A DNA stretch of 64,000 nt from Mesorhizobium sp. ZC-5 (GTDB taxonomy: Bacteria; Pseudomonadota; Alphaproteobacteria; Rhizobiales; Rhizobiaceae), in NCBI RefSeq assembly GCF_025753855.1, contig NZ_JAOWPT010000003.1, forward strand, positions 124,001 through 188,000, written 5' to 3'. Below, piece after piece: positions 1 through 64,000 of the stretch; position 1 is the first letter of the stretch; each line of letters begins with the position of its first letter. Made by a program: the position numbers and the translations under genes. Below the pieces are notes generated by a model. It worked only from the letters and a program-made list of their open reading frames with translations. It ran no database searches and was not told the origin of the DNA.

Positions 1-2
1 GG

Positions 3-677
3 ATCAATCCGGCGGTCTTCCCGCCGATCGACATGATCGTTGCGGCTTTGTGGAAGGGCATTGCCGGGGGAGCGCTGCTCGACGACATCGCCATCAGCCT
101 GCAGCGCTCGGGTACCGCGTTCGTGGCGGCGGTGCTGGTGGCCATTCCGCTCGGCCTCTTCATGGGGCAGGTGAGGGCGGTGGAAACCGCGCTCGACCCG
201 ATCCTGCAGCTCTTCCGGCAGACATCCGCACTCGCGCTCTACCCGGTGTTCATCTTGCTGCTCGGGCTCGGCGAGACCTCGAAGATTTTCGTGATCTTCT
301 GGGCGACGCTGTTTCCGCTGCTCTTGAACACCATCAGCGGGGTCAAGGAGGTCGATCCGAAGTTGATCGAGATGGCGCGGGTCTACGGCGCATCGCGGCT
401 GACCGTATTCCGCCGCGTCGTGCTGCCCGGAGCGGTGCCCTCGATCTTCGTCGGCCTGAGGCTCTCCGCGACCACGGCGCTGCTGCTTCTCATCGCCTCA
501 GAAATGATCGGCGCCAACAAGGGCGTCGGCTTCCAGGTGATGAACGCGCAGTACAATTTCCAGATACCGCTGATGTTCGCGGCGATCATGCTGCTCGCCG
601 GCCTCGGCCTCATCTCCAACTATCTGCTGGTCACGCTGCAGCGGCGGCTGTGCCGCTGGAGCGACGCGGCCATCTGA
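3..677 (+). CDS. ABC transporter permease, SsuC/TauC-like (5' end outside window)
   Basis: Inner-membrane permease of an ABC importer of the aliphatic sulfonate/nitrate/taurine class. The frame stays open to the left edge, so residues before the ATG at 33 (INPAVFPPID...) belong to the protein and the true start lies upstream. The cytoplasmic coupling loop of the BPD_transp_1 fold is visible (MARVYGAS...LPGAVPSIF), flanked by hydrophobic helices. It is followed after 48 bp by the binding protein and then the ATPase, which completes the importer. The substrate cannot be told from sequence alone; sulfonates, nitrate and pyrimidine precursors all use this family. Confidence 0.88.
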   Translation: MNPAVFPPIDMIVAALWKGIAGGALLDDIAISLQRSGTAFVAAVLVAIPLGLFMGQVRAVETALDPILQLFRQTSALALYPVFILLLGLGETSKIFVIFWATLFPLLLNTISGVKEVDPKLIEMARVYGASRLTVFRRVVLPGAVPSIFVGLRLSATTALLLLIASEMIGANKGVGFQVMNAQYNFQIPLMFAAIMLLAGLGLISNYLLVTLQRRLCRWSDAAI

Positions 678-725
678 CATGCAAGCCTTAGCCTCAACGA
701 TCCTCTCAACGCGAAAGATCCGACC

Positions 726-1730
726 ATGACACTCACACGCCGTTCCCTGGGCCTGCACGCCCTTCTGGTTGCCGGCCTGTCCGCCGCCGGCCTGCCCAGC
801 TTCGCCCTCGCGCAATCGGCAGAACCGGTGACGTTCCGCTATCTTTCCAGCCAGGGCGGCGTCTCCCCGCACGAACTGGCCGAGGAACTCGGCTACTATG
901 AGGGGCTCGGCGTGAAGCTGGAGAACCTCGGCTATGCCCAGGGCGGGCCGGCTTCGCTCTTCGCCCTTGCCTCGGGCAGCGCCGATGTCGGTTCGGCCGC
1001 CACGGCAGCCGTCATCAATTCCATCGCCGGCGGCAATGATTTTGTCGCGGCCTATCCGTCGAACGGCATCGACGATCAGGTGCAGAGCATCTTCTACGTG
1101 CTGGAGGACAGCCCGATCAAATCGATCGCCGACATCGCCGGCAAGTCGATCGCGGTGAACACGCTCGGCGCGCATCTCGACTACACGGTTCGCGAGGCCC
1201 TGCACCAGGCGGGCCTGCCGCAAAACGCCGCGAACCTGATCGTCGTGCCCGGACCGCAGCTCGAACAGACGCTGCGCTCCAACCAGGTCGACATCGCCGC
1301 CGTCGGCTATTGGCAGTCGACGTTCAACGGCGCCCTGCTCGCCAATGGCGGGGTGCGCGCGGTGTTCGACGACACCGACGTGCTGGGCGAGATCGCCGGC
1401 GGTTTCATCGTGCTGCGGCGCGACTTCGTCGAGGCGCATCCGGAAGCGGTGCGCAATTTCGTCGAGCAGGCGGCGCGCGCCGCCGACTGGGCGCGCGAAA
1501 ACCCGGACGAGATGCGCAAGGTGCTCGCCGGCATCCTGGAGAAGCGCGACGAAAACGCCGAACTGGCGAAATACTGGACAGGCTTCGGCGTGCGTCCCGG
1601 AGCGCAGGCGACCGAGCGCGATCTCGGCTTCTGGATCGACGTGCTGGAGCGCGACGGCAGCCTGCCCAAGGGCAAGCTGAAGGCCGCCGACCTTTTGTAC
1701 CAGCCCGCCGGCGCGACGAAAACGAATTGA
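726..1730 (+). CDS. ABC transporter substrate-binding protein, SsuA/NMT1-like
   Basis: Periplasmic binding protein of 334 residues that should capture the substrate for the adjacent permease and ATPase. The N-terminus has a twin-arginine-like start (TRRSLGLHA), a hydrophobic stretch and a probable cleavage site after ALAQ near residue 30. The body follows the NMT1/SsuA pattern, with YLSSQGGVSPHELAEELGYYEGLGV near the mature N-terminus and a GSADVGSAA segment. It sits between the permease (48 bp upstream) and the ATPase (8 bp downstream) in one operon. The family assignment is firm; the ligand is not known. Confidence 0.88.
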   Translation: MTLTRRSLGLHALLVAGLSAAGLPSFALAQSAEPVTFRYLSSQGGVSPHELAEELGYYEGLGVKLENLGYAQGGPASLFALASGSADVGSAATAAVINSIAGGNDFVAAYPSNGIDDQVQSIFYVLEDSPIKSIADIAGKSIAVNTLGAHLDYTVREALHQAGLPQNAANLIVVPGPQLEQTLRSNQVDIAAVGYWQSTFNGALLANGGVRAVFDDTDVLGEIAGGFIVLRRDFVEAHPEAVRNFVEQAARAADWARENPDEMRKVLAGILEKRDENAELAKYWTGFGVRPGAQATERDLGFWIDVLERDGSLPKGKLKAADLLYQPAGATKTN

Positions 1731-1738
1731 GCGCGACG

Positions 1739-2512
1739 ATGGCCCTGGCAGAACACACCATACGCCGCGGAGAGGTCTCGATACGCGACCTCTCGAAATC
1801 CTACACCATCGCGGGACGGCGGCTTTCCGTCCTGAAGGGGCTCAACCTCGACATCCGCCCGGGCGAGTGCCTGGTGATCGCCGGCGCCAGCGGCTCCGGC
1901 AAGACGACGCTGCTGCGGGTGCTGGCGGGGCTGGAGACTGCCGATGGCGGCGGCGTCGAGATCGACGGCCGGCTGGTGTCGGGCGTCGGCACCGACCGCG
2001 CCGTGATCTTCCAGGAACCGCGCCTGCTGCCGTGGCTCACCGTGCTCGGCAACGTCGCCTTCGGGCTGGAGGTGCGGGGCGAGGACAGGGCCAGGGCCGA
2101 AGCGAGGGCGCGCGACTGCATTGCGCTGGTCGGGCTCGGCGATTTCGCCGACGCCTATCCGCGGCAGCTGTCGGGCGGCATGGCGCAGCGCGTCGGCATC
2201 GCCCGGGCGCTGACGGTGCAGCCCGAGATCCTGCTTCTCGACGAGCCGCTCGGCGCGCTCGACGCGATGACCAAGATAACCATGCAGGAGGAACTCGCCC
2301 GCATCTGGAGCGAGGAGAACGTCACCATGGTCATGGTCACCCACGATTTGGAGGAGGCGATCTACCTTGCCGACCGGGTGCTCATCCTGCCGAAGGAGAA
2401 AGGCCGCGCCGCCAGGCTGATCGACATCGACCTGCCGCGCCCGCGTGTGCGCAGTGAAAGCCGCTTCGTGCGCTATCGCCAGGAGTTGCTGCGCGAGTTC
2501 GGGCTGCACTGA
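1739..2512 (+). CDS. ABC transporter ATP-binding protein, SsuB/TauB-like
   Basis: ATPase of 257 residues that powers the importer encoded just upstream. Walker A (GASGSGKTT, about residues 49-57), the Q-loop (IFQEPRLLPW), the ABC signature (LSGGM), Walker B (ILLLDEPLGALD) and the switch histidine (VMVTHDLEEA) are all present. I chose the ATG at 1739. The frame extends far upstream only because it overlaps the binding-protein gene, and a TTG at 1727 overlapping that gene's stop is a less likely alternative. LLPWLTV after the Q-loop is typical of the nitrate/sulfonate/taurine branch. Confidence 0.9.
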   Translation: MALAEHTIRRGEVSIRDLSKSYTIAGRRLSVLKGLNLDIRPGECLVIAGASGSGKTTLLRVLAGLETADGGGVEIDGRLVSGVGTDRAVIFQEPRLLPWLTVLGNVAFGLEVRGEDRARAEARARDCIALVGLGDFADAYPRQLSGGMAQRVGIARALTVQPEILLLDEPLGALDAMTKITMQEELARIWSEENVTMVMVTHDLEEAIYLADRVLILPKEKGRAARLIDIDLPRPRVRSESRFVRYRQELLREFGLH

Positions 2513-2527
2513 GGGAAGGCGGCGTAG

Positions 2528-3325
2528 TCAGATCTGCGATTGCGCGACCTCGGCCGGCACGATTTCGGTTTGCGGCAGCCCGCCGGGAGGGATCGACCCG
2601 CCGATGACGACGATCGGCGTGCCGTCGGGAACACGGTCGTAGAGATCGACGATGTCCTGGTGCATGAGCCGCACGCAGCCCGAGGACACGGACTTGCCGA
2701 TCGATGCCCATTCCGGCGAGCCGTGCAGGCGAAAGAGCGTGTCCTTGCCGTCCTGGAAGATGTAGAGCGCGCGGGCGCCGAGCGGATTGCTGACGCCGGG
2801 TTCCATGCCGCCCAGCCATTCGTTCGTGCCGGGAATCTGCTGGGCACGGTATTTTTCCAGTTCGGGCTGGCGGTCGATCATTTCATTGGGCGGGAACCAG
2901 CGCGGCCATTTCTGCTTCCACTCGATCACCCCGCGGCCGGCCCATTCGAAGCCTTCTCGGCCGAGGCCGACGCCATATCGGATTGCCTGATCGTGGTTGC
3001 CGACCAGGTAGAGAAAGTGGCTCGACGTGTCGACAACGACGGTCCCCGACGGCTCGCCGGTCGTGTTGGGAACGAGCTGCCGGTAATATCTCGGGTCGAT
3101 CCGCTCGAACGGAACGGCGGGTATCTCGTGACCCTCGTCGGACATCGCGGCATACATCAGGTGAGGATCGCCGAAGCCGGGATCGAGAGTGAATCGCGGC
3201 GCGGGCGGCGCGGGCGGATAGACCGGCTGGGCGGATTCACGCGTGCTGGAACATGCGGACAGCGCGGCGGTGGCAGCACCCGTGGCGGTCATGGTCAGGA
3301 ACCGGCGGCGGTTGAGATTCGACAT
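2528..3325 (-). CDS. L,D-transpeptidase (YkuD family), exported
   Basis: Probable peptidoglycan L,D-transpeptidase of 265 residues, making 3-3 cross-links or attaching proteins to peptidoglycan in the periplasm. The N-terminus combines a twin-arginine motif (NRRRFL) with a lipobox-like LSAC near residue 24, so it could be a Tat-exported lipoprotein. The catalytic YkuD signature lies in the last third: HGSPEWASIGKSVSSGCVRL, with the His and the Cys of SSGCVR. It converges with the ABC operon, whose ATPase ends 15 bp away. The reaction type is confident; which cross-link it makes is inference. Confidence 0.88.
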   Translation of the reverse strand: MSNLNRRRFLTMTATGAATAALSACSSTRESAQPVYPPAPPAPRFTLDPGFGDPHLMYAAMSDEGHEIPAVPFERIDPRYYRQLVPNTTGEPSGTVVVDTSSHFLYLVGNHDQAIRYGVGLGREGFEWAGRGVIEWKQKWPRWFPPNEMIDRQPELEKYRAQQIPGTNEWLGGMEPGVSNPLGARALYIFQDGKDTLFRLHGSPEWASIGKSVSSGCVRLMHQDIVDLYDRVPDGTPIVVIGGSIPPGGLPQTEIVPAEVAQSQI

Positions 3326-3499
3326 CGGCCCTTAATACCAGTGTTCGGGAATCCAGCAACGCGCGGAATGCGCAGTGTGTTCCCGGCCGCTTAAGATGCG
3401 AATGCGGCGCAGTGTGGGCAGGCGGCGACTGAGGGAGTGCGTCTGCTCCACCCGAAATGGCGCGGTCGCACGCTTGCTTTTGGCCATCATTAGGGGCCG

Positions 3500-4030
3500 C
3501 TATGCGTTGTCCTCAATGCCGACAAGCAATTTTCTCAGGAGATCGGCAAGCAGGCTGCGCTCCTTCGCATCCAGGGCTCCAAGGAACGCGGCCCCGTTCG
3601 CCACATGCGCCCGACAGGCTTCCTCGACGCGCGAGATGCCCGCGTCGGTCAATGCAACCAGCATGCTGCGCCCGTCTTCCGGCGACTTCTCCCGCCGTAT
3701 GAGCCCGGCCTTTTCGAGCCGATCGAGCCGGTGGGTAAGACCGCCGGAGGAGATCATCAGAGACGTGTACATCTGTGTCGGCGTCAGGCGATAAGGCGAC
3801 CCCGAACGGCGCAGTGTGGCGATCACGTCGAACTCGCCGCGATCGAGGCCAAACCGCGCGAATGTCGCCTCCAGGCTGGGCCGGAACAGGTTTGTCAGGC
3901 GGGACGCTCGCCCCAGGATGCCCATCGGTTCGGTATCGATATCGGGCAGTTCGCGGGCCCATTGGCTGCGCAGGCGATCGACATGGTCGCTTGCTGCCGG
4001 CCCTTTTTGTCCCTTGGCTTTTGCCGCCAT
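3500..4030 (-). CDS. MarR family transcriptional regulator
   Basis: Winged-helix repressor of 176 residues, expected to act as a dimer. The DNA-binding part is about residues 75-125 (LTPTQMYTSLMISSGGLTHRLDRLEKAGLI) and ends in the usual wing DGRSMLVALTDAG. It is divergent from a VOC-family gene at 4242, and the 211 bp between them hold three related 18-bp inverted repeats, which strongly suggests control of both genes. The effector is unknown; MarR/VOC pairs are often involved in responses to reactive or phenolic compounds, but that is inference here. Confidence 0.9.
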   Translation of the reverse strand: MAAKAKGQKGPAASDHVDRLRSQWARELPDIDTEPMGILGRASRLTNLFRPSLEATFARFGLDRGEFDVIATLRRSGSPYRLTPTQMYTSLMISSGGLTHRLDRLEKAGLIRREKSPEDGRSMLVALTDAGISRVEEACRAHVANGAAFLGALDAKERSLLADLLRKLLVGIEDNA

Positions 4031-4086
4031 ACCTCACCTCCATCGCCCGACCATCGGTCGCACGTACCTATGTGCCACGGTCGAAA

Positions 4087-4154
4087 TATCTCGACAAGAA
4101 GATATTTTGTCTTGACGTGAAGATAATTCACGGATATGTCTTCTCGTCAAGATA
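4087..4154. promoter_or_regulatory. Three-copy MarR-type operator array
   Basis: Three 18-bp sites read TATCTCGACAAGAAGATA (4087-4104), TGTCTTGACGTGAAGATA (4108-4125) and TGTCTTCTCGTCAAGATA (4137-4154). Each is an imperfect inverted repeat with TCT...AAGATA arms, the size a MarR dimer covers. Site 2 contains TTGACG (4112-4117), and 17 bp further is TATGTC (4135-4140), a plausible promoter for the VOC gene; sites 2 and 3 would cover its -35 and -10. A partial half-site, TATCTTGTCG, follows at 4153. The repeats are read directly; binding by the adjacent MarR is inferred from position. Confidence 0.7.
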
Positions 4155-4241
4155 TCTTGTCGCCTAGGTTTCCGATCAGGCTGTTGCGCAACCTCATCGG
4201 CCCCCAAGCCCAAACGTACAAACACCCAACGGAGAACGACA

Positions 4242-4661
4242 ATGCCGAAGACGATCTACATAAATCTGCCGGTGAAGGATCTTGCCGCAGCCACCCGCTT
4301 CTACGAGGCGATCGGGTGCGAGAAGAACGAACAGTTCAGCGACCACCAGTCGTCGAGCATGGTCTGGTCCGACACCATCACGTTCCAGTTGCTGACCCAC
4401 GACTATTTCTCGACCTTCACGCCGAAGAAGATCGCCGATGCCCATGCGACGAGCCAGGTGCTGCTTGCCTTGTCCCGTGACAGCCGCGAGGAGGTCGACG
4501 CCATCGTCGCGGCTGCGGCGGCGGCCGGCGGCAAGGCTGATATTCGCGAGCCGCAGGACATGGGCTGGCTGTACACCCGGGCCTTCCAAGACCCCGATGG
4601 CCACGCGTTCGAAGCGATATCGGCGGACATGGCGGCAGCATCGGCCGAGATGGAAGGGTAG
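4242..4661 (+). CDS. VOC (glyoxalase/bleomycin-resistance fold) family protein
   Basis: Small protein of 139 residues with the vicinal-oxygen-chelate fold: N-terminal beta strand and helix IYINLPVKDLAAATRFYEAIG and C-terminal strand RAFQDPDGHAFEAI, where PDG-x-x-x-E gives a metal-ligand-like Glu. It resembles the lactoylglutathione-lyase-like VOC group with a YFSTFTP-type central segment. A ribosome site (GGAGAAC) precedes the ATG. It is transcribed away from the MarR gene across the three-operator region and is probably its target. The substrate is unknown. Confidence 0.82.
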   Translation: MPKTIYINLPVKDLAAATRFYEAIGCEKNEQFSDHQSSSMVWSDTITFQLLTHDYFSTFTPKKIADAHATSQVLLALSRDSREEVDAIVAAAAAAGGKADIREPQDMGWLYTRAFQDPDGHAFEAISADMAAASAEMEG

Positions 4662-4672
4662 CCTGTGAGCCA

Positions 4673-4765
4673 CTTAGAGCGCCGCGCGTCCGACGCGCGG
4701 CGTTCTAAGACCTGAATCCATGCATCGTGCTTTCCGAAAATCGGGACCGATTTTCGGGCCGATGC
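4673..4765. repeat. Composite intergenic inverted-repeat element (two hairpins)
   Basis: Two palindromes lie 12 bp after the VOC stop. The first has 18-bp arms separated by one base (4673-4690 and 4692-4709), matching except for one G/A position, and is very GC-rich around CGCCGCGCGTC. The second has perfect 11-bp arms CCGAAAATCGG/CCGATTTTCGG (4734-4744, 4747-4757) enclosed by GCATCG/CGATGC (4722-4727, 4760-4765). The arrangement looks like a dispersed intergenic repeat of the type common in rhizobial genomes. The first hairpin could also end VOC transcription, though it has no T-tract. Confidence 0.65.
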
Positions 4766-4848
4766 AGTAGCCTGCCTGCCCAAAGGTTTACACGACCGGC
4801 GGCCGGCAGGCTTTGGCCGCAACGATCACCGTGGGAGTTATTGCGACC

Positions 4849-5349
4849 ATGTCTAGACGCAACAGGGAGGAACCAGCCGCCGATGTCCGCCTGCCCAGAC
4901 CCGCTGATCGCGATGCCTGGCTGAAGCTCTGGACCGCCTATCACGCCCATGGTCCGCAAGGCGGGGCGCCTCCGCCAGCCGAAGTTTCGGCTGCCACTTG
5001 GGCCAGTTTTCCCGATCCCGCCATGCCCATGCACGCTCTGCTTTCCGAGCGCGAGGGTGGAGTGGTCGGATTTGCCCACATGGTTGTTCACCCGACCACG
5101 AGCCTGGGCGGTCCGGCCGGCCTCCTGCTGGATCTCTTCGTCGAGCCGTCCCTGCATGGTCGTGGCATCGGCCGCGCCCTGATGGAGGCTGCCTTCAGAT
5201 TGGCTGAAGCAGAGGGCGCCGTGCGCCTGACCTGGAATGTGCGCACAGACAATGGAGCCGCGCTCCGCCTCTACGACAGGCTCGGATCACCCTCCGGCCA
5301 TATGGTCTATCGCCGCGAGCTTGGTGCGCGGCGTGCAATCGAGGGGTAG
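4849..5349 (+). CDS. GNAT family N-acetyltransferase
   Basis: Acetyl-CoA-dependent acyltransferase of 166 residues, probably cytosolic, with an unknown acceptor. The pyrophosphate-binding loop is clear (LFVEPSLHGRGIGRALMEAAF), followed by NVRTDNGAALRLYDRLG, the usual helix before the last strand. I used the ATG at 4849, with GGGAG 11 bp upstream; in-frame GTG (4831) and TTG (4813) are possible earlier starts. It begins just after the composite repeat and has no obvious operon partner. Confidence 0.85.
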   Translation: MSRRNREEPAADVRLPRPADRDAWLKLWTAYHAHGPQGGAPPPAEVSAATWASFPDPAMPMHALLSEREGGVVGFAHMVVHPTTSLGGPAGLLLDLFVEPSLHGRGIGRALMEAAFRLAEAEGAVRLTWNVRTDNGAALRLYDRLGSPSGHMVYRRELGARRAIEG

Positions 5350-5407
5350 GTGGGCTGTAAGCCTAACAGGTCTCGCGGCGACAGCCACAAGCCCCGGCTA
5401 CTCGCCC

Positions 5408-5761
5408 TTATTCTGCCCGCAATATCTTCTCTATCTTCTTCCCCTTCGCCAACTCGTCGATCAGCTTGTCCAGGTAGCGGGCTTCTCGCATGATCGGGTC
5501 TTCGATCTCCTCGACGCGGACGCCGCAGATCAGGCCCTTGATCTGCGCGCGGGCGGGGTTGAGCCGGGGCGCCTCGGTGTAGAAGGTTTCGAAATCGGTC
5601 CGGTTGTTCAGTGCGGCTTCGAATTCGGCGGGGCTGTAGCCGGTCAGCCAGAAGATGATCTGGTCGACCTCCGCCTTCGTGCGGCCCTTCTTCTCCGCCT
5701 TTGCGATGTAATGCGGGTAGACGCTGGCGAAACTGATCGAGTAGATGCGGTGCTTGGTCAT
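5408..5761 (-). CDS. DUF2200 family protein
   Basis: Conserved protein of 117 residues matching the DUF2200 pattern, with a start like [18 protein letters not shown] followed by [16 protein letters not shown] and WLTGY. The function is not established; some relatives are annotated as helix-containing proteins of unknown role. It lies downstream of the methylcrotonyl-CoA carboxylase gene on the same strand, separated by about 100 bp containing a palindromic repeat, so it is probably not part of that pathway. The family call is confident and no function is claimed. Confidence 0.8.
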
Positions 5762-5830
5762 TACGGCTCCTCGCCAAATGCCCCTCTCTTGCGATTTCTA
5801 ACACTTAGCCTTTGGCTAAGATGCTGAAAT

Positions 5831-5862
5831 CCCTTTCTCCCCCCACAAGGGGGGAGATAGGG
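5831..5862. repeat. Short GC-rich palindrome of the CTCCCCC/GGGGGAG family
   Basis: CCCTtTCTCCCCCC and GGGGGGAGAtAGGG form 14-bp arms with one mismatch around the loop ACAA. It abuts the stop codon of the carboxylase gene (5865) and could act as a 3' stem-loop for that transcript. The core CTCCCCC-ACAAG-GGGGGAG is the same as in the large inverted-repeat element at 60158-60314 and is related to the one at 28780-28904, which marks it as a member of a dispersed family. Confidence 0.65.
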
Positions 5863-5864
5863 CG

Positions 5865-7472
5865 CTACATCCTGAACACGCCGAACTTCGTTTCCCTGAC
5901 CTCCGCGTTGAGCGCCGCAGAGAGGCTCAGCGCCAGTACCTCGCGGGTTTTTGCAGGGTCGATGATGCCGTCATCCCACAGCCGCGCCGATGAATAGAGC
6001 GGGTGGCCTTCGTGCTCGTATTTCATCAGGATCGGCTTCTTGAACTTCTGCTCCTCCTCGGCGCTCCAGCTGCCGCCCTTGCGCTCGATGCCCTCGCGCT
6101 TGACCATGGCAAGCACGGTGGCGGCCTGCTCGCCGCCCATCACCGAGATGCGGGCGTTTGGCCACATCCACAGGAAGCGCGGTGAATAGGCGCGGCCGCA
6201 CATGCCGTAATTGCCGGCGCCGAACGAGCCGCCGATGATCATCGTCACCTTGGGTACCTGGGCGGTCGCCACCGCCGTGACCAGCTTGGCGCCGTCCCTG
6301 GCGATGCCGCCCGCCTCGTATTTGCGGCCCACCATGAAACCGGTGATGTTCTGCAGGAAGACCAGCGGGATTTTGCGCTGGCAGCAGAGCTCGATGAAAT
6401 GCGCGCCCTTTACCGCGCTTTCGGAAAACAGCACGCCATTGTTGGCGATGATGCCGACCGGCATGCCGTAAAGGTGTGCAAAACCGGTGACCAGCGTGGT
6501 GCCGTAGTTCTGCTTGAACTCGTCGAACTCGGAGCCGTCGACGACCCGTGCGATGATCTCGCGCACGTCGTAGGGCTGGCGCAGGTCCGCCGGGATGATG
6601 CCGTAGATCTCGTCCGGCGCGTAGAGCGGCGGGACGGGATCGCGAAGGTCGAGGCCGATCTGCTTCTTCCGATTGAGGTTCCGGACGATGCGCCTGGTGA
6701 TCGCCAACGCGTGCTCGTCGTCCATCGCATAATGGTCGGCGACGCCGGAGAGGCGGGTGTGCACGTCGGCGCCACCGAGTTCCTCGGCGGTCACGTCCTC
6801 GCCGGTGGCAGCCTTCACCAGCGGCGGGCCGCCGAGGAAGATGGTCGCCTGATTGCGCACCATGATCGATTCGTCGGCCATTGCCGGCACATAGGCGCCG
6901 CCCGCGGTGCACGAACCCATGACGCAGGCGATCTGCGGGATGCCGGCCGCCGACATGTTGGCCTGGTTGTAGAAGATGCGGCCGAAATGCTCGCGGTCGG
7001 GAAACACCTCGTCCTGGTTGGGCAGGTTGGCACCACCTGAGTCGACGAGATAGACGCAGGGCAGGTTGTTTTGCGCCGCGATCTCCTGCGCCCGCAAATG
7101 CTTCTTCACGGTGACCGGGTAATAGGTGCCGCCCTTCACGGTGGCGTCGTTGACGACGACCATCACCTCGCGGCCCTCGACGCGACCGACCCCGGCAATC
7201 ATGCCGGCCGACGAAATGTCGTCGTCATACATGCTCCAGGCGGCGAACTGGCCGATCTCAAGGAAGGGCGAGCCGGCGTCGAGCAATTGCGCCAGGCGTT
7301 CGCGGGGCAGAAGCTTGCCGCGCGAGACATGGCGCTCACGCGCCTCGTCGGAGCCGCCGCGCTCGACGATTGCCGCCTTCTCGGCGATGTCGGCGACCAG
7401 TTCGCGCATGCGCTCGGCATTGGCGTGGAAGCTGTCGGAGGCGGGGGAGATGTTGGAAGTGAGGGCGGGCAT
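5865..7472 (-). CDS. Methylcrotonoyl-CoA carboxylase, carboxyltransferase (beta) subunit
   Basis: Carboxyltransferase of 535 residues that moves the carboxyl group from biotin to 3-methylcrotonyl-CoA in leucine and isovalerate degradation (LiuB-like). It has the biotin-dependent carboxyltransferase N and C domains: [18 protein letters not shown], then [26 protein letters not shown], and in the C half [13 protein letters not shown] and [16 protein letters not shown]. The ATG at 7472 (MPALTSN) fits the family length; the frame runs 34 codons further without a credible start. Isovaleryl-CoA dehydrogenase lies upstream, but the partner biotin carboxylase, enoyl-CoA hydratase and HMG-CoA lyase genes are absent nearby. 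Confidence 0.9.
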
Positions 7473-7711
7473 TGAGAACCTGTTTATGAAAAATCTTGAT
7501 GAGGCAAGGGAAAGCGTGTAGATGCCCGCTCCCCGCCCGGGCGGACCGTATCGTATCCTCGAGGAGATGACCAATGAGACGCATCAATATGCGCCCTCTG
7601 AAAAGTCTCCCTTCGGCAGAGGCTTAGGGCCGCCGAGGGCAGCCTTTCCAAACCCTGAATATTCCGAAATTTGAGAGGAACGCGCTGCTCGCAAGTGGCG
7701 CGGCGATCACC

Positions 7712-8104
7712 ATGTATGTGCGGTTCGTGACCCCGCTCATCCATCCGGCGAGCCGGGTGGAGGCCGGCTTTTTCCAGGCGTCCTGGTATCTCTACCGGAA
7801 CGGCTGCCCGCATTGGATTCTGGACGAATTGGATGACCAGTTCGATTGGTTCAACGCGCACTTGCCGGTCCCGAGGCGGATCGGCCGGCATTTCAAGCGG
7901 CGCAATTCGATCTGGGGTATCTGCTGGTTCGATCCGGACGCCAGGGAGGCGATCAGCCGGGCGCGTTATTGCGCATGGCTGATCGAGGAGGGGGGCTTGC
8001 CTGTTCGCAGCATCCGGACTGCAGGTGAGCGCGAACTCCTCTGGAAGGATTCGCACCAGATCGTCACCAAGCCAACCGTCGATTTGCCGAAGGCTTTCCA
8101 GTGA
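7712..8104 (+). CDS. Hypothetical protein
   Basis: Predicted protein of 130 residues that I cannot assign to a family. It is rich in aromatic residues (YVRFVTP, FFQASWYLYRNG, WFNAHLPVP, SIWGICWF) and has no signal peptide or membrane helix. The codon pattern and the run of acidic/aromatic segments look protein-like rather than a shadow of another gene. It lies on the opposite strand between isovaleryl-CoA dehydrogenase and the carboxylase, and its stop is 17 bp from the dehydrogenase stop, so it separates two genes usually found in one operon. Confidence 0.65.
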   Translation: MYVRFVTPLIHPASRVEAGFFQASWYLYRNGCPHWILDELDDQFDWFNAHLPVPRRIGRHFKRRNSIWGICWFDPDAREAISRARYCAWLIEEGGLPVRSIRTAGERELLWKDSHQIVTKPTVDLPKAFQ

Positions 8105-8121
8105 TCTGGCGGAGGGGGTCA

Positions 8122-9285
8122 TCACACACCTTCCGCCATGATCTCCCGGCCGATCAGCCACCGCCGGATTTCGCTGGTGCCGGCGCCGATCTCGTAGAGC
8201 TTGGCGTCGCGCAGCAGGCGGCCGGTGGCGTAATCGTTGATGTAGCCGTTGCCGCCGAGCAGTTGGATCGCGTCGAGTGCCATCAGCGTGGCGCGCTCGG
8301 CCGAAAACAGAACGCAGCCGGCCGAATCCTTGCGCGTCGTCTCGCCGCGATCGCAGGCGGCGGCCACGGCGTAGACATAGGCGCGGGCGGCGTTCATCGT
8401 CGTGTACATGTCGGCGAGCTTGCCCTGGATGAGCTGGAATTCGCCGATCTTCTGGCCGAACTGCTTGCGCTCGTGGACATAGGGAATGCCGACATCGAGG
8501 CAGGCGGCCATGATGCCGAGCGGTCCTCCAGCCAAAACGACGCGCTCATAGTCGAGGCCGGACATCAGGACCTCGACGCCGCGACCGTCCTCGTGCAGCA
8601 CGTTTTCATAGGGCACCTCGACATTGTCGAACACCAGTTCGCCGGTGTTGGAGCCGCGCATGCCGAGCTTGTCGAGTTTTTGCGCGACCGAGAAACCGGC
8701 CATTTCCTTCTCTACGATGAAGGCGGTGATGCCGCGCGACTTCTTTTCCGGGTCGGTCTTGGCGTAGACGACCATCGTATCGGCATCGGGACCGTTGGTG
8801 ATCCACATCTTGGTGCCGTTGAGCACATAGCGGTCGTTCTTCTTCTCGGCCCTGAGCCGCATCGAGACGACATCAGAGCCGGAGCCTGACTCCGACATCG
8901 CCAGCGCGCCGACCTTCTGGCCGCTGCAGAGATCGGGCAGGTACTTCGCCTTCTGCTCGGGTTTTGCCCAGCGGTTGATCTGGTTGACGCAGAGGTTGGA
9001 GTGGGCGCCGTAGGAGAGCCCGACCGAGGCGGAAGCGCGGGAAATCTCCTCGACTGCGATCACATGCGCCAGATAGCCCATGCCGGAACCGCCATGGTCG
9101 GGATCGGCGGTGATGCCGAGCAAGCCAAGATCACCCAACTCCTTCCAGAGCTCCGCCGGGAACTGGTTCGACTGGTCGATGCCGGCGGCAAGCGGCGCGA
9201 TACGCTCCTGCGCGAAGCGCTGCACCATGTCGCGCAGCGCATCGATGTCCTCACCCAGCCCGAAATTCATCGAATGCGTGTACAT
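8122..9285 (-). CDS. Isovaleryl-CoA dehydrogenase (acyl-CoA dehydrogenase family)
   Basis: FAD-dependent enzyme of 387 residues oxidising isovaleryl-CoA to 3-methylcrotonyl-CoA in leucine catabolism (LiuA-like). The three acyl-CoA dehydrogenase domains are present: N-terminal helices, the middle beta domain ([33 protein letters not shown]) and the C-terminal helical domain ending in [19 protein letters not shown]. The catalytic Glu position typical of isovaleryl-CoA dehydrogenases falls in [17 protein letters not shown]. The start at 9285 has a good AGGGAGAA ribosome site. The first 35 bp overlap the end of the TetR gene, implying co-transcription. Confidence 0.9.
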
Positions 9286-9910
9286 CGTTTTTCTCCCTGG
9301 AATTTTCTTGGTTTTTTGTCTCGGCGCCGACAAGGCGCATGACCATGGCAAGGTAGGTTTCGGTCACTTCGTCGACCGACAGCCGCTCGTCCGGTCGGAA
9401 CCAGACGATGACGCCGGTGACCATCTGGATGATCGCCATCGCCGTCATCGCGGTGTCGTCGACGGCGAAGGCGCCGGTTTCGGCGCCGTCACGCAAGATC
9501 TGCCGCAATTCCTTCTCGTAGCTGGTGCGCAGCTTGAGGATGTGGGTCAGGTTTTCGCGCGACAGGCTGCGCAATTCCATGTTGGAAACATGGGTCGAGT
9601 GGCGCCGCGCCACATGGAAACGGATATGGTTGCCGACGAGGGCGGCAAGCCTCTCCGCAGGGGCGGCAATCACCGGGCGCGTATCTTCCCACGCCGCGAT
9701 CAGGCCCTCCATGTGTTCGCGCATCAAGGTGAACAGAAGGTCTTCCTTGGTCGGGAAGTAGCGGTAGAGCGCCGCCGCCTGCACGCCGACTTCGGCCGCG
9801 AGCTGACGCATCGAGACGGCTTCGTAGCCGTAGCGGGCGATCAGATTGACGGCAGCCTCACGCAGCGCCGCTTCCGTTTTTTCGCCATCCGAGCCTGTGG
9901 TTCTGGCCAT
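9251..9910 (-). CDS. TetR/AcrR family regulator, probable repressor of the isovalerate genes
   Basis: Repressor of 219 residues. The N-terminal helix-turn-helix is canonical ([46 protein letters not shown], about residues 14-57). The C-terminal ligand domain resembles those of regulators of acyl-CoA metabolism. It is the first gene of a two-gene unit with isovaleryl-CoA dehydrogenase, and its last 11 codons run into that gene's coding region, so translation may be coupled. A palindrome at 9946-9961, 36 bp upstream, is a likely autoregulatory operator. The inducer, perhaps an acyl-CoA of the pathway, is inference. Confidence 0.85.
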
Positions 9911-9945
9911 TGGAAAACATTCCTCGCCGATATCGGCAAATAATA

Positions 9946-9961
9946 AAACGAACGTTCAATT
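9946..9961. promoter_or_regulatory. Putative TetR-family operator
   Basis: AAACGAACGTTCAATT has a perfect GAACGTTC core (9950-9957) with AA/TT flanks, the size and symmetry of many TetR-family sites. It lies 36 bp upstream of the TetR start codon, where a repressor would block transcription of the tetR-dehydrogenase unit. Recognition by this particular regulator is inferred from position only. Confidence 0.5.
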
Positions 9962-10020
9962 AATTCAAGGGTGAGGTTGCCTACGTGACGCCCGGCAGGG
10001 GCCGATTCGGATGATCGCGT

Positions 10021-10329
10021 CTAGACGACGATCCTGAAATCGGGAAACCGTTCGTCGGGTTCGATGTCCTGGGAGGCAACGTTGCGGACGGATGCTCCCG
10101 CCGGGCCTTGCCACAGCCGGTCCATCATCGCCGCCACCGCGGCGTCATGGCCGGCGATCAACGCCGTCACCGACCCGTCGTCCTCGTTGCGGACCCATCC
10201 GGCAAGGCCGAGCTTTCGCGCCTCCATCCGCGTCCAGACGCGGAAACTGACACCCTGCACCTTGCCGGTGATCCGGACCATCACCGCCTTGCGGTCTTTC
10301 TCCACCGCCGCCTCCGCATCGGTCTCCAA
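10021..10329 (-). CDS. acyP: Acylphosphatase
   Basis: Small cytosolic enzyme of 102 residues hydrolysing carboxyl-phosphate bonds. The acylphosphatase signature is clear: VRITGKVQGVSFRVWTRMEARKLGLAGWVRNEDDGSV, in which GxVQGVxFR supplies the catalytic Arg and GWVRNxxDGSV the catalytic Asn. The first 16 residues before MVRITG are extra and the real start could be that internal Met. It is divergent from the MarR-GNAT gene. Confidence 0.88.
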   Translation of the reverse strand: METDAEAAVEKDRKAVMVRITGKVQGVSFRVWTRMEARKLGLAGWVRNEDDGSVTALIAGHDAAVAAMMDRLWQGPAGASVRNVASQDIEPDERFPDFRIVV

Positions 10330-10422
10330 CGTACCGAATCTGGCGCATCCGGGCGTGAATGCAACGGGGATGGATACGTATCTGCCTCCGGTATCGGGCG
10401 GAAGCTGGCGAATCGTCAGATA

Positions 10423-10463
10423 TTTAGTTGACTCAGTCCAATAAATTTAGTGGACTAAGTCCA
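10423..10463. promoter_or_regulatory. Tandem operator upstream of the MarR-GNAT gene
   Basis: Two 18-bp sequences, TTTAGTTGACTCAGTCCA (10423-10440) and TTTAGTGGACTAAGTCCA (10446-10463), repeat with a 23-bp period. Inside the second, TGGACT-A-AGTCCA is a perfect palindrome; the first (TTGACT-C-AGTCCA) differs by one base. They end 30 bp before the chosen start of a gene with a MarR DNA-binding domain, so self-regulation is the simplest reading. TTGACT in site 1 could also serve as a -35 element. Confidence 0.6.
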
Positions 10464-10493
10464 GGAAGCTATCATCCCTTGAAGGAAACCGTC

Positions 10494-11486
10494 ATGCTGT
10501 CTGCCCGTGAGGCATTGGTCTCGCAGATCCGCGGCTTCAACCGCTCCTACACGCGCACCATCGGCCTGCTCGAGGAAACGCTGACCCGCAGCCCGTTCAC
10601 GCTGACCGAGGCGCGCGTGCTTTTCGAGATCGGCCATCGAAACAGCCCGGTTGACGCCAGGGCCAGCGGAGAACTGGGCTTTCTTGCCGACACCTTTCAC
10701 CTGGACGAAGGGCCGGCGGCGTCCGAGATCGCCACCGACCTGCGGCTCGACCCCGCCTACCTGACGCGCATCCTGAAGAAATTCGCGGCTGCCGGCCTGA
10801 CGGAGGCGCGGGCCGACGACGCGGACCGGCGCCGGCGGATATTGTCGCTGACCAAGGCAGGCGAGAAAGCTCTTGCCGGACTCCAGGCTGCCGCCGATCA
10901 GGATATTGAGGCCCTCGTCGGTGCTCTGCCCGACGAAAAACTGCCGGAACTCGGCAAGTCCTTGCGTGTGATGACGGAATTGTTGGGCGGGGCCGCAGCC
11001 GAAGCGCCGCAAATCGTGTTGCGCCCGCATCGTGTCGGCGATGTCGGCTGGGTCATCCATCGCCAGGCGTACCTCTACGCGCAGGAATACGGCTGGAGCA
11101 TCGAGTTCGAGGCGCTGCTGGCCGAAATCGGCGCCAACTTCATCCGCGATTTCAAGCCGGGTCGCGACTTCTGCTGGATCGCGGAACTCGACGCCCTGCC
11201 GGTTGGCGCGGTCTTTCTGGTCCACGAGAATGACGCGACCGCGAAATTGCGGATGCTCCATGTCGAGGAAGGGGCGAGGGGGCACGGCATCGGCGCGCGT
11301 CTGGTCGACGAATGCGTGAGGCAGGCGCGCGAATGCGGCTATGAACGGCTTGTCTTGTGGACTAACGACGTGCTGGGAGCCGCGCGAAAGCTCTACGAGC
11401 GTGCTGGTTTCAAGCTGGTCGCGGAAGAGAAGCACCACAGCTTCGGCAAGGACCTGGTCGGACAGACCTGGGAACTGGTGTTGTGA
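10494..11486 (+). CDS. MarR-GNAT fusion: regulator with acetyltransferase domain
   Basis: Protein of 330 residues joining a MarR winged helix (about residues 1-150: FTLTEARVLFEIGH, ASEIATDLRLDPAYLTRILKKF, DDADRRRRILSLTKAG) to a GNAT acetyltransferase (about 165-330: acetyl-CoA loop VEEGARGHGIGARLVDECV and WTNDVLGAARKLYERAGF). Such fusions are known in several phyla, but their substrates are mostly undefined. The ATG at 10494 follows an AAGGAAA ribosome site; the frame begins earlier with a TTG at 10428, which lies in the operator. The tandem palindromes directly upstream suggest autoregulation. Confidence 0.88.
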   Translation: MLSAREALVSQIRGFNRSYTRTIGLLEETLTRSPFTLTEARVLFEIGHRNSPVDARASGELGFLADTFHLDEGPAASEIATDLRLDPAYLTRILKKFAAAGLTEARADDADRRRRILSLTKAGEKALAGLQAAADQDIEALVGALPDEKLPELGKSLRVMTELLGGAAAEAPQIVLRPHRVGDVGWVIHRQAYLYAQEYGWSIEFEALLAEIGANFIRDFKPGRDFCWIAELDALPVGAVFLVHENDATAKLRMLHVEEGARGHGIGARLVDECVRQARECGYERLVLWTNDVLGAARKLYERAGFKLVAEEKHHSFGKDLVGQTWELVL

Positions 11487-11516
11487 ATGCGGGCCGGGGC
11501 CGCTTCCTTCGACGCC

Positions 11517-12830
11517 CTACGGCTGGCCAGCTTCGGCGCCTTTTTTCGCGTCGTTCGGCCGCAATTCGCCAGCGGATCCCTGCGTGATGAGGCGCGAACT
11601 GCGCTGGTCGCGGACATAGGCCCAGAGCCATGACAGCGCGACGCTGAGGCGGTTGCGCACGCCGATCAGGAAATAGATGTGGGCGAGGCCCCAGATCCAC
11701 CACGCCAGTGCGCCGCGCAGCTTGATGCGGCCGAAGTCGATGATCGCCAGCCGCTTGCCGATGGTCGCCAGATTGCCCTGATGGTGGTAGCGGAACGGCT
11801 GCGGCGCGGTGTCTCCCTTCAGCCGTGCCCGGATGACGCGGGCGACATGGGCGCCGGCCTGCTTCGCCGCAGGCGCGATGCCCGGAACCGGCTTGCCGTC
11901 GGGAGCAAGCATCGTCGCGGTATCGCCGACGGCGAAGATATCGGGATGGCCCGCCACCGTGAGATCCGGCTCGACCTTGATCCTGCCGGCGCGGTCGGCC
12001 TCCGCGCCCAGCCATTCGGCCGCCGGAGAGGCCTGGACGCCTGCCGCCCAGATGATCGTGCCGGCGTTAAGCCGGGTATCGCCGTAGACGACGCCCTCGG
12101 GACCGCAGGCCGAAACGGGTTGTCCGAGCGCTACCTCGACGCCGAGCTTCTCCAGGGATTTCCGGGCATAGGCCGAAAGATCCTCGGTGAAGGCGGCAAG
12201 CACGCGCGGTCCGGCCTCGACCAGGACCACGCGCGTCCTGGCCGTATCGATGTGGCGGAAGTCGCGTTTCAACGTTTCGCGCGCCAGTTCGGCGATGGTC
12301 CCGGCGAGTTCCACGCCGGTCGGACCAGCGCCGATGATGACGAATGTCAGCAGAGCCGCCTGCCGCTCCGGATTGGTCTCCCGCTCGGCCCGTTCGAAGG
12401 CGGTCAGGATGCGGCGGCGGATCGTGGTCGCATCCTCCAGCGTCTTCAGGCCGGGCGCGAAGGGTTCCCATTCGTCATGCCCGAAATAGGCATGCCGTGC
12501 GCCGGTCGCGAGCACGAGCGTGTCGTAAGGGATGTGGCTGCCGTCCTCGAGCACGACGCGTTTTGCATCGGCCTCGACGCCCGTCACGGTGGCGAGCAGC
12601 GTCGTCACCTCGCGCCGGTTGCGGAGAAGGTGGCGGATCGGCCAGGCGATCTCCGATGTCGCCAGCGAGGCGGTGGCGACCTGATAGAGCAGCGGCTGGA
12701 AGAGATGGTGATTGCGCTGGTCGATGATGGTGATGCGCACCGGCGCGCCGGCAAGATCGTGGACTGCCTGCAGGCCGGCAAACCCGGCGCCGACCACGAC
12801 GACATGGTGCAGTTGGGAAGGATCGGTCAT
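11517..12830 (-). CDS. ndh: NAD(P)/FAD-dependent oxidoreductase, type II NADH dehydrogenase
   Basis: Single-subunit NADH:quinone oxidoreductase of 437 residues, peripheral on the inner membrane and non-proton-pumping. The FAD dinucleotide fold is at the N-terminus (VVVVGAGFAGLQAVHDLAG), the second Rossmann fold at about residue 165 (FVIIGAGPTGVELAGTIAEL), and FAVGDTATM carries the second FAD contact. The quinone-side and C-terminal membrane-anchor region is hydrophobic (LAWWIWGLAHIYFLIG...LSWLWAYV). The length matches the family. It lies downstream of an aminotransferase on the same strand, with a gap of about 53 bp; no functional link is obvious. Confidence 0.87.
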   Translation of the reverse strand: MTDPSQLHHVVVVGAGFAGLQAVHDLAGAPVRITIIDQRNHHLFQPLLYQVATASLATSEIAWPIRHLLRNRREVTTLLATVTGVEADAKRVVLEDGSHIPYDTLVLATGARHAYFGHDEWEPFAPGLKTLEDATTIRRRILTAFERAERETNPERQAALLTFVIIGAGPTGVELAGTIAELARETLKRDFRHIDTARTRVVLVEAGPRVLAAFTEDLSAYARKSLEKLGVEVALGQPVSACGPEGVVYGDTRLNAGTIIWAAGVQASPAAEWLGAEADRAGRIKVEPDLTVAGHPDIFAVGDTATMLAPDGKPVPGIAPAAKQAGAHVARVIRARLKGDTAPQPFRYHHQGNLATIGKRLAIIDFGRIKLRGALAWWIWGLAHIYFLIGVRNRLSVALSWLWAYVRDQRSSRLITQGSAGELRPNDAKKGAEAGQP

Positions 12831-12883
12831 CTCGCCCTCGGACGTTGCATCATCTCCCGCCTTAGATATAGGGATTTCGGCGG

Positions 12884-13996
12884 TCAGTTGCCGCGTGCCG
12901 CGGCAAGTACGCCCGGCAGTTCTTCCTCGAAGATCGCCAGTTCATGATCGAGCCCGACGCTGACCCGGATGCAGCGGTCGAGCACCGGCACCATCGGCTT
13001 GCGCACGAACACGTCGCGCGACAGGAGCCCCTGCAGCACTTTCATCGCAAAAGCGCCGTCGGCGCCGCAGTCGATGGTGACGAAGTTCGTGGCCGAGCCG
13101 ATCGGCGCCAGCCCGTTGGCGCGGGCGATGCCGGCGATCCGCTCGCGGCCCGCGGCAACCCTGGCGACGACTCCCCGGAGATAGGCCTGGTCGGCAAGCG
13201 CCGCGGCACCGGCAATCTGCGCCATGCGGCTGACGCCGTAGTGGTTGCGCACTCTTTCCACACTGGCGATGACGTCCGCTTCGCCGATCGCGTAGCCACA
13301 GCGGATGCCGGCGAGCCCATAGGCCTTCGAAAACGTCCGCAAGGTGACGAGGTTCGGACGCGAAACGTTGAGCCCCGGCTGCGCCGACGCCGGCCCGGTC
13401 TCGCCATAGGCCTCATCGAGAATGAGCATCGTCGTTTCCGGCAGCGCCTCGATGAAGCGGGTAATCTCCGAAGCCTCCCACCAGGTGCCCATCGGATTGT
13501 CGGGATTGGAGAGATAGACCAGCGGTGCCTTTTCGCGCTTTACCGCCGCCAGCAGCCCGTCGAGGTTTTCGCGGTCGTTTTCGAACGGCACCGGCACCAG
13601 TCGGCCGCCGAAGCCGGCGACATGGAAGTTGAAGGTCGGATAGGCGCCGAGCGACGTCACCACCGCGTCGCCGGGAGCAACATACATGCGCACGATGAGA
13701 TTGAGCAGACCGTCTATGCCTTCGCCGATGACAACATTGCCGATGTCGATGCCGAGAAATGCCGCAAGCGCCGCCTTGAGGTCATGATTGTCGGGATCGC
13801 AATACATCCACATGCCGGGGGCTGCGGCGTTCATTGCGGCGATCACCGCGGGCGAGGGGCCGAAGCTGCTCTCATTGGCGCCGATGCGGGCGCGGAATTT
13901 TCGCCCGCGCGTCCGCTCCTGCGCCTCGGGCCCGACGAAAGGCACCGTAGCCGGCAGTGACGCCACCAGGGGAGTGAGATGCGGGGTTTCGGGCAT
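12884..13996 (-). CDS. Pyridoxal-phosphate aminotransferase, HisC-like
   Basis: Class I/II aminotransferase of 370 residues, most similar in layout to histidinol-phosphate aminotransferase. Visible features are the substrate loop (ARIGANESSFGPSPAV), the GEGIDGLLN and YPTF pocket, SNPDNPMGTWW (Asn of the PLP site), LILDEAYGE (Asp/Tyr) and the Schiff-base lysine in LRTFSKAYGLAGIRCGYA. No histidine genes are nearby, so it could be a paralog acting on another amino acid or phosphonate rather than the biosynthetic HisC. The start at 13996 gives the expected length. Confidence 0.85.
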   Translation of the reverse strand: MPETPHLTPLVASLPATVPFVGPEAQERTRGRKFRARIGANESSFGPSPAVIAAMNAAAPGMWMYCDPDNHDLKAALAAFLGIDIGNVVIGEGIDGLLNLIVRMYVAPGDAVVTSLGAYPTFNFHVAGFGGRLVPVPFENDRENLDGLLAAVKREKAPLVYLSNPDNPMGTWWEASEITRFIEALPETTMLILDEAYGETGPASAQPGLNVSRPNLVTLRTFSKAYGLAGIRCGYAIGEADVIASVERVRNHYGVSRMAQIAGAAALADQAYLRGVVARVAAGRERIAGIARANGLAPIGSATNFVTIDCGADGAFAMKVLQGLLSRDVFVRKPMVPVLDRCIRVSVGLDHELAIFEEELPGVLAAARGN

Positions 13997-14149
13997 CGCA
14001 AGGCTCGTTTCAGATGAAGGACGGTTGCGACCCTAGATATTGACCCGGCGGCCGGGAAGCAATTCCGTTTTCTTTCGCCAAAGCGCGCCGCAAATGGTCA
14101 TGGTTCCGGGGCTGGCCTTCCGTTCGCGCAGCTGGCGCTCGCAGTCCTG

Positions 14150-15346
14150 TCACAGCGCCGCGGCGATCTGGCCGAGCATGCGGATTTCCAGCGCACTCGC
14201 GGCATCGTCGCTGGGCTCGGGCCGCGACGAGAATTTCGCCAGCACGATGCGGCTGACGGGATCGACCCACAGCCATTGTTCGTGGATGCCGACCGCCGCG
14301 AACGAACCGCGGCCGTCGCCGGTATCATACCAGCACGACCGGTAGCGGCCCTTCTCGAACATGTGGGCGAAGTTTCCGTCCTTCCAAGCCCTGGCATCGC
14401 CGTTCCGGCGCATGTCCGCGATCCAGTCGGTCGGGATGACCTGATCTCCCGATTGCGCGCGGCCCTGATCCAGCACCAGCTGGCCGAGCCGTGCCAGGTC
14501 GTGGACGGTGACGCAGACGCCGCCGGCGGCGCGCGCGGTGCCGACGCGGTCGACGGTGACGTAGGCCTGGCCGGCCGCGCCCATCGGCCGCCACAATCTC
14601 TCGCCGAGATAGTCGGCGTAGCGGACGCCGGTGGCACGCTCGATGACCATGCCGAGCATGTCCGTGTTGGGTGATGCATAATAGAAGCGTTCTCCATGCG
14701 CCCCGCCGCCGGGCTTCAGCGAGCACAGGAATTCGCCGAGATTTTCCGTCCGGGTGCCGGTCCGCTCCGGATTCCACAGCATCGCACGCCGGTAGCGGTC
14801 GAAAGCACCGTCGGCGTCGAGATATTCCTCGTCGAAATCGACGCTCACGGTCATGTCGAGCAGGTCGCGCACGCGCGCAGTGCCGTAGGCCGAGCCCCTT
14901 GCCTCGGGAAGATAGCGGGAGACGAGCGCGTCAGGATCGAGCACACCGTCGCCCGCGGCAATGCCGGCCAGCATGCCGGTTACCGATTTCGAGATGGAGA
15001 AGACGATATGGGGCTTGGCTGGATCGACGCCGGCGCCGTGCCATTCGTCGAGAATTTTCCAGTCGCGCATCACCACGAAGCTGTCGGTATGGGAGTTCTC
15101 AAGATGGTCGACCGCCGTGATGCGTTCGCCCGCCGGGTCGCGCAGGCTGAGTTCCTTCAGCAGGCTGCCGGACCCGGGCGGTTCGGATTCCCGGCCCGGC
15201 GCGGCGATTGCCGCCACCGGCACGAATTCCTGGACGTTCTGGAACGACCAGCGGCTGAACGGGTGCGTACGCCAGTTGGCCAGCGTGATGTCGGCGCGCG
15301 AGAAGGATTGCATCGGATGCTGCCTGTCGAATGTCGTGGCAGCCAT
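14150..15346 (-). CDS. Serine hydrolase, beta-lactamase/esterase fold
   Basis: Protein of 398 residues with the class C beta-lactamase/6-aminohexanoate-dimer-hydrolase fold. The SxxK nucleophile motif is SISK in VFSISKSVTGMLAGIA; the Tyr motif is YYASPNTDMLG, followed by RATGVRYADYLGERLWRPMG. No signal peptide is evident, which argues for a cytosolic esterase or amidase rather than a secreted resistance enzyme. An internal Met at residue 12 is an alternative start. The physiological substrate is unknown. Confidence 0.82.
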   Translation of the reverse strand: MAATTFDRQHPMQSFSRADITLANWRTHPFSRWSFQNVQEFVPVAAIAAPGRESEPPGSGSLLKELSLRDPAGERITAVDHLENSHTDSFVVMRDWKILDEWHGAGVDPAKPHIVFSISKSVTGMLAGIAAGDGVLDPDALVSRYLPEARGSAYGTARVRDLLDMTVSVDFDEEYLDADGAFDRYRRAMLWNPERTGTRTENLGEFLCSLKPGGGAHGERFYYASPNTDMLGMVIERATGVRYADYLGERLWRPMGAAGQAYVTVDRVGTARAAGGVCVTVHDLARLGQLVLDQGRAQSGDQVIPTDWIADMRRNGDARAWKDGNFAHMFEKGRYRSCWYDTGDGRGSFAAVGIHEQWLWVDPVSRIVLAKFSSRPEPSDDAASALEIRMLGQIAAAL

Positions 15347-15421
15347 CTATCAGGCTTTGTCGCGGCAAACGCTAGGGCGCAGGAAACGGGTTGGCTTGGC
15401 ACAAAGGTGCCGCGAGCGCGC

Positions 15422-15512
15422 TGGCGGAGAGGATGGGATTCGAACCCACGAGGCCCTTTTGAGGCCTACTCCCTTAGCAGGGGAGCGCCTTCGACCACTC
15501 GGCCACCTCTCC
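15422..15512 (-). tRNA. tRNA-Ser (anticodon GCU)
   Basis: The complementary strand folds into a 91-nt serine tRNA. The acceptor stem GGAGAGG/CCTCTCC and discriminator G are followed by an encoded CCA (15422-15424). The anticodon loop is CTGCTAA within stem CTCCC/GGGAG, giving GCU for AGC/AGU codons. The long variable arm (TAGGCCTC-AAAA-GGGCCTC region) is typical of tRNA-Ser, and the T arm is GTGGG-TTCGAAT-CCCAT. Confidence 0.97.
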
Positions 15513-16000
15513 GTTGCTGCGCTGGATAAAGAAATACGGCATGACAATCAATAAGGGCGGCGGCGTTCATTTGCGAAAATGCCGATGAGACGGTCAAATA
15601 ACCGATGTCGGGGCAGAACCTGCGGTGACGCCGCCGATTCTCCAAACCGGAATATGGCCGGACGATTCGACACTCCATGCCCACGATGTCGTCGTGATTC
15701 CTCGGTCCGTTCCTGGACAAAAGGCATGCTGCAAGGCCTCGGCGGGGCTTGATGGTTACTGAGAAATGAACAAGGTGGGCAAAATCGTGTCATTTGTGCA
15801 ACAGCGATTGGGCATAGCAGCCGGACGGTGATCCGAAACGCCTGATGGTTGTTGAACGGGCGAACGGCATCGGTAAAAGTCAGCATCGAAGAAGGGAGCG
15901 CGGTGCGCGTCTTTTTTCGGCATTGGGGATGGGGCAGGGAACGCTGTCCTTCAGCAAAAATACCCAGACCCGTTTTTTAACTTTGACTGGAGGTCAGAAA
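15513..16000. other. 488-bp intergenic region upstream of the porin
   Basis: I see no convincing gene here. A 112-codon frame on the minus strand (15548-15886) has no recognisable product and no good start. TTGAAC (15852-15857) and TAAAAG (15874-15879), 16 bp apart, could be the porin promoter; this would give a 5' leader of about 115 nt ending in a strong ribosome site (TGGAGGT, 15988-15994). The long untranslated stretch may hold post-transcriptional control of the porin, but no specific structure was identified. Confidence 0.4.
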
Positions 16001-17131
16001 ATGAACATCAAGAGCCTGCTTCTTGGCTCCGCTGCGGCCCTCGTCGCAGTTTCCGGTGCACGCGCCGCCGATGCGGTCGTGATCGCCGAGCCAGAGCCGG
16101 TCGAATACGTTCGCGTTTGCGACGTGTACGGCACCGGCTTCTACTACATGCCCGGCACCGAAACCTGCCTGAAGGTCAGCGGCTATGTCCGTTACGACAT
16201 CGGCGTGGGGGATCTCTTCGGCCTGCAGGACGTGCTGGACAAGGAAGACTTCGCCAACGGCATCCTGAACACCAACGACACCTACTACAAGCGTGCTCGT
16301 GCGGCCCTGCGTCTCGACGCCCGTACCGAAACCGAACTCGGCACCCTGCGTGCGTACTTCCAGGTCAACTTCGACTGGGATTCGACCACGACCGGCGCAT
16401 TTGCTGACATCGACGGCGACGGCATCGAAGAGCAGGTTGGCGTGTTCTCCACGACCACCAGCGGCCAGGCCAAGTTGAACCATGCTTGGATCGAGCTCGG
16501 CGGCTTCAAGATCGGTAAGACCGACTCGCTGTTCACGACCTTCACCGACTATGCCGGCTCGGTCATCAACGACGACTTTGCCGTTCCGTTCGGCCCGTAT
16601 GACACCCACACCATCCAGTACAGCTTCGACGCTGGCAACGGCTTCACCGCCGCGATCGCTCTCGAAGAAGGCGCTGGCCTCACCTACACGATCGACGATT
16701 ACGTCCCGCACGTAACCGGCGGCGTCGGCTACACCGCCGGCTGGGGTGCCATCCGCGTTGTCGCTGGTTACGACTCGGTCTGGGAAGAATACGCCATCAA
16801 GGCGAAGTTGGACATCAAGGCGACGGAAGCCCTCAGCCTCTTCGTGATGGGCGGCTTCAAGGATGACGATGTCGGTGAGCCGAACTTCTACGGCAACTGG
16901 GGTGGCGATTGGGCCATCTGGGGCGGCGGCCGTTGGGTCGTTTCTCCGAAGGCCGCAGTCAACGTTCAGCTCGCCTATGACGACTACGAGAACTTCTCGG
17001 CTGTCGCCAACGTCGACTACGAGCTGGTTCCGGGCTTCACCATCACGCCGGAAATCGCTTATGGCGAAAACTTCGACGTCGATGACTCGGACGCTTTCGG
17101 CGGCTTCATCCGCTTCCAGCGCAACTTCTAA
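16001..17131 (+). CDS. Outer-membrane porin, Porin_2 family (Omp2b/RopA-like)
   Basis: Trimeric beta-barrel diffusion porin of 376 residues of the alphaproteobacterial Porin_2 family. A signal peptide (MNIKSLLLGSAAALVAVSGARA) is followed by the mature start ADAVVIAEPEPVEYVRVCDVYG and the family hallmark YMPGTETCLKVSGYVRYD with its conserved Cys pair. Alternating aromatic/polar strands run to a C-terminal Phe (GGFIRFQRNF), the signal for barrel assembly. The ATG at 16001 follows GGAGGT; an upstream extension of the frame is not credible. Codon use is biased towards abundant-protein codons compared with neighbours, which suggests high expression. Confidence 0.93.
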   Translation: MNIKSLLLGSAAALVAVSGARAADAVVIAEPEPVEYVRVCDVYGTGFYYMPGTETCLKVSGYVRYDIGVGDLFGLQDVLDKEDFANGILNTNDTYYKRARAALRLDARTETELGTLRAYFQVNFDWDSTTTGAFADIDGDGIEEQVGVFSTTTSGQAKLNHAWIELGGFKIGKTDSLFTTFTDYAGSVINDDFAVPFGPYDTHTIQYSFDAGNGFTAAIALEEGAGLTYTIDDYVPHVTGGVGYTAGWGAIRVVAGYDSVWEEYAIKAKLDIKATEALSLFVMGGFKDDDVGEPNFYGNWGGDWAIWGGGRWVVSPKAAVNVQLAYDDYENFSAVANVDYELVPGFTITPEIAYGENFDVDDSDAFGGFIRFQRNF

Positions 17132-17153
17132 TCAGCTTTACAGCTGATCAAGA

Positions 17154-17182
17154 AAACCCGGCGGGCAACCGCCGGGTTTTTT
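17154..17182 (+). terminator. Rho-independent terminator of the porin gene
   Basis: AAACCCGGCGG and CCGCCGGGTTT form a perfect 11-bp stem around the GNRA-type loop GCAA (17165-17168), followed by a run of T (17177-17182). It lies 22 bp after the porin stop codon and is a textbook intrinsic terminator. Confidence 0.93.
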
Positions 17183-17350
17183 GTTTGTGAAAAGGTTGCG
17201 GTTGTGATCTGGTCGGCGCGTTCCATGCAACGTCGCACCGGACAGCGGGCTCGAGCGCGAACGTCAGCATGCCAGTCGTTTGACTTGAAGACGCCGTGTT
17301 AGAGGATTGAAATATCCGACAATTTTACGCCAGGGCTCAGCTGCGAATTG

Positions 17351-18232
17351 CTAATCCGCGCGGGCCAGGAATGCTGCGATGATCACCGGCAGGTCTCCGG
17401 TCTCGAGCAACGGCGCATGGCCCTGGCCCGCGACGGTGACGGTCTTGCAATCGGGATGGCGCCGCGCCATTTCCTTCAAAGTCGCGGCGGAAAGCAGCTT
17501 CGAGTTGGCGCCTCGGATGACCAGCATCGGGACGGCCGACAGGCCCTCGAATTGCGGCCACAGCACCGGCAGCGGTTTCGTCGGATCCATGCTTTTCACG
17601 ACATTGAGCAGGGCTGGATCGAAATCCGGCACCGGAACGCCACCGTCCTCGCGATAGATGGCTCCGATGAAACGTTCCCAGTCGGCGTCGTCGAGGGCTG
17701 AAAACGCTTGCGCGTGGACTGCCTTCTGCACGGCGATGGCGTCCGCCAGGCTTTTGGGCTTTGGCGCGCGCTCGAGATAGGCGCGGATATGCGCCAGGCC
17801 TTCGCCTTCGACCACCGGCCCGATGTCGTTGAGCACCACCGCCTTCAGCACGGCGGGTCGCATGGCGGCGAGGACGTGGATGATCAGTCCGCCGCGTGAG
17901 GTGCCGATGAAGGCGCCATGCTCGATGCCGAGCGCGGTGAGTCCGGCGATGACGTCGCCCGCCTCTACGATCACATCATAATTCTTCCAGTTGGGATCGT
18001 AAGCGGACTGCCCGCGTCCCCGGTAGTCGAAAACGACGACCTTGCATGGCCGCTCGGTGTCGCGCGACAGCCGCAAGGCGAGATCGTGGAAATCACGCGC
18101 GTTGCGCGTCAACCCGGGAAGACAGATGACCGGCAGTCTTTCGCCCCGATCGTCGCCATAGATGCGCGCATGAAGCTTCAATCCGTCGGATGCCGAGTAG
18201 AAAAAGTCCGAAAATCCGGTCGAGATGTCCAT
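17351..18232 (-). CDS. Alpha/beta hydrolase
   Basis: Cytosolic hydrolase of 293 residues with the alpha/beta fold. The oxyanion HG-like turn is ICLPGLTRNARDF, the strand-4 region is VVVFDYRGRGQSAYD, and the nucleophile elbow is GTSRGG (Ser about residue 110). The acid and base are plausibly the Asp/Asn near VIRGANSKLL and the His in GQGHAPLL. It converges on the porin from the other side of the terminator. Relatives include esterases and haloalkane-dehalogenase-like enzymes; the substrate is not known. Confidence 0.83.
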   Translation of the reverse strand: MDISTGFSDFFYSASDGLKLHARIYGDDRGERLPVICLPGLTRNARDFHDLALRLSRDTERPCKVVVFDYRGRGQSAYDPNWKNYDVIVEAGDVIAGLTALGIEHGAFIGTSRGGLIIHVLAAMRPAVLKAVVLNDIGPVVEGEGLAHIRAYLERAPKPKSLADAIAVQKAVHAQAFSALDDADWERFIGAIYREDGGVPVPDFDPALLNVVKSMDPTKPLPVLWPQFEGLSAVPMLVIRGANSKLLSAATLKEMARRHPDCKTVTVAGQGHAPLLETGDLPVIIAAFLARAD

Positions 18233-18332
18233 GAATGCTCCTGCCGCGCGAGCGCCGTCGCCGCCGTGTCTGTCATTGCTAGACGGTAGGGGTGAGCAGA
18301 ATCAATAGCCATCGAGCGCAGGCGGACGACAG

Positions 18333-20432
18333 CTACCGCCCGCTGACCAGGTCCGTCGCGATGTCGAACTGGCCGGAAAGCCGCATCTTGTAGACCTGGT
18401 AATTCTCCATCACCCGCTGCACATAGCTGCGCGTTTCGGCGTAGGGGATGCGCTCGATCCAGTCGACCACCGTGTCGATGTCCTTGCCGCGCGGGTCGCC
18501 GTAGCGCTTGACCCATTCCCTTGCCCGCGCCGGGCCGGCATTGTAGCCGGCGAAAGTGAGCACGTAGGAACCGTCGAACCTGCCGAGCTGCTCGCCGAGG
18601 AAAGCTGCGCCCAAGGTCGCATTGTAGCCGGCATCGGAGGTCAGGCGTGACTGGGAAAAGGGCAGGCCGGACCGTTTGGCGACCTCCCTGGCGGTGCCGG
18701 GCATCAACTGAAGCAGGCCCATGGCGCCGGCGCCAGAGACGGCTCCGACGTTGAATTCACTTTCCTGCCGGGCGATCGCATAGGCGAGCGCCATCCCGGC
18801 GCCGCCGATCCTCGCCGACGAGGGGATGGCACCGGTCGGATGCGACAATGCGCCGATCTCGATGCCGCGCCCGGCGGCGATCTTGCCGACGCGCAGCGCC
18901 AGGAAATGGTTGCCGCGCTTTTCGGCCATCGCCGCCAGCAGCGTCAGTTCGCCCGGGCTGGTCAGTTGCTCGGCGAGGTCGCGGTACAGGATGTCGGCGC
19001 GCCAGGCATAGCCAGCGTCCTCCAGACGGCGGATCGCCTGCACGGGCTCGCGCCTGGCAAAGGCCTGCCGATCGGCGTTGGAGGGCGCCGGATAGGTGAC
19101 GGTAATGCCACCGCCGCCGATCCTGGCCGCGGCGAGCTGGCCATAGAAGGCGGTGCCGTAGGTGGCGGCGCGCTGGAAATAGGCCTTTGCATCGCCCGGT
19201 CCGTCGGCCTCGGCCGTGCGGCCGAGCCAGTAATAGGCGCGCGACAGCGAAATCGGCCCGTCGGCGATTTCGGCGATGCGGGTGAAATGTTTCGCCGCCG
19301 CCGGTGCATCGTTCAGGCCGCGCAGGGCGTACCAGCCGGCGTGGAATTCGGCATCGACGGCGTTGGCGGGGCTTTCGGCGGAATGCGCCGCGGCGAGCCG
19401 GTAGGCGGACTTGATGTCGCCCGCATCGACCAGTTCGCGCGACAGCACGCGGCGCTCGATCCACCAGGCGTCAGGATCGACCAGCGCTGCCTTCTCCTTC
19501 GGCGCCTTCAGCATGATCGCGGCTGCCTTGGTGAATTGATCGCTGCGCCGCAGGTACCTGGCTTCTGCAAACAGATAGCCGGCGGATCGCTGGCTGGAAG
19601 GCACCACATCCAGGAGCTTGCGCGCGTCCTTGTCGCCCTTGATGACGGCCGCCCAGGCATCCGCGAGCGGTTTTGCGCCGGCCAGCGACGCGACACGCTG
19701 CGCCGAGACGATCCGGTCGGCGTAAAGCATGCGTTCCATGCGATGACGGTGGTCGGCGACCGGGATCAACGCGCCGAACTCCGTCAGGATGGCGATCTCG
19801 TCCCTGGCGTCGAGCTTTTCAGTTCTCCAGAACGGCGAAAGCACGGCCAGTGCGCGGCGGGTCTCACCGAGAGCCACCAATGATCGCGCCAGAATGATCG
19901 CGCCTTCCGCCGTTTGCGGTTTCGTGCCGCCGAATGCCTGCACCACGATCCGCGGGGCCGGATTTTCGCGCAGCATGGCCTTCTCGCTGTTGCGGCGAAG
20001 TGCTGCCATGCCGGGCCAGCCCGGCAATGCCTTTGCAGCCGCCGCTATTTCGCCGCTTGGAATGGCGTCGCCGCCCTGCAGCGCGATGGCCCATGCGAGG
20101 ATGTGCCGGTCGAGCGCGGCAGCCGGCAAGCCATCACGCACGCTCCGCGCCCGGCCGAGATCCTTGGCCGACAAGGCGTCGAGGCCGCTTTTCAGCGCCG
20201 AGACAGGAGCCGCGCCAATGGGTGGCTGTTCGACGATAGCGTCCGGCTGCGCTCGCACCGCGCCGGTTGTTTCGTTGTCGAGATTGCCACTGATCGCCGC
20301 TTGCGGCCGGGATGTGGGAATCGGCGCATAGGGAAGCTGCCCGGACTGCGCGAACGCAGCCGGCACCAAGGCCAGCGCGGCGCCGGCAAGCGCAAGTCGC
20401 ACCAATGATCCGGGTGGCATGAAGTTCTTCAT
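18333..20432 (-). CDS. Soluble lytic murein transglycosylase (Slt-like)
   Basis: Periplasmic enzyme of 699 residues that cleaves the MurNAc-GlcNAc bond with formation of 1,6-anhydro ends. The ATG at 20432 gives a clear signal peptide ending in ALVPAAFAQ; the frame extends 25 codons further upstream without merit. The long middle part is an alpha-helical superhelix (SPANAVDAEFHAGWYALRGL, SRAYYWLGRTAEADG) as in Slt70. The C-terminal SLT domain has the catalytic Glu in AIARQESEFN, then GAMGLLQLMPGTAREVA and YVLTFAGYNAGPARAREWV. It is transcribed away from dapA. Confidence 0.92.
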   Translation of the reverse strand: MKNFMPPGSLVRLALAGAALALVPAAFAQSGQLPYAPIPTSRPQAAISGNLDNETTGAVRAQPDAIVEQPPIGAAPVSALKSGLDALSAKDLGRARSVRDGLPAAALDRHILAWAIALQGGDAIPSGEIAAAAKALPGWPGMAALRRNSEKAMLRENPAPRIVVQAFGGTKPQTAEGAIILARSLVALGETRRALAVLSPFWRTEKLDARDEIAILTEFGALIPVADHRHRMERMLYADRIVSAQRVASLAGAKPLADAWAAVIKGDKDARKLLDVVPSSQRSAGYLFAEARYLRRSDQFTKAAAIMLKAPKEKAALVDPDAWWIERRVLSRELVDAGDIKSAYRLAAAHSAESPANAVDAEFHAGWYALRGLNDAPAAAKHFTRIAEIADGPISLSRAYYWLGRTAEADGPGDAKAYFQRAATYGTAFYGQLAAARIGGGGITVTYPAPSNADRQAFARREPVQAIRRLEDAGYAWRADILYRDLAEQLTSPGELTLLAAMAEKRGNHFLALRVGKIAAGRGIEIGALSHPTGAIPSSARIGGAGMALAYAIARQESEFNVGAVSGAGAMGLLQLMPGTAREVAKRSGLPFSQSRLTSDAGYNATLGAAFLGEQLGRFDGSYVLTFAGYNAGPARAREWVKRYGDPRGKDIDTVVDWIERIPYAETRSYVQRVMENYQVYKMRLSGQFDIATDLVSGR

Positions 20433-20649
20433 TCCCTGTCCGACACGATACAGATAGGAGCGGGTTGCAGAAAGATTATCCCCGCCCGATGAAGGGGACG
20501 TAAACAAAAGGTTACCGCCGCCGATCGACTGTAAGCTGGTATTGCTGCATGGACGTGTCAGGACTATGGTGCGCCGCCTTGCTTTCGGCTAGAAAACCCG
20601 CCACATCGCAAAGACTTTGAAACCCAAGCGTTCCAGGGAGTTGGACGAC

Positions 20650-21531
20650 ATGCTGAGAGGCTCGCTTACCGCGCTCGTGACACCGTTCCAGAAGGACGGG
20701 CGTCTCGACGAGAAAGCCTTTCGCGCGTTTGTCGAATGGCAGATAGCCGAGGGCACCACCGGTCTCGTTCCGGTCGGCACCACGGGAGAGTCGCCGACGC
20801 TGTCGCACGACGAGCACCGGTCGGTGGTGAAGACCTGCGTCGAGGTGGCGAAGGGCAGGGTGCCCGTCGTGGCGGGCGCCGGTTCGAACAACACCGAGGA
20901 AGCCGTCGGCCTGGTGAAGTATGCCGAAGAAGTCGGCGCCGATGCGGTTCTCGTGGTGACGCCCTATTACAACAAGCCGACGCAGCGCGGCCTCTACGCG
21001 CATTTCGCCGCGGTGGCCAAGGCGACGAGCCTGCCGATCATCATCTACAACATCCCGCCGCGTTCGGTCATCGACATGATGCCGGAAACGATGGGACGGC
21101 TGGCGCACGACTTCAAAAACATCGCCGGCGTCAAGGATGCCACCGGCAAGGTCGAGCGCGTGTCGGAACAGCGTATCACCTGCGGCAAGGATTTCATCCA
21201 GCTGTCCGGCGAGGATGCTTCGGCGCTCGGCTTCAACGCGCATGGCGGCGTCGGCGCGATTTCGGTGACCTCGAACGTTGCGCCGCGCCTCTGCGCAGAG
21301 TTCCAGGAGGCGACGCTCAACGGCGACAAGGACGCAGCGCTCGATCTGCAGGACCGGCTGATGCCGCTGCACAAGGCGATCTTCATCGAGCCGGGCGTGT
21401 CGGGCGCGAAATACGCGCTTTCGCGGCTGGGCAAGATCGAGAACGTGCTGCGTTCGCCGCTGGTGACCGTCGAACAGCAGACCGCCGAGAAGATCGACGC
21501 GGCCATGAAACACGCGGGCCTTATCAACTAG
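20650..21531 (+). CDS. dapA: 4-hydroxy-tetrahydrodipicolinate synthase
   Basis: Condenses pyruvate with aspartate semialdehyde, the first committed step of lysine and diaminopimelate synthesis. The 293-residue length matches the family. Key features: [10 protein letters not shown] near the pyruvate site, [14 protein letters not shown] with the proton-relay Tyr, and the Schiff-base Lys in [10 protein letters not shown] chose ATG 20650 ([13 protein letters not shown]) over a TTG 11 codons earlier because it matches homolog N-termini and follows AGGGAG. smpB follows 51 bp downstream, an order often seen in this group. Confidence 0.94.
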
Positions 21532-21582
21532 GCTGATTCTACAAAGAGCAAGGAAGCAGCGGTATCCACCGCTTGAAGAACC

Positions 21583-22062
21583 ATGGCCCCCGGCAAGAAA
21601 TCCGATCCCAACAACAAGGTCGCGGCGGAGAACCGCAAGGCGCGCTTCTCCTACGAGGTGCTCGACACCATCGAGGCCGGCCTGATGCTGACTGGCACCG
21701 AGGTCAAATCGCTGCGCGAAGGCCATGCCAACATCCAGGAATCCTACGCGTCGCTGGAGGGAGGCGAAATCTGGCTGATCAACTCGTACCTGCCGGAATA
21801 TCTGCAGGGCAACCGCTTCAACCATGAGCCGCGGCGACGCCGCAAGCTGTTGCTGAACAAGCGCGAGATGGCGCGCCTCGGTCAGGCTGTCGACCGTGAA
21901 GGCATGACCATGGTGCCGCTGAAGATCTACTTCAACGATCGCGGCCGCGCCAAGCTCCTGCTCGCGGTCGCCAAGGGCAAGAAGCTGCACGACAAGCGAG
22001 AGAGCGAGAAGCAGCGCGACTGGAACCGCGAAAAGGGTCGCCTGCTCAAGGAGCGGGGGTAA
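21583..22062 (+). CDS. smpB: SsrA-binding protein SmpB
   Basis: Partner of tmRNA in ribosome rescue, 159 residues. The oligonucleotide-binding beta barrel begins with [31 protein letters not shown] and continues through [25 protein letters not shown]. The basic C-terminal tail that enters the mRNA channel is [28 protein letters not shown]. Its last approximately 110 bp are repeated in degenerate form at 23058-23178, after the neighbouring peptidase gene. Confidence 0.95.
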
Positions 22063-22149
22063 TCGGGGTTTCAGGAAACGATCCTCGGTGCTTGGCGGTT
22101 GATCCGAAAACCGGGCTACGATCCTTGAACCCTGAATGAATCGGACGCG

Positions 22150-23049
22150 ATGATCTTTCTCGAACTGATGATGCTCTTCGTCTGCATTGCGATGCCTCTC
22201 GGCCTCGCATGGCGCATCTGGCGGCTCGCCGGAGCCACACGCGCTGGCTGGCTTATCTTGGTGGCCGAAACTCTGGTCTTCTTCCTGCTGATCCTGATGA
22301 TCGGTCGATGGGATATCGCGGGGTATTACACGCGCTTTGCGGTAATTGCCGTGATAATTCTTGCGCTGGTCCTTTCCTGGCGCCGGAATTCAGCTTCGGG
22401 TTGGGCGGGCAGGTCCGGAAAATCGTGGAAGGCGCAATGGCCTTCGCTGATTTCGTTCGCTTTCTTCGGCTCTGCCGCCGTCTATGTTGCACTGGGATTT
22501 CTCCCCGGCGAGGATGTCCGGCAGATGGCCTTCCCGTTGCGGGGCGGGGATTTCGTCGTCGGGCAGGGCGGCGGCAATGCTCTTCTGAACTATCACAGCA
22601 CTCATCGCGCCCAGCGCTTTGCCGCGGATTTCACGGCGCTGAACAGATTTGGCTTCCGGGCTGACGGCATCGCGCTGGACGATCCAACCCGTTACGCCGT
22701 CTATGGCAGCACCGTGGTCAGCCCTTGCGACGGCAAGGTAGTGAGCGTGCGGGACGGGCTGCCGGATCAGCGGCCGCCGAAGCGGGACCGCGAGAATGCC
22801 ACCGGCAACCATGTTGTGCTCGACTGCGACGGCATCCGGGTCGAGCTTGCGCATCTCCAACCCGGCAGCATCACCATTGCGGTGGGCGACCCAGTTGCCG
22901 CCCGTCAAAGGATCGCGTTGGTGGGCAACTCTGGCAACACGACGGAGCCGCATCTGCATATCCATGCGATCGATCCGGAAAGCGGCGAGGGTGTGCGGAT
23001 CGCCTTCGACGGGCGTGTGCCGATCCGCAACCGGACCTTCGCCAACTGA
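22150..23049 (+). CDS. M23 family metallopeptidase with N-terminal membrane helices
   Basis: Predicted peptidoglycan endopeptidase or LytM-type protein of 299 residues. The first 115 residues hold about four hydrophobic segments (MIFLELMMLFVCIAMPLGLAWRI, LVAETLVFFLLILMIG, FAVIAVIILALVL, FAFFGSAAVYVALGF). The C-terminal M23 domain carries YGSTVVSPCDGKV, NHVVLDCDGIRVELAHLQ and GNSGNTTEPHLHIH. The usual HxxxD first motif is not obvious, so metal binding may be incomplete. It lies between smpB and a degenerate copy of the smpB tail. Confidence 0.85.
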   Translation: MIFLELMMLFVCIAMPLGLAWRIWRLAGATRAGWLILVAETLVFFLLILMIGRWDIAGYYTRFAVIAVIILALVLSWRRNSASGWAGRSGKSWKAQWPSLISFAFFGSAAVYVALGFLPGEDVRQMAFPLRGGDFVVGQGGGNALLNYHSTHRAQRFAADFTALNRFGFRADGIALDDPTRYAVYGSTVVSPCDGKVVSVRDGLPDQRPPKRDRENATGNHVVLDCDGIRVELAHLQPGSITIAVGDPVAARQRIALVGNSGNTTEPHLHIHAIDPESGEGVRIAFDGRVPIRNRTFAN

Positions 23050-23057
23050 CCCAGCCG

Positions 23058-23178
23058 CTGCCGCCGCCGCAAGCTGCTGCCCGCGGTGGCGCGGCAAGAA
23101 GCTGCACGACAAGCGCGAGAGCGAAAAGCCGCGCGACTGGAACCATGAAAGGGGCGGCTGCTGAAGGAGCGGGGTTAG
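23058..23178 (+). pseudogene. Degenerate duplicate of the smpB 3' end
   Basis: From 23093, GGCAAGAAGCTGCACGACAAGCG and the following sequence repeat the end of smpB with few substitutions over roughly 85 bp. Translated, the stretch reads [19 protein letters not shown] against [19 protein letters not shown] in SmpB. A one-base shift then breaks the frame, and the copy ends in GAGCGGGGTTAG against GAGCGGGGGTAA. Similarity continues weakly upstream (GCAAGCTGCTGCCCGCGGT) and downstream (ACGATC..GGTGCTT). There is no start and no barrel domain, so this is a remnant, not a gene. Confidence 0.85.
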
Positions 23179-23263
23179 CACCGGCAGACGATCGGTGCTT
23201 TATAAAAGCCCAATTTCAGGCCGATATCGCTTCCGAGGCGACCTACAATTGAAGGTTGTATTT

Positions 23264-23986
23264 GTGACGCTGCTCCGCTCTGCTGCAATCGTTCTTTTGT
23301 GTTGCGCCCTCGCGGCAGGCGGCTATCTATATTTCCGGGAGTTCTCGCCGGACCGGCAACGATATCCGGTTCGAGGCATCGATGTTTCTCATCATCAGGG
23401 CGACATTGATTGGCCTCGTGTCGCAGCTGACGATGTGCGTTTCGCGATTATCAAGGCGACCGAAGGCGGCGATCACAGGGACAGGCTTTTCGCCGCCAAT
23501 CTGGCGGCCGCCAGAAAGGCGGGACTGGCGGTCGGCGCCTATCACTTCTTCACCTTTTGCAGGCCGGGCGCCGACCAGGCGCAGAATTTCATCGACACAG
23601 TACCGCACGACCGGTCGTTGCTGCCGCCGGTCGTCGACATCGAGTTCGTCGGCAATTGTCCTCGGCGGCCGACCGTCGAGCAGTTGAGAGCCGAAGTGGC
23701 CGCCTTCCTCGCGCCCGTCGAGGCTGCATTCGGCAAGAAGGCGGTCGTTTACCTGATCGATGAAGCCGCCGATGTCTATGCCCAGGCAATACCGGACCGG
23801 GAGCGTTGGGTGCGGTCGCTGATCCGGCATCCCGGTCACGAAGACTGGATCTACTGGCAGTACCACAACAAGGGCCGGGTCAACGGGATCGAGGGCGATG
23901 TCGATTTGAATGTTCTTCAAGGAGGATCGTCGCGCCTAGCCGATCCGCTCGCACCAACACCCACCCAGGATGGTGCATCCGAGTAG
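23264..23986 (+). CDS. Glycoside hydrolase family 25 lysozyme, membrane-anchored or exported
   Basis: Predicted N,O-diacetylmuramidase of 240 residues. After a hydrophobic N-terminus (SAAIVLLCCALAAGGYLYF), the GH25 domain follows: RGIDVSHHQGDIDWPRV with the first catalytic Asp, FAIIKATEG, GAYHFF, and PPVVDIEF with the DxE pair. It ends WIYWQYHNKGRVNGIEGDVDLNVLQG, the usual GH25 finish. I chose GTG 23264, 8 bp after GAAGG; the frame is open further upstream, into the smpB remnant. Together with the M23 gene it forms a small cell-wall hydrolase cluster. Confidence 0.87.
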   Translation: MTLLRSAAIVLLCCALAAGGYLYFREFSPDRQRYPVRGIDVSHHQGDIDWPRVAADDVRFAIIKATEGGDHRDRLFAANLAAARKAGLAVGAYHFFTFCRPGADQAQNFIDTVPHDRSLLPPVVDIEFVGNCPRRPTVEQLRAEVAAFLAPVEAAFGKKAVVYLIDEAADVYAQAIPDRERWVRSLIRHPGHEDWIYWQYHNKGRVNGIEGDVDLNVLQGGSSRLADPLAPTPTQDGASE

Positions 23987-24014
23987 AGGCGGCGCGATCC
24001 ATGCCGGCCTGGTC

Positions 24015-24141
24015 TTGACGACGGCCGAGCAGCGACCCTAAAAGCCTCCATTCCCGCCATGCTGGATTGCCGATCGATGAGGACTGCCGAGACCGCGACC
24101 AAGTAAGCCGCAATAGCTTCTCTTGAACCAGCTATTGCGGC
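24015..24141 (+). promoter_or_regulatory. Candidate leader/attenuator of the CmlA-like exporter
   Basis: TTGACG (24015-24020) and TAAAAG (24039-24044) suggest a promoter with +1 near 24051. A short ORF follows: ATG 24059 (MLDCRSMRTAETATK) or the internal ATG 24077 (MRTAETATK), ending TAA at 24104-24106. Immediately after the stop comes a perfect 12-bp inverted repeat GCCGCAATAGCT/AGCTATTGCGGC (24107-24118, 24130-24141) with an 11-nt loop and no T-tract. cmlA genes are known to be controlled by a 9-codon leader and a hairpin. The layout matches that pattern, but function is inferred. Confidence 0.4.
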
Positions 24142-24212
24142 GTTCTCCGTTCGGGCAATCAGCGTCCTGCGATCAGGAGCGCCGCCGAATCTCATTCGTG
24201 CGGACTTTTGCT

Positions 24213-25394
24213 ATGTTTACCCCAAAAAATTGGACTTATTCGCTGCCGGCAGCCTTGCTGCTGATGGCGCCTTTCGACCTGCTGGCCTCGCTCGGCATGG
24301 ACGTCTACCTCCCGGTGGTGCCGGTGATGCCGGCCATCCTGGCGACCACGCCGGCGACCGTGCAACTCACACTCAGCCTGTATATCGTGGTGCTGGGTTT
24401 CGGTCAGCTCCTGTTCGGGCCGCTTTCCGACCGCGTCGGACGCCGGCCGGTATTGCTTGCCGGCGTCATTCTTTTCACCGCCGCTTCCGTCGCCCTTGCC
24501 TATACCGGCTGGGCGCCTGCCTTCGTTGGTCTGCGCATCGTGCAGGCGGCGGGCGGCGCGGCAATGCTGGTCGCGACCTTCGCGACGGTGCGCGACGTCT
24601 ATGCGGACCGGCCCGAAAGTGCGGTGATCTACGGCCTTTTCGGCTCGATGCTCGCCTTCGTGCCGGCGGTGGGACCGGTGCTCGGCGCGCTCATCGACCA
24701 TGTCGCCGGCTGGCGCGGCATCTTCATGGTGCTTGCCGTGCTCGGCGCCGTGGCCGGCATGCAGGCGCTGCTGCGCTGGCCGGAAACCCGACCAGCCGGT
24801 GAAACGGTGCAGCGGCTGCGCGTCGGCGCCATTCTCGGCAATGCAGCATTCTGGATCTACACGATCGGCTTCAGTGCGGCGATGGGCGCTTTCTTCGTCT
24901 ATTTCTCCACTGCGCCGAGGCTGCTGATCGAGCGGCTTGGCCTGTCGCCGACGGTGTTCAGCCTGCTCTTCGCGACCGCTGCCTTGGTGATGATCGCGAC
25001 CAGCCGTTTTGCCGGACGTTTCGTGGAGCGCTGGGGATTTCGGGGCTGTCTCGTCCGAGGCATGGGCCTGCTCCTTTGCGGCGGTGTGCTGCTGGCGCTT
25101 GGCCAGTTGTTCCTCTTCCCCTCGGTGCTGGCCTTCATCGTGCCGGTGTGGGTCGTGTCAGCGGGCATCGCGGTCACCTGCGCGGTCACCGCGAACGGGG
25201 CGCTGCGGCCGTTCGGAGAGGCGGCGGGTACAGCTGTGGCGGTGTATTACTGCATCGAGAGCGTCATCGTCGCCGCTGCCGGCACGCTCGCAGTGCTGTT
25301 GCTGCCGGGCGATACGGCGTGGCCGTTGGCGGCGTTCTGCGTCGTGCTGGCGTTGCTGACCATCGGCCTGTCGCGATACCTGCCCGACGAATGA
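24213..25394 (+). CDS. MFS drug exporter of the CmlA/FloR (Bcr/CflA) group
   Basis: Twelve-helix drug:proton antiporter of 393 residues. It strongly recalls chloramphenicol/florfenicol exporters: PFDLLASLGMDVYLPVVPVMP in helix 1, QLTLSLYIV...GQLLFGPLSDRVGRRPVLL (motif A), STFATVRDVYA-like FATVRDVYADRPESAVIYG, SLLFATAALVMIATSRF and TAVAVYYC...LLLPGDTAWPLAAFC. ATG 24213 is taken by homology, but there is no good ribosome site next to it. AGGAG at 24175-24179 is too far away unless an earlier start is used (GTG 24198). Base composition is like the neighbours, so this looks like an intrinsic rather than a recently acquired gene. Confidence 0.85.
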   Translation: MFTPKNWTYSLPAALLLMAPFDLLASLGMDVYLPVVPVMPAILATTPATVQLTLSLYIVVLGFGQLLFGPLSDRVGRRPVLLAGVILFTAASVALAYTGWAPAFVGLRIVQAAGGAAMLVATFATVRDVYADRPESAVIYGLFGSMLAFVPAVGPVLGALIDHVAGWRGIFMVLAVLGAVAGMQALLRWPETRPAGETVQRLRVGAILGNAAFWIYTIGFSAAMGAFFVYFSTAPRLLIERLGLSPTVFSLLFATAALVMIATSRFAGRFVERWGFRGCLVRGMGLLLCGGVLLALGQLFLFPSVLAFIVPVWVVSAGIAVTCAVTANGALRPFGEAAGTAVAVYYCIESVIVAAAGTLAVLLLPGDTAWPLAAFCVVLALLTIGLSRYLPDE

Positions 25395-25403
25395 AAATCG
25401 GCG

Positions 25404-25426
25404 AGGGCGGGCCGTCGGTCCGCCCT
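25404..25426. terminator. Hairpin between convergent genes
   Basis: AGGGCGGGCC and GGTCCGCCCT pair over 10 bp (one G.U-type mismatch) around the loop GTC. It lies 10 bp after the exporter stop and 14 bp before the stop of the convergent glycosylase gene. There is no long T-tract on either side, so termination strength is uncertain. Confidence 0.5.
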
Positions 25427-25439
25427 AAATTCCGCTGCG

Positions 25440-26105
25440 CTATTTGTGCAGAAATTTTGCTACATCGCTGAAAACGCTGACAAACATCTCTTCCGTCAGT
25501 ACACCCGTATTGGTGTTGTAGCGCGAGCAGTGGTAGCTGGAGAACAGCGTGATGCCGCCGGCCTGATGACGGCCGCCATGCTTGAACGGCATCGCGGCGA
25601 CGCGACCGCCGAGCGCCCGCACCGTCGTCTGGTGGGCGATGCCGCCAAGCGTCAGAACAGCCTCGAGGTTTGGGAAACGCTCGATCGTCGGCTTCAGGAA
25701 GCCGCGGCAGGTGTTGATCTCGGCGCCGACCGGCTTGTTCTCGGGCGGCACGCAGCGCACCGCGTTGGTGATGGCGGTGCCGACCAGTTCCAGTCCGTCG
25801 TCCGGCCGCGCCTTGAATTCGCCGCGGGCGAAGCCGAAACGGATCAGCGTCGAATAGAGCAGGTCGCCGGCGTAGTCGCCGGTGAAGGGGCGCCCCGTGC
25901 GGTTGGCGCCGCGCAGGCCGGGCGCCAGCCCGATGATGAGAAAGCGCACGGCCTCGTCGCCTTCGGGCGGCAGGAACGTCGGCACGGGAGCGTTGAACCA
26001 TTCCGGTTCGCGCTGCCGCCACTGCGCGATGAAATCATGCAGCCGGGGACACAGCGGACAGTCGCGCGACGGCTCCGCGAGCAGCGCCAGATTTTGTGCC
26101 GACAT
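25440..26105 (-). CDS. Uracil-DNA glycosylase, family 5-like (UdgB)
   Basis: Base-excision repair glycosylase of 221 residues. Motif A is GLAPGLRGANRTGRPFTGDYAG, typical of family 4/5 enzymes and of family 5 in lacking the usual catalytic acid. The C-terminal motif is SSYHCSRYN. CPLCPRLHDF near the N-terminus, CVPPENKP and CRGFL would supply the Fe-S cluster cysteines. The ATG at 26105 overlaps the stop of the upstream NYN-domain gene by one base, so the two are translationally coupled. Confidence 0.88.
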   Translation of the reverse strand: MSAQNLALLAEPSRDCPLCPRLHDFIAQWRQREPEWFNAPVPTFLPPEGDEAVRFLIIGLAPGLRGANRTGRPFTGDYAGDLLYSTLIRFGFARGEFKARPDDGLELVGTAITNAVRCVPPENKPVGAEINTCRGFLKPTIERFPNLEAVLTLGGIAHQTTVRALGGRVAAMPFKHGGRHQAGGITLFSSYHCSRYNTNTGVLTEEMFVSVFSDVAKFLHK

Positions 26106-26686
26106 CAATAATCGTCGTCTTCGGCATCGGCCGGTTCGGGTCGCCGGGCAGGGCGGTCGGACGGATCACGGCCAACCTCGTTCTTCAGCGTCGTCAGGTC
26201 GATGAAGTGATCGGCCTGGCGGCGCAAATCGTCGGAAATCATCGGCGGCTGCGATGCCATGGTCGACACAACGCTGACCTTGCGGCCGCGCCGCTGCAGC
26301 GCTTCGACCAGCGTGCGGAAATCACCGTCGCCGGAAAAGATCACATAGTGGTCGACGACATCGGCAAGCTCCAGCGCATCGACGGTCAGTTCGATGTCCA
26401 TGTTGCCCTTGATCTTGCGGCGGCCGGTCGAGTCGGTGAATTCCTTGGCCGGCTTGGTCACCACCTTGAAGCCGTTGTAGTCGAGCCAGTCGATCAGCGG
26501 CCTGATCGACGAATACTCCTGATCCTCGATCAGTGCGGTATAATAGTAGGCGCGCAGCAGGTAGCCGCGCTTCTGGAAACTCGACAAAAGCTTGCGGTAG
26601 TCGATGTCGAAGCCGAGCGCGCGCGATGCGGCGTAGAGATTGGCGCCATCGATGAACAGGGCGATTTTTTCGCGGGGATCGAACAT
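26105..26686 (-). CDS. NYN domain protein (LabA/DUF88-like ribonuclease)
   Basis: Protein of 193 residues with the PIN-like NYN fold. The start KIALFIDGANLYAASRALG carries the first catalytic Asp, KGNMDIELTVDAL the second, and DHYVIFSGDGDFRTLVEAL the third acidic cluster; VVSTMASQPPMISDDLRRQADHFIDL completes the fold. A metal-dependent RNase activity is expected from the family. ATG 26686 follows an AGGA ribosome site; the open frame before it is not used. The tail after residue 175 is charged and probably disordered. It is coupled to the uracil-DNA glycosylase gene. Confidence 0.87.
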   Translation of the reverse strand: MFDPREKIALFIDGANLYAASRALGFDIDYRKLLSSFQKRGYLLRAYYYTALIEDQEYSSIRPLIDWLDYNGFKVVTKPAKEFTDSTGRRKIKGNMDIELTVDALELADVVDHYVIFSGDGDFRTLVEALQRRGRKVSVVSTMASQPPMISDDLRRQADHFIDLTTLKNEVGRDPSDRPARRPEPADAEDDDY

Positions 26687-26779
26687 GCCGGAAAATCCTT
26701 GCGTCAATAAACGATCATAAAAATGCGTCTTGGCGGTTACGTGGCGCAAATCGCCGCTTGCCTATCCGGAAATAACGCG

Positions 26780-26809
26780 CGGCCAAGGTCATTCCAAGAG
26801 GCTTGGCCG
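26780..26809. repeat. Inverted repeat between the NYN gene and the ABC operon
   Basis: CGGCCAAG (26780-26787) and CTTGGCCG (26802-26809) are perfect 8-bp arms around a 14-base loop. The region lies between the end of the sugar ABC operon (26887) and the start of the NYN gene (26686), both on the minus strand. It could end the operon's transcript, although no T-tract follows. Confidence 0.35.
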
Positions 26810-26886
26810 GCAAAGCAAGAAAATGTGATTGTCGGAAACGAGCGGAGCCAGGCTGAATGCAAGTCCAGCCTCGGTGTTCGCCGGTT

Positions 26887-27780
26887 CTATTCCTTCACAG
26901 CACCCGTCATCGAAGAAACATAGTGCTCGACAAAAAAGGAATAGAGGATGACCACCGGCAGCGAGCCGATCAGCGCTCCCGCCATCAGCGCACCCCATTC
27001 GTAGACATCCGAGCGCACCAACTCGGTGAGCACGCCGACCGGCACGGTCTTGTTCTCCGACGACTGGATGAAGGTCAGCGCATAGATGAACTCGTTCCAG
27101 GACAGCGTGAAGGCGAAGATGCCGGCCGAGATCAGTCCCGGCACCGACAGCGGCAGGATGATCTTGGTCAGGATCTGCCAGCGGCTGGCGCCGTCGATCA
27201 GCGCGCATTCCTCAAGTTCGAACGGGATGGAGCGGAAGTAGCCCATCAACAGCCAGGTGCAGAACGGCACCAGGAAGGTGGGGTAGGTCAGGATCAGCGC
27301 GAATGACGTGTCGTAGAGGCCGAGATTGAACACCATCAGCGACAGCGGGATGAACAGGATCGACGGCGGCACCAGATAGGCGAGGAAAATTCCGAGGCCG
27401 ACCTGCCGTGAGCCAGAAAAGCGCAGCCGTTCGATCGCGTAGGCGGCAAACACCGAGGCCAGCAGCGACAGGAAGGTCGCGGCCGTCGATATGATGACGG
27501 TGTTGAGCAGCCAGCCGGGATAGGAGGTCTGGAACAACAGGTACTTGATGTGCTCGAGCGTCGGACTGACCACCCAGAACGGACTGTAGTCGTTGAAGTT
27601 GGTCATCTGCTCGTTCGGCTTCACGGCGGTGATCGCCATCCAGTAGAACGGAAAGAGCAGCACGATGACGAAGATCAGCAGCGGCAGGTAGATCGTGACG
27701 ACGCGGCGCGGCACGCTCTGCAGGTAGCCCATGCCGCCTTCGTCGCCGACGGCGTGTTTGCGGACTTCGGTCACGGTCAT
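26887..27780 (-). CDS. Carbohydrate ABC transporter permease, MalG-like
   Basis: Inner-membrane permease of 297 residues with six predicted helices, e.g. VVTIYLPLLIFVIVLLFPFYWMAITAVKP at the start. The EAA loop that contacts the ATPase is visible as EECALIDGASRWQILTKIILPLSVPGL. It is the last gene of a four-gene importer operon and starts one base after the stop of the MalF-like permease. The sugar transported is unknown. Confidence 0.9.
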   Translation of the reverse strand: MTVTEVRKHAVGDEGGMGYLQSVPRRVVTIYLPLLIFVIVLLFPFYWMAITAVKPNEQMTNFNDYSPFWVVSPTLEHIKYLLFQTSYPGWLLNTVIISTAATFLSLLASVFAAYAIERLRFSGSRQVGLGIFLAYLVPPSILFIPLSLMVFNLGLYDTSFALILTYPTFLVPFCTWLLMGYFRSIPFELEECALIDGASRWQILTKIILPLSVPGLISAGIFAFTLSWNEFIYALTFIQSSENKTVPVGVLTELVRSDVYEWGALMAGALIGSLPVVILYSFFVEHYVSSMTGAVKE

Positions 27781-27781
27781 C

Positions 27782-28717
27782 TCAGTCGCCTCCGCCCTGC
27801 TGCCATTTGCGCCGCTGCAGGCCGAAATAGGAAAACAGGATCGCCGCCAGCAGGAACGGGATCATGGCGACCGCGATCGCCGCGCCCTCGCCAAGCTGGC
27901 CGCCGGAGATGCCGCGCTGGAAGGAGAGCGTTGCCATCAGGTGCGTCGCGTTGACGGGACCGCCGCGCGTCAAGACGTAGATCAGCTGGAAATCGGTAAA
28001 GGTGAACAGCACCGAGAATGTCATCGTGATGGCGATGATCGGCGTCAGCAGCGGCAGCGTGACATAGCGGAACAGTTGCCATTTGCCGGCGCCATCGAGA
28101 GTGGCCGCCTCGTAGAGCGACTGGGGAATGGTCTGCAACCCGGCGAGCAGGGTGATGGCGACAAAGGGAATGCCGCGCCAGACATTCGCGGCGATGACCG
28201 AAGCGCGGGCGTTCGTCGGATCGCCGAGGAAATTGATGCGGTGGTCGATGATGCCGAGTTCGATGAGCGCCCAGGAAATGATGGAGAACTGCGAATCGTA
28301 GATCCACCAGAAGGCGATCGCCGACAGCACGGTGGGCACCACCCAGGGCAGCAGAACCACGGCGCGGAAGAACGACTTGAACGGCAGGTTTTCGTTGAGC
28401 AGCAGCGCCAGCCACAGGCCGAGCATGAATTTCAGGATCGACGCGGTGACGGTGTAGAGCAGCGTGTTGAAGACCGAGAGCCAGAAGATCGAATCGTCCC
28501 AGAGATATTCGTAGTTCTCAAGGCCGATGAAGATGCCCGGTCGGCCGACGCGGGTATCGGTGAAGCCGAGCCACACCCCCAAGCCCAGCGGATAAGTCAG
28601 GAACACCAGCAGAAGCGCTGCCGCCGGCAGCATGAAACCGAAGCTCAGGAAGCCACGGCTCTCGGCCATGCGAGAGAGGAGCGAGGATCGCGGTGCTGTG
28701 ACTGTTTCAGTAGCCAT
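27782..28717 (-). CDS. Carbohydrate ABC transporter permease, MalF-like
   Basis: Inner-membrane permease of 311 residues, partner of the MalG-like protein. The EAA loop reads YEAATLDGAGKWQLFRYVTLPLLTPII. The N-terminal segment GFLSFGFMLPAAALLLVFLTYPLGLGVWLGFTD is characteristic of the sugar branch. ATG 28717 (MATETVTAP) is the credible start; the upstream 39 codons of the open frame lie in the palindromic repeat region between this gene and the binding-protein gene. Confidence 0.9.
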   Translation of the reverse strand: MATETVTAPRSSLLSRMAESRGFLSFGFMLPAAALLLVFLTYPLGLGVWLGFTDTRVGRPGIFIGLENYEYLWDDSIFWLSVFNTLLYTVTASILKFMLGLWLALLLNENLPFKSFFRAVVLLPWVVPTVLSAIAFWWIYDSQFSIISWALIELGIIDHRINFLGDPTNARASVIAANVWRGIPFVAITLLAGLQTIPQSLYEAATLDGAGKWQLFRYVTLPLLTPIIAITMTFSVLFTFTDFQLIYVLTRGGPVNATHLMATLSFQRGISGGQLGEGAAIAVAMIPFLLAAILFSYFGLQRRKWQQGGGD

Positions 28718-28779
28718 GTCTGGTCCGGCGTTTCCATTTGAACCGCGCCGACGATTGGTGAAACCGGCGGCGACAGTGT

Positions 28780-28904
28780 CTCTCTCCCCGTTCACGGGGA
28801 GAGAGGTCCGGCAGGACAGTGAGGGGCGACGCAAACGTTGGAAGTCAAGCGCCGCCCCTCATCCGTCAGTTCGTGACACCTTCTCCCTGCAAGCGGGGAG
28901 AAGG
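28780..28904. repeat. Intergenic palindromic repeat inside the sugar ABC operon
   Basis: Three nested or adjacent inverted repeats: CTCTCTCCCC/GGGGAGAGAG (28780-28789, 28796-28805), GAGGGGCG/CGCCCCTC (28821-28828, 28853-28860) and CCTTCTCCC/GGGAGAAGG (28879-28887, 28896-28904). The segment GTCCGGCAGGACAG after the first palindrome is also found in the element at 60158-60314, so it belongs to the same dispersed family. Being between the binding-protein and permease genes, it may stabilise the upstream part of the transcript, as such elements do in other sugar operons. Confidence 0.65.
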
Positions 28905-28913
28905 AAGAAGGAG

Positions 28914-30239
28914 CTACACCCGGTAATACCGGTTCGCCCGCTTGTCGGCTTCTTCCATCGCCTCCTGCGGCGTCGCCTGTCCGGTGACCGCCTTGGCGAA
29001 CATGTCGACCAGCACGTAGTCGGCCATGGTAGCGGCGGACGCGTAGCCGAGCGGGCCGGCATAGCCGTTCGGGCGAAGTGTCTCCGACGCCCGAGCATAG
29101 GCGGCGTTGTTCGGGTCCGCCGTCCAGATCGGATTGTTGGCGAAGCCCTTCAGCGGCTGGCAACAGTATCCCGCCGATTTCTCGATCCAGTCGTTCATCT
29201 GTTCCTGCTCGAACATGAATTGCAGATAGGCCTTCGCCGCATTGGGATACGGCGAGTAGTTGAAGATGACGGCGGTGGTGGTCTGGTGCAGTTCGACCGA
29301 CTGTCCGACCGGCCCGATCGGCAGGTTGGTGGTGCGGATGTCCTTGGCGATCTCGGCCAGCTTCGGATCGTTGTCCTTGTTGATCTTGGCGGTGTTGTAG
29401 GCGGAGATGCCGTTCGCGATGACACCGAGTTCCCCGGCCAGGAAGGCGCGGTTGTTGTTGACGTCGAGCCAGCTCTCGGTGCCCGGGATGAAGGTCTTGT
29501 AGAGCTCCTGCGCGTATTCGATGGCCTTCAGCGTCTCGGGGCTGTTGATGACCACCTTGCCGCTTTCGTCGACCATCTTGCCGCCATGGCTCCACAGCAG
29601 CCAGTGCGCGTAATTGTTGCCGTCACCGACACCGTGACCGTGGGTGAAGCCGGCGGGATGGCCGATCTTCTGCATTGCCTTGCAAAGCTCGAGGAAGCCC
29701 GCGGTGTCCTTCGGGAATTCGGAGAAGCCGGCTTCCTTGACCCAGCTGTCGCGGTAGACGATGGCATTGCCGATGGCCGCCAGCGGCAGGCCGATGAACT
29801 TTCCGTCGCGGGTCGCATAACCCTTGCCGCCTTCGTACCAGCCGCCATATTTGCCGCCGAGATAATCGGCGAGGTCGGTGACGTCGAGCAACTTGTCGGG
29901 ATACTGATGCGCGTCGTCGAACCACACCCACATGATATCGGGACCGGAGCCGACATTGGCGGCAACGGCAGCCTTCGGGCGGATATCCTCCCAGCTTTCC
30001 TTGTCGATGCGAACCTGGACACCGGTGGCTTCGGTGAAGCGCTTTGTGTTCTCCAGCCACTGGTCCTCGTCACCTTGCACGAAGGGCGACCAGCGCAGCA
30101 CGCGCAGTGTGGCGCCGTCCTCGGGCGTGAACTTCGGCGCATCCTGGGCGAAGGCGGGGGCGCCGATCAGCCGGCTTCCGATGGCGCCGGCAGCCACTCC
30201 GGCCGTCGTGCGGATCACGTCGCGTCTTGTGAATTTCAT
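28914..30239 (-). CDS. Carbohydrate ABC transporter substrate-binding protein (family 1)
   Basis: Periplasmic binding protein of 441 residues. It has a twin-arginine signal (KFTRRDVIRTTAGVAAGAIGSRL) ending APAFAQ, so it is probably exported folded by Tat. The body has the SBP_bac_1 pattern: EDGATLRVLRWSPFVQGDE, WEDIRPKAAVAANVGSGPDIMWVW, GVIANGISAYNTAKI. It is the second gene of the operon, 48 bp after the ATPase. The ligand is unknown; the family handles oligosaccharides and polyols. Confidence 0.9.
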   Translation of the reverse strand: MKFTRRDVIRTTAGVAAGAIGSRLIGAPAFAQDAPKFTPEDGATLRVLRWSPFVQGDEDQWLENTKRFTEATGVQVRIDKESWEDIRPKAAVAANVGSGPDIMWVWFDDAHQYPDKLLDVTDLADYLGGKYGGWYEGGKGYATRDGKFIGLPLAAIGNAIVYRDSWVKEAGFSEFPKDTAGFLELCKAMQKIGHPAGFTHGHGVGDGNNYAHWLLWSHGGKMVDESGKVVINSPETLKAIEYAQELYKTFIPGTESWLDVNNNRAFLAGELGVIANGISAYNTAKINKDNDPKLAEIAKDIRTTNLPIGPVGQSVELHQTTTAVIFNYSPYPNAAKAYLQFMFEQEQMNDWIEKSAGYCCQPLKGFANNPIWTADPNNAAYARASETLRPNGYAGPLGYASAATMADYVLVDMFAKAVTGQATPQEAMEEADKRANRYYRV

Positions 30240-30287
30240 GCCATTTCCTCCTGTCCAGTTTGTTTGTTCGTTACGTTCTTCCCAGCA

Positions 30288-31358
30288 TTAACTTCCCAGT
30301 CGCTTGCCCGTCTCCCCGTGAAAGAGATGGACAAGGCGCGGCTCGACCGACAGGCGGATCGTCTCGCCCGGTTCAAACGCATGCCGTTCGCGGAAATTGG
30401 CGACGATATCGTCGCCGCCTTGTGTGCGCCCGATGATCTGGATTTCCGATCCGGTGGGCTCGACCACCGTGACTGTGACCTCGAAACCCTTTTCAGAGAG
30501 TGTTAGATGCTCGGGCCGGATGCCGAGCACCACCGGCGCGCCCTTGGCGGCGCCCGCCACGTCCTTCAGCGGAATAGAGACGCCCCCGGCGCCGATGAAA
30601 GCGGGTGCGCCATCGCCGCCGATCTCGCCGCGCAGTTGGTTCATCGCCGGAGAGCCGATGAAGGAGGCGACAAACAGATTGCCCGGCCGGTCGTAGAGGT
30701 CGAGCGGCTTGCCGATCTGTTCGACGATGCCGTCATGCATCACCACGATCTTGTCGGCCATGGTCATGGCTTCGATCTGGTCGTGGGTGACGTAGATGGT
30801 CGTGGTCTTCAGCCGCTGGTGCAGTTCCTTGATCTCGGCGCGCATCTGGACGCGCAGCTTGGCGTCGAGGTTGGACAGCGGCTCGTCGAAGAGAAAAACC
30901 TGCGGGTCGCGCACGATGGCGCGGCCCATGGCCACGCGCTGGCGCTGGCCGCCGGAGAGCTGGCGCGGATAGCGCGAAAGAAGCGGCGTGAGGCCGAGGA
31001 TTTCGGCGGCACGCTGGACCCTCGCCTCGCTCTCGGCCTTGGGTGCGTTCTTCAACTTCAGGGAAAACGCCATGTTCTCCGCGACGGTCATGTGCGGATA
31101 GAGCGCGTAGTTCTGGAACACCATGGCGATGTCGCGCTCCTTGGGCGCGACCTTGTTCACCACCCGCTCGCCGATGGCGATTTCGCCGCGCGAGATGCCC
31201 TCGAGGCCTGCGATCATCCTGAGCAGGGTGGATTTTCCGCATCCGGACGGCCCGACCAGCGTTACGAACTCGCCGTCGACGATGTCGATGCTCACGCCAT
31301 GGAGAATCTCGACGGATCCGAAGGATTTATAGACATCGCGAATCCCGACGGACGCCAT
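30288..31358 (-). CDS. Sugar ABC transporter ATP-binding protein (UgpC/MsmK/MalK type)
   Basis: ATPase of 356 residues with a C-terminal TOBE/OB regulatory domain. Walker A is GPSGCGKST (about residues 37-45), the signature LSGGQRQRVAMGRAI, Walker B FLFDEPLSNLDAKLR, the switch VTHDQIEAM, and RPGNLFVASFIGSPAMN leads into the OB domain. ATG 31358 with GGGAGGAAATCG upstream is a good start; the frame extends about 200 codons further with no meaning. It is the first gene of the importer operon and is preceded by a LacI-type operator. Confidence 0.92.
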   Translation of the reverse strand: MASVGIRDVYKSFGSVEILHGVSIDIVDGEFVTLVGPSGCGKSTLLRMIAGLEGISRGEIAIGERVVNKVAPKERDIAMVFQNYALYPHMTVAENMAFSLKLKNAPKAESEARVQRAAEILGLTPLLSRYPRQLSGGQRQRVAMGRAIVRDPQVFLFDEPLSNLDAKLRVQMRAEIKELHQRLKTTTIYVTHDQIEAMTMADKIVVMHDGIVEQIGKPLDLYDRPGNLFVASFIGSPAMNQLRGEIGGDGAPAFIGAGGVSIPLKDVAGAAKGAPVVLGIRPEHLTLSEKGFEVTVTVVEPTGSEIQIIGRTQGGDDIVANFRERHAFEPGETIRLSVEPRLVHLFHGETGKRLGS

Positions 31359-31456
31359 CGATTTCCTCCCGAATGGGTATGTGTATGACGCCCTTCGAGG
31401 GAAATGCGCCGGCAAATTGCGCGGTTGCCGGCTCCTCCCGCCATCACGCACGAAAT

Positions 31457-31470
31457 TGGTAGCGCTACCA
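31457..31470. promoter_or_regulatory. LacI-family-type operator upstream of the sugar ABC operon
   Basis: TGGTAGCGCTACCA is a perfect 14-bp palindrome with the central CG characteristic of LacI/GalR-family sites. On the minus strand it overlaps the spacer and -10 of a candidate promoter TTTACA (31484-31479) and TACCAA (31461-31456) with 17-bp spacing. A repressor here would block the ABC operon starting at 31358. No LacI-family gene is present in the window, so the regulator is encoded elsewhere. Confidence 0.7.
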
Positions 31471-31590
31471 GAACCAAGTGTAAAGCCCGCATCCGGCATC
31501 CCGGCGGAACGCTTAACTCTTGAATTTCGTGCCCATCCGGTGTAAGGCCCGGCCAGTTTCCCGACATCCAATGTTTTGAAAGGGGCATCC

Positions 31591-31992
31591 ATGGCCCGCG
31601 TAACCGTTGAAGATTGCATCGACAAGGTCGACAATCGCTTTGAACTCGTGCTGCTGGCCGGCCATCGCGCACGCCAGATCTCGCAGGGCGCGATGATCAC
31701 CATCGACCGCGACAACGACAAGAATCCCGTGGTGGCGCTGCGCGAGATCGCCGACGAGACGCTCTCGCCGGGCGACCTCAAGGAAGATCTGATCCACTCG
31801 CTGCAGAAGCATGTCGAAGTCGACGAACCGGAAGCCGACGCGCAGGAAATCGCCGACCAGACCGACACGACGACCGTTTCGGCCGACGCCGATGGCGAAG
31901 AGGACAACATCACCTTCGACCGGATGACCGAGGAAGACCTGCTCGCCGGCATCGAAGGTCTTGTTCCGCCAGAGAAAAGCGACGATTACTAA
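31591..31992 (+). CDS. rpoZ: RNA polymerase omega subunit
   Basis: Omega subunit of 133 residues, assists assembly of beta-prime and in many proteobacteria forms part of a (p)ppGpp site. The signature [31 protein letters not shown] is unmistakable, and an acidic tail ([22 protein letters not shown]) is typical of the group. ATG 31591 follows AAAGGGG. It sits directly before rsh, the order seen in many alphaproteobacteria. Confidence 0.95.
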
Positions 31993-31999
31993 GCATGTG

Positions 32000-32030
32000 A
32001 AGTGCCGCTGCCACTTCCGTGGCGGCACTT
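32000..32030 (+). terminator. Hairpin after rpoZ
   Basis: AAGTGCCGC-TG-CCAC and GTGGCGGCACTT pair over 12 bp with a two-base bulge around TTCC, 8 bp after the rpoZ stop. The downstream sequence TTTCG is only weakly T-rich, so this may be a partial terminator that divides rpoZ from rsh. Confidence 0.55.
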
Positions 32031-32045
32031 TCGTGGCTATCTATG

Positions 32046-32076
32046 ACATGCGCCGCTCAGCCGATGCGGCGCATGT
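32046..32076 (+). promoter_or_regulatory. Perfect hairpin in the rsh leader
   Basis: ACATGCGCCGC and GCGGCGCATGT are perfect 11-bp arms with a 9-base loop, ending 27 bp before the rsh start codon and followed by TTCATTT. It could be a second terminator-like element or a structured 5' leader influencing rsh expression. There is no convergent gene to explain a terminator here. Confidence 0.5.
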
Positions 32077-32103
32077 TTCATTTGGATCTGCCGGAACCCG
32101 CCC

Positions 32104-34356
32104 ATGATGCGTCAATATGAGCTTGTCGAGCGCGTCCAGCGCTACAAGCCTGACGTCAACGAGGCGCTGCTCAACAAGGCCTATGTCTACGCGATGCAGA
32201 AGCACGGCCATCAGCGGCGTGCTTCGGGCGATCCGTATTTTTCGCATCCGCTCGAAGTGGCGGCGATCCTCACCGACATGCATATGGACGAGGCGACGAT
32301 CGCGGTCGCGCTCCTGCACGATACAATCGAGGATACCACAGCCACCCGCCAGGAAATCGACGAGTTGTTCGGGGCGGACCTCGGCAAGCTGGTCGAGGGC
32401 CTGACCAAGCTGAAGAAGCTCGACCTCGTCTCCAAGAAGGCCGAGCAGGCGGAAAACCTGCGCAAGCTTTTGCTGGCGATTTCCGAAGATGTCCGCGTGC
32501 TCTTGGTCAAGCTCGCCGACAGGCTGCACAACATGCGCACGCTCGACCATGTGCCGGAGGCCAAGCGGCTGCGCATCGCCGAAGAGACGATGGATATCTA
32601 TGCGCCGCTGGCCGGCCGCATGGGCATGCAGGGTATGCGCGAGGAACTCGAGGAACTCGCGTTCCGCTACATCAACCCGGAAGCCTATCGCACGGTTACG
32701 GCACGCCTTGCCGACACCTTCGAGCGCAACCGGGGCGTCATCGGTGAAATCGAGCAGTCACTCTCGGAACTCTTCGCCAAATACAAGCTGAATGCCGTGG
32801 TGAAGAGCCGCCAGAAGAAGCCCTGGTCGGTATTCCGCAAGATGGAGGCGAAGGCGCTCTCCTTCGAGCAGCTTTCCGACATTTTCGGCTTCCGCGTCGT
32901 CGTCGATACGCTCGAGGACTGCTATCGCGCACTCGGCGCCATCCACACGACCTGGTCGATGGTTCCCGGCCGCTTCAAGGACTACATCTCGACGCCGAAG
33001 CAGAATGACTACCGGTCGATCCACACCACCATCGTCGGGCCGTCGCGCCAGCGCATCGAATTGCAGATACGCACGCGCGAGATGAACAAGGTCGCCGAAT
33101 ACGGCGTTGCCGCGCACACCATCTACAAGGACACAGGCGGCAAGACGAACGGCGCCGCGCACACGATTTCCAAGGACACCAACGCCTATGCCTGGCTGCG
33201 GCGAACCATCGAGGCGCTTGCCGAAGGCGACAATCCCGAGGATTTTCTCGAAAACACCAAATTGGAATTGTTCCAGGACCAGGTCTTCTGCTTCACGCCG
33301 AAGGGCCGGCTGATCGCGCTGCCGCGCGGCGCCACGCCGATCGACTTCGCCTATGCCGTGCACACCGACGTCGGCGACACCTGCGTCGGGGCCAAGGTCA
33401 ACGGCCGCATCATGCCGCTGATGACCGAACTGAAGAATGGCGACGAGGTCGAGATCATCACGTCGAAGGCGCAGGTTCCGCCCGCCGCCTGGGAATCGGT
33501 TGTGGTCACCGGCAAGGCGCGCTCGGCAATCAGGCGGGCGACGAAGAACGCCATTCGCAAGCAATATTCGGGTCTCGGCATCCGCATCCTGGAGCGGACG
33601 TTCGAGCGCGGCGGCAAGACCTTTTCCAAGGAAAGTCTGAAGCCGGTGCTGCATCGGCTGGCCCGCAAGGACATCGAGGACGTATTGGCCTCCGTGGGGC
33701 GCGGCGAACTAGCGTCGACCGATGTCATGAAGGCGGTCTATCCCGACTTCAAGGACGAACGCATCACCCAGGCACCGAAGGCACGCGAGGAGGGCTGGTT
33801 CAATCTGCGCAACGCCGCCGGCATGCTGTTCCAGCTTCCCGGTCGCTCCTCTTCGCGCAAGTCCAGAAAGGAAGCCAAGGAGGCGGCCAAGGAACAGCAG
33901 CGCGACGGCGCTGTGCCCATCAAGGGCGTGCGCGGCGATCTGCCGGTGCGCTTTGCGCCGGAGGGCGCGGTGCCGGGCGACCGCATCGTCGGCATCATGC
34001 AGCCGGGTTCGGGCATCACCATCTATCCGATCCAGTCGCCGTCGCTGACCGCCTTCGACGACCAGCCGGAGCGCTGGATCGACGTGCGCTGGGATATCGA
34101 CGAGGACACCAAGGAACGCTTTCCGGCGCGGATTTCGGTGACCGCCATCAATGCGCCCGGATCGCTGGCAGATATTGCCCAGGTGGTGGCATCCAACGAC
34201 GCCAACATCCACACGCTGTCGATGATCCGCACGGCACCGGATTTCACCGAGATGCTGATCGACCTCGAGGTCTGGGACCTGAAACATCTGAACCGGCTGC
34301 TGTCGCAACTGAAGGACAATTCGAGCGTCAGCGAGGCGCGGCGCGTGAACGGCTGA
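32104..34356 (+). CDS. rsh: Bifunctional (p)ppGpp synthetase/hydrolase
   Basis: Central enzyme of the stringent response, 750 residues. The N-terminal HD hydrolase has SHPLEVAAILTDMH and HDTIEDT; the synthetase domain has FGFRVVVDTLEDCYRALGAIH and YRSIHTTIVG. The TGS domain starts VFCFTPKGRLIALPRGATPIDFAY, and a C-terminal ACT domain lies near residues 670-745 (RISVTAINAPGSLADIAQVVASNDANIHT). Both catalytic domains look intact, as expected for the single RelA/SpoT homolog of this order. A second Met follows the first immediately. Confidence 0.95.
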   Translation: MMRQYELVERVQRYKPDVNEALLNKAYVYAMQKHGHQRRASGDPYFSHPLEVAAILTDMHMDEATIAVALLHDTIEDTTATRQEIDELFGADLGKLVEGLTKLKKLDLVSKKAEQAENLRKLLLAISEDVRVLLVKLADRLHNMRTLDHVPEAKRLRIAEETMDIYAPLAGRMGMQGMREELEELAFRYINPEAYRTVTARLADTFERNRGVIGEIEQSLSELFAKYKLNAVVKSRQKKPWSVFRKMEAKALSFEQLSDIFGFRVVVDTLEDCYRALGAIHTTWSMVPGRFKDYISTPKQNDYRSIHTTIVGPSRQRIELQIRTREMNKVAEYGVAAHTIYKDTGGKTNGAAHTISKDTNAYAWLRRTIEALAEGDNPEDFLENTKLELFQDQVFCFTPKGRLIALPRGATPIDFAYAVHTDVGDTCVGAKVNGRIMPLMTELKNGDEVEIITSKAQVPPAAWESVVVTGKARSAIRRATKNAIRKQYSGLGIRILERTFERGGKTFSKESLKPVLHRLARKDIEDVLASVGRGELASTDVMKAVYPDFKDERITQAPKAREEGWFNLRNAAGMLFQLPGRSSSRKSRKEAKEAAKEQQRDGAVPIKGVRGDLPVRFAPEGAVPGDRIVGIMQPGSGITIYPIQSPSLTAFDDQPERWIDVRWDIDEDTKERFPARISVTAINAPGSLADIAQVVASNDANIHTLSMIRTAPDFTEMLIDLEVWDLKHLNRLLSQLKDNSSVSEARRVNG

Positions 34357-34519
34357 CAATTTCCGAAACACCGGATTTCCGGTTGAATTGCGAATTCTGG
34401 GAAGTTTGATGAAAACAGATGAAGTTTGGCGGTCTTTCGCGAAGCAGGCGGCGGTGAAGCCGGGCAGCCGCAACATATGATGCTTGTCCATCGAACGGGT
34501 TAATCGCTAGAGTCCCAGA

Positions 34520-35113
34520 ATGCTGTTCAGACGCAGGATCCCCGAAAATATCTGGCAGCGTGTCCGCACCTATCTGTGGCCGCGCCGCTCGTTTTCGCGC
34601 TCGTTCCGGTATTTCTCGAAACGTGTCTTGCGCCTGAAGGCGACACCGCATGCGGTGGCCGCCGGCGTCGCCGCGGGCGTGTTCGCTTCCTTCTTCCCGC
34701 TCGGCTTCCATTTCATCATCGCGGCTATCGTTTCGTGGCTGATCGCCGGGAACCTAGTTGCCGCGGTGCTCGGCACCGCACTCGGCAACCCGCTTACCTT
34801 TCCGCTGCTGTGGGGCGCTTCCTGGGAAACCGGCAAGCTGATCCTGCACGAACAATTGCCCGATCGGGGTCCGCCGGCCGGCCTCGGCACGATGCTGCAC
34901 GACCTCTCGTTCGCGCAGTTGTGGGGGCCTATCCTGAAGCCGATGACAATCGGCGCCATACCGCTCGGGCTGGTCTTCGGTGTCGCCTTCTACGCCGTCA
35001 CCCGCTTTGCCATGAGCGCCTTCCGCGAGCAGCGGCGCAGGCGCATGGCTGAAAGATCCGGCCGCCGGGCCGCTCCGCCACCAGCCGGAACCCTCGGCTC
35101 GACCGCTCCATGA
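34520..35113 (+). CDS. DUF2062 membrane protein
   Basis: Inner-membrane protein of 197 residues with the DUF2062 domain: [30 protein letters not shown], then [20 protein letters not shown], and a last hydrophobic stretch [18 protein letters not shown]. The N-terminus ([29 protein letters not shown]) and C-terminus are strongly basic. The function is not established. It overlaps acpS by 4 bp (ATGA), consistent with one transcript through the housekeeping block. Confidence 0.85.
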
Positions 35114-35511
35114 TCATCGGCATCGGCAGCGACCTCATCGACATAAGGCGGATCGAGAAGTCGCTGGAACGCCACGGCGAGCGCTTCGTCGCCCGGATCT
35201 ACACCGACATCGAAAAGGCCCGCTCGGAGCGGCGCAGGGGGCGTGCCGCATCCTATGCGAAACGCTTCGCCGCCAAGGAAGCGTGCTCCAAGGCGCTGGG
35301 CAGCGGCATTTCCGACGGCGTCTACTGGCGCGACATGGGCGTGGTGAACCTGCCCTCAGGCAAGCCGACCATGCATCTGACCGGCGGCGCGGCGGCGAAA
35401 CTCGAAAGGCTGCTGCCGGCCGGTCATCGCGCGGTGATCCATCTGACGATCACCGATGATTTCCCGCTGGCGCAGGCATTCGTCATCATCGAAGCGCTTC
35501 CGGTCGAATAA
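35110..35511 (+). CDS. acpS: Holo-[acyl-carrier-protein] synthase
   Basis: Transfers 4'-phosphopantetheine from CoA to acyl carrier protein. The 133-residue length and motifs match: [24 protein letters not shown] with the metal-binding Asp, and [16 protein letters not shown] with the metal-binding Glu. It overlaps the DUF2062 gene by 4 bp and precedes lepB. Confidence 0.94.
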
Positions 35512-35611
35512 CCGCCACAGTCGTGCGTTCTTGGGGCTGCGCGTTCGACCAATTCCGTTGCCCCGCCCGGCGCAACTGGCTAAGAGAACCCGACGCACAA
35601 TTGAGGACGAC

Positions 35612-36370
35612 ATGAGCGTGGCTGAAAAATCCGAAAAGAAATCCGGCGGTCTGGGCGAGACCGTCAGCGTCATCGTTCAGGCCCTGCTCCTGGCTCTCGT
35701 CATCCGCACGCTGCTGTTCCAGCCGTTTTCGATTCCGTCCGGTTCGATGCGCCCGACCCTGCTGGAGGGCGACTATCTTTTCGTGACCAAGTGGGCCTAC
35801 GGCTATTCGCGCCATTCGCTGCCGTTCTCGCCGCCGATATTTTCGGGCCGTATCTGGAATACGCCGCCCGAGCGCGGCGATGTCGCGGTGTTCAAGTTTC
35901 CGCCCAATCCGTCGCTGGACTATATCAAGCGCGTAATCGGCCTGCCCGGCGACCGCATCAGGATGGAAAGCGGCCAGCTTTTCATCAATGATCAGCCGGT
36001 GGTGCGTGAAAAGGTCGGCCAGATCGACAATCCGGACATTACCGAAGAAAACAAGCCGATCGATGTCTATCGGGAGACCTTGCCCAACGGCGTTTCCTAC
36101 GACACGCTGGATCTCTATCCGAACAGCATTGCCGACAACACCCGGGAGTTCGTGGTGCCGGAAGGCAATTACTTCATGATGGGCGACAACCGCGACAACT
36201 CGACCGACAGCCGTTTTGCGCCGCCGAGCGGCGTCGGTTTCGTGCCGGAGGAGAACCTTGTCGGCCGTGCCAACATCATCTTCTTCTCGATTGCCGACGG
36301 CGCCAGCCCGCTCGAGATCTGGCGCTGGGGTTCGGTCCGGCTGTCACGCTTCTTCAACCCGGTCCATTGA
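35612..36370 (+). CDS. lepB: Signal peptidase I
   Basis: Inner-membrane type I leader peptidase of 252 residues. One N-terminal helix (VSVIVQALLLALVIRTLLF) is followed by the catalytic Ser in FSIPSGSMRPTLLEGD (about Ser45) and the Lys in SLDYIKRVIGLPGDRI (about Lys106). The late box FMMGDNRDNSTDSR is present. ATG 35612 has a GAGG ribosome site; the upstream part of the open frame overlaps acpS and is not used. A second transmembrane helix, as in E. coli, is lacking, which is common in this order. Confidence 0.94.
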   Translation: MSVAEKSEKKSGGLGETVSVIVQALLLALVIRTLLFQPFSIPSGSMRPTLLEGDYLFVTKWAYGYSRHSLPFSPPIFSGRIWNTPPERGDVAVFKFPPNPSLDYIKRVIGLPGDRIRMESGQLFINDQPVVREKVGQIDNPDITEENKPIDVYRETLPNGVSYDTLDLYPNSIADNTREFVVPEGNYFMMGDNRDNSTDSRFAPPSGVGFVPEENLVGRANIIFFSIADGASPLEIWRWGSVRLSRFFNPVH

Positions 36371-36385
36371 GGCCGTTGCGATGCC

Positions 36386-37108
36386 ATGGCGACGCGCAAA
36401 CTGACGGGTGAGGCGCTGGCTCTAGCGCTGAAAGAGCCGACCGGCCATCTGTTTCGCGACCTTGCAAGGCTGCGCCGGGCACTGACCCATGCCAGTGCCC
36501 GCGGCAGCACCGGGGCGGATTATGAGCGGCTGGAATTTCTCGGCGACCGGGTGCTTGGGCTGATTATTGCCGATCTTCTGTTCAACGCTTTTCCCGAGGC
36601 GCCGGAGGGTGAGCTTTCGCTGCGGCTGAACGCCCTGGTGAATGCCGAGACACTGGCCGAGATCGCCGACGAGGTCGGTCTGCCGCAGCTCATCCACGCC
36701 GGCAGCGAAATCCGTTCCATGGAAGGCCGCAAGCGGGTAAATCTGCGCGCCGACGCGCTGGAATCGCTGATTGCGGCACTTTATCTCGAAGGCGGCGTGG
36801 AAACGGCCCGGCAATTCATCCTGCGCTATTGGGAACCGCGTTCGAAGGCGCTGCGGGAAGCGCGCCGCGATCCCAAGACCGAACTGCAGGAATGGGGACA
36901 CCAGGCGGCTGGCGCGATGCCGGTCTATGCGCTGGAAAGCCGCGAAGGTCCTGACCACGATCCGGTTTTCACCATAAGCGTCAAGGTCGGCGGTTTCGAA
37001 CCGGCGTCGGGGACGGGTCGTTCCAAACGTGAGGCTGAACAGGCCGCCGCCATGGCCGTGCTGCTGCGCGAGGGCGTCTGGAGCAAGAAAGAAGAGGACG
37101 CACGATGA
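36386..37108 (+). CDS. rnc: Ribonuclease III
   Basis: Double-strand-specific RNase of 240 residues for rRNA processing and RNA decay. The catalytic domain has YERLEFLGDRVLGLIIADLL and RADALESLIAALYLEGG with the conserved acidic residues; the C-terminal dsRNA-binding domain runs from about residue 160 (DPKTELQEWGHQ) to the end. It lies 15 bp after lepB and overlaps era by 4 bp. Confidence 0.95.
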   Translation: MATRKLTGEALALALKEPTGHLFRDLARLRRALTHASARGSTGADYERLEFLGDRVLGLIIADLLFNAFPEAPEGELSLRLNALVNAETLAEIADEVGLPQLIHAGSEIRSMEGRKRVNLRADALESLIAALYLEGGVETARQFILRYWEPRSKALREARRDPKTELQEWGHQAAGAMPVYALESREGPDHDPVFTISVKVGGFEPASGTGRSKREAEQAAAMAVLLREGVWSKKEEDAR

Positions 37109-38022
37109 GCGAAACCGAACAGGCCGCGACTCCCACGCGGTCGGGATTTGTCGCCCTGATCGGAGCGCCGAACGCCGGCAAGTCGACGCTGGTCAACCAA
37201 CTCGTCGGCGCGAAGGTGTCAATCGTCACCCACAAGGTGCAGACGACGCGCGCCATCGTGCGCGGCATTGCCACCCACAACAATGCGCAGATTGTCTTTG
37301 TCGACACGCCGGGCATCTTCAAGCCGAAACGCCGGTTGGACACGGCAATGGTGACCACCGCCTGGGGCGGCGCGAAAGATGCCGATATCGTGCTGCTTTT
37401 GATCGACGCCGAGCGCGGCATCAAGGGCGATGCCGATGCGATCCTGGAACGCCTCAAGGATGTTCGCCAGCCGATGGTGCTGATTCTGAACAAGGTCGAC
37501 CGGGTGCCGCCCGAAAGCCTGCTTGAACTGGCAAAGGCGGCAAACGAGCGCGTTGCCTTCCAGCGCACCTTCATGATCTCGGCGCTGACCGGATCGGGCT
37601 GCAAGGACCTGCTGGACTATCTCGCCGAAGCGCTGCCGGCCGGTCCCTGGTATTATCCCGAGGACCAGATTTCCGACCTGCCGATGCGCCAGCTCGCCGC
37701 CGAGATCACCCGCGAGAAGCTCTATCTCAGGCTGCATCAGGAATTACCGTATTCCTCCCATATCGAGACCGAGAAATGGGAAGAGAAGAAGGACGGCTCG
37801 GTGCGCATCGAGCAGGTCATCTATGTCGAGCGCGACAGCCAGAAGAAGATCGTGCTCGGCCACAAGGGCGAGACGATCCGCTCGATCGGCCAGGCTTCGC
37901 GTGCCGAAATCGCCGGTATCCTCGAACAGAAGGTGCATCTCTTCCTGTTCGTCAAAGTACGCGAGAACTGGGGCAACGACCCGGAACGCTATCGCGAAAT
38001 GGGGCTGGAATTCCCAAGCTAG
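37105..38022 (+). CDS. era: GTPase Era
   Basis: Ribosome-assembly GTPase of 305 residues acting on 16S rRNA. G1 is GAPNAGKST, G2 TTRAIVRG, G3 DTPGIF and G4 NKVD, followed by a C-terminal KH domain (IVLGHKGETIRSIGQASRAEIAGIL). It overlaps rnc by 4 bp. In related genomes recO usually follows; here an unrelated regulator gene intervenes. Confidence 0.95.
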   Translation: MSETEQAATPTRSGFVALIGAPNAGKSTLVNQLVGAKVSIVTHKVQTTRAIVRGIATHNNAQIVFVDTPGIFKPKRRLDTAMVTTAWGGAKDADIVLLLIDAERGIKGDADAILERLKDVRQPMVLILNKVDRVPPESLLELAKAANERVAFQRTFMISALTGSGCKDLLDYLAEALPAGPWYYPEDQISDLPMRQLAAEITREKLYLRLHQELPYSSHIETEKWEEKKDGSVRIEQVIYVERDSQKKIVLGHKGETIRSIGQASRAEIAGILEQKVHLFLFVKVRENWGNDPERYREMGLEFPS

Positions 38023-38220
38023 GGGTACGCTCGCTGGCATGAGAGCGTTGTGCTGAAGCCCCGGCTGATGATCGAGCCGCAGGGACGGCGAGTTGTAAGC
38101 CGGCGTCTATCCATTTGTAGAATTTGGATATTTTGCCCATGCCATCCGGTTCGACCCGGATTGACATAACATTATCACGCGATAGGTTTCGGTTGAAAGC
38201 GTGCGCAGGCAACCGATTGA

Positions 38221-39312
38221 ATGGCCGAAGACCTAGTCGACCGTATCTACGAAGCCGCTTTCGTTCCCGAATTGTGGTCTGATGTCCTCCAGAGGTTGAG
38301 CGACCTGTCCAACTCCGCCGCGGGCGGCATCCTTCTGTTCGATGACCGGCTCGAAGCGAAGTTCATTTCGACCGACCTGATCCGTCCCGTCCTCGACGAA
38401 ATAGCGCTGGAAGGCGGCTTCAAGCACAGCAGGGTCGTCCAGCTTCTGCAGGCGCTGCCACCACCGCCGGCGTTCATCTACGATGCCGACTATTTCCCGA
38501 AGGAGGCGCTGGAGAGCAACCGCATGCGGCTCGACCGGGTGTTGCCTCTCGGGATCGGCGGAGAGGTCGGCTCTTTCATTCCGCTGCCCACTGGTGAGGT
38601 CCTCCTGTTCGCAATGGAGCGCTGGCTTATCAACGACCGCCCCTCGAAGCAGGATCTCTACCATCTCAATCACATGCGACCGCACCTGGCGCGGGCAGGC
38701 CTGATCGGTGCGCGCCTGCGTCTGGAACGCGCGCATGCCACGACGGCGGCGCTCGCTGCGATCGGCCTGCCGGCCGCGGTAATGACAGCTTCAGGACGCG
38801 TTCTTGCGACCAACACGCTGCTCGACACGCTCACCTCCACATTCCTGCCGGCGGCGTTCGGCGGGCTGGCGATCACCGACCCCGAGGCGAACAGATTGTT
38901 CCAGCAGGCAGTCACCCATCAGAACGGCGGTGATCGCGCGACGGTTCGCTCCATTCCCATATCGCCGAGCCCCGGCCGCGACGCGATGATCCTGCATCTC
39001 ATCCCGCTTCGCCGCCTGGCGCACGAGCTTTTCTCCGGCGCTGACGTGCTTGTCGCGGCAACGGCCCTGAGACCCAGCAACCTGGTGCCGTCGCCCGACA
39101 TCCTCACGGGCCTTTTCGACCTCACGCCAGCCGAGGCGCGGTTGGCCGCGGCGTTGACGGCCGGGCACAGCCTGAAGGCCGTGGCGGCCAATTCCAGCAT
39201 CACGTACAGCACGGCGCGCACCTATCTGGACCGCATCTTCACCAAGACCGGTACCCATCATCAGGCCCAGCTCGTGTCCCTGTTGAAGGGGACCCACCCC
39301 ATCATTCCATAG
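38221..39312 (+). CDS. LuxR-type helix-turn-helix regulator
   Basis: Protein of 363 residues with a C-terminal LuxR HTH (FDLTPAEARLAAALTAGHSLKAVAANSSITYSTARTYLDRIFTKTGTHHQAQLV, about residues 298-352). The N-terminal 280 residues lack a recognisable receiver or autoinducer domain; they resemble the PAS-like sensory parts of standalone LuxR proteins (PAAVMTASGRVLATN). TTGACA at 38161 is a perfect -35 candidate, so it probably has its own promoter. It interrupts the usual era-recO neighbourhood. The ligand and targets are unknown. Confidence 0.83.
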   Translation: MAEDLVDRIYEAAFVPELWSDVLQRLSDLSNSAAGGILLFDDRLEAKFISTDLIRPVLDEIALEGGFKHSRVVQLLQALPPPPAFIYDADYFPKEALESNRMRLDRVLPLGIGGEVGSFIPLPTGEVLLFAMERWLINDRPSKQDLYHLNHMRPHLARAGLIGARLRLERAHATTAALAAIGLPAAVMTASGRVLATNTLLDTLTSTFLPAAFGGLAITDPEANRLFQQAVTHQNGGDRATVRSIPISPSPGRDAMILHLIPLRRLAHELFSGADVLVAATALRPSNLVPSPDILTGLFDLTPAEARLAAALTAGHSLKAVAANSSITYSTARTYLDRIFTKTGTHHQAQLVSLLKGTHPIIP

Positions 39313-39468
39313 GCGTGATGTCGATCGCGGCGATCCATGCCGTCATGCTGGCCGCGTCGCCCGGGAACAGCGGATAGCCTGGTCAACCTTACGCAATGCG
39401 GGCTGGCGGGTGCCGGCCGCTCGCGCTTTTTCTTGATTTCCCCACGGAAGCCGTGAAAGGCTTGGCCG

Positions 39469-40230
39469 ATGGAATGGCGCGACGAGGGAATCATTCTCGG
39501 CACCCGCAAGCATGGCGAAACCAGCGCCATACTCGAGGTGATGACGCGCGCGCACGGCCGCCATCTGGGACTGGTGCGCGGTGGCCGTTCGCGCAAGCTG
39601 CAGCCGGTCCTGCAGGCCGGCAACCGCGTCGAGCTTCTGTGGCGGGCACGGCTCGACGAACATCTGGGCATCTTCCAGGCCGAGCCGCTGGAACTCAACG
39701 CGGCCCGGCTCTTCGACAGTGCCGTCGCCGTCTACGGCCTGCAGACGCTCGCCGCGCATCTGCGTCTCCTGCCGGAGCGCGATCCGCATGATCGCCTGTT
39801 CGAGACGCTGCTGCTGTTGCTGGACCATCTGGATGACCCGGTCGCCGCCGCCGAACTGGTGGTGCGCTTCGAACTGCTGGTCCTCGACGAACTGGGCTTC
39901 GGGCTCGACCTGACCGAATGCGCCGCCACCGGCGTGCGCGACGATCTGGCTTACGTTTCGCCAAAGTCCGGCCGCGCCGTGTCGCGAGCCGCCGGCGCGC
40001 CGTGGCGCGACAAGATGCTGGCGCTACCGGAATTCCTGCATCGCGGCGCCGCCATTCGCGCCGCGCCTGCCGACATCGAGGATGCGTTCAGGCTGACTGG
40101 GTTCTTCTTCATGCGTCATGTCTACGAACCCCGCGGGCTGGCCGAACCCGAAGCGCGATCGGGTTTCCTCGGCGCGCTTCGCAAGGCGCTCGCGGACAAA
40201 TCCCCTTTCAACGGAGAGACCGCCGCCTGA
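39469..40230 (+). CDS. recO: DNA repair protein RecO
   Basis: Recombination mediator of 253 residues that helps load RecA with RecF/RecR. The N-terminal OB domain is [43 protein letters not shown], and the helical C-terminal part includes the [15 protein letters not shown] segment. The four-cysteine zinc motif of some RecO proteins is not present. A DUF2339 gene follows after 86 bp. Confidence 0.92.
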
Positions 40231-40316
40231 GCGAGGGTGTTGATCTTGCCGTAGCCGATCTTGCAGGGCGCTGATTTCGCAGGCACATATTGCTACCGGC
40301 TGGATAGGGGACCGCC

Positions 40317-43058
40317 ATGTTCGAAAGTCTGATCGGTCTTGTCGCGATCATCGGGTTGATCGTGGTGGTGGCGCGCCAGCAGAGCAGGCTCGGCCTGATC
40401 GAGCGCGAGCTTGGCGCATTGCGCAGCTTTGTGCTGTCCGGCGCCGCAACGTCAGCGTCAGCCGTCGCGAATGCCGAGGCATCCGAGCGCGAAGCCGCGC
40501 CGATCGGCGCCACGATGCCCAAGGTGGCGGACACCGGGGATGCCGTTACCGCAGAGCCGGAAGCCGACGAGCGTGTCGAAGTCACGCCGATCGCCGCCGA
40601 CACGCAGGCGGAGCCGGCGGCGGAAGGCCCGTGGACCCAAAGCGTCGACGCGGCTCCATCCACCGAAGAGAAGCCGGTCCGGAAGCCGGATATCGAGACC
40701 GCGCTCGGCACCCGCTGGGCGGTATGGGTCGGTGGGCTGGCGCTTGCGTTGGGCGGCATTTTCCTCGTCCGCTATTCGATCGAGGCCGGCATTTTCGGTC
40801 CGGGCGTGAGATTGACCATGGCCGCATTGCTCGGCCTGCTGCTTGCCGGCGGCGGCGAATTCATCCGCCGCACCGGCTTCAAGGTGCCGGTGGAAGGCAT
40901 GCAGGGTGCCTATGTGCCCGGCATCCTGACCGCGGCCGGCGCCTTCACGCTGTTTGGCACCGTCTACGCCGCGCACGGCATCTATGGCTTCATCGGCCCG
41001 GCACCGGCCTTTATCTTCCTGGCGATCATCGGCCTGGCGACAATCGCCGCGTCGCTGGTGCATGGACAGGCACTTGCCGGCCTCGGCCTGCTCGGTTCGT
41101 TCCTGACTCCGGTGCTGGTCGCCTCGAATTCGCCGAGCCCGTGGTCACTGTTCGGCTTCCTTGCCGTCATCCTTGCCGCGACCGCGGTTATCGCACGCCA
41201 GCGCAACTGGCCGCTGCTGATGGCGGCGGCTTTCGCGGGCACGGGGCTCTGGTGCCTGACCTACATGATCGCCGCGCCGCTCGCCGACCTGAAGGCCGTC
41301 GCGTTCATCAATGCAGTCACGCTCGCCGTGCTGACATTCGTCTGGCTGCGCGGCGATGCGGCCCGCACCGACGCGGCGGGGGTTTGGGCAGGTGTCGACA
41401 AACCGTCGATCGTGCCGGCCGTGCTGATCGGTATCGCAGCGCTCGGCCTCGGCGTCGATCCGCTGATGTCGGCCGCCGGAGGAACCTGGCTGTCGGCGAT
41501 ACTGCTGATCGCGCTGGTGCTGGTTGCCGTCTATCGTTACGGCGCCATCCCGTTACTTTATGCTTCCGGTATCGCCACCATCCTCATCTACATCCAGTCG
41601 GCCTTCGGTGGAGATTTCGATGTTGACCTGCTGGGCGGCGAGGTCTCGATCGATGGGATGTCGGTTTCCGCCGCTTCGGTGAATTTCGTGCCGTTGGGCA
41701 TCGCCATCGGCGCCGTGTTCCTTGCCGCCGGCCTGTGGATGGCACGGAAGTTCGTGGCCGGTAGCCGCTACCGGGCCGGTTCGTGGGCCGGCTGGGCGGC
41801 ACTCGTGTCCTTGGTGATCCTCGCCGCCACCTGGCTCGCGTTCGGCAACATCGACCGTGATTTCGGCTATGCCTTTGCCGGGCTGGTGGTGACGCTCCTG
41901 CTCGTGGCGGGCGGTGAATGGGTGGCGCGTGCCGAAAATCCGCCGCTGAAAGGCGATCTCGCCGTTTCCTTGCTGCTGGTGGGCTCTGGCCTCGCGCTGA
42001 TGCTGACAGTCCTGATGGCATTCGGCGCCGGCATGACGACGATTCTGATCGGACTGGCCGCCGTACTGCCGGCACTGGCGACGCGTTATCGCAGCTATCC
42101 GATCCTCGGTTGGATGAGTGTCGGCGCGGCTGCGGCGACACTTTCGCGTGTGATTTTCGATCCGACCATCGTCGGCTGGGAGTTCCTGCAGACAACGCCG
42201 GTGTTCAACTGGCTGCTGCCCGGATACGGCATTCCGGCGCTCGCCTTCGGCTTCGCCGCCTGGCAGCTTGCGCGCACCACCAATGGCCGGCCGCGGCTGG
42301 TCATGGAGGCGGTGGCGGCGCTGTTTTGCCTGCTCAGTGTCGCGATGCTGGTGCGCCACGCGATGAATGGCGGCGTCATCGACGATGGCGCGCCGACGCT
42401 TGCCGAGCAGGCTATCTACACTTTGATCGCCATCGGCGGCAGCGCCATCCTGATCGCGCTCGATGCACGTTCGCCGAGCCCGGTGTTCCGCTACGGATCG
42501 ATCGGTATTGGCGTCCTGTCGGTTGCTTTCATCGCCCTGCAGCATTTCGTGGTGCTAAACCCGCTGTTCACCAACGAATCGACCGGCACCATCGTCTTCT
42601 TCAACCTGTTGCTGCTGGCCTATCTGTTGCCCGGAGCGGCAATGGCCGGACTGGCGTTCTATGCACGCGGCAAGCGGCCGGACTGGTACGTCGCGCTGCT
42701 GGCGACGGTGGCCGCCGTGCTCGCCTTCGTGTATGCGACGCTGTCGGTGCGGCGGCTCTTCCACGACGAGTTCATCGGACTGTGGAAGGGCATGGACCAG
42801 GTCGAGACCTATTCCTATTCGGCGCTGTGGCTGGCGATGGGCGTGCTGCTGCTGGTCGCCGGGCTGAAACTGAATTCGCGGGTGGTGCGCATCGCTTCGG
42901 CGGCGCTGGTCGTCGTCGCCGTGGCGAAAGTCTTCCTGTTCGACATGTCCGAGCTGGAGGGCGTCCTGCGCGCGCTGTCGTTCATCGGCCTCGGCGCGGT
43001 GCTGATTGGCATCGGCCTGTTCTACCAGCGCATGCTGACGGCGGCGGCTGCCAAATAA
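40317..43058 (+). CDS. DUF2339 polytopic membrane protein
   Basis: Very large inner-membrane protein of 913 residues with about two dozen predicted helices. An N-terminal anchor (LIGLVAIIGLIVVVARQ) is followed by an acidic, alanine-rich linker to about residue 125, then WAVWVGGLALALGGIFLVRYSIEAGIFGPGVRL, a hallmark of DUF2339. The rest is repeated hydrophobic segments ending VLIGIGLFYQRML. The function is unknown; the fold may be related to transporters or glycan-handling membrane proteins, but I see no catalytic motif. Confidence 0.87.
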   Translation: MFESLIGLVAIIGLIVVVARQQSRLGLIERELGALRSFVLSGAATSASAVANAEASEREAAPIGATMPKVADTGDAVTAEPEADERVEVTPIAADTQAEPAAEGPWTQSVDAAPSTEEKPVRKPDIETALGTRWAVWVGGLALALGGIFLVRYSIEAGIFGPGVRLTMAALLGLLLAGGGEFIRRTGFKVPVEGMQGAYVPGILTAAGAFTLFGTVYAAHGIYGFIGPAPAFIFLAIIGLATIAASLVHGQALAGLGLLGSFLTPVLVASNSPSPWSLFGFLAVILAATAVIARQRNWPLLMAAAFAGTGLWCLTYMIAAPLADLKAVAFINAVTLAVLTFVWLRGDAARTDAAGVWAGVDKPSIVPAVLIGIAALGLGVDPLMSAAGGTWLSAILLIALVLVAVYRYGAIPLLYASGIATILIYIQSAFGGDFDVDLLGGEVSIDGMSVSAASVNFVPLGIAIGAVFLAAGLWMARKFVAGSRYRAGSWAGWAALVSLVILAATWLAFGNIDRDFGYAFAGLVVTLLLVAGGEWVARAENPPLKGDLAVSLLLVGSGLALMLTVLMAFGAGMTTILIGLAAVLPALATRYRSYPILGWMSVGAAAATLSRVIFDPTIVGWEFLQTTPVFNWLLPGYGIPALAFGFAAWQLARTTNGRPRLVMEAVAALFCLLSVAMLVRHAMNGGVIDDGAPTLAEQAIYTLIAIGGSAILIALDARSPSPVFRYGSIGIGVLSVAFIALQHFVVLNPLFTNESTGTIVFFNLLLLAYLLPGAAMAGLAFYARGKRPDWYVALLATVAAVLAFVYATLSVRRLFHDEFIGLWKGMDQVETYSYSALWLAMGVLLLVAGLKLNSRVVRIASAALVVVAVAKVFLFDMSELEGVLRALSFIGLGAVLIGIGLFYQRMLTAAAAK

Positions 43059-43060
43059 GC

Positions 43061-44299
43061 CTATTCGGCAGGCGCCAGCGCCGGGCGTTCGACGGGCCGC
43101 TCGGCGATCGGCCAATGCACCACGGCGGCAAACAGGCCGAGCGCGACGCCGAGCCACCAGACGCCGTCATAGGAGCCGAACTGGTCGTAGAGATAGCCGC
43201 CGAGCCAGACGCCGAGGAACGAGCCGATCTGGTGCGACAGGAAGACGACGCCGCCGAGCATGCCGAGATGCCGGGTGCCGAACATGATGGCGACCAGCGA
43301 ATTGGTCGGCGGCACCGTCGAAAGCCAGAGCAGACCCATGGCGATGGCGAACAGGATGACAGTGGTCGGCGTCTGCGGGAACAGCAGGAACGCCGTGATG
43401 ACAATCGAGCGGCCGATATAGATCCATGCCAGGAAGATCGGCTTCGAATAGCGCTGGCCGATGACACCCGATGCCAGCGAGCCGATGATGTTGAAGAATC
43501 CGACCAGCGCCAGCGCAATCACCGCGTAGCGGGCGTCGATGCCGATATCGCCGATATAGGCCGGGAAATGCGCGGTGATGAAGGCCACCTGAAAGCCGCA
43601 GACGAAAAAGCCTGAGGTGAGGAGCAGGAAGCTCTGGTGGCCGAGGGCTTCGCGCAGCGCCTGGCCGACGGATTGGTCGACCTCGGCCCGCGAGACCGTG
43701 CCTGACTTGGAGTTGCCGGCGAGCGGTATGGCAAGCAGCGGGATGACCAGCATCGCAACTGCCATGATGATCAGCGAGTCCGACCAGCCATAGGCGGTAA
43801 TCAGCCCCTGGCTGATCGGTGCGAAGATGAACATGCCTGCCGATCCCGCCGCGGTGCCGATGCCGAAGACGAAGCTGCGCCGCTCCGCCGGCACATGGCG
43901 GGCGAAAGCGGCAAGCACGATGCCGAAGCCGCCGGCGGCGACACCGAGGCCGACCAGCACGCCGCCGCCGATATGCAGCATGGTCGGCGTCGTCGCGGTG
44001 GCCATCAGGAATAGCCCGAGGGCATAGATGACGCCGGCGAGCGCCAGCACACGCCATGTCCCGTAGCGGTCGGCGATGGCGCCGAAGAACGGCAATCCGA
44101 GGCCCCAGAACAGGTTCTGGATGGCCATGGCCAAGCCGAACGTGGTGCGGTCCCAGCCTTTTTCGGCGAGCATAGGCAGTTGGAAGAAACCCATGGCGGA
44201 GCGCGGACCGAACGTCAGGGCCGCGATCAGGCAGCCGCAGATGATGATCAGCCAGGGCAGGCTGGAGGCAGGCCGGGCGGTTGCCGAAGCGTCGGACAT
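43061..44299 (-). CDS. MFS transporter
   Basis: Major facilitator of 412 residues with twelve predicted helices, similar to the oxalate/formate and monocarboxylate branch (GFFQLPMLAEKGWDRTTFGLAMAIQNLFWGLGLPFFGAIADRYG; IMFGTRHLGMLGGVVFLSHQIGSFLGVWLGGYLYDQ). The motif A-like DRYGTWRVL follows helix 2. It converges on the DUF2339 gene and is divergent from the ECF sigma gene. The substrate is unknown. Confidence 0.87.
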   Translation of the reverse strand: MSDASATARPASSLPWLIIICGCLIAALTFGPRSAMGFFQLPMLAEKGWDRTTFGLAMAIQNLFWGLGLPFFGAIADRYGTWRVLALAGVIYALGLFLMATATTPTMLHIGGGVLVGLGVAAGGFGIVLAAFARHVPAERRSFVFGIGTAAGSAGMFIFAPISQGLITAYGWSDSLIIMAVAMLVIPLLAIPLAGNSKSGTVSRAEVDQSVGQALREALGHQSFLLLTSGFFVCGFQVAFITAHFPAYIGDIGIDARYAVIALALVGFFNIIGSLASGVIGQRYSKPIFLAWIYIGRSIVITAFLLFPQTPTTVILFAIAMGLLWLSTVPPTNSLVAIMFGTRHLGMLGGVVFLSHQIGSFLGVWLGGYLYDQFGSYDGVWWLGVALGLFAAVVHWPIAERPVERPALAPAE

Positions 44300-44399
44300 G
44301 AGGGGCTCTCCGTGTAACTACACAATTCTTATCGTATCGCCGCCGCCATTCAAATGAATTGCTTGTATCAGTCGCTTCAATTCCGTTGATGCAGCCGCG

Positions 44400-44425
44400 G
44401 GAATAAATTCCCCTCCGGCAGCGTT
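44400..44425 (+). promoter_or_regulatory. Possible ECF-sigma promoter upstream of the sigma gene
   Basis: GGAAT (44400-44404), 17 bp, then CGTT (44422-44425) differs by one base from the GGAAC-N16/17-CGTT pattern of ECF/EcfG-type alphaproteobacterial promoters. It lies 139 bp before the chosen start of the ECF sigma gene and points towards it. Chance matches of this quality are not rare, so this is tentative. Confidence 0.3.
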
Positions 44426-44563
44426 GTGGATTATGCAGGCGCTGGTGGAATGCCAAGGGCGAACCGCCGGAGCCTCGACCGTTTTCCGCTGCTTGTGCGG
44501 CAGTGAAATCGGGAGTTCAATCGAGCGGGCGTGACAATCGGGCAGGAGACGCCGGCAGAACCA

Positions 44564-45082
44564 ATGGACGAGAAGAAGACGGCCATTCTCGCGGAAATTC
44601 CCCGGCTGCGCCGCTATGCGCGCGCCCTGCTGCGCGACAAGGATGCCGCCGACGATCTTGTCCAGGACAGTCTGGAGCGCGCCCTGACCCGGCTGGACAA
44701 CTGGCGTACCGGCGAAAACCCCCGCCGCTGGCTGTTTACGATCATGCATCATTTGTTTGTCGACCAGATGAGGAAGGTGAGCCGGCGTGGCGGCAACGCG
44801 ACGGTGCCGGTCGAGGCGGCCGAAAATTTGCCCTCGGCTGCAACGCAGCAGGACAGCTTTGCCGTGCGCGACATCCTCGACGCGCTCGAAGCAATCAGCC
44901 CTGAACGCCGCGCCGCCATCATGATGGTCGCGGTGGAGGGTTTTTCCTACGCCGAAGCGGCGAACATCCTCGGGATACCAGCCGGCACGCTGATGTCGCG
45001 CATTGCCCGCGGGCGTGAGGAATTGCGCGGCCTGCTGGACGATGCCGCCCGGCGGCGGACATTCAGGATCGTTGAGAGATGA
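44564..45082 (+). CDS. ECF-type RNA polymerase sigma factor
   Basis: Group 4 sigma factor of 172 residues. Region 2 reads IPRLRRYARALLRDKDAADDLVQDSLERAL...RRWLFTIMHHLFVDQMRK, and region 4 SPERRAAIMMVAVEGFSYAEAANILGIPAGTLMSRIARGREELR. The ATG at 44564 has AGGAG 15 bp upstream; an in-frame GTG at 44531 is an alternative start adding 11 residues. It overlaps the next gene, an anti-sigma-like membrane protein, by 4 bp. The stimulus is unknown. Confidence 0.9.
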   Translation: MDEKKTAILAEIPRLRRYARALLRDKDAADDLVQDSLERALTRLDNWRTGENPRRWLFTIMHHLFVDQMRKVSRRGGNATVPVEAAENLPSAATQQDSFAVRDILDALEAISPERRAAIMMVAVEGFSYAEAANILGIPAGTLMSRIARGREELRGLLDDAARRRTFRIVER

Positions 45083-45873
45083 CGCAGCGCGAATATACGA
45101 TCCGCGACATCCACCTGGCGCTCGACGGCGAGATGCCGGCAGAGGAACGCGCCGACTTCGAGGCCTGGCTGGAGGCCAATCCCGAAATGAAGGCGAAGAA
45201 TGCCCGTTTTACCGACGATGCCAGGCGCCTGCGCGAGGTTTTCGCCGGGGTTCTCAAGGAGCCGGCCCCCGAGCGGTTGACGGAAATGGTGACGGAGGGG
45301 CCGCCGAGGATTGCAAGATCGTGGCTCGCGGGCAGGCAGTCGGCAGTCGCGGCGGCGGTGATTTTTGCGGCGGGTATTGCCGGAGGATACTTCGCCGGGT
45401 CGAGCGGCTTGCGAATGCAGGCCGAAGCCGAAAATGAGCTCGCCGAAAAGGCGATCGGCGCCTATGTGACCTACGCCGTCGATCGGGGTCACACCGTCGA
45501 GGTGGGCGGAACCGACAAGCCCTATCTGGAGGGATGGTTGTCGAAACGCACGGGCCTGAAGCTGGTCGCGCCCGATCTGGCGAACGAAGGCTTCGAATTG
45601 CTCGGCGGTCGCCTGCTGCCCGGCGCGGAAAGCCCGGCGGCCCTGCTGGTTTACAAGGATCAGGCAGGCAACCAGATTTCCATCTATATGGTCGCCGAGG
45701 GCGAGAAGAAGACACGCGGCACCTACACGGAAAAGGCCGGCGGCCCGACCGCCATATACTGGCTGGACAAGGATTATGGCTGCGCCATCGTCGGCTCCTT
45801 GCCGCAGGAGCGGCTGACCGAGGTCGCGAAAAGCGCTTGGAAACAACTGGTCGCCGCCGGCGCTGCAAGCTGA
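45079..45873 (+). CDS. Anti-sigma factor, single-pass membrane protein
   Basis: Protein of 264 residues encoded 4 bp into the ECF sigma gene, the usual place for its inhibitor. A cytoplasmic N-terminal part (IRDIHLALDGEMPAEERADFEAWLEANPE) resembles the anti-sigma domain but lacks the HxxxCxxC zinc motif. A membrane helix follows at about residues 88-107 (SAVAAAVIFAAGIAGGYFAG), and the C-terminal approximately 155 residues are periplasmic. Regulation probably involves release of the sigma factor on an envelope signal. Confidence 0.83.
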   Translation: MTQREYTIRDIHLALDGEMPAEERADFEAWLEANPEMKAKNARFTDDARRLREVFAGVLKEPAPERLTEMVTEGPPRIARSWLAGRQSAVAAAVIFAAGIAGGYFAGSSGLRMQAEAENELAEKAIGAYVTYAVDRGHTVEVGGTDKPYLEGWLSKRTGLKLVAPDLANEGFELLGGRLLPGAESPAALLVYKDQAGNQISIYMVAEGEKKTRGTYTEKAGGPTAIYWLDKDYGCAIVGSLPQERLTEVAKSAWKQLVAAGAAS

Positions 45874-46047
45874 CACCCACGCCAGCATCGGTTAAACTTG
45901 CGGGACTGCTTCCAGCTTGCATCGGCAGTCACAATTCGGCCCAAATCTAGGAGCGAAAGCGATTTCGATGCTGGCCGTGACGGGCCGGGCATCCTGCTCT
46001 AGCGACACTGGACTTTCCTCCTTCGAATTCGAGGTTTTGTGGTCCGA

Positions 46048-46533
46048 ATGCCCGCCGACATCCGCCCGGCCCGCGTGTCAGACATCGACGCTCTCGTGGC
46101 GATCGAAAACGCGGTTTTTGTTGCCGACCGCATCTCACGGAAATCGTTCCGCCATCTTGCCGGGGCAACTACCGCGGCCGTGCTTATTGCCGACGCCGCC
46201 GGCAGGGTTGTCGGTTATTGCGTTGTCCTCTTCAGGAAGGGAAACCTTGCGGCGCGGCTCTATTCGATCGCGGTCGCCCCGGGGGGTGGTCCGGGACAGG
46301 GCAGGGCGCTGCTGGCTGCGGCCGAGCGCGTCGCCCAGGGCAGAGGTTGCACGGCGTTGCGCCTCGAGGTGCGGGACGACAATGATCGCGCCCGCACCCT
46401 TTACGAGAAAAATGGCTATCGGCGCATCGGCGAGGTGCCGGGCTACTACGCCGATGGCGCCACGGCGCTCCGCTACGAAAAATCGCTTGTGGACGAAGAC
46501 AAGCCGGCCCTGCGGGAACTCCGGCGTGCTTGA
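46048..46533 (+). CDS. GNAT acetyltransferase paired with a RimK-like ligase
   Basis: Acetyltransferase of 161 residues with RimI-like layout: IRPARVSDIDALVAIENAVF, then LYSIAVAPGGGPGQGRALLAAAERVAQGRG as the acetyl-CoA loop, and RLEVRDDNDRARTLYEKNGYRRIGEVPGYY. ATG 46048 is used; a GTG at 46039, close to GAGG, is possible. The next gene is an ATP-grasp ligase of the RimK group. Related pairs, sometimes with the GNAT fused to a C39-like peptidase, have been predicted to modify or build peptides. No peptidase domain is present here. Confidence 0.85.
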   Translation: MPADIRPARVSDIDALVAIENAVFVADRISRKSFRHLAGATTAAVLIADAAGRVVGYCVVLFRKGNLAARLYSIAVAPGGGPGQGRALLAAAERVAQGRGCTALRLEVRDDNDRARTLYEKNGYRRIGEVPGYYADGATALRYEKSLVDEDKPALRELRRA

Positions 46534-46671
46534 GGCGTTCGGCGGAAAGATGTGTTCTGGTGCGGGGCTCGACGCCGGCGCCCGACTCGTTTCCTATCGC
46601 CGTTTCCACGCTCTAGCGCGATCCCACTCTTGCCGCTTCGCGCAAAAATTCTCGGGAAAGCATTCGACACG

Positions 46672-48126
46672 ATGACCTGGGTCATTCTTACCGGACGGCA
46701 GAACGACATCGATCAGTTCGCGACGCCGCACAAGATCATCACCAACCGCGATTACCTGGCGCATCCGGCACTGTTTCGCGGACAGCGGCCGAAGGTCATC
46801 AACCTGTCGAACAACTACGGCTACCAGTCGCGCGGCTACTACGCTTCGCTGCTCGCCAGTTCGCGCGGCCACAAGGTCATTCCGACGGTCGAGACGATGA
46901 TCGATCTCTCCGAGCGCAAGCTCTACGAGCACGCCCTGCCGGAACTCGAGCTGACGCTCAACAAATGCCGCAAGGACCTTGGCGGTTCGTTTCCGCAGAA
47001 GGTCGCGATCTTCTTCGGCATCGGACCTTCCAAGGCATGGGACCGCTTTGCCAAGCTTCTGTTCGACTGGTTTCGCGCGCCCGCACTGGAGGTGAGCATC
47101 ACCGACAACGCCGAATGGGCGTCGATCCGCAAGATCGGCTTTCTGCCGCTCGCCCGCATGAGCGACGACGAGGACAAGCGGTTTCTCGAATGCCTGGAGA
47201 TCTATACCAACCGCGAATGGCGCGACACCAAGGCGCGCACGCCGGCGCGCTATACCTTCGCCACGCTCATCGACCCGCATGAGGAACTGCCGCCGTCGGA
47301 AGTCCAGTCGCTGCGCCACTGGGCGAAGATCGCCGAAAAGATGGGCGTCGAGGTCGAGCCGATCACCCGCAAGGACCTGGCCAAGCTCGCCAACTACGAT
47401 GCACTGTTCATCCGTGAGACGACCTCGATCTCGAACCACACCTACCGCTTCGCGCGGCGCGCCCAGCAGGAGGGCATGCCGGTCATCGACGATCCGCTGT
47501 CGATGATCCGCTGCACCAACAAGGTCTATCTCAACGAACTGATGGCCTACAACAAGGTGCCGGTGCCGCCTACGGTGATGATCGCGGGTCCCGCCGACCT
47601 CGATGTCGCGGCACAGACGCTCGGTTTTCCGCTGGTGCTGAAGATTCCCGACAGCGCCTTTTCGCGCGGCGTCAAGAAGGCATCGAATATCCAGGAATTG
47701 AAGACGCTGGCGACACAGTGGCTGGAGGATTCCGATCTCCTGATCGCCCAAAAATTCATCCCGACGGACTACGACTGGCGCATCGGCGTGCTGGGCGGCC
47801 AGCCGCTGTTTGCCGTTCATTACCTGATGGCCAAGAAGCATTGGCAGATCGTCAACCACAAGGCCAACGGCAAGCCCGATCAGGGCGGCATCAAGACCTT
47901 CACGCTCAAGGAAGCGCCCTCGCATGTCGTGGAGACTGCGGTGCGTGCGGCGCGCTGCATCGGCGACGGTCTCTATGGCGTCGATATCAAGGAAACGCCG
48001 GATGGCGTCTACGTCATCGAGGTCAACGACAATCCCAACCTCGACCACGGCTGGGAGGATTCCGGCGAAAAGGACGAGGTCTGGGTCAGGCTCACCCAGT
48101 GGTTCCTGGAGCGGCTGGATAGGTAG
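46672..48126 (+). CDS. RimK-like ATP-grasp ligase with N-terminal RLAN domain
   Basis: Predicted carboxylate-amine ligase of 484 residues. The N-terminal part (about residues 1-180: VILTGRQNDIDQFATPHKIITNRDYL...KVINLSNNYGYQSRGYYASLLASSRGHKVIP) fits the RimK-like ATP-grasp N-terminal domain. The C-terminal ATP-grasp has NKVYLNEL, GFPLVLKIPDSAFSRGVKKA, LIAQKFIPTDYDWRIGVLGGQPLFA and VIEVNDNPNLDHGWED. ATG 46672 is the start consistent with that domain. The product is unknown; peptide or amino-acid ligation is expected from the fold. The partner GNAT gene lies 138 bp upstream. Confidence 0.87.
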   Translation: MTWVILTGRQNDIDQFATPHKIITNRDYLAHPALFRGQRPKVINLSNNYGYQSRGYYASLLASSRGHKVIPTVETMIDLSERKLYEHALPELELTLNKCRKDLGGSFPQKVAIFFGIGPSKAWDRFAKLLFDWFRAPALEVSITDNAEWASIRKIGFLPLARMSDDEDKRFLECLEIYTNREWRDTKARTPARYTFATLIDPHEELPPSEVQSLRHWAKIAEKMGVEVEPITRKDLAKLANYDALFIRETTSISNHTYRFARRAQQEGMPVIDDPLSMIRCTNKVYLNELMAYNKVPVPPTVMIAGPADLDVAAQTLGFPLVLKIPDSAFSRGVKKASNIQELKTLATQWLEDSDLLIAQKFIPTDYDWRIGVLGGQPLFAVHYLMAKKHWQIVNHKANGKPDQGGIKTFTLKEAPSHVVETAVRAARCIGDGLYGVDIKETPDGVYVIEVNDNPNLDHGWEDSGEKDEVWVRLTQWFLERLDR

Positions 48127-48133
48127 CGTCCCG

Positions 48134-49075
48134 CTATCTCGTCATGATGCCGTCGCGGACTTTGGCGAGTTGGGCGAGGGCGGCTGCGTCGCCGACCGGA
48201 TATTGGCAGATCATGACGAGGCCTCGACCGCCGATCACCTTGAACCAGGTAACGCCGGCGACCGGCTTCGATGCCTTGGTTCTGCGCTCATAACGGATTT
48301 CCGCGACGTCGCCAGTTTGGGTCTTGAGGACCGTGCTGCCCAGGATTTTTGCGTCGGGATATTCCTGACGCAGCCGGGCCTCCATCGGGGCGAGGTCGGT
48401 TTGCATATCGAGCGCCGTGCCGGCAGGGATCTCCATCGTCATCAGGTTGGCGAATGCCTGGCTGGTGGCTTCGTCCGGGTCATCCGAGGGACCGTCGGTG
48501 AGTTGCAGCATGACGCCGACGGCATAGAACGCCACCCGCATTCCGGCCATGTCGCCGATCTTGAAGGGCAGTGATTCAAGCCTGGCCTCGATCGGTTTTG
48601 GCCGTTCCACCGCGGTCAGCACCGCCTCGCGGAGTGTTGCCACCGAAATCTGGGATGCCGCCGCGTCCGGCAGCATGGCAATGATGGCGCCGTTGGAGTC
48701 TTCGCCCTCGACCATTAGTGCGACCGAAAGCGCCCGTTGTGCATGGACATAAACGATGGCCAGCACGGCATGTCGCCCGTCGACCGTGATTTCCGCCACT
48801 TCGTCGACACGCATTTGCCCCGCCTGTTCGGGCGGAATGTCGAATTCGGCTTTGGACACCGCGCGTTTGGGAGAGTCCTGAACCATCAGCAGCGCGCCGG
48901 CGGGATGACGGAAGACCGCCATCGGTTCGGTCACCACCGTAAAGCCAGCCGGCGGAACGACCGCCCAGACGGCGCCGGGCAAGGTAACCGGCTCAGCGGC
49001 GTCTGCGGGGCTGGCCGCCAGCAATGCGAATAAGAGAAAAAGCAACCGAGACAAATTCAACGCAGAAATACGCAT
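48134..49075 (-). CDS. Exported hypothetical protein
   Basis: Protein of 313 residues with a signal peptide (LLFLLFALLAASPADAAEP). The mature part has alternating short hydrophobic and polar segments (WAVVPPAGFTVVTEPMAVFRHPAGALLMVQDSP) and no recognised catalytic motif. I do not recognise the family. It lies on the opposite strand, seven bases from the RimK-like gene, so it is a separate transcript. Confidence 0.75.
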   Translation of the reverse strand: MRISALNLSRLLFLLFALLAASPADAAEPVTLPGAVWAVVPPAGFTVVTEPMAVFRHPAGALLMVQDSPKRAVSKAEFDIPPEQAGQMRVDEVAEITVDGRHAVLAIVYVHAQRALSVALMVEGEDSNGAIIAMLPDAAASQISVATLREAVLTAVERPKPIEARLESLPFKIGDMAGMRVAFYAVGVMLQLTDGPSDDPDEATSQAFANLMTMEIPAGTALDMQTDLAPMEARLRQEYPDAKILGSTVLKTQTGDVAEIRYERRTKASKPVAGVTWFKVIGGRGLVMICQYPVGDAAALAQLAKVRDGIMTR

Positions 49076-49160
49076 GCTCGCCCCCGCAATGCCATAGATG
49101 ATTGAAACATCCTGAAGATGAAGTATGCGATAGAAAAAGTTTTTCTGCCAGCGTTCCGAT

Positions 49161-51320
49161 TCAGCCGAAGCGCCTGCTCTGCGAAATCTGCTTGAGAGCC
49201 TGTCGTAGATCGGCGTTGTTCATGGGTAGACCCACGAGATGACCTTGCGCCTCGACGCAGCCTTCCTTTCGAAGGATATCGAGTTGTGTTTCGGTTTCCA
49301 CGCCTTCGGCCGTGACTGTAATGCCAAGTTGTGCGCCGAGCCCGAGGATCGCCCGCACGATGGCGGCGGTGTCCCGCTGGTCGATATCGCTGACGAATGA
49401 GTGGTCGATCTTGATCTTGTCGACGGGGAAACGCCTGAGATAACCGAGCGACGAATATCCGGTGCCGAAATCATCCAGCGCGATACGCACGCCGAGATCG
49501 CGCAACTGGCGCAGCGTCGTCACGACGACGTCGCTCTCGTCCATGAGTACGGTTTCGGTGATCTCCAGTTCCAGGCGATTTGCCGGAAGGCGGGAGTGGG
49601 CGAGCGCCGAGACGACCGTGCGCGGGAAGGTTCCGCTCCTGATCTGGACGGCTGAAACATTGACGGCGACGCGCAGATGCGCCGGCCAGCCGGCAGCAGT
49701 CATGCAGGCTTTGCGCAATGCCCATTCGCCGAGCGGCACGATCAGTTTGGTCTCTTCTGCAACGGAGATGAAGACATCCGGCGGTATCTGGCCCCGTTCC
49801 GGAGAATTCCAGCGCAGCAGCGCTTCGAAGCAAACGATCTCGCCTGCAGCGATGTCGAGGATAGGTTGGAAATGCAGCGCGAATTCGCGGCGGGCGAGAG
49901 CCCTGCGCAAATCTGCTTCCAGCGCGCGTCGCTCCCGGACGCGGGCGTCCATGCCCGGCTCAAAGAAACGGTAAATGTTGCGGCCTTCGTGTTTTGCCCG
50001 GTAGAGCGCCATGTCGGCATTCTTCAGCAGCGTATCGACATCCTCGCCGTCGAGGGACGACAGGGCGATGCCGATGCTGATCCCGACCCGCATCTCGCAA
50101 CTGTCGTTTTTGTATGGTTTGCTGACAGCATCGACGATGCGTCTTGCGAGCCGCTCCGCGTCCGCCGGGGTGTTGAGGCCGAGTTGCAGGATGGCGAACT
50201 CATCGCCACCGAAACGCGCCACGACATCCGTTTCGCCGCGAAGGCAGCGTAGCAGCCTCTCCGCGACGCTCTTGAGCAGCCAGTCACCGGCCGGATGCCC
50301 CCAGGTGTCGTTGATCGCCTTGAAGCGGTCGAGGTCGAGCGACAGGATCGCAAACGAACCGCCGGCGGGCTGCGCGGCGGCGATGGCGTGATCGAGTTTT
50401 TCCCGGAACACCGAGCGGTTTGGCAGGTTGGTCAGCGGGTCATGGTGCGCCAGGTGGATCATGCGCTCCTCGACGCGACGCCGTTCGGTGACATCGTCGA
50501 AGGTAGCAACCCAGCCGCCGCCGCTCATCGGCCGGTGGTTGATCTCGAATGTGCGGCCGTCGGTGAGGTGGCGCTGCAAGGCGACCATCAATCCGGTTTG
50601 CAGCCGGGCTTCGGCAGCGGGAATATCGATATCGCCGTCGATATCCCGATAAAGACCGAGCTCGACCAGACGATCGAAGACTTGCCGGTGGGTCATGCCG
50701 AGCGACACGTCGGTGGCCGAAATGCCGTAGAGTTCGAGGAAGCGTTCGTTGCGTACGATGAGCCGCTTGTCGGCGTCATACATCAGCAAACCCTGAGACA
50801 TGTTGGCAAGCGCGGCGTCGAAGCGGCGATGCTGTTCGCGCAAGTCGGTTTCGGCGCGGCGCTGCTCGGTGATGTCCTCGTAGATCGACACCCACCCGCC
50901 GACACCCAGCGGCCGATGCGAGATGTTGATGATGCGCCCGTCGGCAAGGATTTCCTCGTAGTTGGACGGCTGCGCCCTGGCAATGAACGGCTTGCGGATC
51001 GCGTAAAGTTCCTCGGCAGTATGCGAGGCAATGCCGACCTCGACGCTGTGCCGCAGAATGTCGATGAAGGCGATGCCCGGTTTCATTACAGCGGGCGAGA
51101 GACGGAAAATATCGATGTAGTGACCGTTGCAGATGATCATGCGCTCTTCGGCGTCGAACATGCACAGGCCGTGCGACATGTTCTCCACCGCCGCGGAGAA
51201 GCGGTCGTTCTGCGAAAGCGGTTCGCCGTGTCGGTGCGCGACAGGCCAGTCTTCCGGGGCAACGTCGATTTCGACAACGGAACCGGCAGACGAATAGGCG
51301 TCGAAATCCGCAGTGGCCAT
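49161..51320 (-). CDS. PAS-PAS-GGDEF-EAL cyclic-di-GMP signalling protein
   Basis: Cytoplasmic protein of 719 residues. Two PAS domains with the 'NMSHGLCMFDAEERMIICN' and 'NMSQGLLMYDADKRLIVRN' starts (about residues 45-155 and 165-285) use a conserved PAS_7-like pattern. The GGDEF domain is intact (ARFGGDEFAIL), but an RxxD inhibitory site at the usual spacing is not evident. The EAL domain is intact (EALLRW, LEITETVLM, DDFGTGYSSLGYL). It could both make and degrade c-di-GMP; no membrane helix is present. Confidence 0.92.
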   Translation of the reverse strand: MATADFDAYSSAGSVVEIDVAPEDWPVAHRHGEPLSQNDRFSAAVENMSHGLCMFDAEERMIICNGHYIDIFRLSPAVMKPGIAFIDILRHSVEVGIASHTAEELYAIRKPFIARAQPSNYEEILADGRIINISHRPLGVGGWVSIYEDITEQRRAETDLREQHRRFDAALANMSQGLLMYDADKRLIVRNERFLELYGISATDVSLGMTHRQVFDRLVELGLYRDIDGDIDIPAAEARLQTGLMVALQRHLTDGRTFEINHRPMSGGGWVATFDDVTERRRVEERMIHLAHHDPLTNLPNRSVFREKLDHAIAAAQPAGGSFAILSLDLDRFKAINDTWGHPAGDWLLKSVAERLLRCLRGETDVVARFGGDEFAILQLGLNTPADAERLARRIVDAVSKPYKNDSCEMRVGISIGIALSSLDGEDVDTLLKNADMALYRAKHEGRNIYRFFEPGMDARVRERRALEADLRRALARREFALHFQPILDIAAGEIVCFEALLRWNSPERGQIPPDVFISVAEETKLIVPLGEWALRKACMTAAGWPAHLRVAVNVSAVQIRSGTFPRTVVSALAHSRLPANRLELEITETVLMDESDVVVTTLRQLRDLGVRIALDDFGTGYSSLGYLRRFPVDKIKIDHSFVSDIDQRDTAAIVRAILGLGAQLGITVTAEGVETETQLDILRKEGCVEAQGHLVGLPMNNADLRQALKQISQSRRFG

Positions 51321-51409
51321 GAATTGGTCCAGACAGACTATCGCAGAGAGGCCAGTGTCGGTGGTTTCGGGTTAATTTAACGTTTTCTGATGCGTGCAAG
51401 ATTTCAGCA

Positions 51410-52021
51410 TCAGGCGCGGCGCAGGTTCTCGATTGCGTGAAAACGCGCGAGGAAGCGTTCCTGCACCTTTTTGGCCGGTTTCGAGGCGAGGTCGAAACTG
51501 TTCGCGGAAATGCCGCGCGGGCGGCCGAAGAACTGCGTCGCCTCGGCGATGGAGAAACCCGCGATGACCGTCGCCTCGAAATAGGCGGCGATCTGGTCGG
51601 CCTTCTTGATTTCCTTGCGCAGGCCGGCGGCAATTTCGGCGGGCAGGGAGAAGCGCAGATGAATGGCGCGCTGCAGGCGCAATTCGCAGTCCTTGTAGCC
51701 GCCGCCGACCACCGCCTTGAAGGGCGAGATCATGTCGCCGATGACATATTCCGGGGCGTCGTGGAGCAGGGCGGCAAGCTGGCCGTCCGGGGTAATGCCT
51801 GGGCAACAGGCGGAATAAATCGCCTCGACCAGAAGCGAATGCTGCGCGACGGAAAAGGCATGATCGCCGCTGGTCTGGCCGTTCCAGCGGGCAACGCGGG
51901 CGAGGCCATGGGCGATGTCTGTGATCTCGATGTCGAGCGGCGACGGGTCGAGCAGGTCGAGCCGGCGGCCGGACAGCATGCGCTGCCAGGCGCGCGGCGG
52001 CGCTCCGGCCCTGTCGGCCAT
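51410..52021 (-). CDS. HD domain hydrolase (YfbR-like)
   Basis: Metal-dependent phosphohydrolase of 203 residues. The HD signature is FSVAQHSLLVEAIYSA then LAALLHDAPEYVIGDMISPFK, with the His-Asp pair, and a downstream Asp in KKADQIAAYFEATVI. The fold is like 5'-deoxynucleotidase YfbR, though the substrate here is not proven. ATG 52021 overlaps the upstream ygfZ stop (TGATG), so the two are coupled; the longer open frame before it is not used. Confidence 0.85.
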   Translation of the reverse strand: MADRAGAPPRAWQRMLSGRRLDLLDPSPLDIEITDIAHGLARVARWNGQTSGDHAFSVAQHSLLVEAIYSACCPGITPDGQLAALLHDAPEYVIGDMISPFKAVVGGGYKDCELRLQRAIHLRFSLPAEIAAGLRKEIKKADQIAAYFEATVIAGFSIAEATQFFGRPRGISANSFDLASKPAKKVQERFLARFHAIENLRRA

Positions 52022-52905
52022 CAGGCGTCGGCCGCGTTTGCGGCGTCCTGCGGAAAGCTGAATTTGGCCCAACTCGGGATCGACAGGGTGACGCCCACAT
52101 CGCCGGCCAACAGGGGTGTGCCACTGTCTACCGCGTCCTTGACACGGTCGATGCGGGCGATGGCTAAGCCGCCCGTGCCGACCACGGTGCCCAGCGTGCC
52201 GACGGAACGTCCGCCCGCTGTGATGTCGGTTCCGGCCGGTGGCAAGTCTTGTTCCGCGGCGACGATCAGGATACGCCGCCGCGCCGTGCCGCGATGCTGC
52301 ATGCGTGAAACCACTTCCTGCCCGACATAACACCCTTTCTTGAAACCGACGCCGTCCATCTGGTCGAGCAGGACGTCATGCGGGAACGCATCGCCGAGTG
52401 CGTAATCACTGCCGCTTTCGGCAATACCGTGCGCGACACGCAGTGCTGCCCAATCGGCTTCGGTGCCAGTGCCGGGCAGGGCGGTGTCGCAGGAGCGATA
52501 GACCGCATTGGATTGGGGAAACCTGAGGTCACGGAGGCCTGTTTCGCTCAGTGACCTCGTTGAATCGGAATGTGAGGCTCCGGAATCAGTTTCCCACGAA
52601 ACGGAGACAAGCTGCTGATCGCGCTTGGTGATTTCGACCTTGGCCCGCAACTTGTAGAGCATTATGCGGCGGACGAAGTCGTCGGCGACATCGGTGCGGC
52701 AGTCGAGCAGGAAGCCATCGGCGCCGCGGCGCGAAATGAGGAAATCGAACAGGATCTTGCCTTGCGGCGTCAGAAGCGCGCCGGGTTTGGCGACACCCGC
52801 GGCCAGTTTGTCGAGGTCGGTTGTGAGGATATTTTGCAGGAAATGCTCGGCGTCGGGTCCGGAAACCGAGACGATGGTGCGGTTGGCAAGATGAACGGTT
52901 GTCAT
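52021..52905 (-). CDS. ygfZ: Folate-binding YgfZ family protein
   Basis: Tetrahydrofolate-binding GcvT-like protein of 294 residues that assists Fe-S cluster enzymes. The diagnostic motif KGCYVGQEVVSRMQHRGTARRR is present in the C half, and the N-terminus VHLANRTIVSVSGPDAEHFLQNILTTD is standard. I used ATG 52905; a Met six codons earlier is possible. It is divergent from the dihydroorotase-like gene and coupled to the HD hydrolase. Confidence 0.88.
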   Translation of the reverse strand: MTTVHLANRTIVSVSGPDAEHFLQNILTTDLDKLAAGVAKPGALLTPQGKILFDFLISRRGADGFLLDCRTDVADDFVRRIMLYKLRAKVEITKRDQQLVSVSWETDSGASHSDSTRSLSETGLRDLRFPQSNAVYRSCDTALPGTGTEADWAALRVAHGIAESGSDYALGDAFPHDVLLDQMDGVGFKKGCYVGQEVVSRMQHRGTARRRILIVAAEQDLPPAGTDITAGGRSVGTLGTVVGTGGLAIARIDRVKDAVDSGTPLLAGDVGVTLSIPSWAKFSFPQDAANAADA

Positions 52906-52981
52906 GGCTTGGGCGGCTTGCATTTCGGAAGGCCTTTACGTAAGCCGCTGGCAACCCCACGGCAAGAGCGGCGGTAACGGC

Positions 52982-54313
52982 ATGGCAGCGACTTACGATC
53001 TCATCCTGACAGGCGGGACGGTGGTCAATCATGACGGCCAAGGTGTGCGCGACATCGCCGTGAAGGATGGGCGCATCGCCGGCATAGGCGATTTCAAAAC
53101 AGCGTCCGCGGGCCAGACGATCGATTGCCGTGGCCTGCATGTCCTGCCGGGGGTGGTCGACAGCCAGGTGCATTTCCGCGAGCCCGGTCTGGAACACAAG
53201 GAAGACCTGGAAACCGGGTCGCGCGCCGCCGTTCTGGGCGGTGTGACGGCGGTCTTCGAGATGCCCAACACCAAGCCGCTGACCACCAGCGAGGCAGCTC
53301 TTGCCGACAAGGTGAGGCGCGCCACCAACCGGATGCATTGCGATTTTGCCTTCTGGGTGGGCGGTACGCGCGAGAACGCCAAGGACGTTGGCGAACTGGA
53401 ACGGCTGCCGGCTGCCGCCGGCATCAAGGTCTTCATGGGCTCGTCGACCGGCGATTTGCTGGTCGAGGACGACGAGGGCGTCGCCTCGATCCTGATGAAC
53501 ACGCGCCGCCGCGCGGCCTTTCACTCCGAGGACGAGTTCCGGCTACGCGAACGTCTTGGCGAACAGGTGGAGGGCGATCCTTCCTCGCACCCGGTCTGGC
53601 GCGACGAGATCGCCGCGCTGCGCTGCACCGAGCGGCTGGTGCGCATTGCCCGCGCGGTCCGTGCGCGCATTCACGTCCTGCACATTTCGACCGCGGAAGA
53701 GATCGCATTCCTGGAGAAGCACAAGGATGTGGCAAGCTGCGAGGCGACGCCGCATCACCTGACGCTGGCCGCCGACGACTATGCGCGGCTGGGCACGCTC
53801 ATCCAGATGAACCCGCCGGTGCGCGAAAGCCGGCATCGCGACGGCGTCTGGCATGGTATTTCGCAAGGCATCATCGATGTGCTCGGTTCCGATCACGCGC
53901 CGCACACGCTGGAGGAGAAGGCAAAACCCTATCCGGCCTCGCCCTCTGGCATGACCGGGGTGCAGACGCTGGTGCCGATCATGCTCGACCACGTCAACGC
54001 CGGGCGGCTGACGCTGGAACGGTTCGTCGACCTGTCGAGCCATGGTCCGCAGCGCCTGTTCGGGATGGCTCGCAAGGGCAGGATCGCGGCCGGTTACGAC
54101 GCCGATTTCACCATTGTCGACTTGAAGCGCCGCGAGACGATCACCAACGCCCAGGCCGGCTCGAAGGCGGGCTGGACGCCCTATCACGGCAAGGAAGTTA
54201 CCGGCTGGCCAGTGGGCACAATCGTGCGCGGCAACCGCATCATGTGGGAAGGCGAGATCGTGACGCCGGGGCAGGGGCAGCCCGTGTTGTTTTCGGAGGC
54301 CCTGCCGGCCTAG
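52982..54313 (+). CDS. Dihydroorotase-like amidohydrolase
   Basis: Cyclic amidohydrolase of 443 residues of the dihydroorotase/allantoinase group. GLHVLPGVVDSQVHFREPGLEHKEDLETGSRAA is the first metal segment, but the usual HxH is QxH here (VDSQVHFREPG), a substitution found in a subset of such proteins. Later elements are AAGIKVFMG (the Lys that is carbamylated in the family), IHVLHISTAEEI, CEATPHHLTL and LGSDHAPH. ATG 52982 is chosen; the frame upstream overlaps ygfZ. Whether it is an active dihydroorotase is open, given the changed ligand. Confidence 0.82.
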   Translation: MAATYDLILTGGTVVNHDGQGVRDIAVKDGRIAGIGDFKTASAGQTIDCRGLHVLPGVVDSQVHFREPGLEHKEDLETGSRAAVLGGVTAVFEMPNTKPLTTSEAALADKVRRATNRMHCDFAFWVGGTRENAKDVGELERLPAAAGIKVFMGSSTGDLLVEDDEGVASILMNTRRRAAFHSEDEFRLRERLGEQVEGDPSSHPVWRDEIAALRCTERLVRIARAVRARIHVLHISTAEEIAFLEKHKDVASCEATPHHLTLAADDYARLGTLIQMNPPVRESRHRDGVWHGISQGIIDVLGSDHAPHTLEEKAKPYPASPSGMTGVQTLVPIMLDHVNAGRLTLERFVDLSSHGPQRLFGMARKGRIAAGYDADFTIVDLKRRETITNAQAGSKAGWTPYHGKEVTGWPVGTIVRGNRIMWEGEIVTPGQGQPVLFSEALPA

Positions 54314-54321
54314 CGGCTTAT

Positions 54322-55122
54322 CTAGTCGCCCGCCACGAAGAACGACCAATGGCCATCGGGCGTGATGCCGACACGATAGAAGATGTAGGCGCCGTAGGTT
54401 TTCATGTCCTCGTAGTCACCGGCGGTGACGATCTTGAACAGTTCGACGCGCTGGCGCGAATCCAGTTTGTCGAGCGGGATCGCGAAGAAATAGGGCCAGA
54501 CATAGAGCTCATTCTCCGTACCGATATCGACACGGACATAGCCGGCGCTGAGGACTTCCTCGAGGATGGCCAGGATTTCGTGGCCTTCCTTGTCGCCGGA
54601 CAGCTCGCGCAGGAATTCGATCGGATCGCTGTCGAGGCCGCCCAGCGAGAGCTGGGTGCTGCTGTCGCCGGTTCCGATCAGCGGCCTCAGCGCCTCGATA
54701 TCGCCCTTCCTGGCGGCATCCACGATCAATTGGCGCATGCGCTTCACCGGTTCAGGCAGGCTTTCGAGATCGTAGACGACTTCCGGAAGTGGCGCGTCGG
54801 GGTCGATTTCCGGTCGGGTCACATTGCGTTCGCCCGGCTCGGCATCATCAGGTTCGGCCTCTTCCGGGGACGTCGGCTCATCGCTCGGCGGGTTTGTCTG
54901 GATCGGGTCGGGCAGCGGCACGCTGTTGACCGGCGGAAGCGGCTCCTTCTCGATCGCCTCTTCCTGCGGTGCTGGTGCTTCCTCGCGCTTGATCTCGCTG
55001 AGCGACCAGGCTGGCGTCGCAGCCGCCGTCACGCCAAGCATCAGCGTGGTACTGGCGGCCAGAAGCCAGCCGGCGATGCGCCGCTCACGGCTGGACCTTG
55101 CCGCGTTCATTCTCGAAGTCAT
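54322..55122 (-). CDS. Exported hypothetical protein with acidic Pro-rich linker
   Basis: Protein of 266 residues. A signal sequence (RRIAGWLLAASTTLMLGVTAAATPAWS) is followed by an acidic proline-rich stretch to about residue 110 (EEAPAPQEEAIEKEPLPPVNS) and a folded C-terminal domain (RMRQLIVDAARKGDIEALRPLIGTG...YVWPYFFAIPLDKLDSRQRVELFKIVTAGDYEDMKTYGAYIFYRVGI). Relatives occur in rhizobia, but I know of no assigned function. It converges with the dihydroorotase-like gene. Confidence 0.78.
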   Translation of the reverse strand: MTSRMNAARSSRERRIAGWLLAASTTLMLGVTAAATPAWSLSEIKREEAPAPQEEAIEKEPLPPVNSVPLPDPIQTNPPSDEPTSPEEAEPDDAEPGERNVTRPEIDPDAPLPEVVYDLESLPEPVKRMRQLIVDAARKGDIEALRPLIGTGDSSTQLSLGGLDSDPIEFLRELSGDKEGHEILAILEEVLSAGYVRVDIGTENELYVWPYFFAIPLDKLDSRQRVELFKIVTAGDYEDMKTYGAYIFYRVGITPDGHWSFFVAGD

Positions 55123-55246
55123 GTCGCACTCTCTCGCACAGGCCGCCGCTGGCCTGGGTCATCCGGCGCGATCATACACACAAATACAGGCTTGGGGATG
55201 CGTCAGAGCAACACCCGCCGGAATGATGACAGCTCGCCGGCCACAC

Positions 55247-55504
55247 CTAGTGGCAGAGGCGGTCTTCCTCGAAATCGCCGGCGATGACCTTGTCGCGCAT
55301 GCGATCGAGCAAAGCGAGGGCCGCGGTTTCGCCATTGGCGCGAAGCAATTCGGCAAAAGCGGTCGCAAGTGCCGCCTCGGCGATGATTTCAGGCTCGATG
55401 CCGGCGGAAAGGCCTTCCGCCCAAGCCTCGTTGTGACTCTCGATAGCGGTCAGCCGCTTTTCTTCCCTGACGAGGGCATCAATGTCGCCTGCGGTATGTT
55501 CCAT
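55247..55504 (-). CDS. Small hypothetical protein
   Basis: Predicted acidic helical protein of 85 residues (MEHTAGDIDALVREEKRLTAIESHNEAWAEGLSAGIEPEII...). ATG 55504 is preceded by AAGGGTGGAAG, a good ribosome site. A Met 12 codons earlier would put the inverted repeat at 55523-55555 inside the gene and is less likely. The family is not recognised. No signal peptide or membrane helix is seen. Confidence 0.65.
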   Translation of the reverse strand: MEHTAGDIDALVREEKRLTAIESHNEAWAEGLSAGIEPEIIAEAALATAFAELLRANGETAALALLDRMRDKVIAGDFEEDRLCH

Positions 55505-55522
55505 ACTCAACTTCCACCCTTT

Positions 55523-55555
55523 CAAGTTCGGATCCGTCAAATACGGATCAACTTG
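55523..55555. promoter_or_regulatory. Inverted repeat upstream of the 85-residue ORF
   Basis: CAAGTT-CG-GATCCGT and ACGGATC-AACTTG pair over 13 bp with a two-base bulge around a loop of about five bases. It is located just upstream of the ribosome site of the small gene at 55247-55504, where it could be an operator or an mRNA hairpin. Confidence 0.45.
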
Positions 55556-55642
55556 AGTCGTCCCTTTTAATGTCCCGTTAAGGCTTTTAGCACGACTGCC
55601 CCGATATGTATTTTAGGCATTGCCGGAAAAGTTAATAGTCCC

Positions 55643-56014
55643 CTAATTGCCATATCGCCCGGCAATTTCGCGCGTCAAGGCCTCGCCTTCCTTCATGTAG
55701 CGGCTGATCGCCTCGGTCGCCGACGGCGTGCAGTTGACGTAGATCTCGTCGAACGAGCGATAGCCACGGTTGAAGTTGGCAATGAACTTGGCCCGTCGCG
55801 TGGGATCCGGATTTTCAGCCGCCAGAAGCTTTTCCATCTGGCCGCGCCATTTGTCGCCCGCCTCGCCGCACAGATTGCGCAGATAGTGCAGCGACCCCAG
55901 AACTTCCGCCAGCCGCATCAGCCTGCCCTCGAACGGCGCTTCCGCGGCACGCGCCGTGCCTGCCGTTGCGGCAAGGGTGAGGCAGCAGGCGAGAATGGCT
56001 GAGCGAAAGCGCAT
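55643..56014 (-). CDS. TIGR02301-type exported protein
   Basis: Small secreted protein of 123 residues with a clear signal peptide (MRFRSAILACCLTLAATAGTARA). The mature part has the pattern GRLMRLAEVLGSLHYLRNLCGEAG...FIANFNRGYRSFDEIYVNCTPSATEAISRYM, which matches a rhizobial family of unknown function (TIGR02301), including the paired cysteines. It is a single gene upstream of which a NUDIX gene runs in the same direction. Confidence 0.75.
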   Translation of the reverse strand: MRFRSAILACCLTLAATAGTARAAEAPFEGRLMRLAEVLGSLHYLRNLCGEAGDKWRGQMEKLLAAENPDPTRRAKFIANFNRGYRSFDEIYVNCTPSATEAISRYMKEGEALTREIAGRYGN

Positions 56015-56083
56015 AAGCCCTTGTGGCCAAAGATTTTGTCAGCCGCAAGGCGTGACGTGGGGTGCCGGTTGTGCGAACGCTTG

Positions 56084-56494
56084 CTAAGCCGGAGGTAACA
56101 GAAGCTCCCTAGCGACCTCCAGCACTGAATCGATGACCGGCAGTTTTTCCATCTCGGCGAGCGTGAACCAGCCGGCTTCGGCGGCATCGTCGCCGGCGAT
56201 CGCTTCGCCGCCCGCGTAGGAACCGGAGAAGACCTGAAGCCGGAAACCGACCGACTTGCCGCGCGGCTCCCGCTCGATCAGATATTCGCGGTGCGGGACG
56301 AGCTTTCCGGTGGCCAGTCCGGTTTCCTCGAAAAGCTCGCGCCGCGCCGCTGCCTCCGCCGTCTCCCCGGCCTCGACACGGCCGCCCGGGAACGCATAAA
56401 GGCCAAGCGATGGCGGCCGGCCTCGGCGAACCAGCAGGACCCGGTCGTCGCGCACCAGGGCCACCGAAACGGCGGGGACTAGAAGGCTGGTCAT
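56084..56494 (-). CDS. NUDIX hydrolase
   Basis: Pyrophosphohydrolase of 136 residues. The Nudix box is complete: GRVEAGETAEAAARRELFEETGL, with the two Glu metal ligands. The N-terminus VPAVSVALVRDDRVLLVRRGRPPSLGLYAFPGG is typical of the MutT/ADP-ribose group. ATG 56494 gives the family length; the frame upstream is not used. It is divergent from the SRAP gene. The substrate is unknown. Confidence 0.88.
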   Translation of the reverse strand: MTSLLVPAVSVALVRDDRVLLVRRGRPPSLGLYAFPGGRVEAGETAEAAARRELFEETGLATGKLVPHREYLIEREPRGKSVGFRLQVFSGSYAGGEAIAGDDAAEAGWFTLAEMEKLPVIDSVLEVARELLLPPA

Positions 56495-56630
56495 GGTTTC
56501 GTCGCGGCCGAGATATTTGTGGATGGCGACTGTCTTTGCATGGATTTGGTTGAGCCGCCATGACCTAGCGCCCACATAGGACTGGCAGTGGCGTTGCAGG
56601 ACACGTCAGCGAGAAATGCGGGTTTCCACC

Positions 56631-57395
56631 ATGTGCGGACGATTTGCGCTCACCGCCCGGCCGGACCAGACGGCCGCTTTCCTCGGCCTCGACGAGGTCG
56701 AGGAGTTTCCGGCACGTTACAACATAGCGCCGACCCAGCCGGTGCTTTTGGCGATCGCCGCGCCGCCGCGAGGACTGGGGTCGAACCTGCCCGACCGCCG
56801 CACCCAACTGGTACGCTGGGGGCTCATCCCCGGCTGGGCGAAGAATCCCGGCGATCTGCCGCTGCTTTTCAACGCGCGTTCCGAAACCGCCGCGGAGAAA
56901 GCTTCGTTCAAGGCCCCGATGCGGCATCGTCGCGCGCTGATTCCTGCCTCCGGCTTCTATGAATGGAAGCGCATCGGCACCAAGCAGTCGCAGCCCTATT
57001 GGGTGCGGCCGAAAGCCGGTGGGCTCGTCGCCTTCGCCGCGCTGATGGAGACATGGACGGAACCCGGCGGCTCCGAGATCGACACCGGCGCCATCCTCAC
57101 CACCAACGCCAATCCGGAATTCGCGCAGATTCACGACCGCATGCCGATCGTCATCCGGCAGGAGGATTTTTCGCGCTGGCTGGATTGCCGCTTCCAGGAA
57201 CCGCGCGACGTTGCCGACCTGCTGCGGCCGGCCGATCCCGGTTTCTTCGAGGCCGTGCCGGTGTCGGACAAGGTCAACAAATTCGCCAACACCGGCCCGG
57301 AGATCCAGGAGCGGGTCGAGCCGGTGATGGCGATGGCGGCGGAGAAAGCGAAGAAAGCCGCTGAACCGAAGCCTGACCAACTTACCCTTTTCTAG
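56631..57395 (+). CDS. SOS response-associated peptidase (SRAP/YedK, HMCES-like)
   Basis: Protein of 254 residues that forms a protective thiazolidine link to abasic sites in single-stranded DNA. The chemistry needs Cys at position 2, so ATG 56631 (MCGRFAL) must be the start rather than the upstream Met. Other active-site elements are NIAPTQPV, FNARSETAAEKASF, PASGFYEWK (Glu) and the His in IHDRMPIVI. The tail is basic (KAKKAAEPKPDQ). It is divergent from a NUDIX gene. Confidence 0.92.
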   Translation: MCGRFALTARPDQTAAFLGLDEVEEFPARYNIAPTQPVLLAIAAPPRGLGSNLPDRRTQLVRWGLIPGWAKNPGDLPLLFNARSETAAEKASFKAPMRHRRALIPASGFYEWKRIGTKQSQPYWVRPKAGGLVAFAALMETWTEPGGSEIDTGAILTTNANPEFAQIHDRMPIVIRQEDFSRWLDCRFQEPRDVADLLRPADPGFFEAVPVSDKVNKFANTGPEIQERVEPVMAMAAEKAKKAAEPKPDQLTLF

Positions 57396-57477
57396 CTTGA
57401 GCGGTCGGAGAGCCATCCACGCCGAATTTTCGCGGCTGGCCTATTGCACCCAGCCTGGAAGGTAGGGAGAAGGCTGC

Positions 57478-58098
57478 ATGTCGTCCTCGATCGTTTCCGC
57501 CGCCATTTCGGGCTTTCTGCTCGGCGCCTCGCTGATCCTGGCGATCGGCGCCCAGAACGCCTTCATCCTGCGCCAGGGGCTGCTCCGGCAGCATGTGTTC
57601 GTTCTCTGCCTGATCTGCGCGGCGTCCGACGCGCTGCTGATCGCCGCCGGCATTGCCGGGCTGGGCACGCTGATCGCAACGTCGCCGCGGCTTATCGTGG
57701 CCGTCACCATCGGCGGGGCGCTGTTCCTGTTCGCTTATGCGTTCATGGCATTCCGCCGCGCCATGCATCCGGAAGCCCTGCTTGCGGCGAAGAAAGGCGA
57801 GGGCAGCCTGAAGGCGGCGATCGCCGCCTGTCTGGCTTTCACCTTCCTCAACCCGCACGTCTATCTGGATACGGTCGTTCTGCTCGGCTCGCTGTCGGCG
57901 AGCTTCGAGGGCGCGGCGCGTATGGCCTACGGCGCCGGCGCGGTGGTCGCGTCATTCGTCTGGTTTTTCGGATTGGGCTACGGAGCCAGATTGCTTCAGC
58001 CGGTCTTTGCCAGGCCTGCCGCCTGGCGCGTGCTCGACATCCTGATCGGCGTCGTCATGGCCGCGATCGGCTTCGGCCTGCTTGCCCGTCTCGCCTGA
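57478..58098 (+). CDS. LysE/ArgO family amino-acid exporter
   Basis: Inner-membrane exporter of 206 residues with the LysE fold: GFLLGASLILAIGAQNAFILRQGLLRQHVF is the conserved N-terminal helix pair, and the second half has LAFTFLNPHVYLDTVVLLGSLSASF. It most resembles the arginine/lysine exporter ArgO. It is 82 bp after the SRAP gene. No adjacent LysR-type ArgP regulator is present. Confidence 0.87.
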   Translation: MSSSIVSAAISGFLLGASLILAIGAQNAFILRQGLLRQHVFVLCLICAASDALLIAAGIAGLGTLIATSPRLIVAVTIGGALFLFAYAFMAFRRAMHPEALLAAKKGEGSLKAAIAACLAFTFLNPHVYLDTVVLLGSLSASFEGAARMAYGAGAVVASFVWFFGLGYGARLLQPVFARPAAWRVLDILIGVVMAAIGFGLLARLA

Positions 58099-58101
58099 CT
58101 T

Positions 58102-58260
58102 TCAGGCGGCTTTCACAACCTTGGCTGTGTTGGCGGTACGCTTCTTGGTGATGCAGATCAGCGCCGCCTGCAGGGAGGCCGGGCCAATGGCGCGGTATTG
58201 TTTCGCGAGGTCGGCATGTTGAGCGCGGGCACGTTCGGCTTCGCTCTGTTTTCGGGGCAT
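58102..58260 (-). CDS. Small basic protein of 52 residues
   Basis: Short gene reading MPRKQSEAERARAQHADLAKQY... and ending in a Lys/Ala-rich tail (ITKKRTANTAKVVKAA). ATG 58260 is preceded by AAGGGAAGAG, a good ribosome site, which is the main reason to accept it. It is nucleic-acid-binding-like in charge, but no family is recognised. It is convergent with the ArgO-like gene, with only 3 bp between the stops. Confidence 0.6.
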   Translation of the reverse strand: MPRKQSEAERARAQHADLAKQYRAIGPASLQAALICITKKRTANTAKVVKAA

Positions 58261-58443
58261 TGTTCTCTTCCCTAAGGTCATGTTGCGTTGAGAGGGCCGG
58301 GAATGATGGTTGAATGGGTCGAAATCGTGACGCCGCACCAATTAACCGCCGGTACTCCTGTTTTCTTGTATAGACATGTTTAATAAAAACTTACGGATCG
58401 GGATGGTTCCGAAAAAGCGACATCTTTCCTTCGAGAATGCGGC

Positions 58444-58472
58444 TTGACGGCAACAGTCGGCAGGGCGATAAA
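58444..58472 (+). promoter_or_regulatory. Promoter of the cysS leader transcript
   Basis: TTGACG (58444-58449), 17 bp, GATAAA (58467-58472) is a good sigma70-type promoter. The expected +1 falls at about 58478-58480, i.e. at the A of the leader peptide ATG (58480). A leaderless leader peptide of this kind is known for the trp attenuator of Sinorhizobium. The 180 bp upstream of it (58261-58443) hold no gene or site that I can support. Confidence 0.65.
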
Positions 58473-58479
58473 GCCGGCA

Positions 58480-58524
58480 ATGAAAACGTCTTTCGCCATT
58501 TGCGGCATTTGCATTATTGGCTAG
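58480..58524 (+). CDS. Cysteine-containing leader peptide upstream of cysS
   Basis: A 14-codon ORF, MKTSFAICGICIIG, ends in TAG (58522-58524). Two of its codons are TGC (58501-58503, 58510-58512), notable because the downstream gene encodes cysteinyl-tRNA synthetase. There is no Shine-Dalgarno sequence, but the predicted transcription start coincides with the ATG, so translation may be leaderless. It is followed by mutually exclusive RNA helices that end in a terminator. Confidence 0.6.
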   Translation: MKTSFAICGICIIG

Positions 58525-58606
58525 CGCCAAGCGCTGGACCGGACGTTTTCGCCCTTCTCTCGACAGGAAAAGCAAACGCCCCGGCCAGCAGGCCAGGGGA
58601 TTTTTT
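58523..58606 (+). promoter_or_regulatory. Ribosome-mediated attenuator of cysS
   Basis: Three RNA helices compete. Pause-like hairpin: AGCGC/GCGCT (58523-58527, 58531-58535). Antiterminator: GCTGG-A-CCGG (58533-58542) with CCGGCCAGC (58581-58589), 9 bp with one bulged A. Terminator: CCCCGGCC (58579-58586) with GGCC-A-GGGG (58591-58599), followed by six T (58601-58606). A ribosome stalled on the leader Cys codons would leave 58533-58542 free, so the antiterminator forms. One that reaches the stop codon would cover it, so the terminator forms. The helices are read from sequence; the regulation is inferred. Confidence 0.65.
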
Positions 58607-58608
58607 GC

Positions 58609-60123
<1,515 letters not shown>

Positions 60124-60157
60124 GCCGGGAAAGAACGGAAACGTCAGCGGGACAGCG

Positions 60158-60314
60158 CCCCCCTCTGTCCTGCCGGACATCTCCCCCACAAGGGGGGAGA
60201 TTAGGCCGGCCGCTTTCGCCGCGCTGCATTTTGCAACGTTTGCGATCAGCGAAAGCAGAGATGACAGCCAATCTCCCCCCTTGTGGGGGAGATGTCCGGC
60301 AGGACAGAGGGGGG
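60158..60314. repeat. 157-bp perfect inverted-repeat element
   Basis: Perfect 45-bp arms (60158-60202 and 60270-60314) flank a 67-bp centre that itself contains GCTTTCG/CGAAAGC (60212-60218, 60250-60256). The arms include CTCCCCC-ACAAG-GGGGGAG and GTCCGGCAGGACAG, shared with the elements at 5831-5862 and 28780-28904. The structure is like a MITE or nested palindromic repeat with no coding capacity. It also separates cysS from the next operon and may end cysS transcription. Confidence 0.85.
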
Positions 60315-60367
60315 CAACGTAGAGCGCATAGACTGGTGTCCATCGCCTGGGCGGAGGCTATGTGATC

Positions 60368-60775
60368 ATGCCTCACACTCCGCTTCCTCCGAAAAATCGC
60401 TCTCGCGCAAAATCCATGCGACGGGTGATGACGGATGCGGAACTGAAACTGTGGAATGAACTTCGCGCGCACCGTCTGATGGGCCTTGGTTTCCGCCGAC
60501 AGGTGCCCATTGCCGGATACATCGTCGATTTTGCGTGTTCGTCCAAAAAGCTGATCGTCGAAGTCGACGGATCGCAACATGCCGATGCCGAGCATTCAAC
60601 TGGTGATGAGGCAAGGGATGCCCGTCTTGGGCAGGATGGCTGGACCACGCTCCGCTTCTGGAACGACGACGTGCTGCGCGATATCGATGGTGTGTGTCAG
60701 CACATCGTCATTGTCGCCGGGCTGAATGCGGCGGCTGACCCAGACAGGCCAATCCAACCGGAGGAAATCGCATGA
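60368..60775 (+). CDS. DUF559 domain protein (restriction-endonuclease-like fold)
   Basis: Protein of 135 residues with the DUF559/MTES_1575 core: SRAKSMRRVMTDAELKLWNELRAHRLMGLGFRRQVPIAGYIVDFACSSKKLIVEVDGSQH. The D...ExD pattern of PD-(D/E)XK nucleases is visible in YIVDF and IVEVDG. Many relatives lie next to methylases or stand alone, and the role is not known. ATG 60368 is chosen over GTG 60362. It overlaps the VOC gene by 4 bp. Confidence 0.85.
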   Translation: MPHTPLPPKNRSRAKSMRRVMTDAELKLWNELRAHRLMGLGFRRQVPIAGYIVDFACSSKKLIVEVDGSQHADAEHSTGDEARDARLGQDGWTTLRFWNDDVLRDIDGVCQHIVIVAGLNAAADPDRPIQPEEIA

Positions 60776-61155
60776 TCGACCATACCGGCATTTCCGTGAA
60801 GGATTTCGAGGTGTCGAAGGCCTTCTACGACAAGGTATTTGCGCCGCTCGGCGCGAAGCTGCTCTACATGGTGCCCGAGCAGTTTACCGGCGGTGTCAAG
60901 GTCGGCGGCTACGGCCGCGAGAAGCCTGACTTCTGGCTGCACGAGAATGCCGAAACCGGCCCCGGCCGGCACTATGCCTTCAAGGCACGCACCCACGCCG
61001 AGGTGGACGCATTTCACGCGGCAGCCATCGCCGCGGGAGGCAAGGATAACGGGGCTCCCGGTCCGCGTCCGCATTATCACCCGAACTACTACGGCGCCTT
61101 TGTTTTCGATCCCGACGGCAACAATGTCGAAGCCGTCTGCCATGCTCCGGAATAG
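60772..61155 (+). CDS. VOC family glyoxalase-like protein
   Basis: Protein of 127 residues with the vicinal-oxygen-chelate fold: MIDHTGISVKDFEVSKAFYDKVFAPLGAKLLY at the start and HPNYYGAFVFDPDGNNVEAVCH at the end, with His and Glu as likely metal ligands. Coupled to the DUF559 gene (ATGA overlap) and followed by two GFA genes 3 bp downstream. The substrate is unknown. Confidence 0.86.
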   Translation: MIDHTGISVKDFEVSKAFYDKVFAPLGAKLLYMVPEQFTGGVKVGGYGREKPDFWLHENAETGPGRHYAFKARTHAEVDAFHAAAIAAGGKDNGAPGPRPHYHPNYYGAFVFDPDGNNVEAVCHAPE

Positions 61156-61158
61156 ACC

Positions 61159-61646
61159 ATGAGCCTCGACAACAAACCGTTCTATGCCGGCGGCTGCCAG
61201 TGCGGCGCGGTGCGCTTCCGCGTCGAGGGCGCACTGGGCGAGGCCTCGATCTGCCATTGCCGCATGTGCCAGAAGGCCAGCGGCAATTTTTACCTGCCGC
61301 TGGTCTCCGTGCGCGACGCCAGGCTGACCTGGACGCGCGGGGAACCGAAAAAATTCCAGTCCTCGAACCACAGCACACGCGGCTTCTGCGCGGCCTGCGG
61401 CACGCCGCTGACATTCGAGGCGCCGGACGGTGTTGCGTTGGCAATCGGCGCTTTCGACGATCCCTCCGTCGCCCCGCCGGAAATCCAGTGGGGCACCGAG
61501 GCGAAGCTGCCCTTCGTGGACGGCATTCCGGCTCTGCCTGGCGAAGACACGATGGCCGACATCGCATCGGCCCCGTATCTGGCCGATCTTGTTTCCTATC
61601 AGCATCCCGACCACGACACGGAGGCGTGGCCGCCGGAGGAGAAGCG

Positions 61647-61650
<4 letters not shown>
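61159..61650 (+). CDS. GFA family zinc protein, copy 1
   Basis: Protein of 163 residues of the glutathione-dependent formaldehyde-activating/CENP-V fold. Zinc-binding cysteines are in GGCQCGAVRFR, CHCRMCQKASGNFY and FCAACGTPLTFE. It is the first of two tandem paralogs; both end in [11 protein letters not shown]. The true reaction of most GFA proteins is unknown. The second copy overlaps it by 4 bp. Confidence 0.87.

Positions 61651-64000
<2,350 letters not shown>

Follow-up and report, generated by a model that had tools for sequence, protein, structure and literature searches.

The gene for cysteinyl-tRNA synthetase, cysS, of Mesorhizobium sp. ZC-5 is probably controlled by a ribosome-mediated transcription attenuator that senses charged tRNA-Cys. 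The element lies in a stretch of 64,000 nucleotides, referred to here as the window, and positions are those of its plus strand unless stated otherwise. The evidence is computational and consists of conservation among relatives, covariation of three helices (the start-codon stem 1:2, the stop-codon stem and the antiterminator 2:3) and switching in a folding model. From it we infer the start site, translation and termination of the leader, and also its response to cysteine, which the codons of the leader, the function of the gene behind it and the folding model together suggest. An earlier note on this DNA had read the region as a ribosome-mediated attenuator, and the conserved leader ORF with its Cys codons, the covariation and the predicted switch all support that reading.

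cysS (58609-60123) encodes a protein of 504 amino acids that scores 408 bits against TIGR00435, and it is the sole match in its own genome above the cut-off of 340. Upstream lies a sigma70-type promoter, TTGACG-17-GATAAA, at 58444-58472 (TTGACG at 58444-58449, GATAAA at 58467-58472). The -10 sequence is separated by 7 nt from the ATG (58480) of a 14-codon ORF, MKTSFAICGICIIG, which occupies 58480-58524, ends with TAG at 58522-58524 and carries TGC codons at 58501-58503 (Cys8) and 58510-58512 (Cys11). Judged from the sequence and from relatives this ORF is probably leaderless, and the first base of the leader RNA could be A58479 or A58480. The MFE fold and a partner-swap test described below support two stems that involve the ends of the ORF: the start-codon stem 1:2, spanning 58482-58550 (arms 58482-58491 and 58541-58550), and, nested within it, the stop-codon stem, GGCTAGCGC : GCGCTGG(A)CC, spanning 58519-58540 (arms 58519-58527 and 58531-58540), which masks the 5' half of arm 2. 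The antiterminator 2:3 (58533-58589; arms 58533-58548 and 58574-58589) is supported by covariation, folding and partner-swap. Its core of 9 bp joins 58533-58537 to 58585-58589 and 58539-58542 to 58581-58584, leaving A58538 bulged, and is extendable by 58544-58548 (CGTTT) with 58574-58578 (AAACG) to as many as 14 bp with one bulge and one mismatch. The end of arm 2 and the bases beyond it form a pyrimidine-rich stretch (58546-58558) that is U-rich in relatives. The intrinsic terminator 3:4 (58579-58606), recognized from sequence and folding, consists of a bulged 8-bp GC hairpin at 58579-58599, in which 58579-58582 pair with 58596-58599 and 58583-58586 with 58591-58594 around a loop at 58587-58590 and a bulged A58595, followed by A58600 and a U6 tract (58601-58606) that ends two bases 5' of the cysS ATG. 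The earlier note had correctly placed the promoter, the ORF with its two TGC codons, the 9-bp antiterminator with its single bulge (58533-58542 with 58581-58589), the terminator with its six T and the two-base spacing to cysS, and it had overlooked the start-codon and stop-codon stems. It had also denied cysS a ribosome site; an SD-like AGGGG (58595-58599) does exist, in terminator arm 4 and 9 nt 5' of the ATG, with a pairing energy of -6.5 kcal/mol to an anti-SD tail.

The RNA from 58480 to 58611 folds at -51.4 kcal/mol against a mean of -39.2 for shuffled sequences (z -3.44), and is more stable than 200 of 200 shuffles. At least two Cys in 13 codons has a p of about 0.012, given the Cys frequency of the seven window ORFs taken as coding sequences. 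The count is modest evidence by itself, and it is mainly conservation in relatives that lifts the leader above chance. A simple scan of the plus strand for promoters and terminators picked up neither the promoter of the cysS leader nor terminator 3:4; GATAAA goes unscored because the scan requires a final T in the -10 sequence, and the bulge is taken to be the reason in the case of the hairpin. On the minus strand the terminator hairpin (58579-58598) is followed by CGTTTGCTTT and scores as terminator-like. A short minus-strand ORF is found just 5' of the cysS leader (58102-58341; 79 amino acids from TTG, with an inner ATG start, MPRKQSEAERARAQHADLAKQYRAIG...). The window also contains a dispersed repeat, CTGTCCTGCCGGACATCTCCCCC, at 28797-28819, 60165-60187 and 60285-60307, with two exact copies and one with 2 mismatches where none are expected; similar stretches occur in L006 (G030) and L019 (G022).

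Toeprint data lead one to expect that a ribosome covers 12-13 nt. In our folding model the footprint was assumed to be 15 nt long, counted from the start of the A-site codon, the window RNA extended to 58606, and folding was treated as an equilibrium that ignores kinetics. Without a ribosome, stem 1:2 is formed (P 1.0 for the pair 58487-58545) and 3:4 has a P of 0.947-1.0. When Cys8 occupies the A site the terminator stays on (3:4 P 0.97-1.0) because the stop-codon stem re-forms. When Cys11 occupies it, 2:3 reaches a P of 0.956-0.996 and 3:4 drops to 0.003; at Ile12 the two values are about 0.69 and about 0.3, and at the stop codon 3:4 is back at 0.966-1.0. In the window, terminator and antiterminator are thus predicted to be mutually exclusive through a shared arm, with the position of the ribosome deciding between them. 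Equal weight for both Cys codons was rejected, a stall at Cys8 being predicted to leave the switch OFF. Across the 59 leaders assembled below, 2:3 is expected to have on average 6.4 pairs with no ribosome, 12.0 with the ribosome at the last Cys and 6.1 with it at the stop codon. A stall at the last Cys, compared with the stop codon, raises 2:3 in 39 of the 59 leaders, each time by more than 2 pairs, and lowers it in none with the 15-nt footprint; the corresponding numbers up and down are 32 and 10 with a footprint of 12, 37 and 4 with 13, and 42 and 0 with 18. Relative to ribosome-free RNA the same stall gives more 2:3 in 40 of these leaders and less in 2. When all codons were scanned, the best stall positions for 2:3 were stop-2 to stop-5.

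We propose that the switch would work as follows. The first base of the leader transcript would be the A of the start codon of the 14-codon ORF or the base preceding it. As long as the leader is untranslated, the start-codon region would pair with arm 2 (1:2) and the stop codon with the 5' half of arm 2; with arm 2 occupied, arm 3 would be available for terminator 3:4, and transcription would stop just 5' of cysS. With ample charged tRNA-Cys, a ribosome at the stop codon would cover the 5' half of arm 2, 3:4 would form and cysS would be OFF. With scarce charged tRNA-Cys, the ribosome would stall at Cys11 and cover the start- and stop-codon arms, so that arm 2 could pair with arm 3; no terminator would then form, the SD-like sequence of arm 4 would be unlocked from 3:4, and cysS would be ON.

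Of 61 related genomes 59 have a CysS match, and the upstream regions of 57 were used (those of G027 and G050 are cut by a contig edge). A strict rule, asking for a TTGA-type promoter, 3-9 nt from the -10 sequence to the start codon and a short ORF with Cys, finds a leader upstream of cysS in 36 of the 57 genomes, and a looser rule adds seven more (G028, G040, G041, G048, G053, G055 and G056). The 39 leader rows of alignment A1, from which G057, G042, G060, G019 and G020 were excluded, served to build a covariance model that includes helix 2:3. This model has one strong match in the genome of the window (5e-22, the next being 0.33), and a second leader site there was accordingly rejected. The model matches all three genomes of the genus. 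Within the order, matches at E<=0.01 come from 223 of 297 genomes, which represent 99 of 118 genera; at E<=1e-4 about 206 genomes of the order match by our own count. cysS is directly downstream in all 29 of the order loci inspected, which were the best-scoring ones and include five genomes used to build the model, and the weakest of the 223 matches may include false ones. In a class-wide search 59 of 387 genomes match at E<=0.1, and these matches are taken to be mostly chance. Outside the order, cysS lies directly downstream of 6 of 6 class matches with E<=1e-4 and of 4 of 12 with E 0.001-0.0125. Four genomes of family f68 of the same class, which we take to be Rhodobacteraceae, match the model before cysS (E 1.9e-6 to 0.004).

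Leaders for comparison came from 172 sequences, of which 11 had no located cysS start; many of the remaining 161 cysS upstream regions had been fetched because of a match to the model. A TTGA-spaced short ATG ORF is present in 95 of the 161 and contains Cys in 90 of the 95, the ORF with the most Cys having been chosen where several fitted upstream of one cysS. None of the five Cys-less ORFs resembles the leader motif. Five Cys ORFs were dropped by eye (G057, L146, L151, L155 and L170; the one of L155 is perhaps genuine, and a better leader was found for L151), leaving 85 leaders. Reduction by similarity gave the set of 59, composed of 34 from related genomes, 15 found with the model containing 2:3 and 10 named ones; 7 of the 59 are counted as Rhodobacterales. 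The kept leaders have 11 to 28 codons, and the distance from TTGA to ATG is 35-37 nt in 82 of the 85 chosen by a 33-39 nt rule. Examples from Hyphomicrobiales are MKTVICIICRKIIR in Rhizobium leguminosarum and Ensifer adhaerens, MNGHLEICSICREIIS in Bradyrhizobium and the Mesorhizobium leader given above; examples from Rhodobacteraceae are MNTNTLIICCITC in a Roseobacter MAG and MSTAPCIICCIIR in Roseovarius gaetbuli.

Named loci were fetched by means of the CysS of G463, one of the matches outside the order (best 80 of at least 590), and the top-ranked named ones come mostly from Rhodobacteraceae genera. A promoter-free rule, asking for a short ORF before cysS with Cys in the last nine residues and Ile near the end, selects an ORF at 24 of 28 Rhodobacteraceae-like loci and at 18 of 50 other loci with enough upstream sequence, in both cases among the best 80 of at least 590. 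By our own count the Cys codons are adjacent in 17 of these 24 ORFs. Some of the 18 (L177, L180, L184, L206 and L210) look like chance. By this rule the Azospirillum, Asticcacaulis and Porphyrobacter loci have no such ORF, and the eight gammaproteobacterial loci (L194, L197, L198, L201, L204, L206, L207 and L209) have only the chance-like one of L206. Many Rhodobacteraceae loci fail the stricter TTGA-promoter rule, and therefore the spacing or the sequence of the promoter differs there. That the element is a leader or riboswitch already in Rfam was rejected: Rfam 15 gave no gathering-score match in the leader, where weak matches on the other strand (E 1.3-5.4) were all that appeared, and no match at E<=0.01 in 8 related cysS loci. 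The only gathering-score Rfam match of the window is its sole tRNA, a tRNA-Ser(GCT) on the minus strand (15422-15512).

On A1, helix 2:3 is paired in 84.4% of cells. Of its 14 pairs, 6 have changed on both sides, and 42 of 500 shuffles have at least as many; there are 18 further pair types (101 of 500), and the covariation score is 0.183 (1 of 500). Helix 1:2 is paired in 83.5% of cells (0 of 500 shuffles), with both-side changes in 3 of 8 pairs (61 of 500), and 29 of 500 shuffles equal or exceed its covariation score. Variable leaders are misaligned by MAFFT, and the partner-swap test was therefore added, in which the pairing energy of a leader's own arms is compared with that of pairing with the arms of other species across the 59 leaders of limited similarity. 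Its z, which takes the leaders as independent and is uncorrected for relatedness, is -9.9 for 1:2, -9.1 for the stop-codon stem, -4.7 for 2:3 and -0.3 to +2.6 for five unrelated arm pairs. Arm 2 with the SD, a pair earlier intended as a control, gave -2.45, and values near -3 are therefore viewed with caution. When the letters of one arm were shuffled, z was below -1.64 in 46 of 59 leaders for 1:2, in 50 for the stop-codon stem and in 27 for 2:3. The earlier note had named loss of the ORF or its Cys codons in relatives, and covariation that keeps only the terminator hairpin, as findings that would tell against it; instead the ORF and its Cys codons are conserved, and 1:2, the stop-codon stem and 2:3 covary.

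The conservation proposed there as a check was found for the leader ORF, the Cys codons and the antiterminator, but the terminator is not kept beyond a few relatives. Among 345 genomes of the family, a strict pattern of arm 3 with six T after it is present in 9, in three of them before cysS (the window, G002 and G841), and its reversed control in 2. A general scan finds a hairpin with a U-tract in 3 of 58 leaders, G031 being left out of the SD and terminator counts for its misplaced cysS start. Pairing of 3:4 across the leaders does not surpass that of shuffles, with 8 of 59 leaders in their top tenth. A terminator general among the relatives was rejected on the counts of 3 in 58 and 3 in 345 and on this comparison with shuffles; 3:4 is local to few of them.

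The main OFF step might instead be translational, which we consider unlikely. Without 2:3 the SD of cysS would be locked, by arm 3 in the window and by the stretch after arm 2 in others, and the U-tract of the window would be secondary. The position of AGGGG within arm 4 suits this explanation, as does G001 of the same genus, which retains the hairpin and SD with AAAAC in place of the U-tract, and G004, G016, G023 and L181 are clear single cases. The stretch after arm 2 gives a partner-swap z of -3.6 with the SD, but it stands above one-arm letter shuffles (z below -1.64) in 14 of 59 leaders, and arm 3 with the SD gives a z of -0.8 (8 of 59 in the shuffles). SD locking is no better than in shuffled letters across 58 leaders, 9 of which fall in the lowest tenth (Wilcoxon p 0.15), and the window has a clean U6 tract. 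Between stall and stop, SD accessibility rises in 34 and falls in 6 of 85 leaders, with a mean change of 0.05. General SD locking was rejected on this mean change and on the comparison with shuffles.

A U-rich tract follows arm 2 in relatives (stop+16 to stop+41), where T makes up 41% at stop+26..33 as against 5-9% at stop+50..73; an 8-nt segment with 5 or more T is found there in 40 of 59 leaders, and in 0 of 59 for a control stretch with an equal number of windows. The tract could be an RNA polymerase pause site or an early terminator tract. It is conceivable, if improbable, that the 1:2 hairpin enclosing the leader ORF is itself a terminator or pause hairpin with this tract behind arm 2, that a stalled ribosome blocks 1:2, and that the 3:4 terminator is a local addition. 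The first stem described for Rhodobacterales in the text passages of PMC8632094, which holds the Cys codons, with a U-run at the 3' terminus, would agree with such an arrangement. Yet the tract is interrupted, its UUUU pairs with AAAA at the beginning of the leader in the window, G013 and G031, and 2:3 would be left without a clear role even though it covaries.

For the attenuator as a sensor of charged tRNA-Cys, the question is which codons it reads. The leader Cys codons comprise 98 TGC and 18 TGT, and their position and wobble base shift among leaders. In the 59 leaders, positions stop-2 to stop-5 are more often Ile than Cys; at the best stall positions Ile codons have a z of 5.6 and Cys codons one of 1.6, which is not clear as a class. 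The codon model suits Cys11 of the window well but by itself does not pick out Cys across the family. The argument for Cys rests mainly on the presence of Cys in the leaders and on the gene that is controlled.

A response to isoleucine besides cysteine is rather doubtful. Ile accounts for 28% of leader residues and occupies codon stop-3 (58513-58515 in the window) in 57 of 59 leaders, and both the z of Ile codons at the best stall positions and the 2:3 pairing predicted for a stall at Ile12 would fit a dual sensor. However, the codon at stop-3 is AUU, wobble base included, in 56 of 59 leaders despite a preference of the seven window ORFs for ATC over ATT of 76:21, which points to a nucleotide constraint. 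The NGC-UAG-C after this codon fits the stop-codon stem, and in the OFF fold predicted for the window AUU itself has no partner. Two deviating leaders also speak against dual sensing, MNTSLANCCRC of G020 with three Cys and no Ile and MKTMICCCC of G019 with four Cys and one Ile; they are natural contrasts for the question of Cys versus Ile. Isoleucine control of cysS is not known to be needed. Finally, it is very improbable that the ORF is incidental and that conservation concerns just an RNA structure to which a protein or small molecule binds: pairing constraint on the start- and stop-codon segments would make some codons look conserved anyway, but in ORFs of 11 to 28 codons the Cys codons stay in frame with an ATG at fixed promoter distance while shifting in position and wobble base, the controlled gene is the Cys synthetase, and Rfam gave no match.

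Attenuators of the trp/his/leu type use mutually exclusive pairings steered by the position of the ribosome. The cysS leader is predicted to share this principle, and its probably leaderless ORF of 14 codons is like trpL of S. meliloti, described in the main text of PMC10117765 as leaderless and translated. It differs from that type in controlling a tRNA synthetase, in having 1-4 scattered Cys codons, and in that its start and stop codons are both inside stems. Like the leaders of the actinobacterial cys and cbs operons, for which PMC1262725 reports Cys leader peptides and no conserved terminator, it is a short Cys-codon ORF upstream of a cysteine gene; those leaders precede other genes in another phylum. 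Regulatory Cys codons are also mentioned for leaders of M. tuberculosis in PMC13236596. The main text of PMC10117765 and the accessible text of PMC1273637 contain no mention of cysS. The earlier note knew of no described Cys-leader attenuator of cysS in this group. For Rhizobiales/Hyphomicrobiales this stands, as none was found in the literature covered, which included few subscription papers and no supplements, but in Rhodobacterales Cys-leader control of cysS is already known from the published description of uORFC-8-2 (PMC8632094).

According to the text passages on uORFC-8-2, its 145 examples are all upstream of cysS and all from Rhodobacterales; an AUG uORF has tandem Cys codons that mostly occupy positions 14 and 15, there are two stems, the first of which holds the Cys codons, a U-run stands at the 3' terminus in all cases, and ribosome-mediated attenuation is presumed (PMC8632094). 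Compared by this text description, the window leader is likewise upstream of cysS, has an AUG ORF with conserved Cys codons and is proposed to act by ribosome-mediated attenuation; its stem 1:2 encloses these codons and it has a U6 tract, which may correspond to the published first stem and U-run. Unlike uORFC-8-2, its Cys codons are Cys8 and Cys11 of 14 with two codons between them, it comes from another order, it has a predicted antiterminator and stop-codon stem, neither of which is named in those passages, and a U-tract after 3:4 is rare among its relatives. The two are very probably homologous, because the model matches before cysS of f68 and because there are Rhodobacteraceae-like leaders with Cys/Ile tails; since it departs from the tandem codons and the order given in the published text, we call the window element a variant.

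A wider reading, which we think quite unlikely as a whole, is that one ancestral alphaproteobacterial cysS attenuator, present in Hyphomicrobiales, Rhodobacterales and some others, has kept its core, swapped its output and reads isoleucine as well as cysteine. The core would comprise the leaderless start, the start-codon stem, the stop-codon stem and the antiterminator; the swapped outputs would be the 3:4 terminator, 1:2 as a terminator or pause hairpin, and SD locking; and the near-invariant AUU with the Ile-rich tail would reflect the reading of isoleucine. Excess cysteine inhibits threonine deaminase and starves cells of isoleucine. If the wider reading were true, isoleucine starvation caused by cysteine would give a double reading of Cys and Ile a purpose. 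The probable attenuator of the window would carry control of cysS by a Cys leader beyond one order and into another large one, to which root-nodule symbionts belong. It also supplements the published text on uORFC-8-2 with two helices and a switch model that can be tested. With a conserved reading part and a seemingly changing output part, it is a good system for the study of switch evolution.
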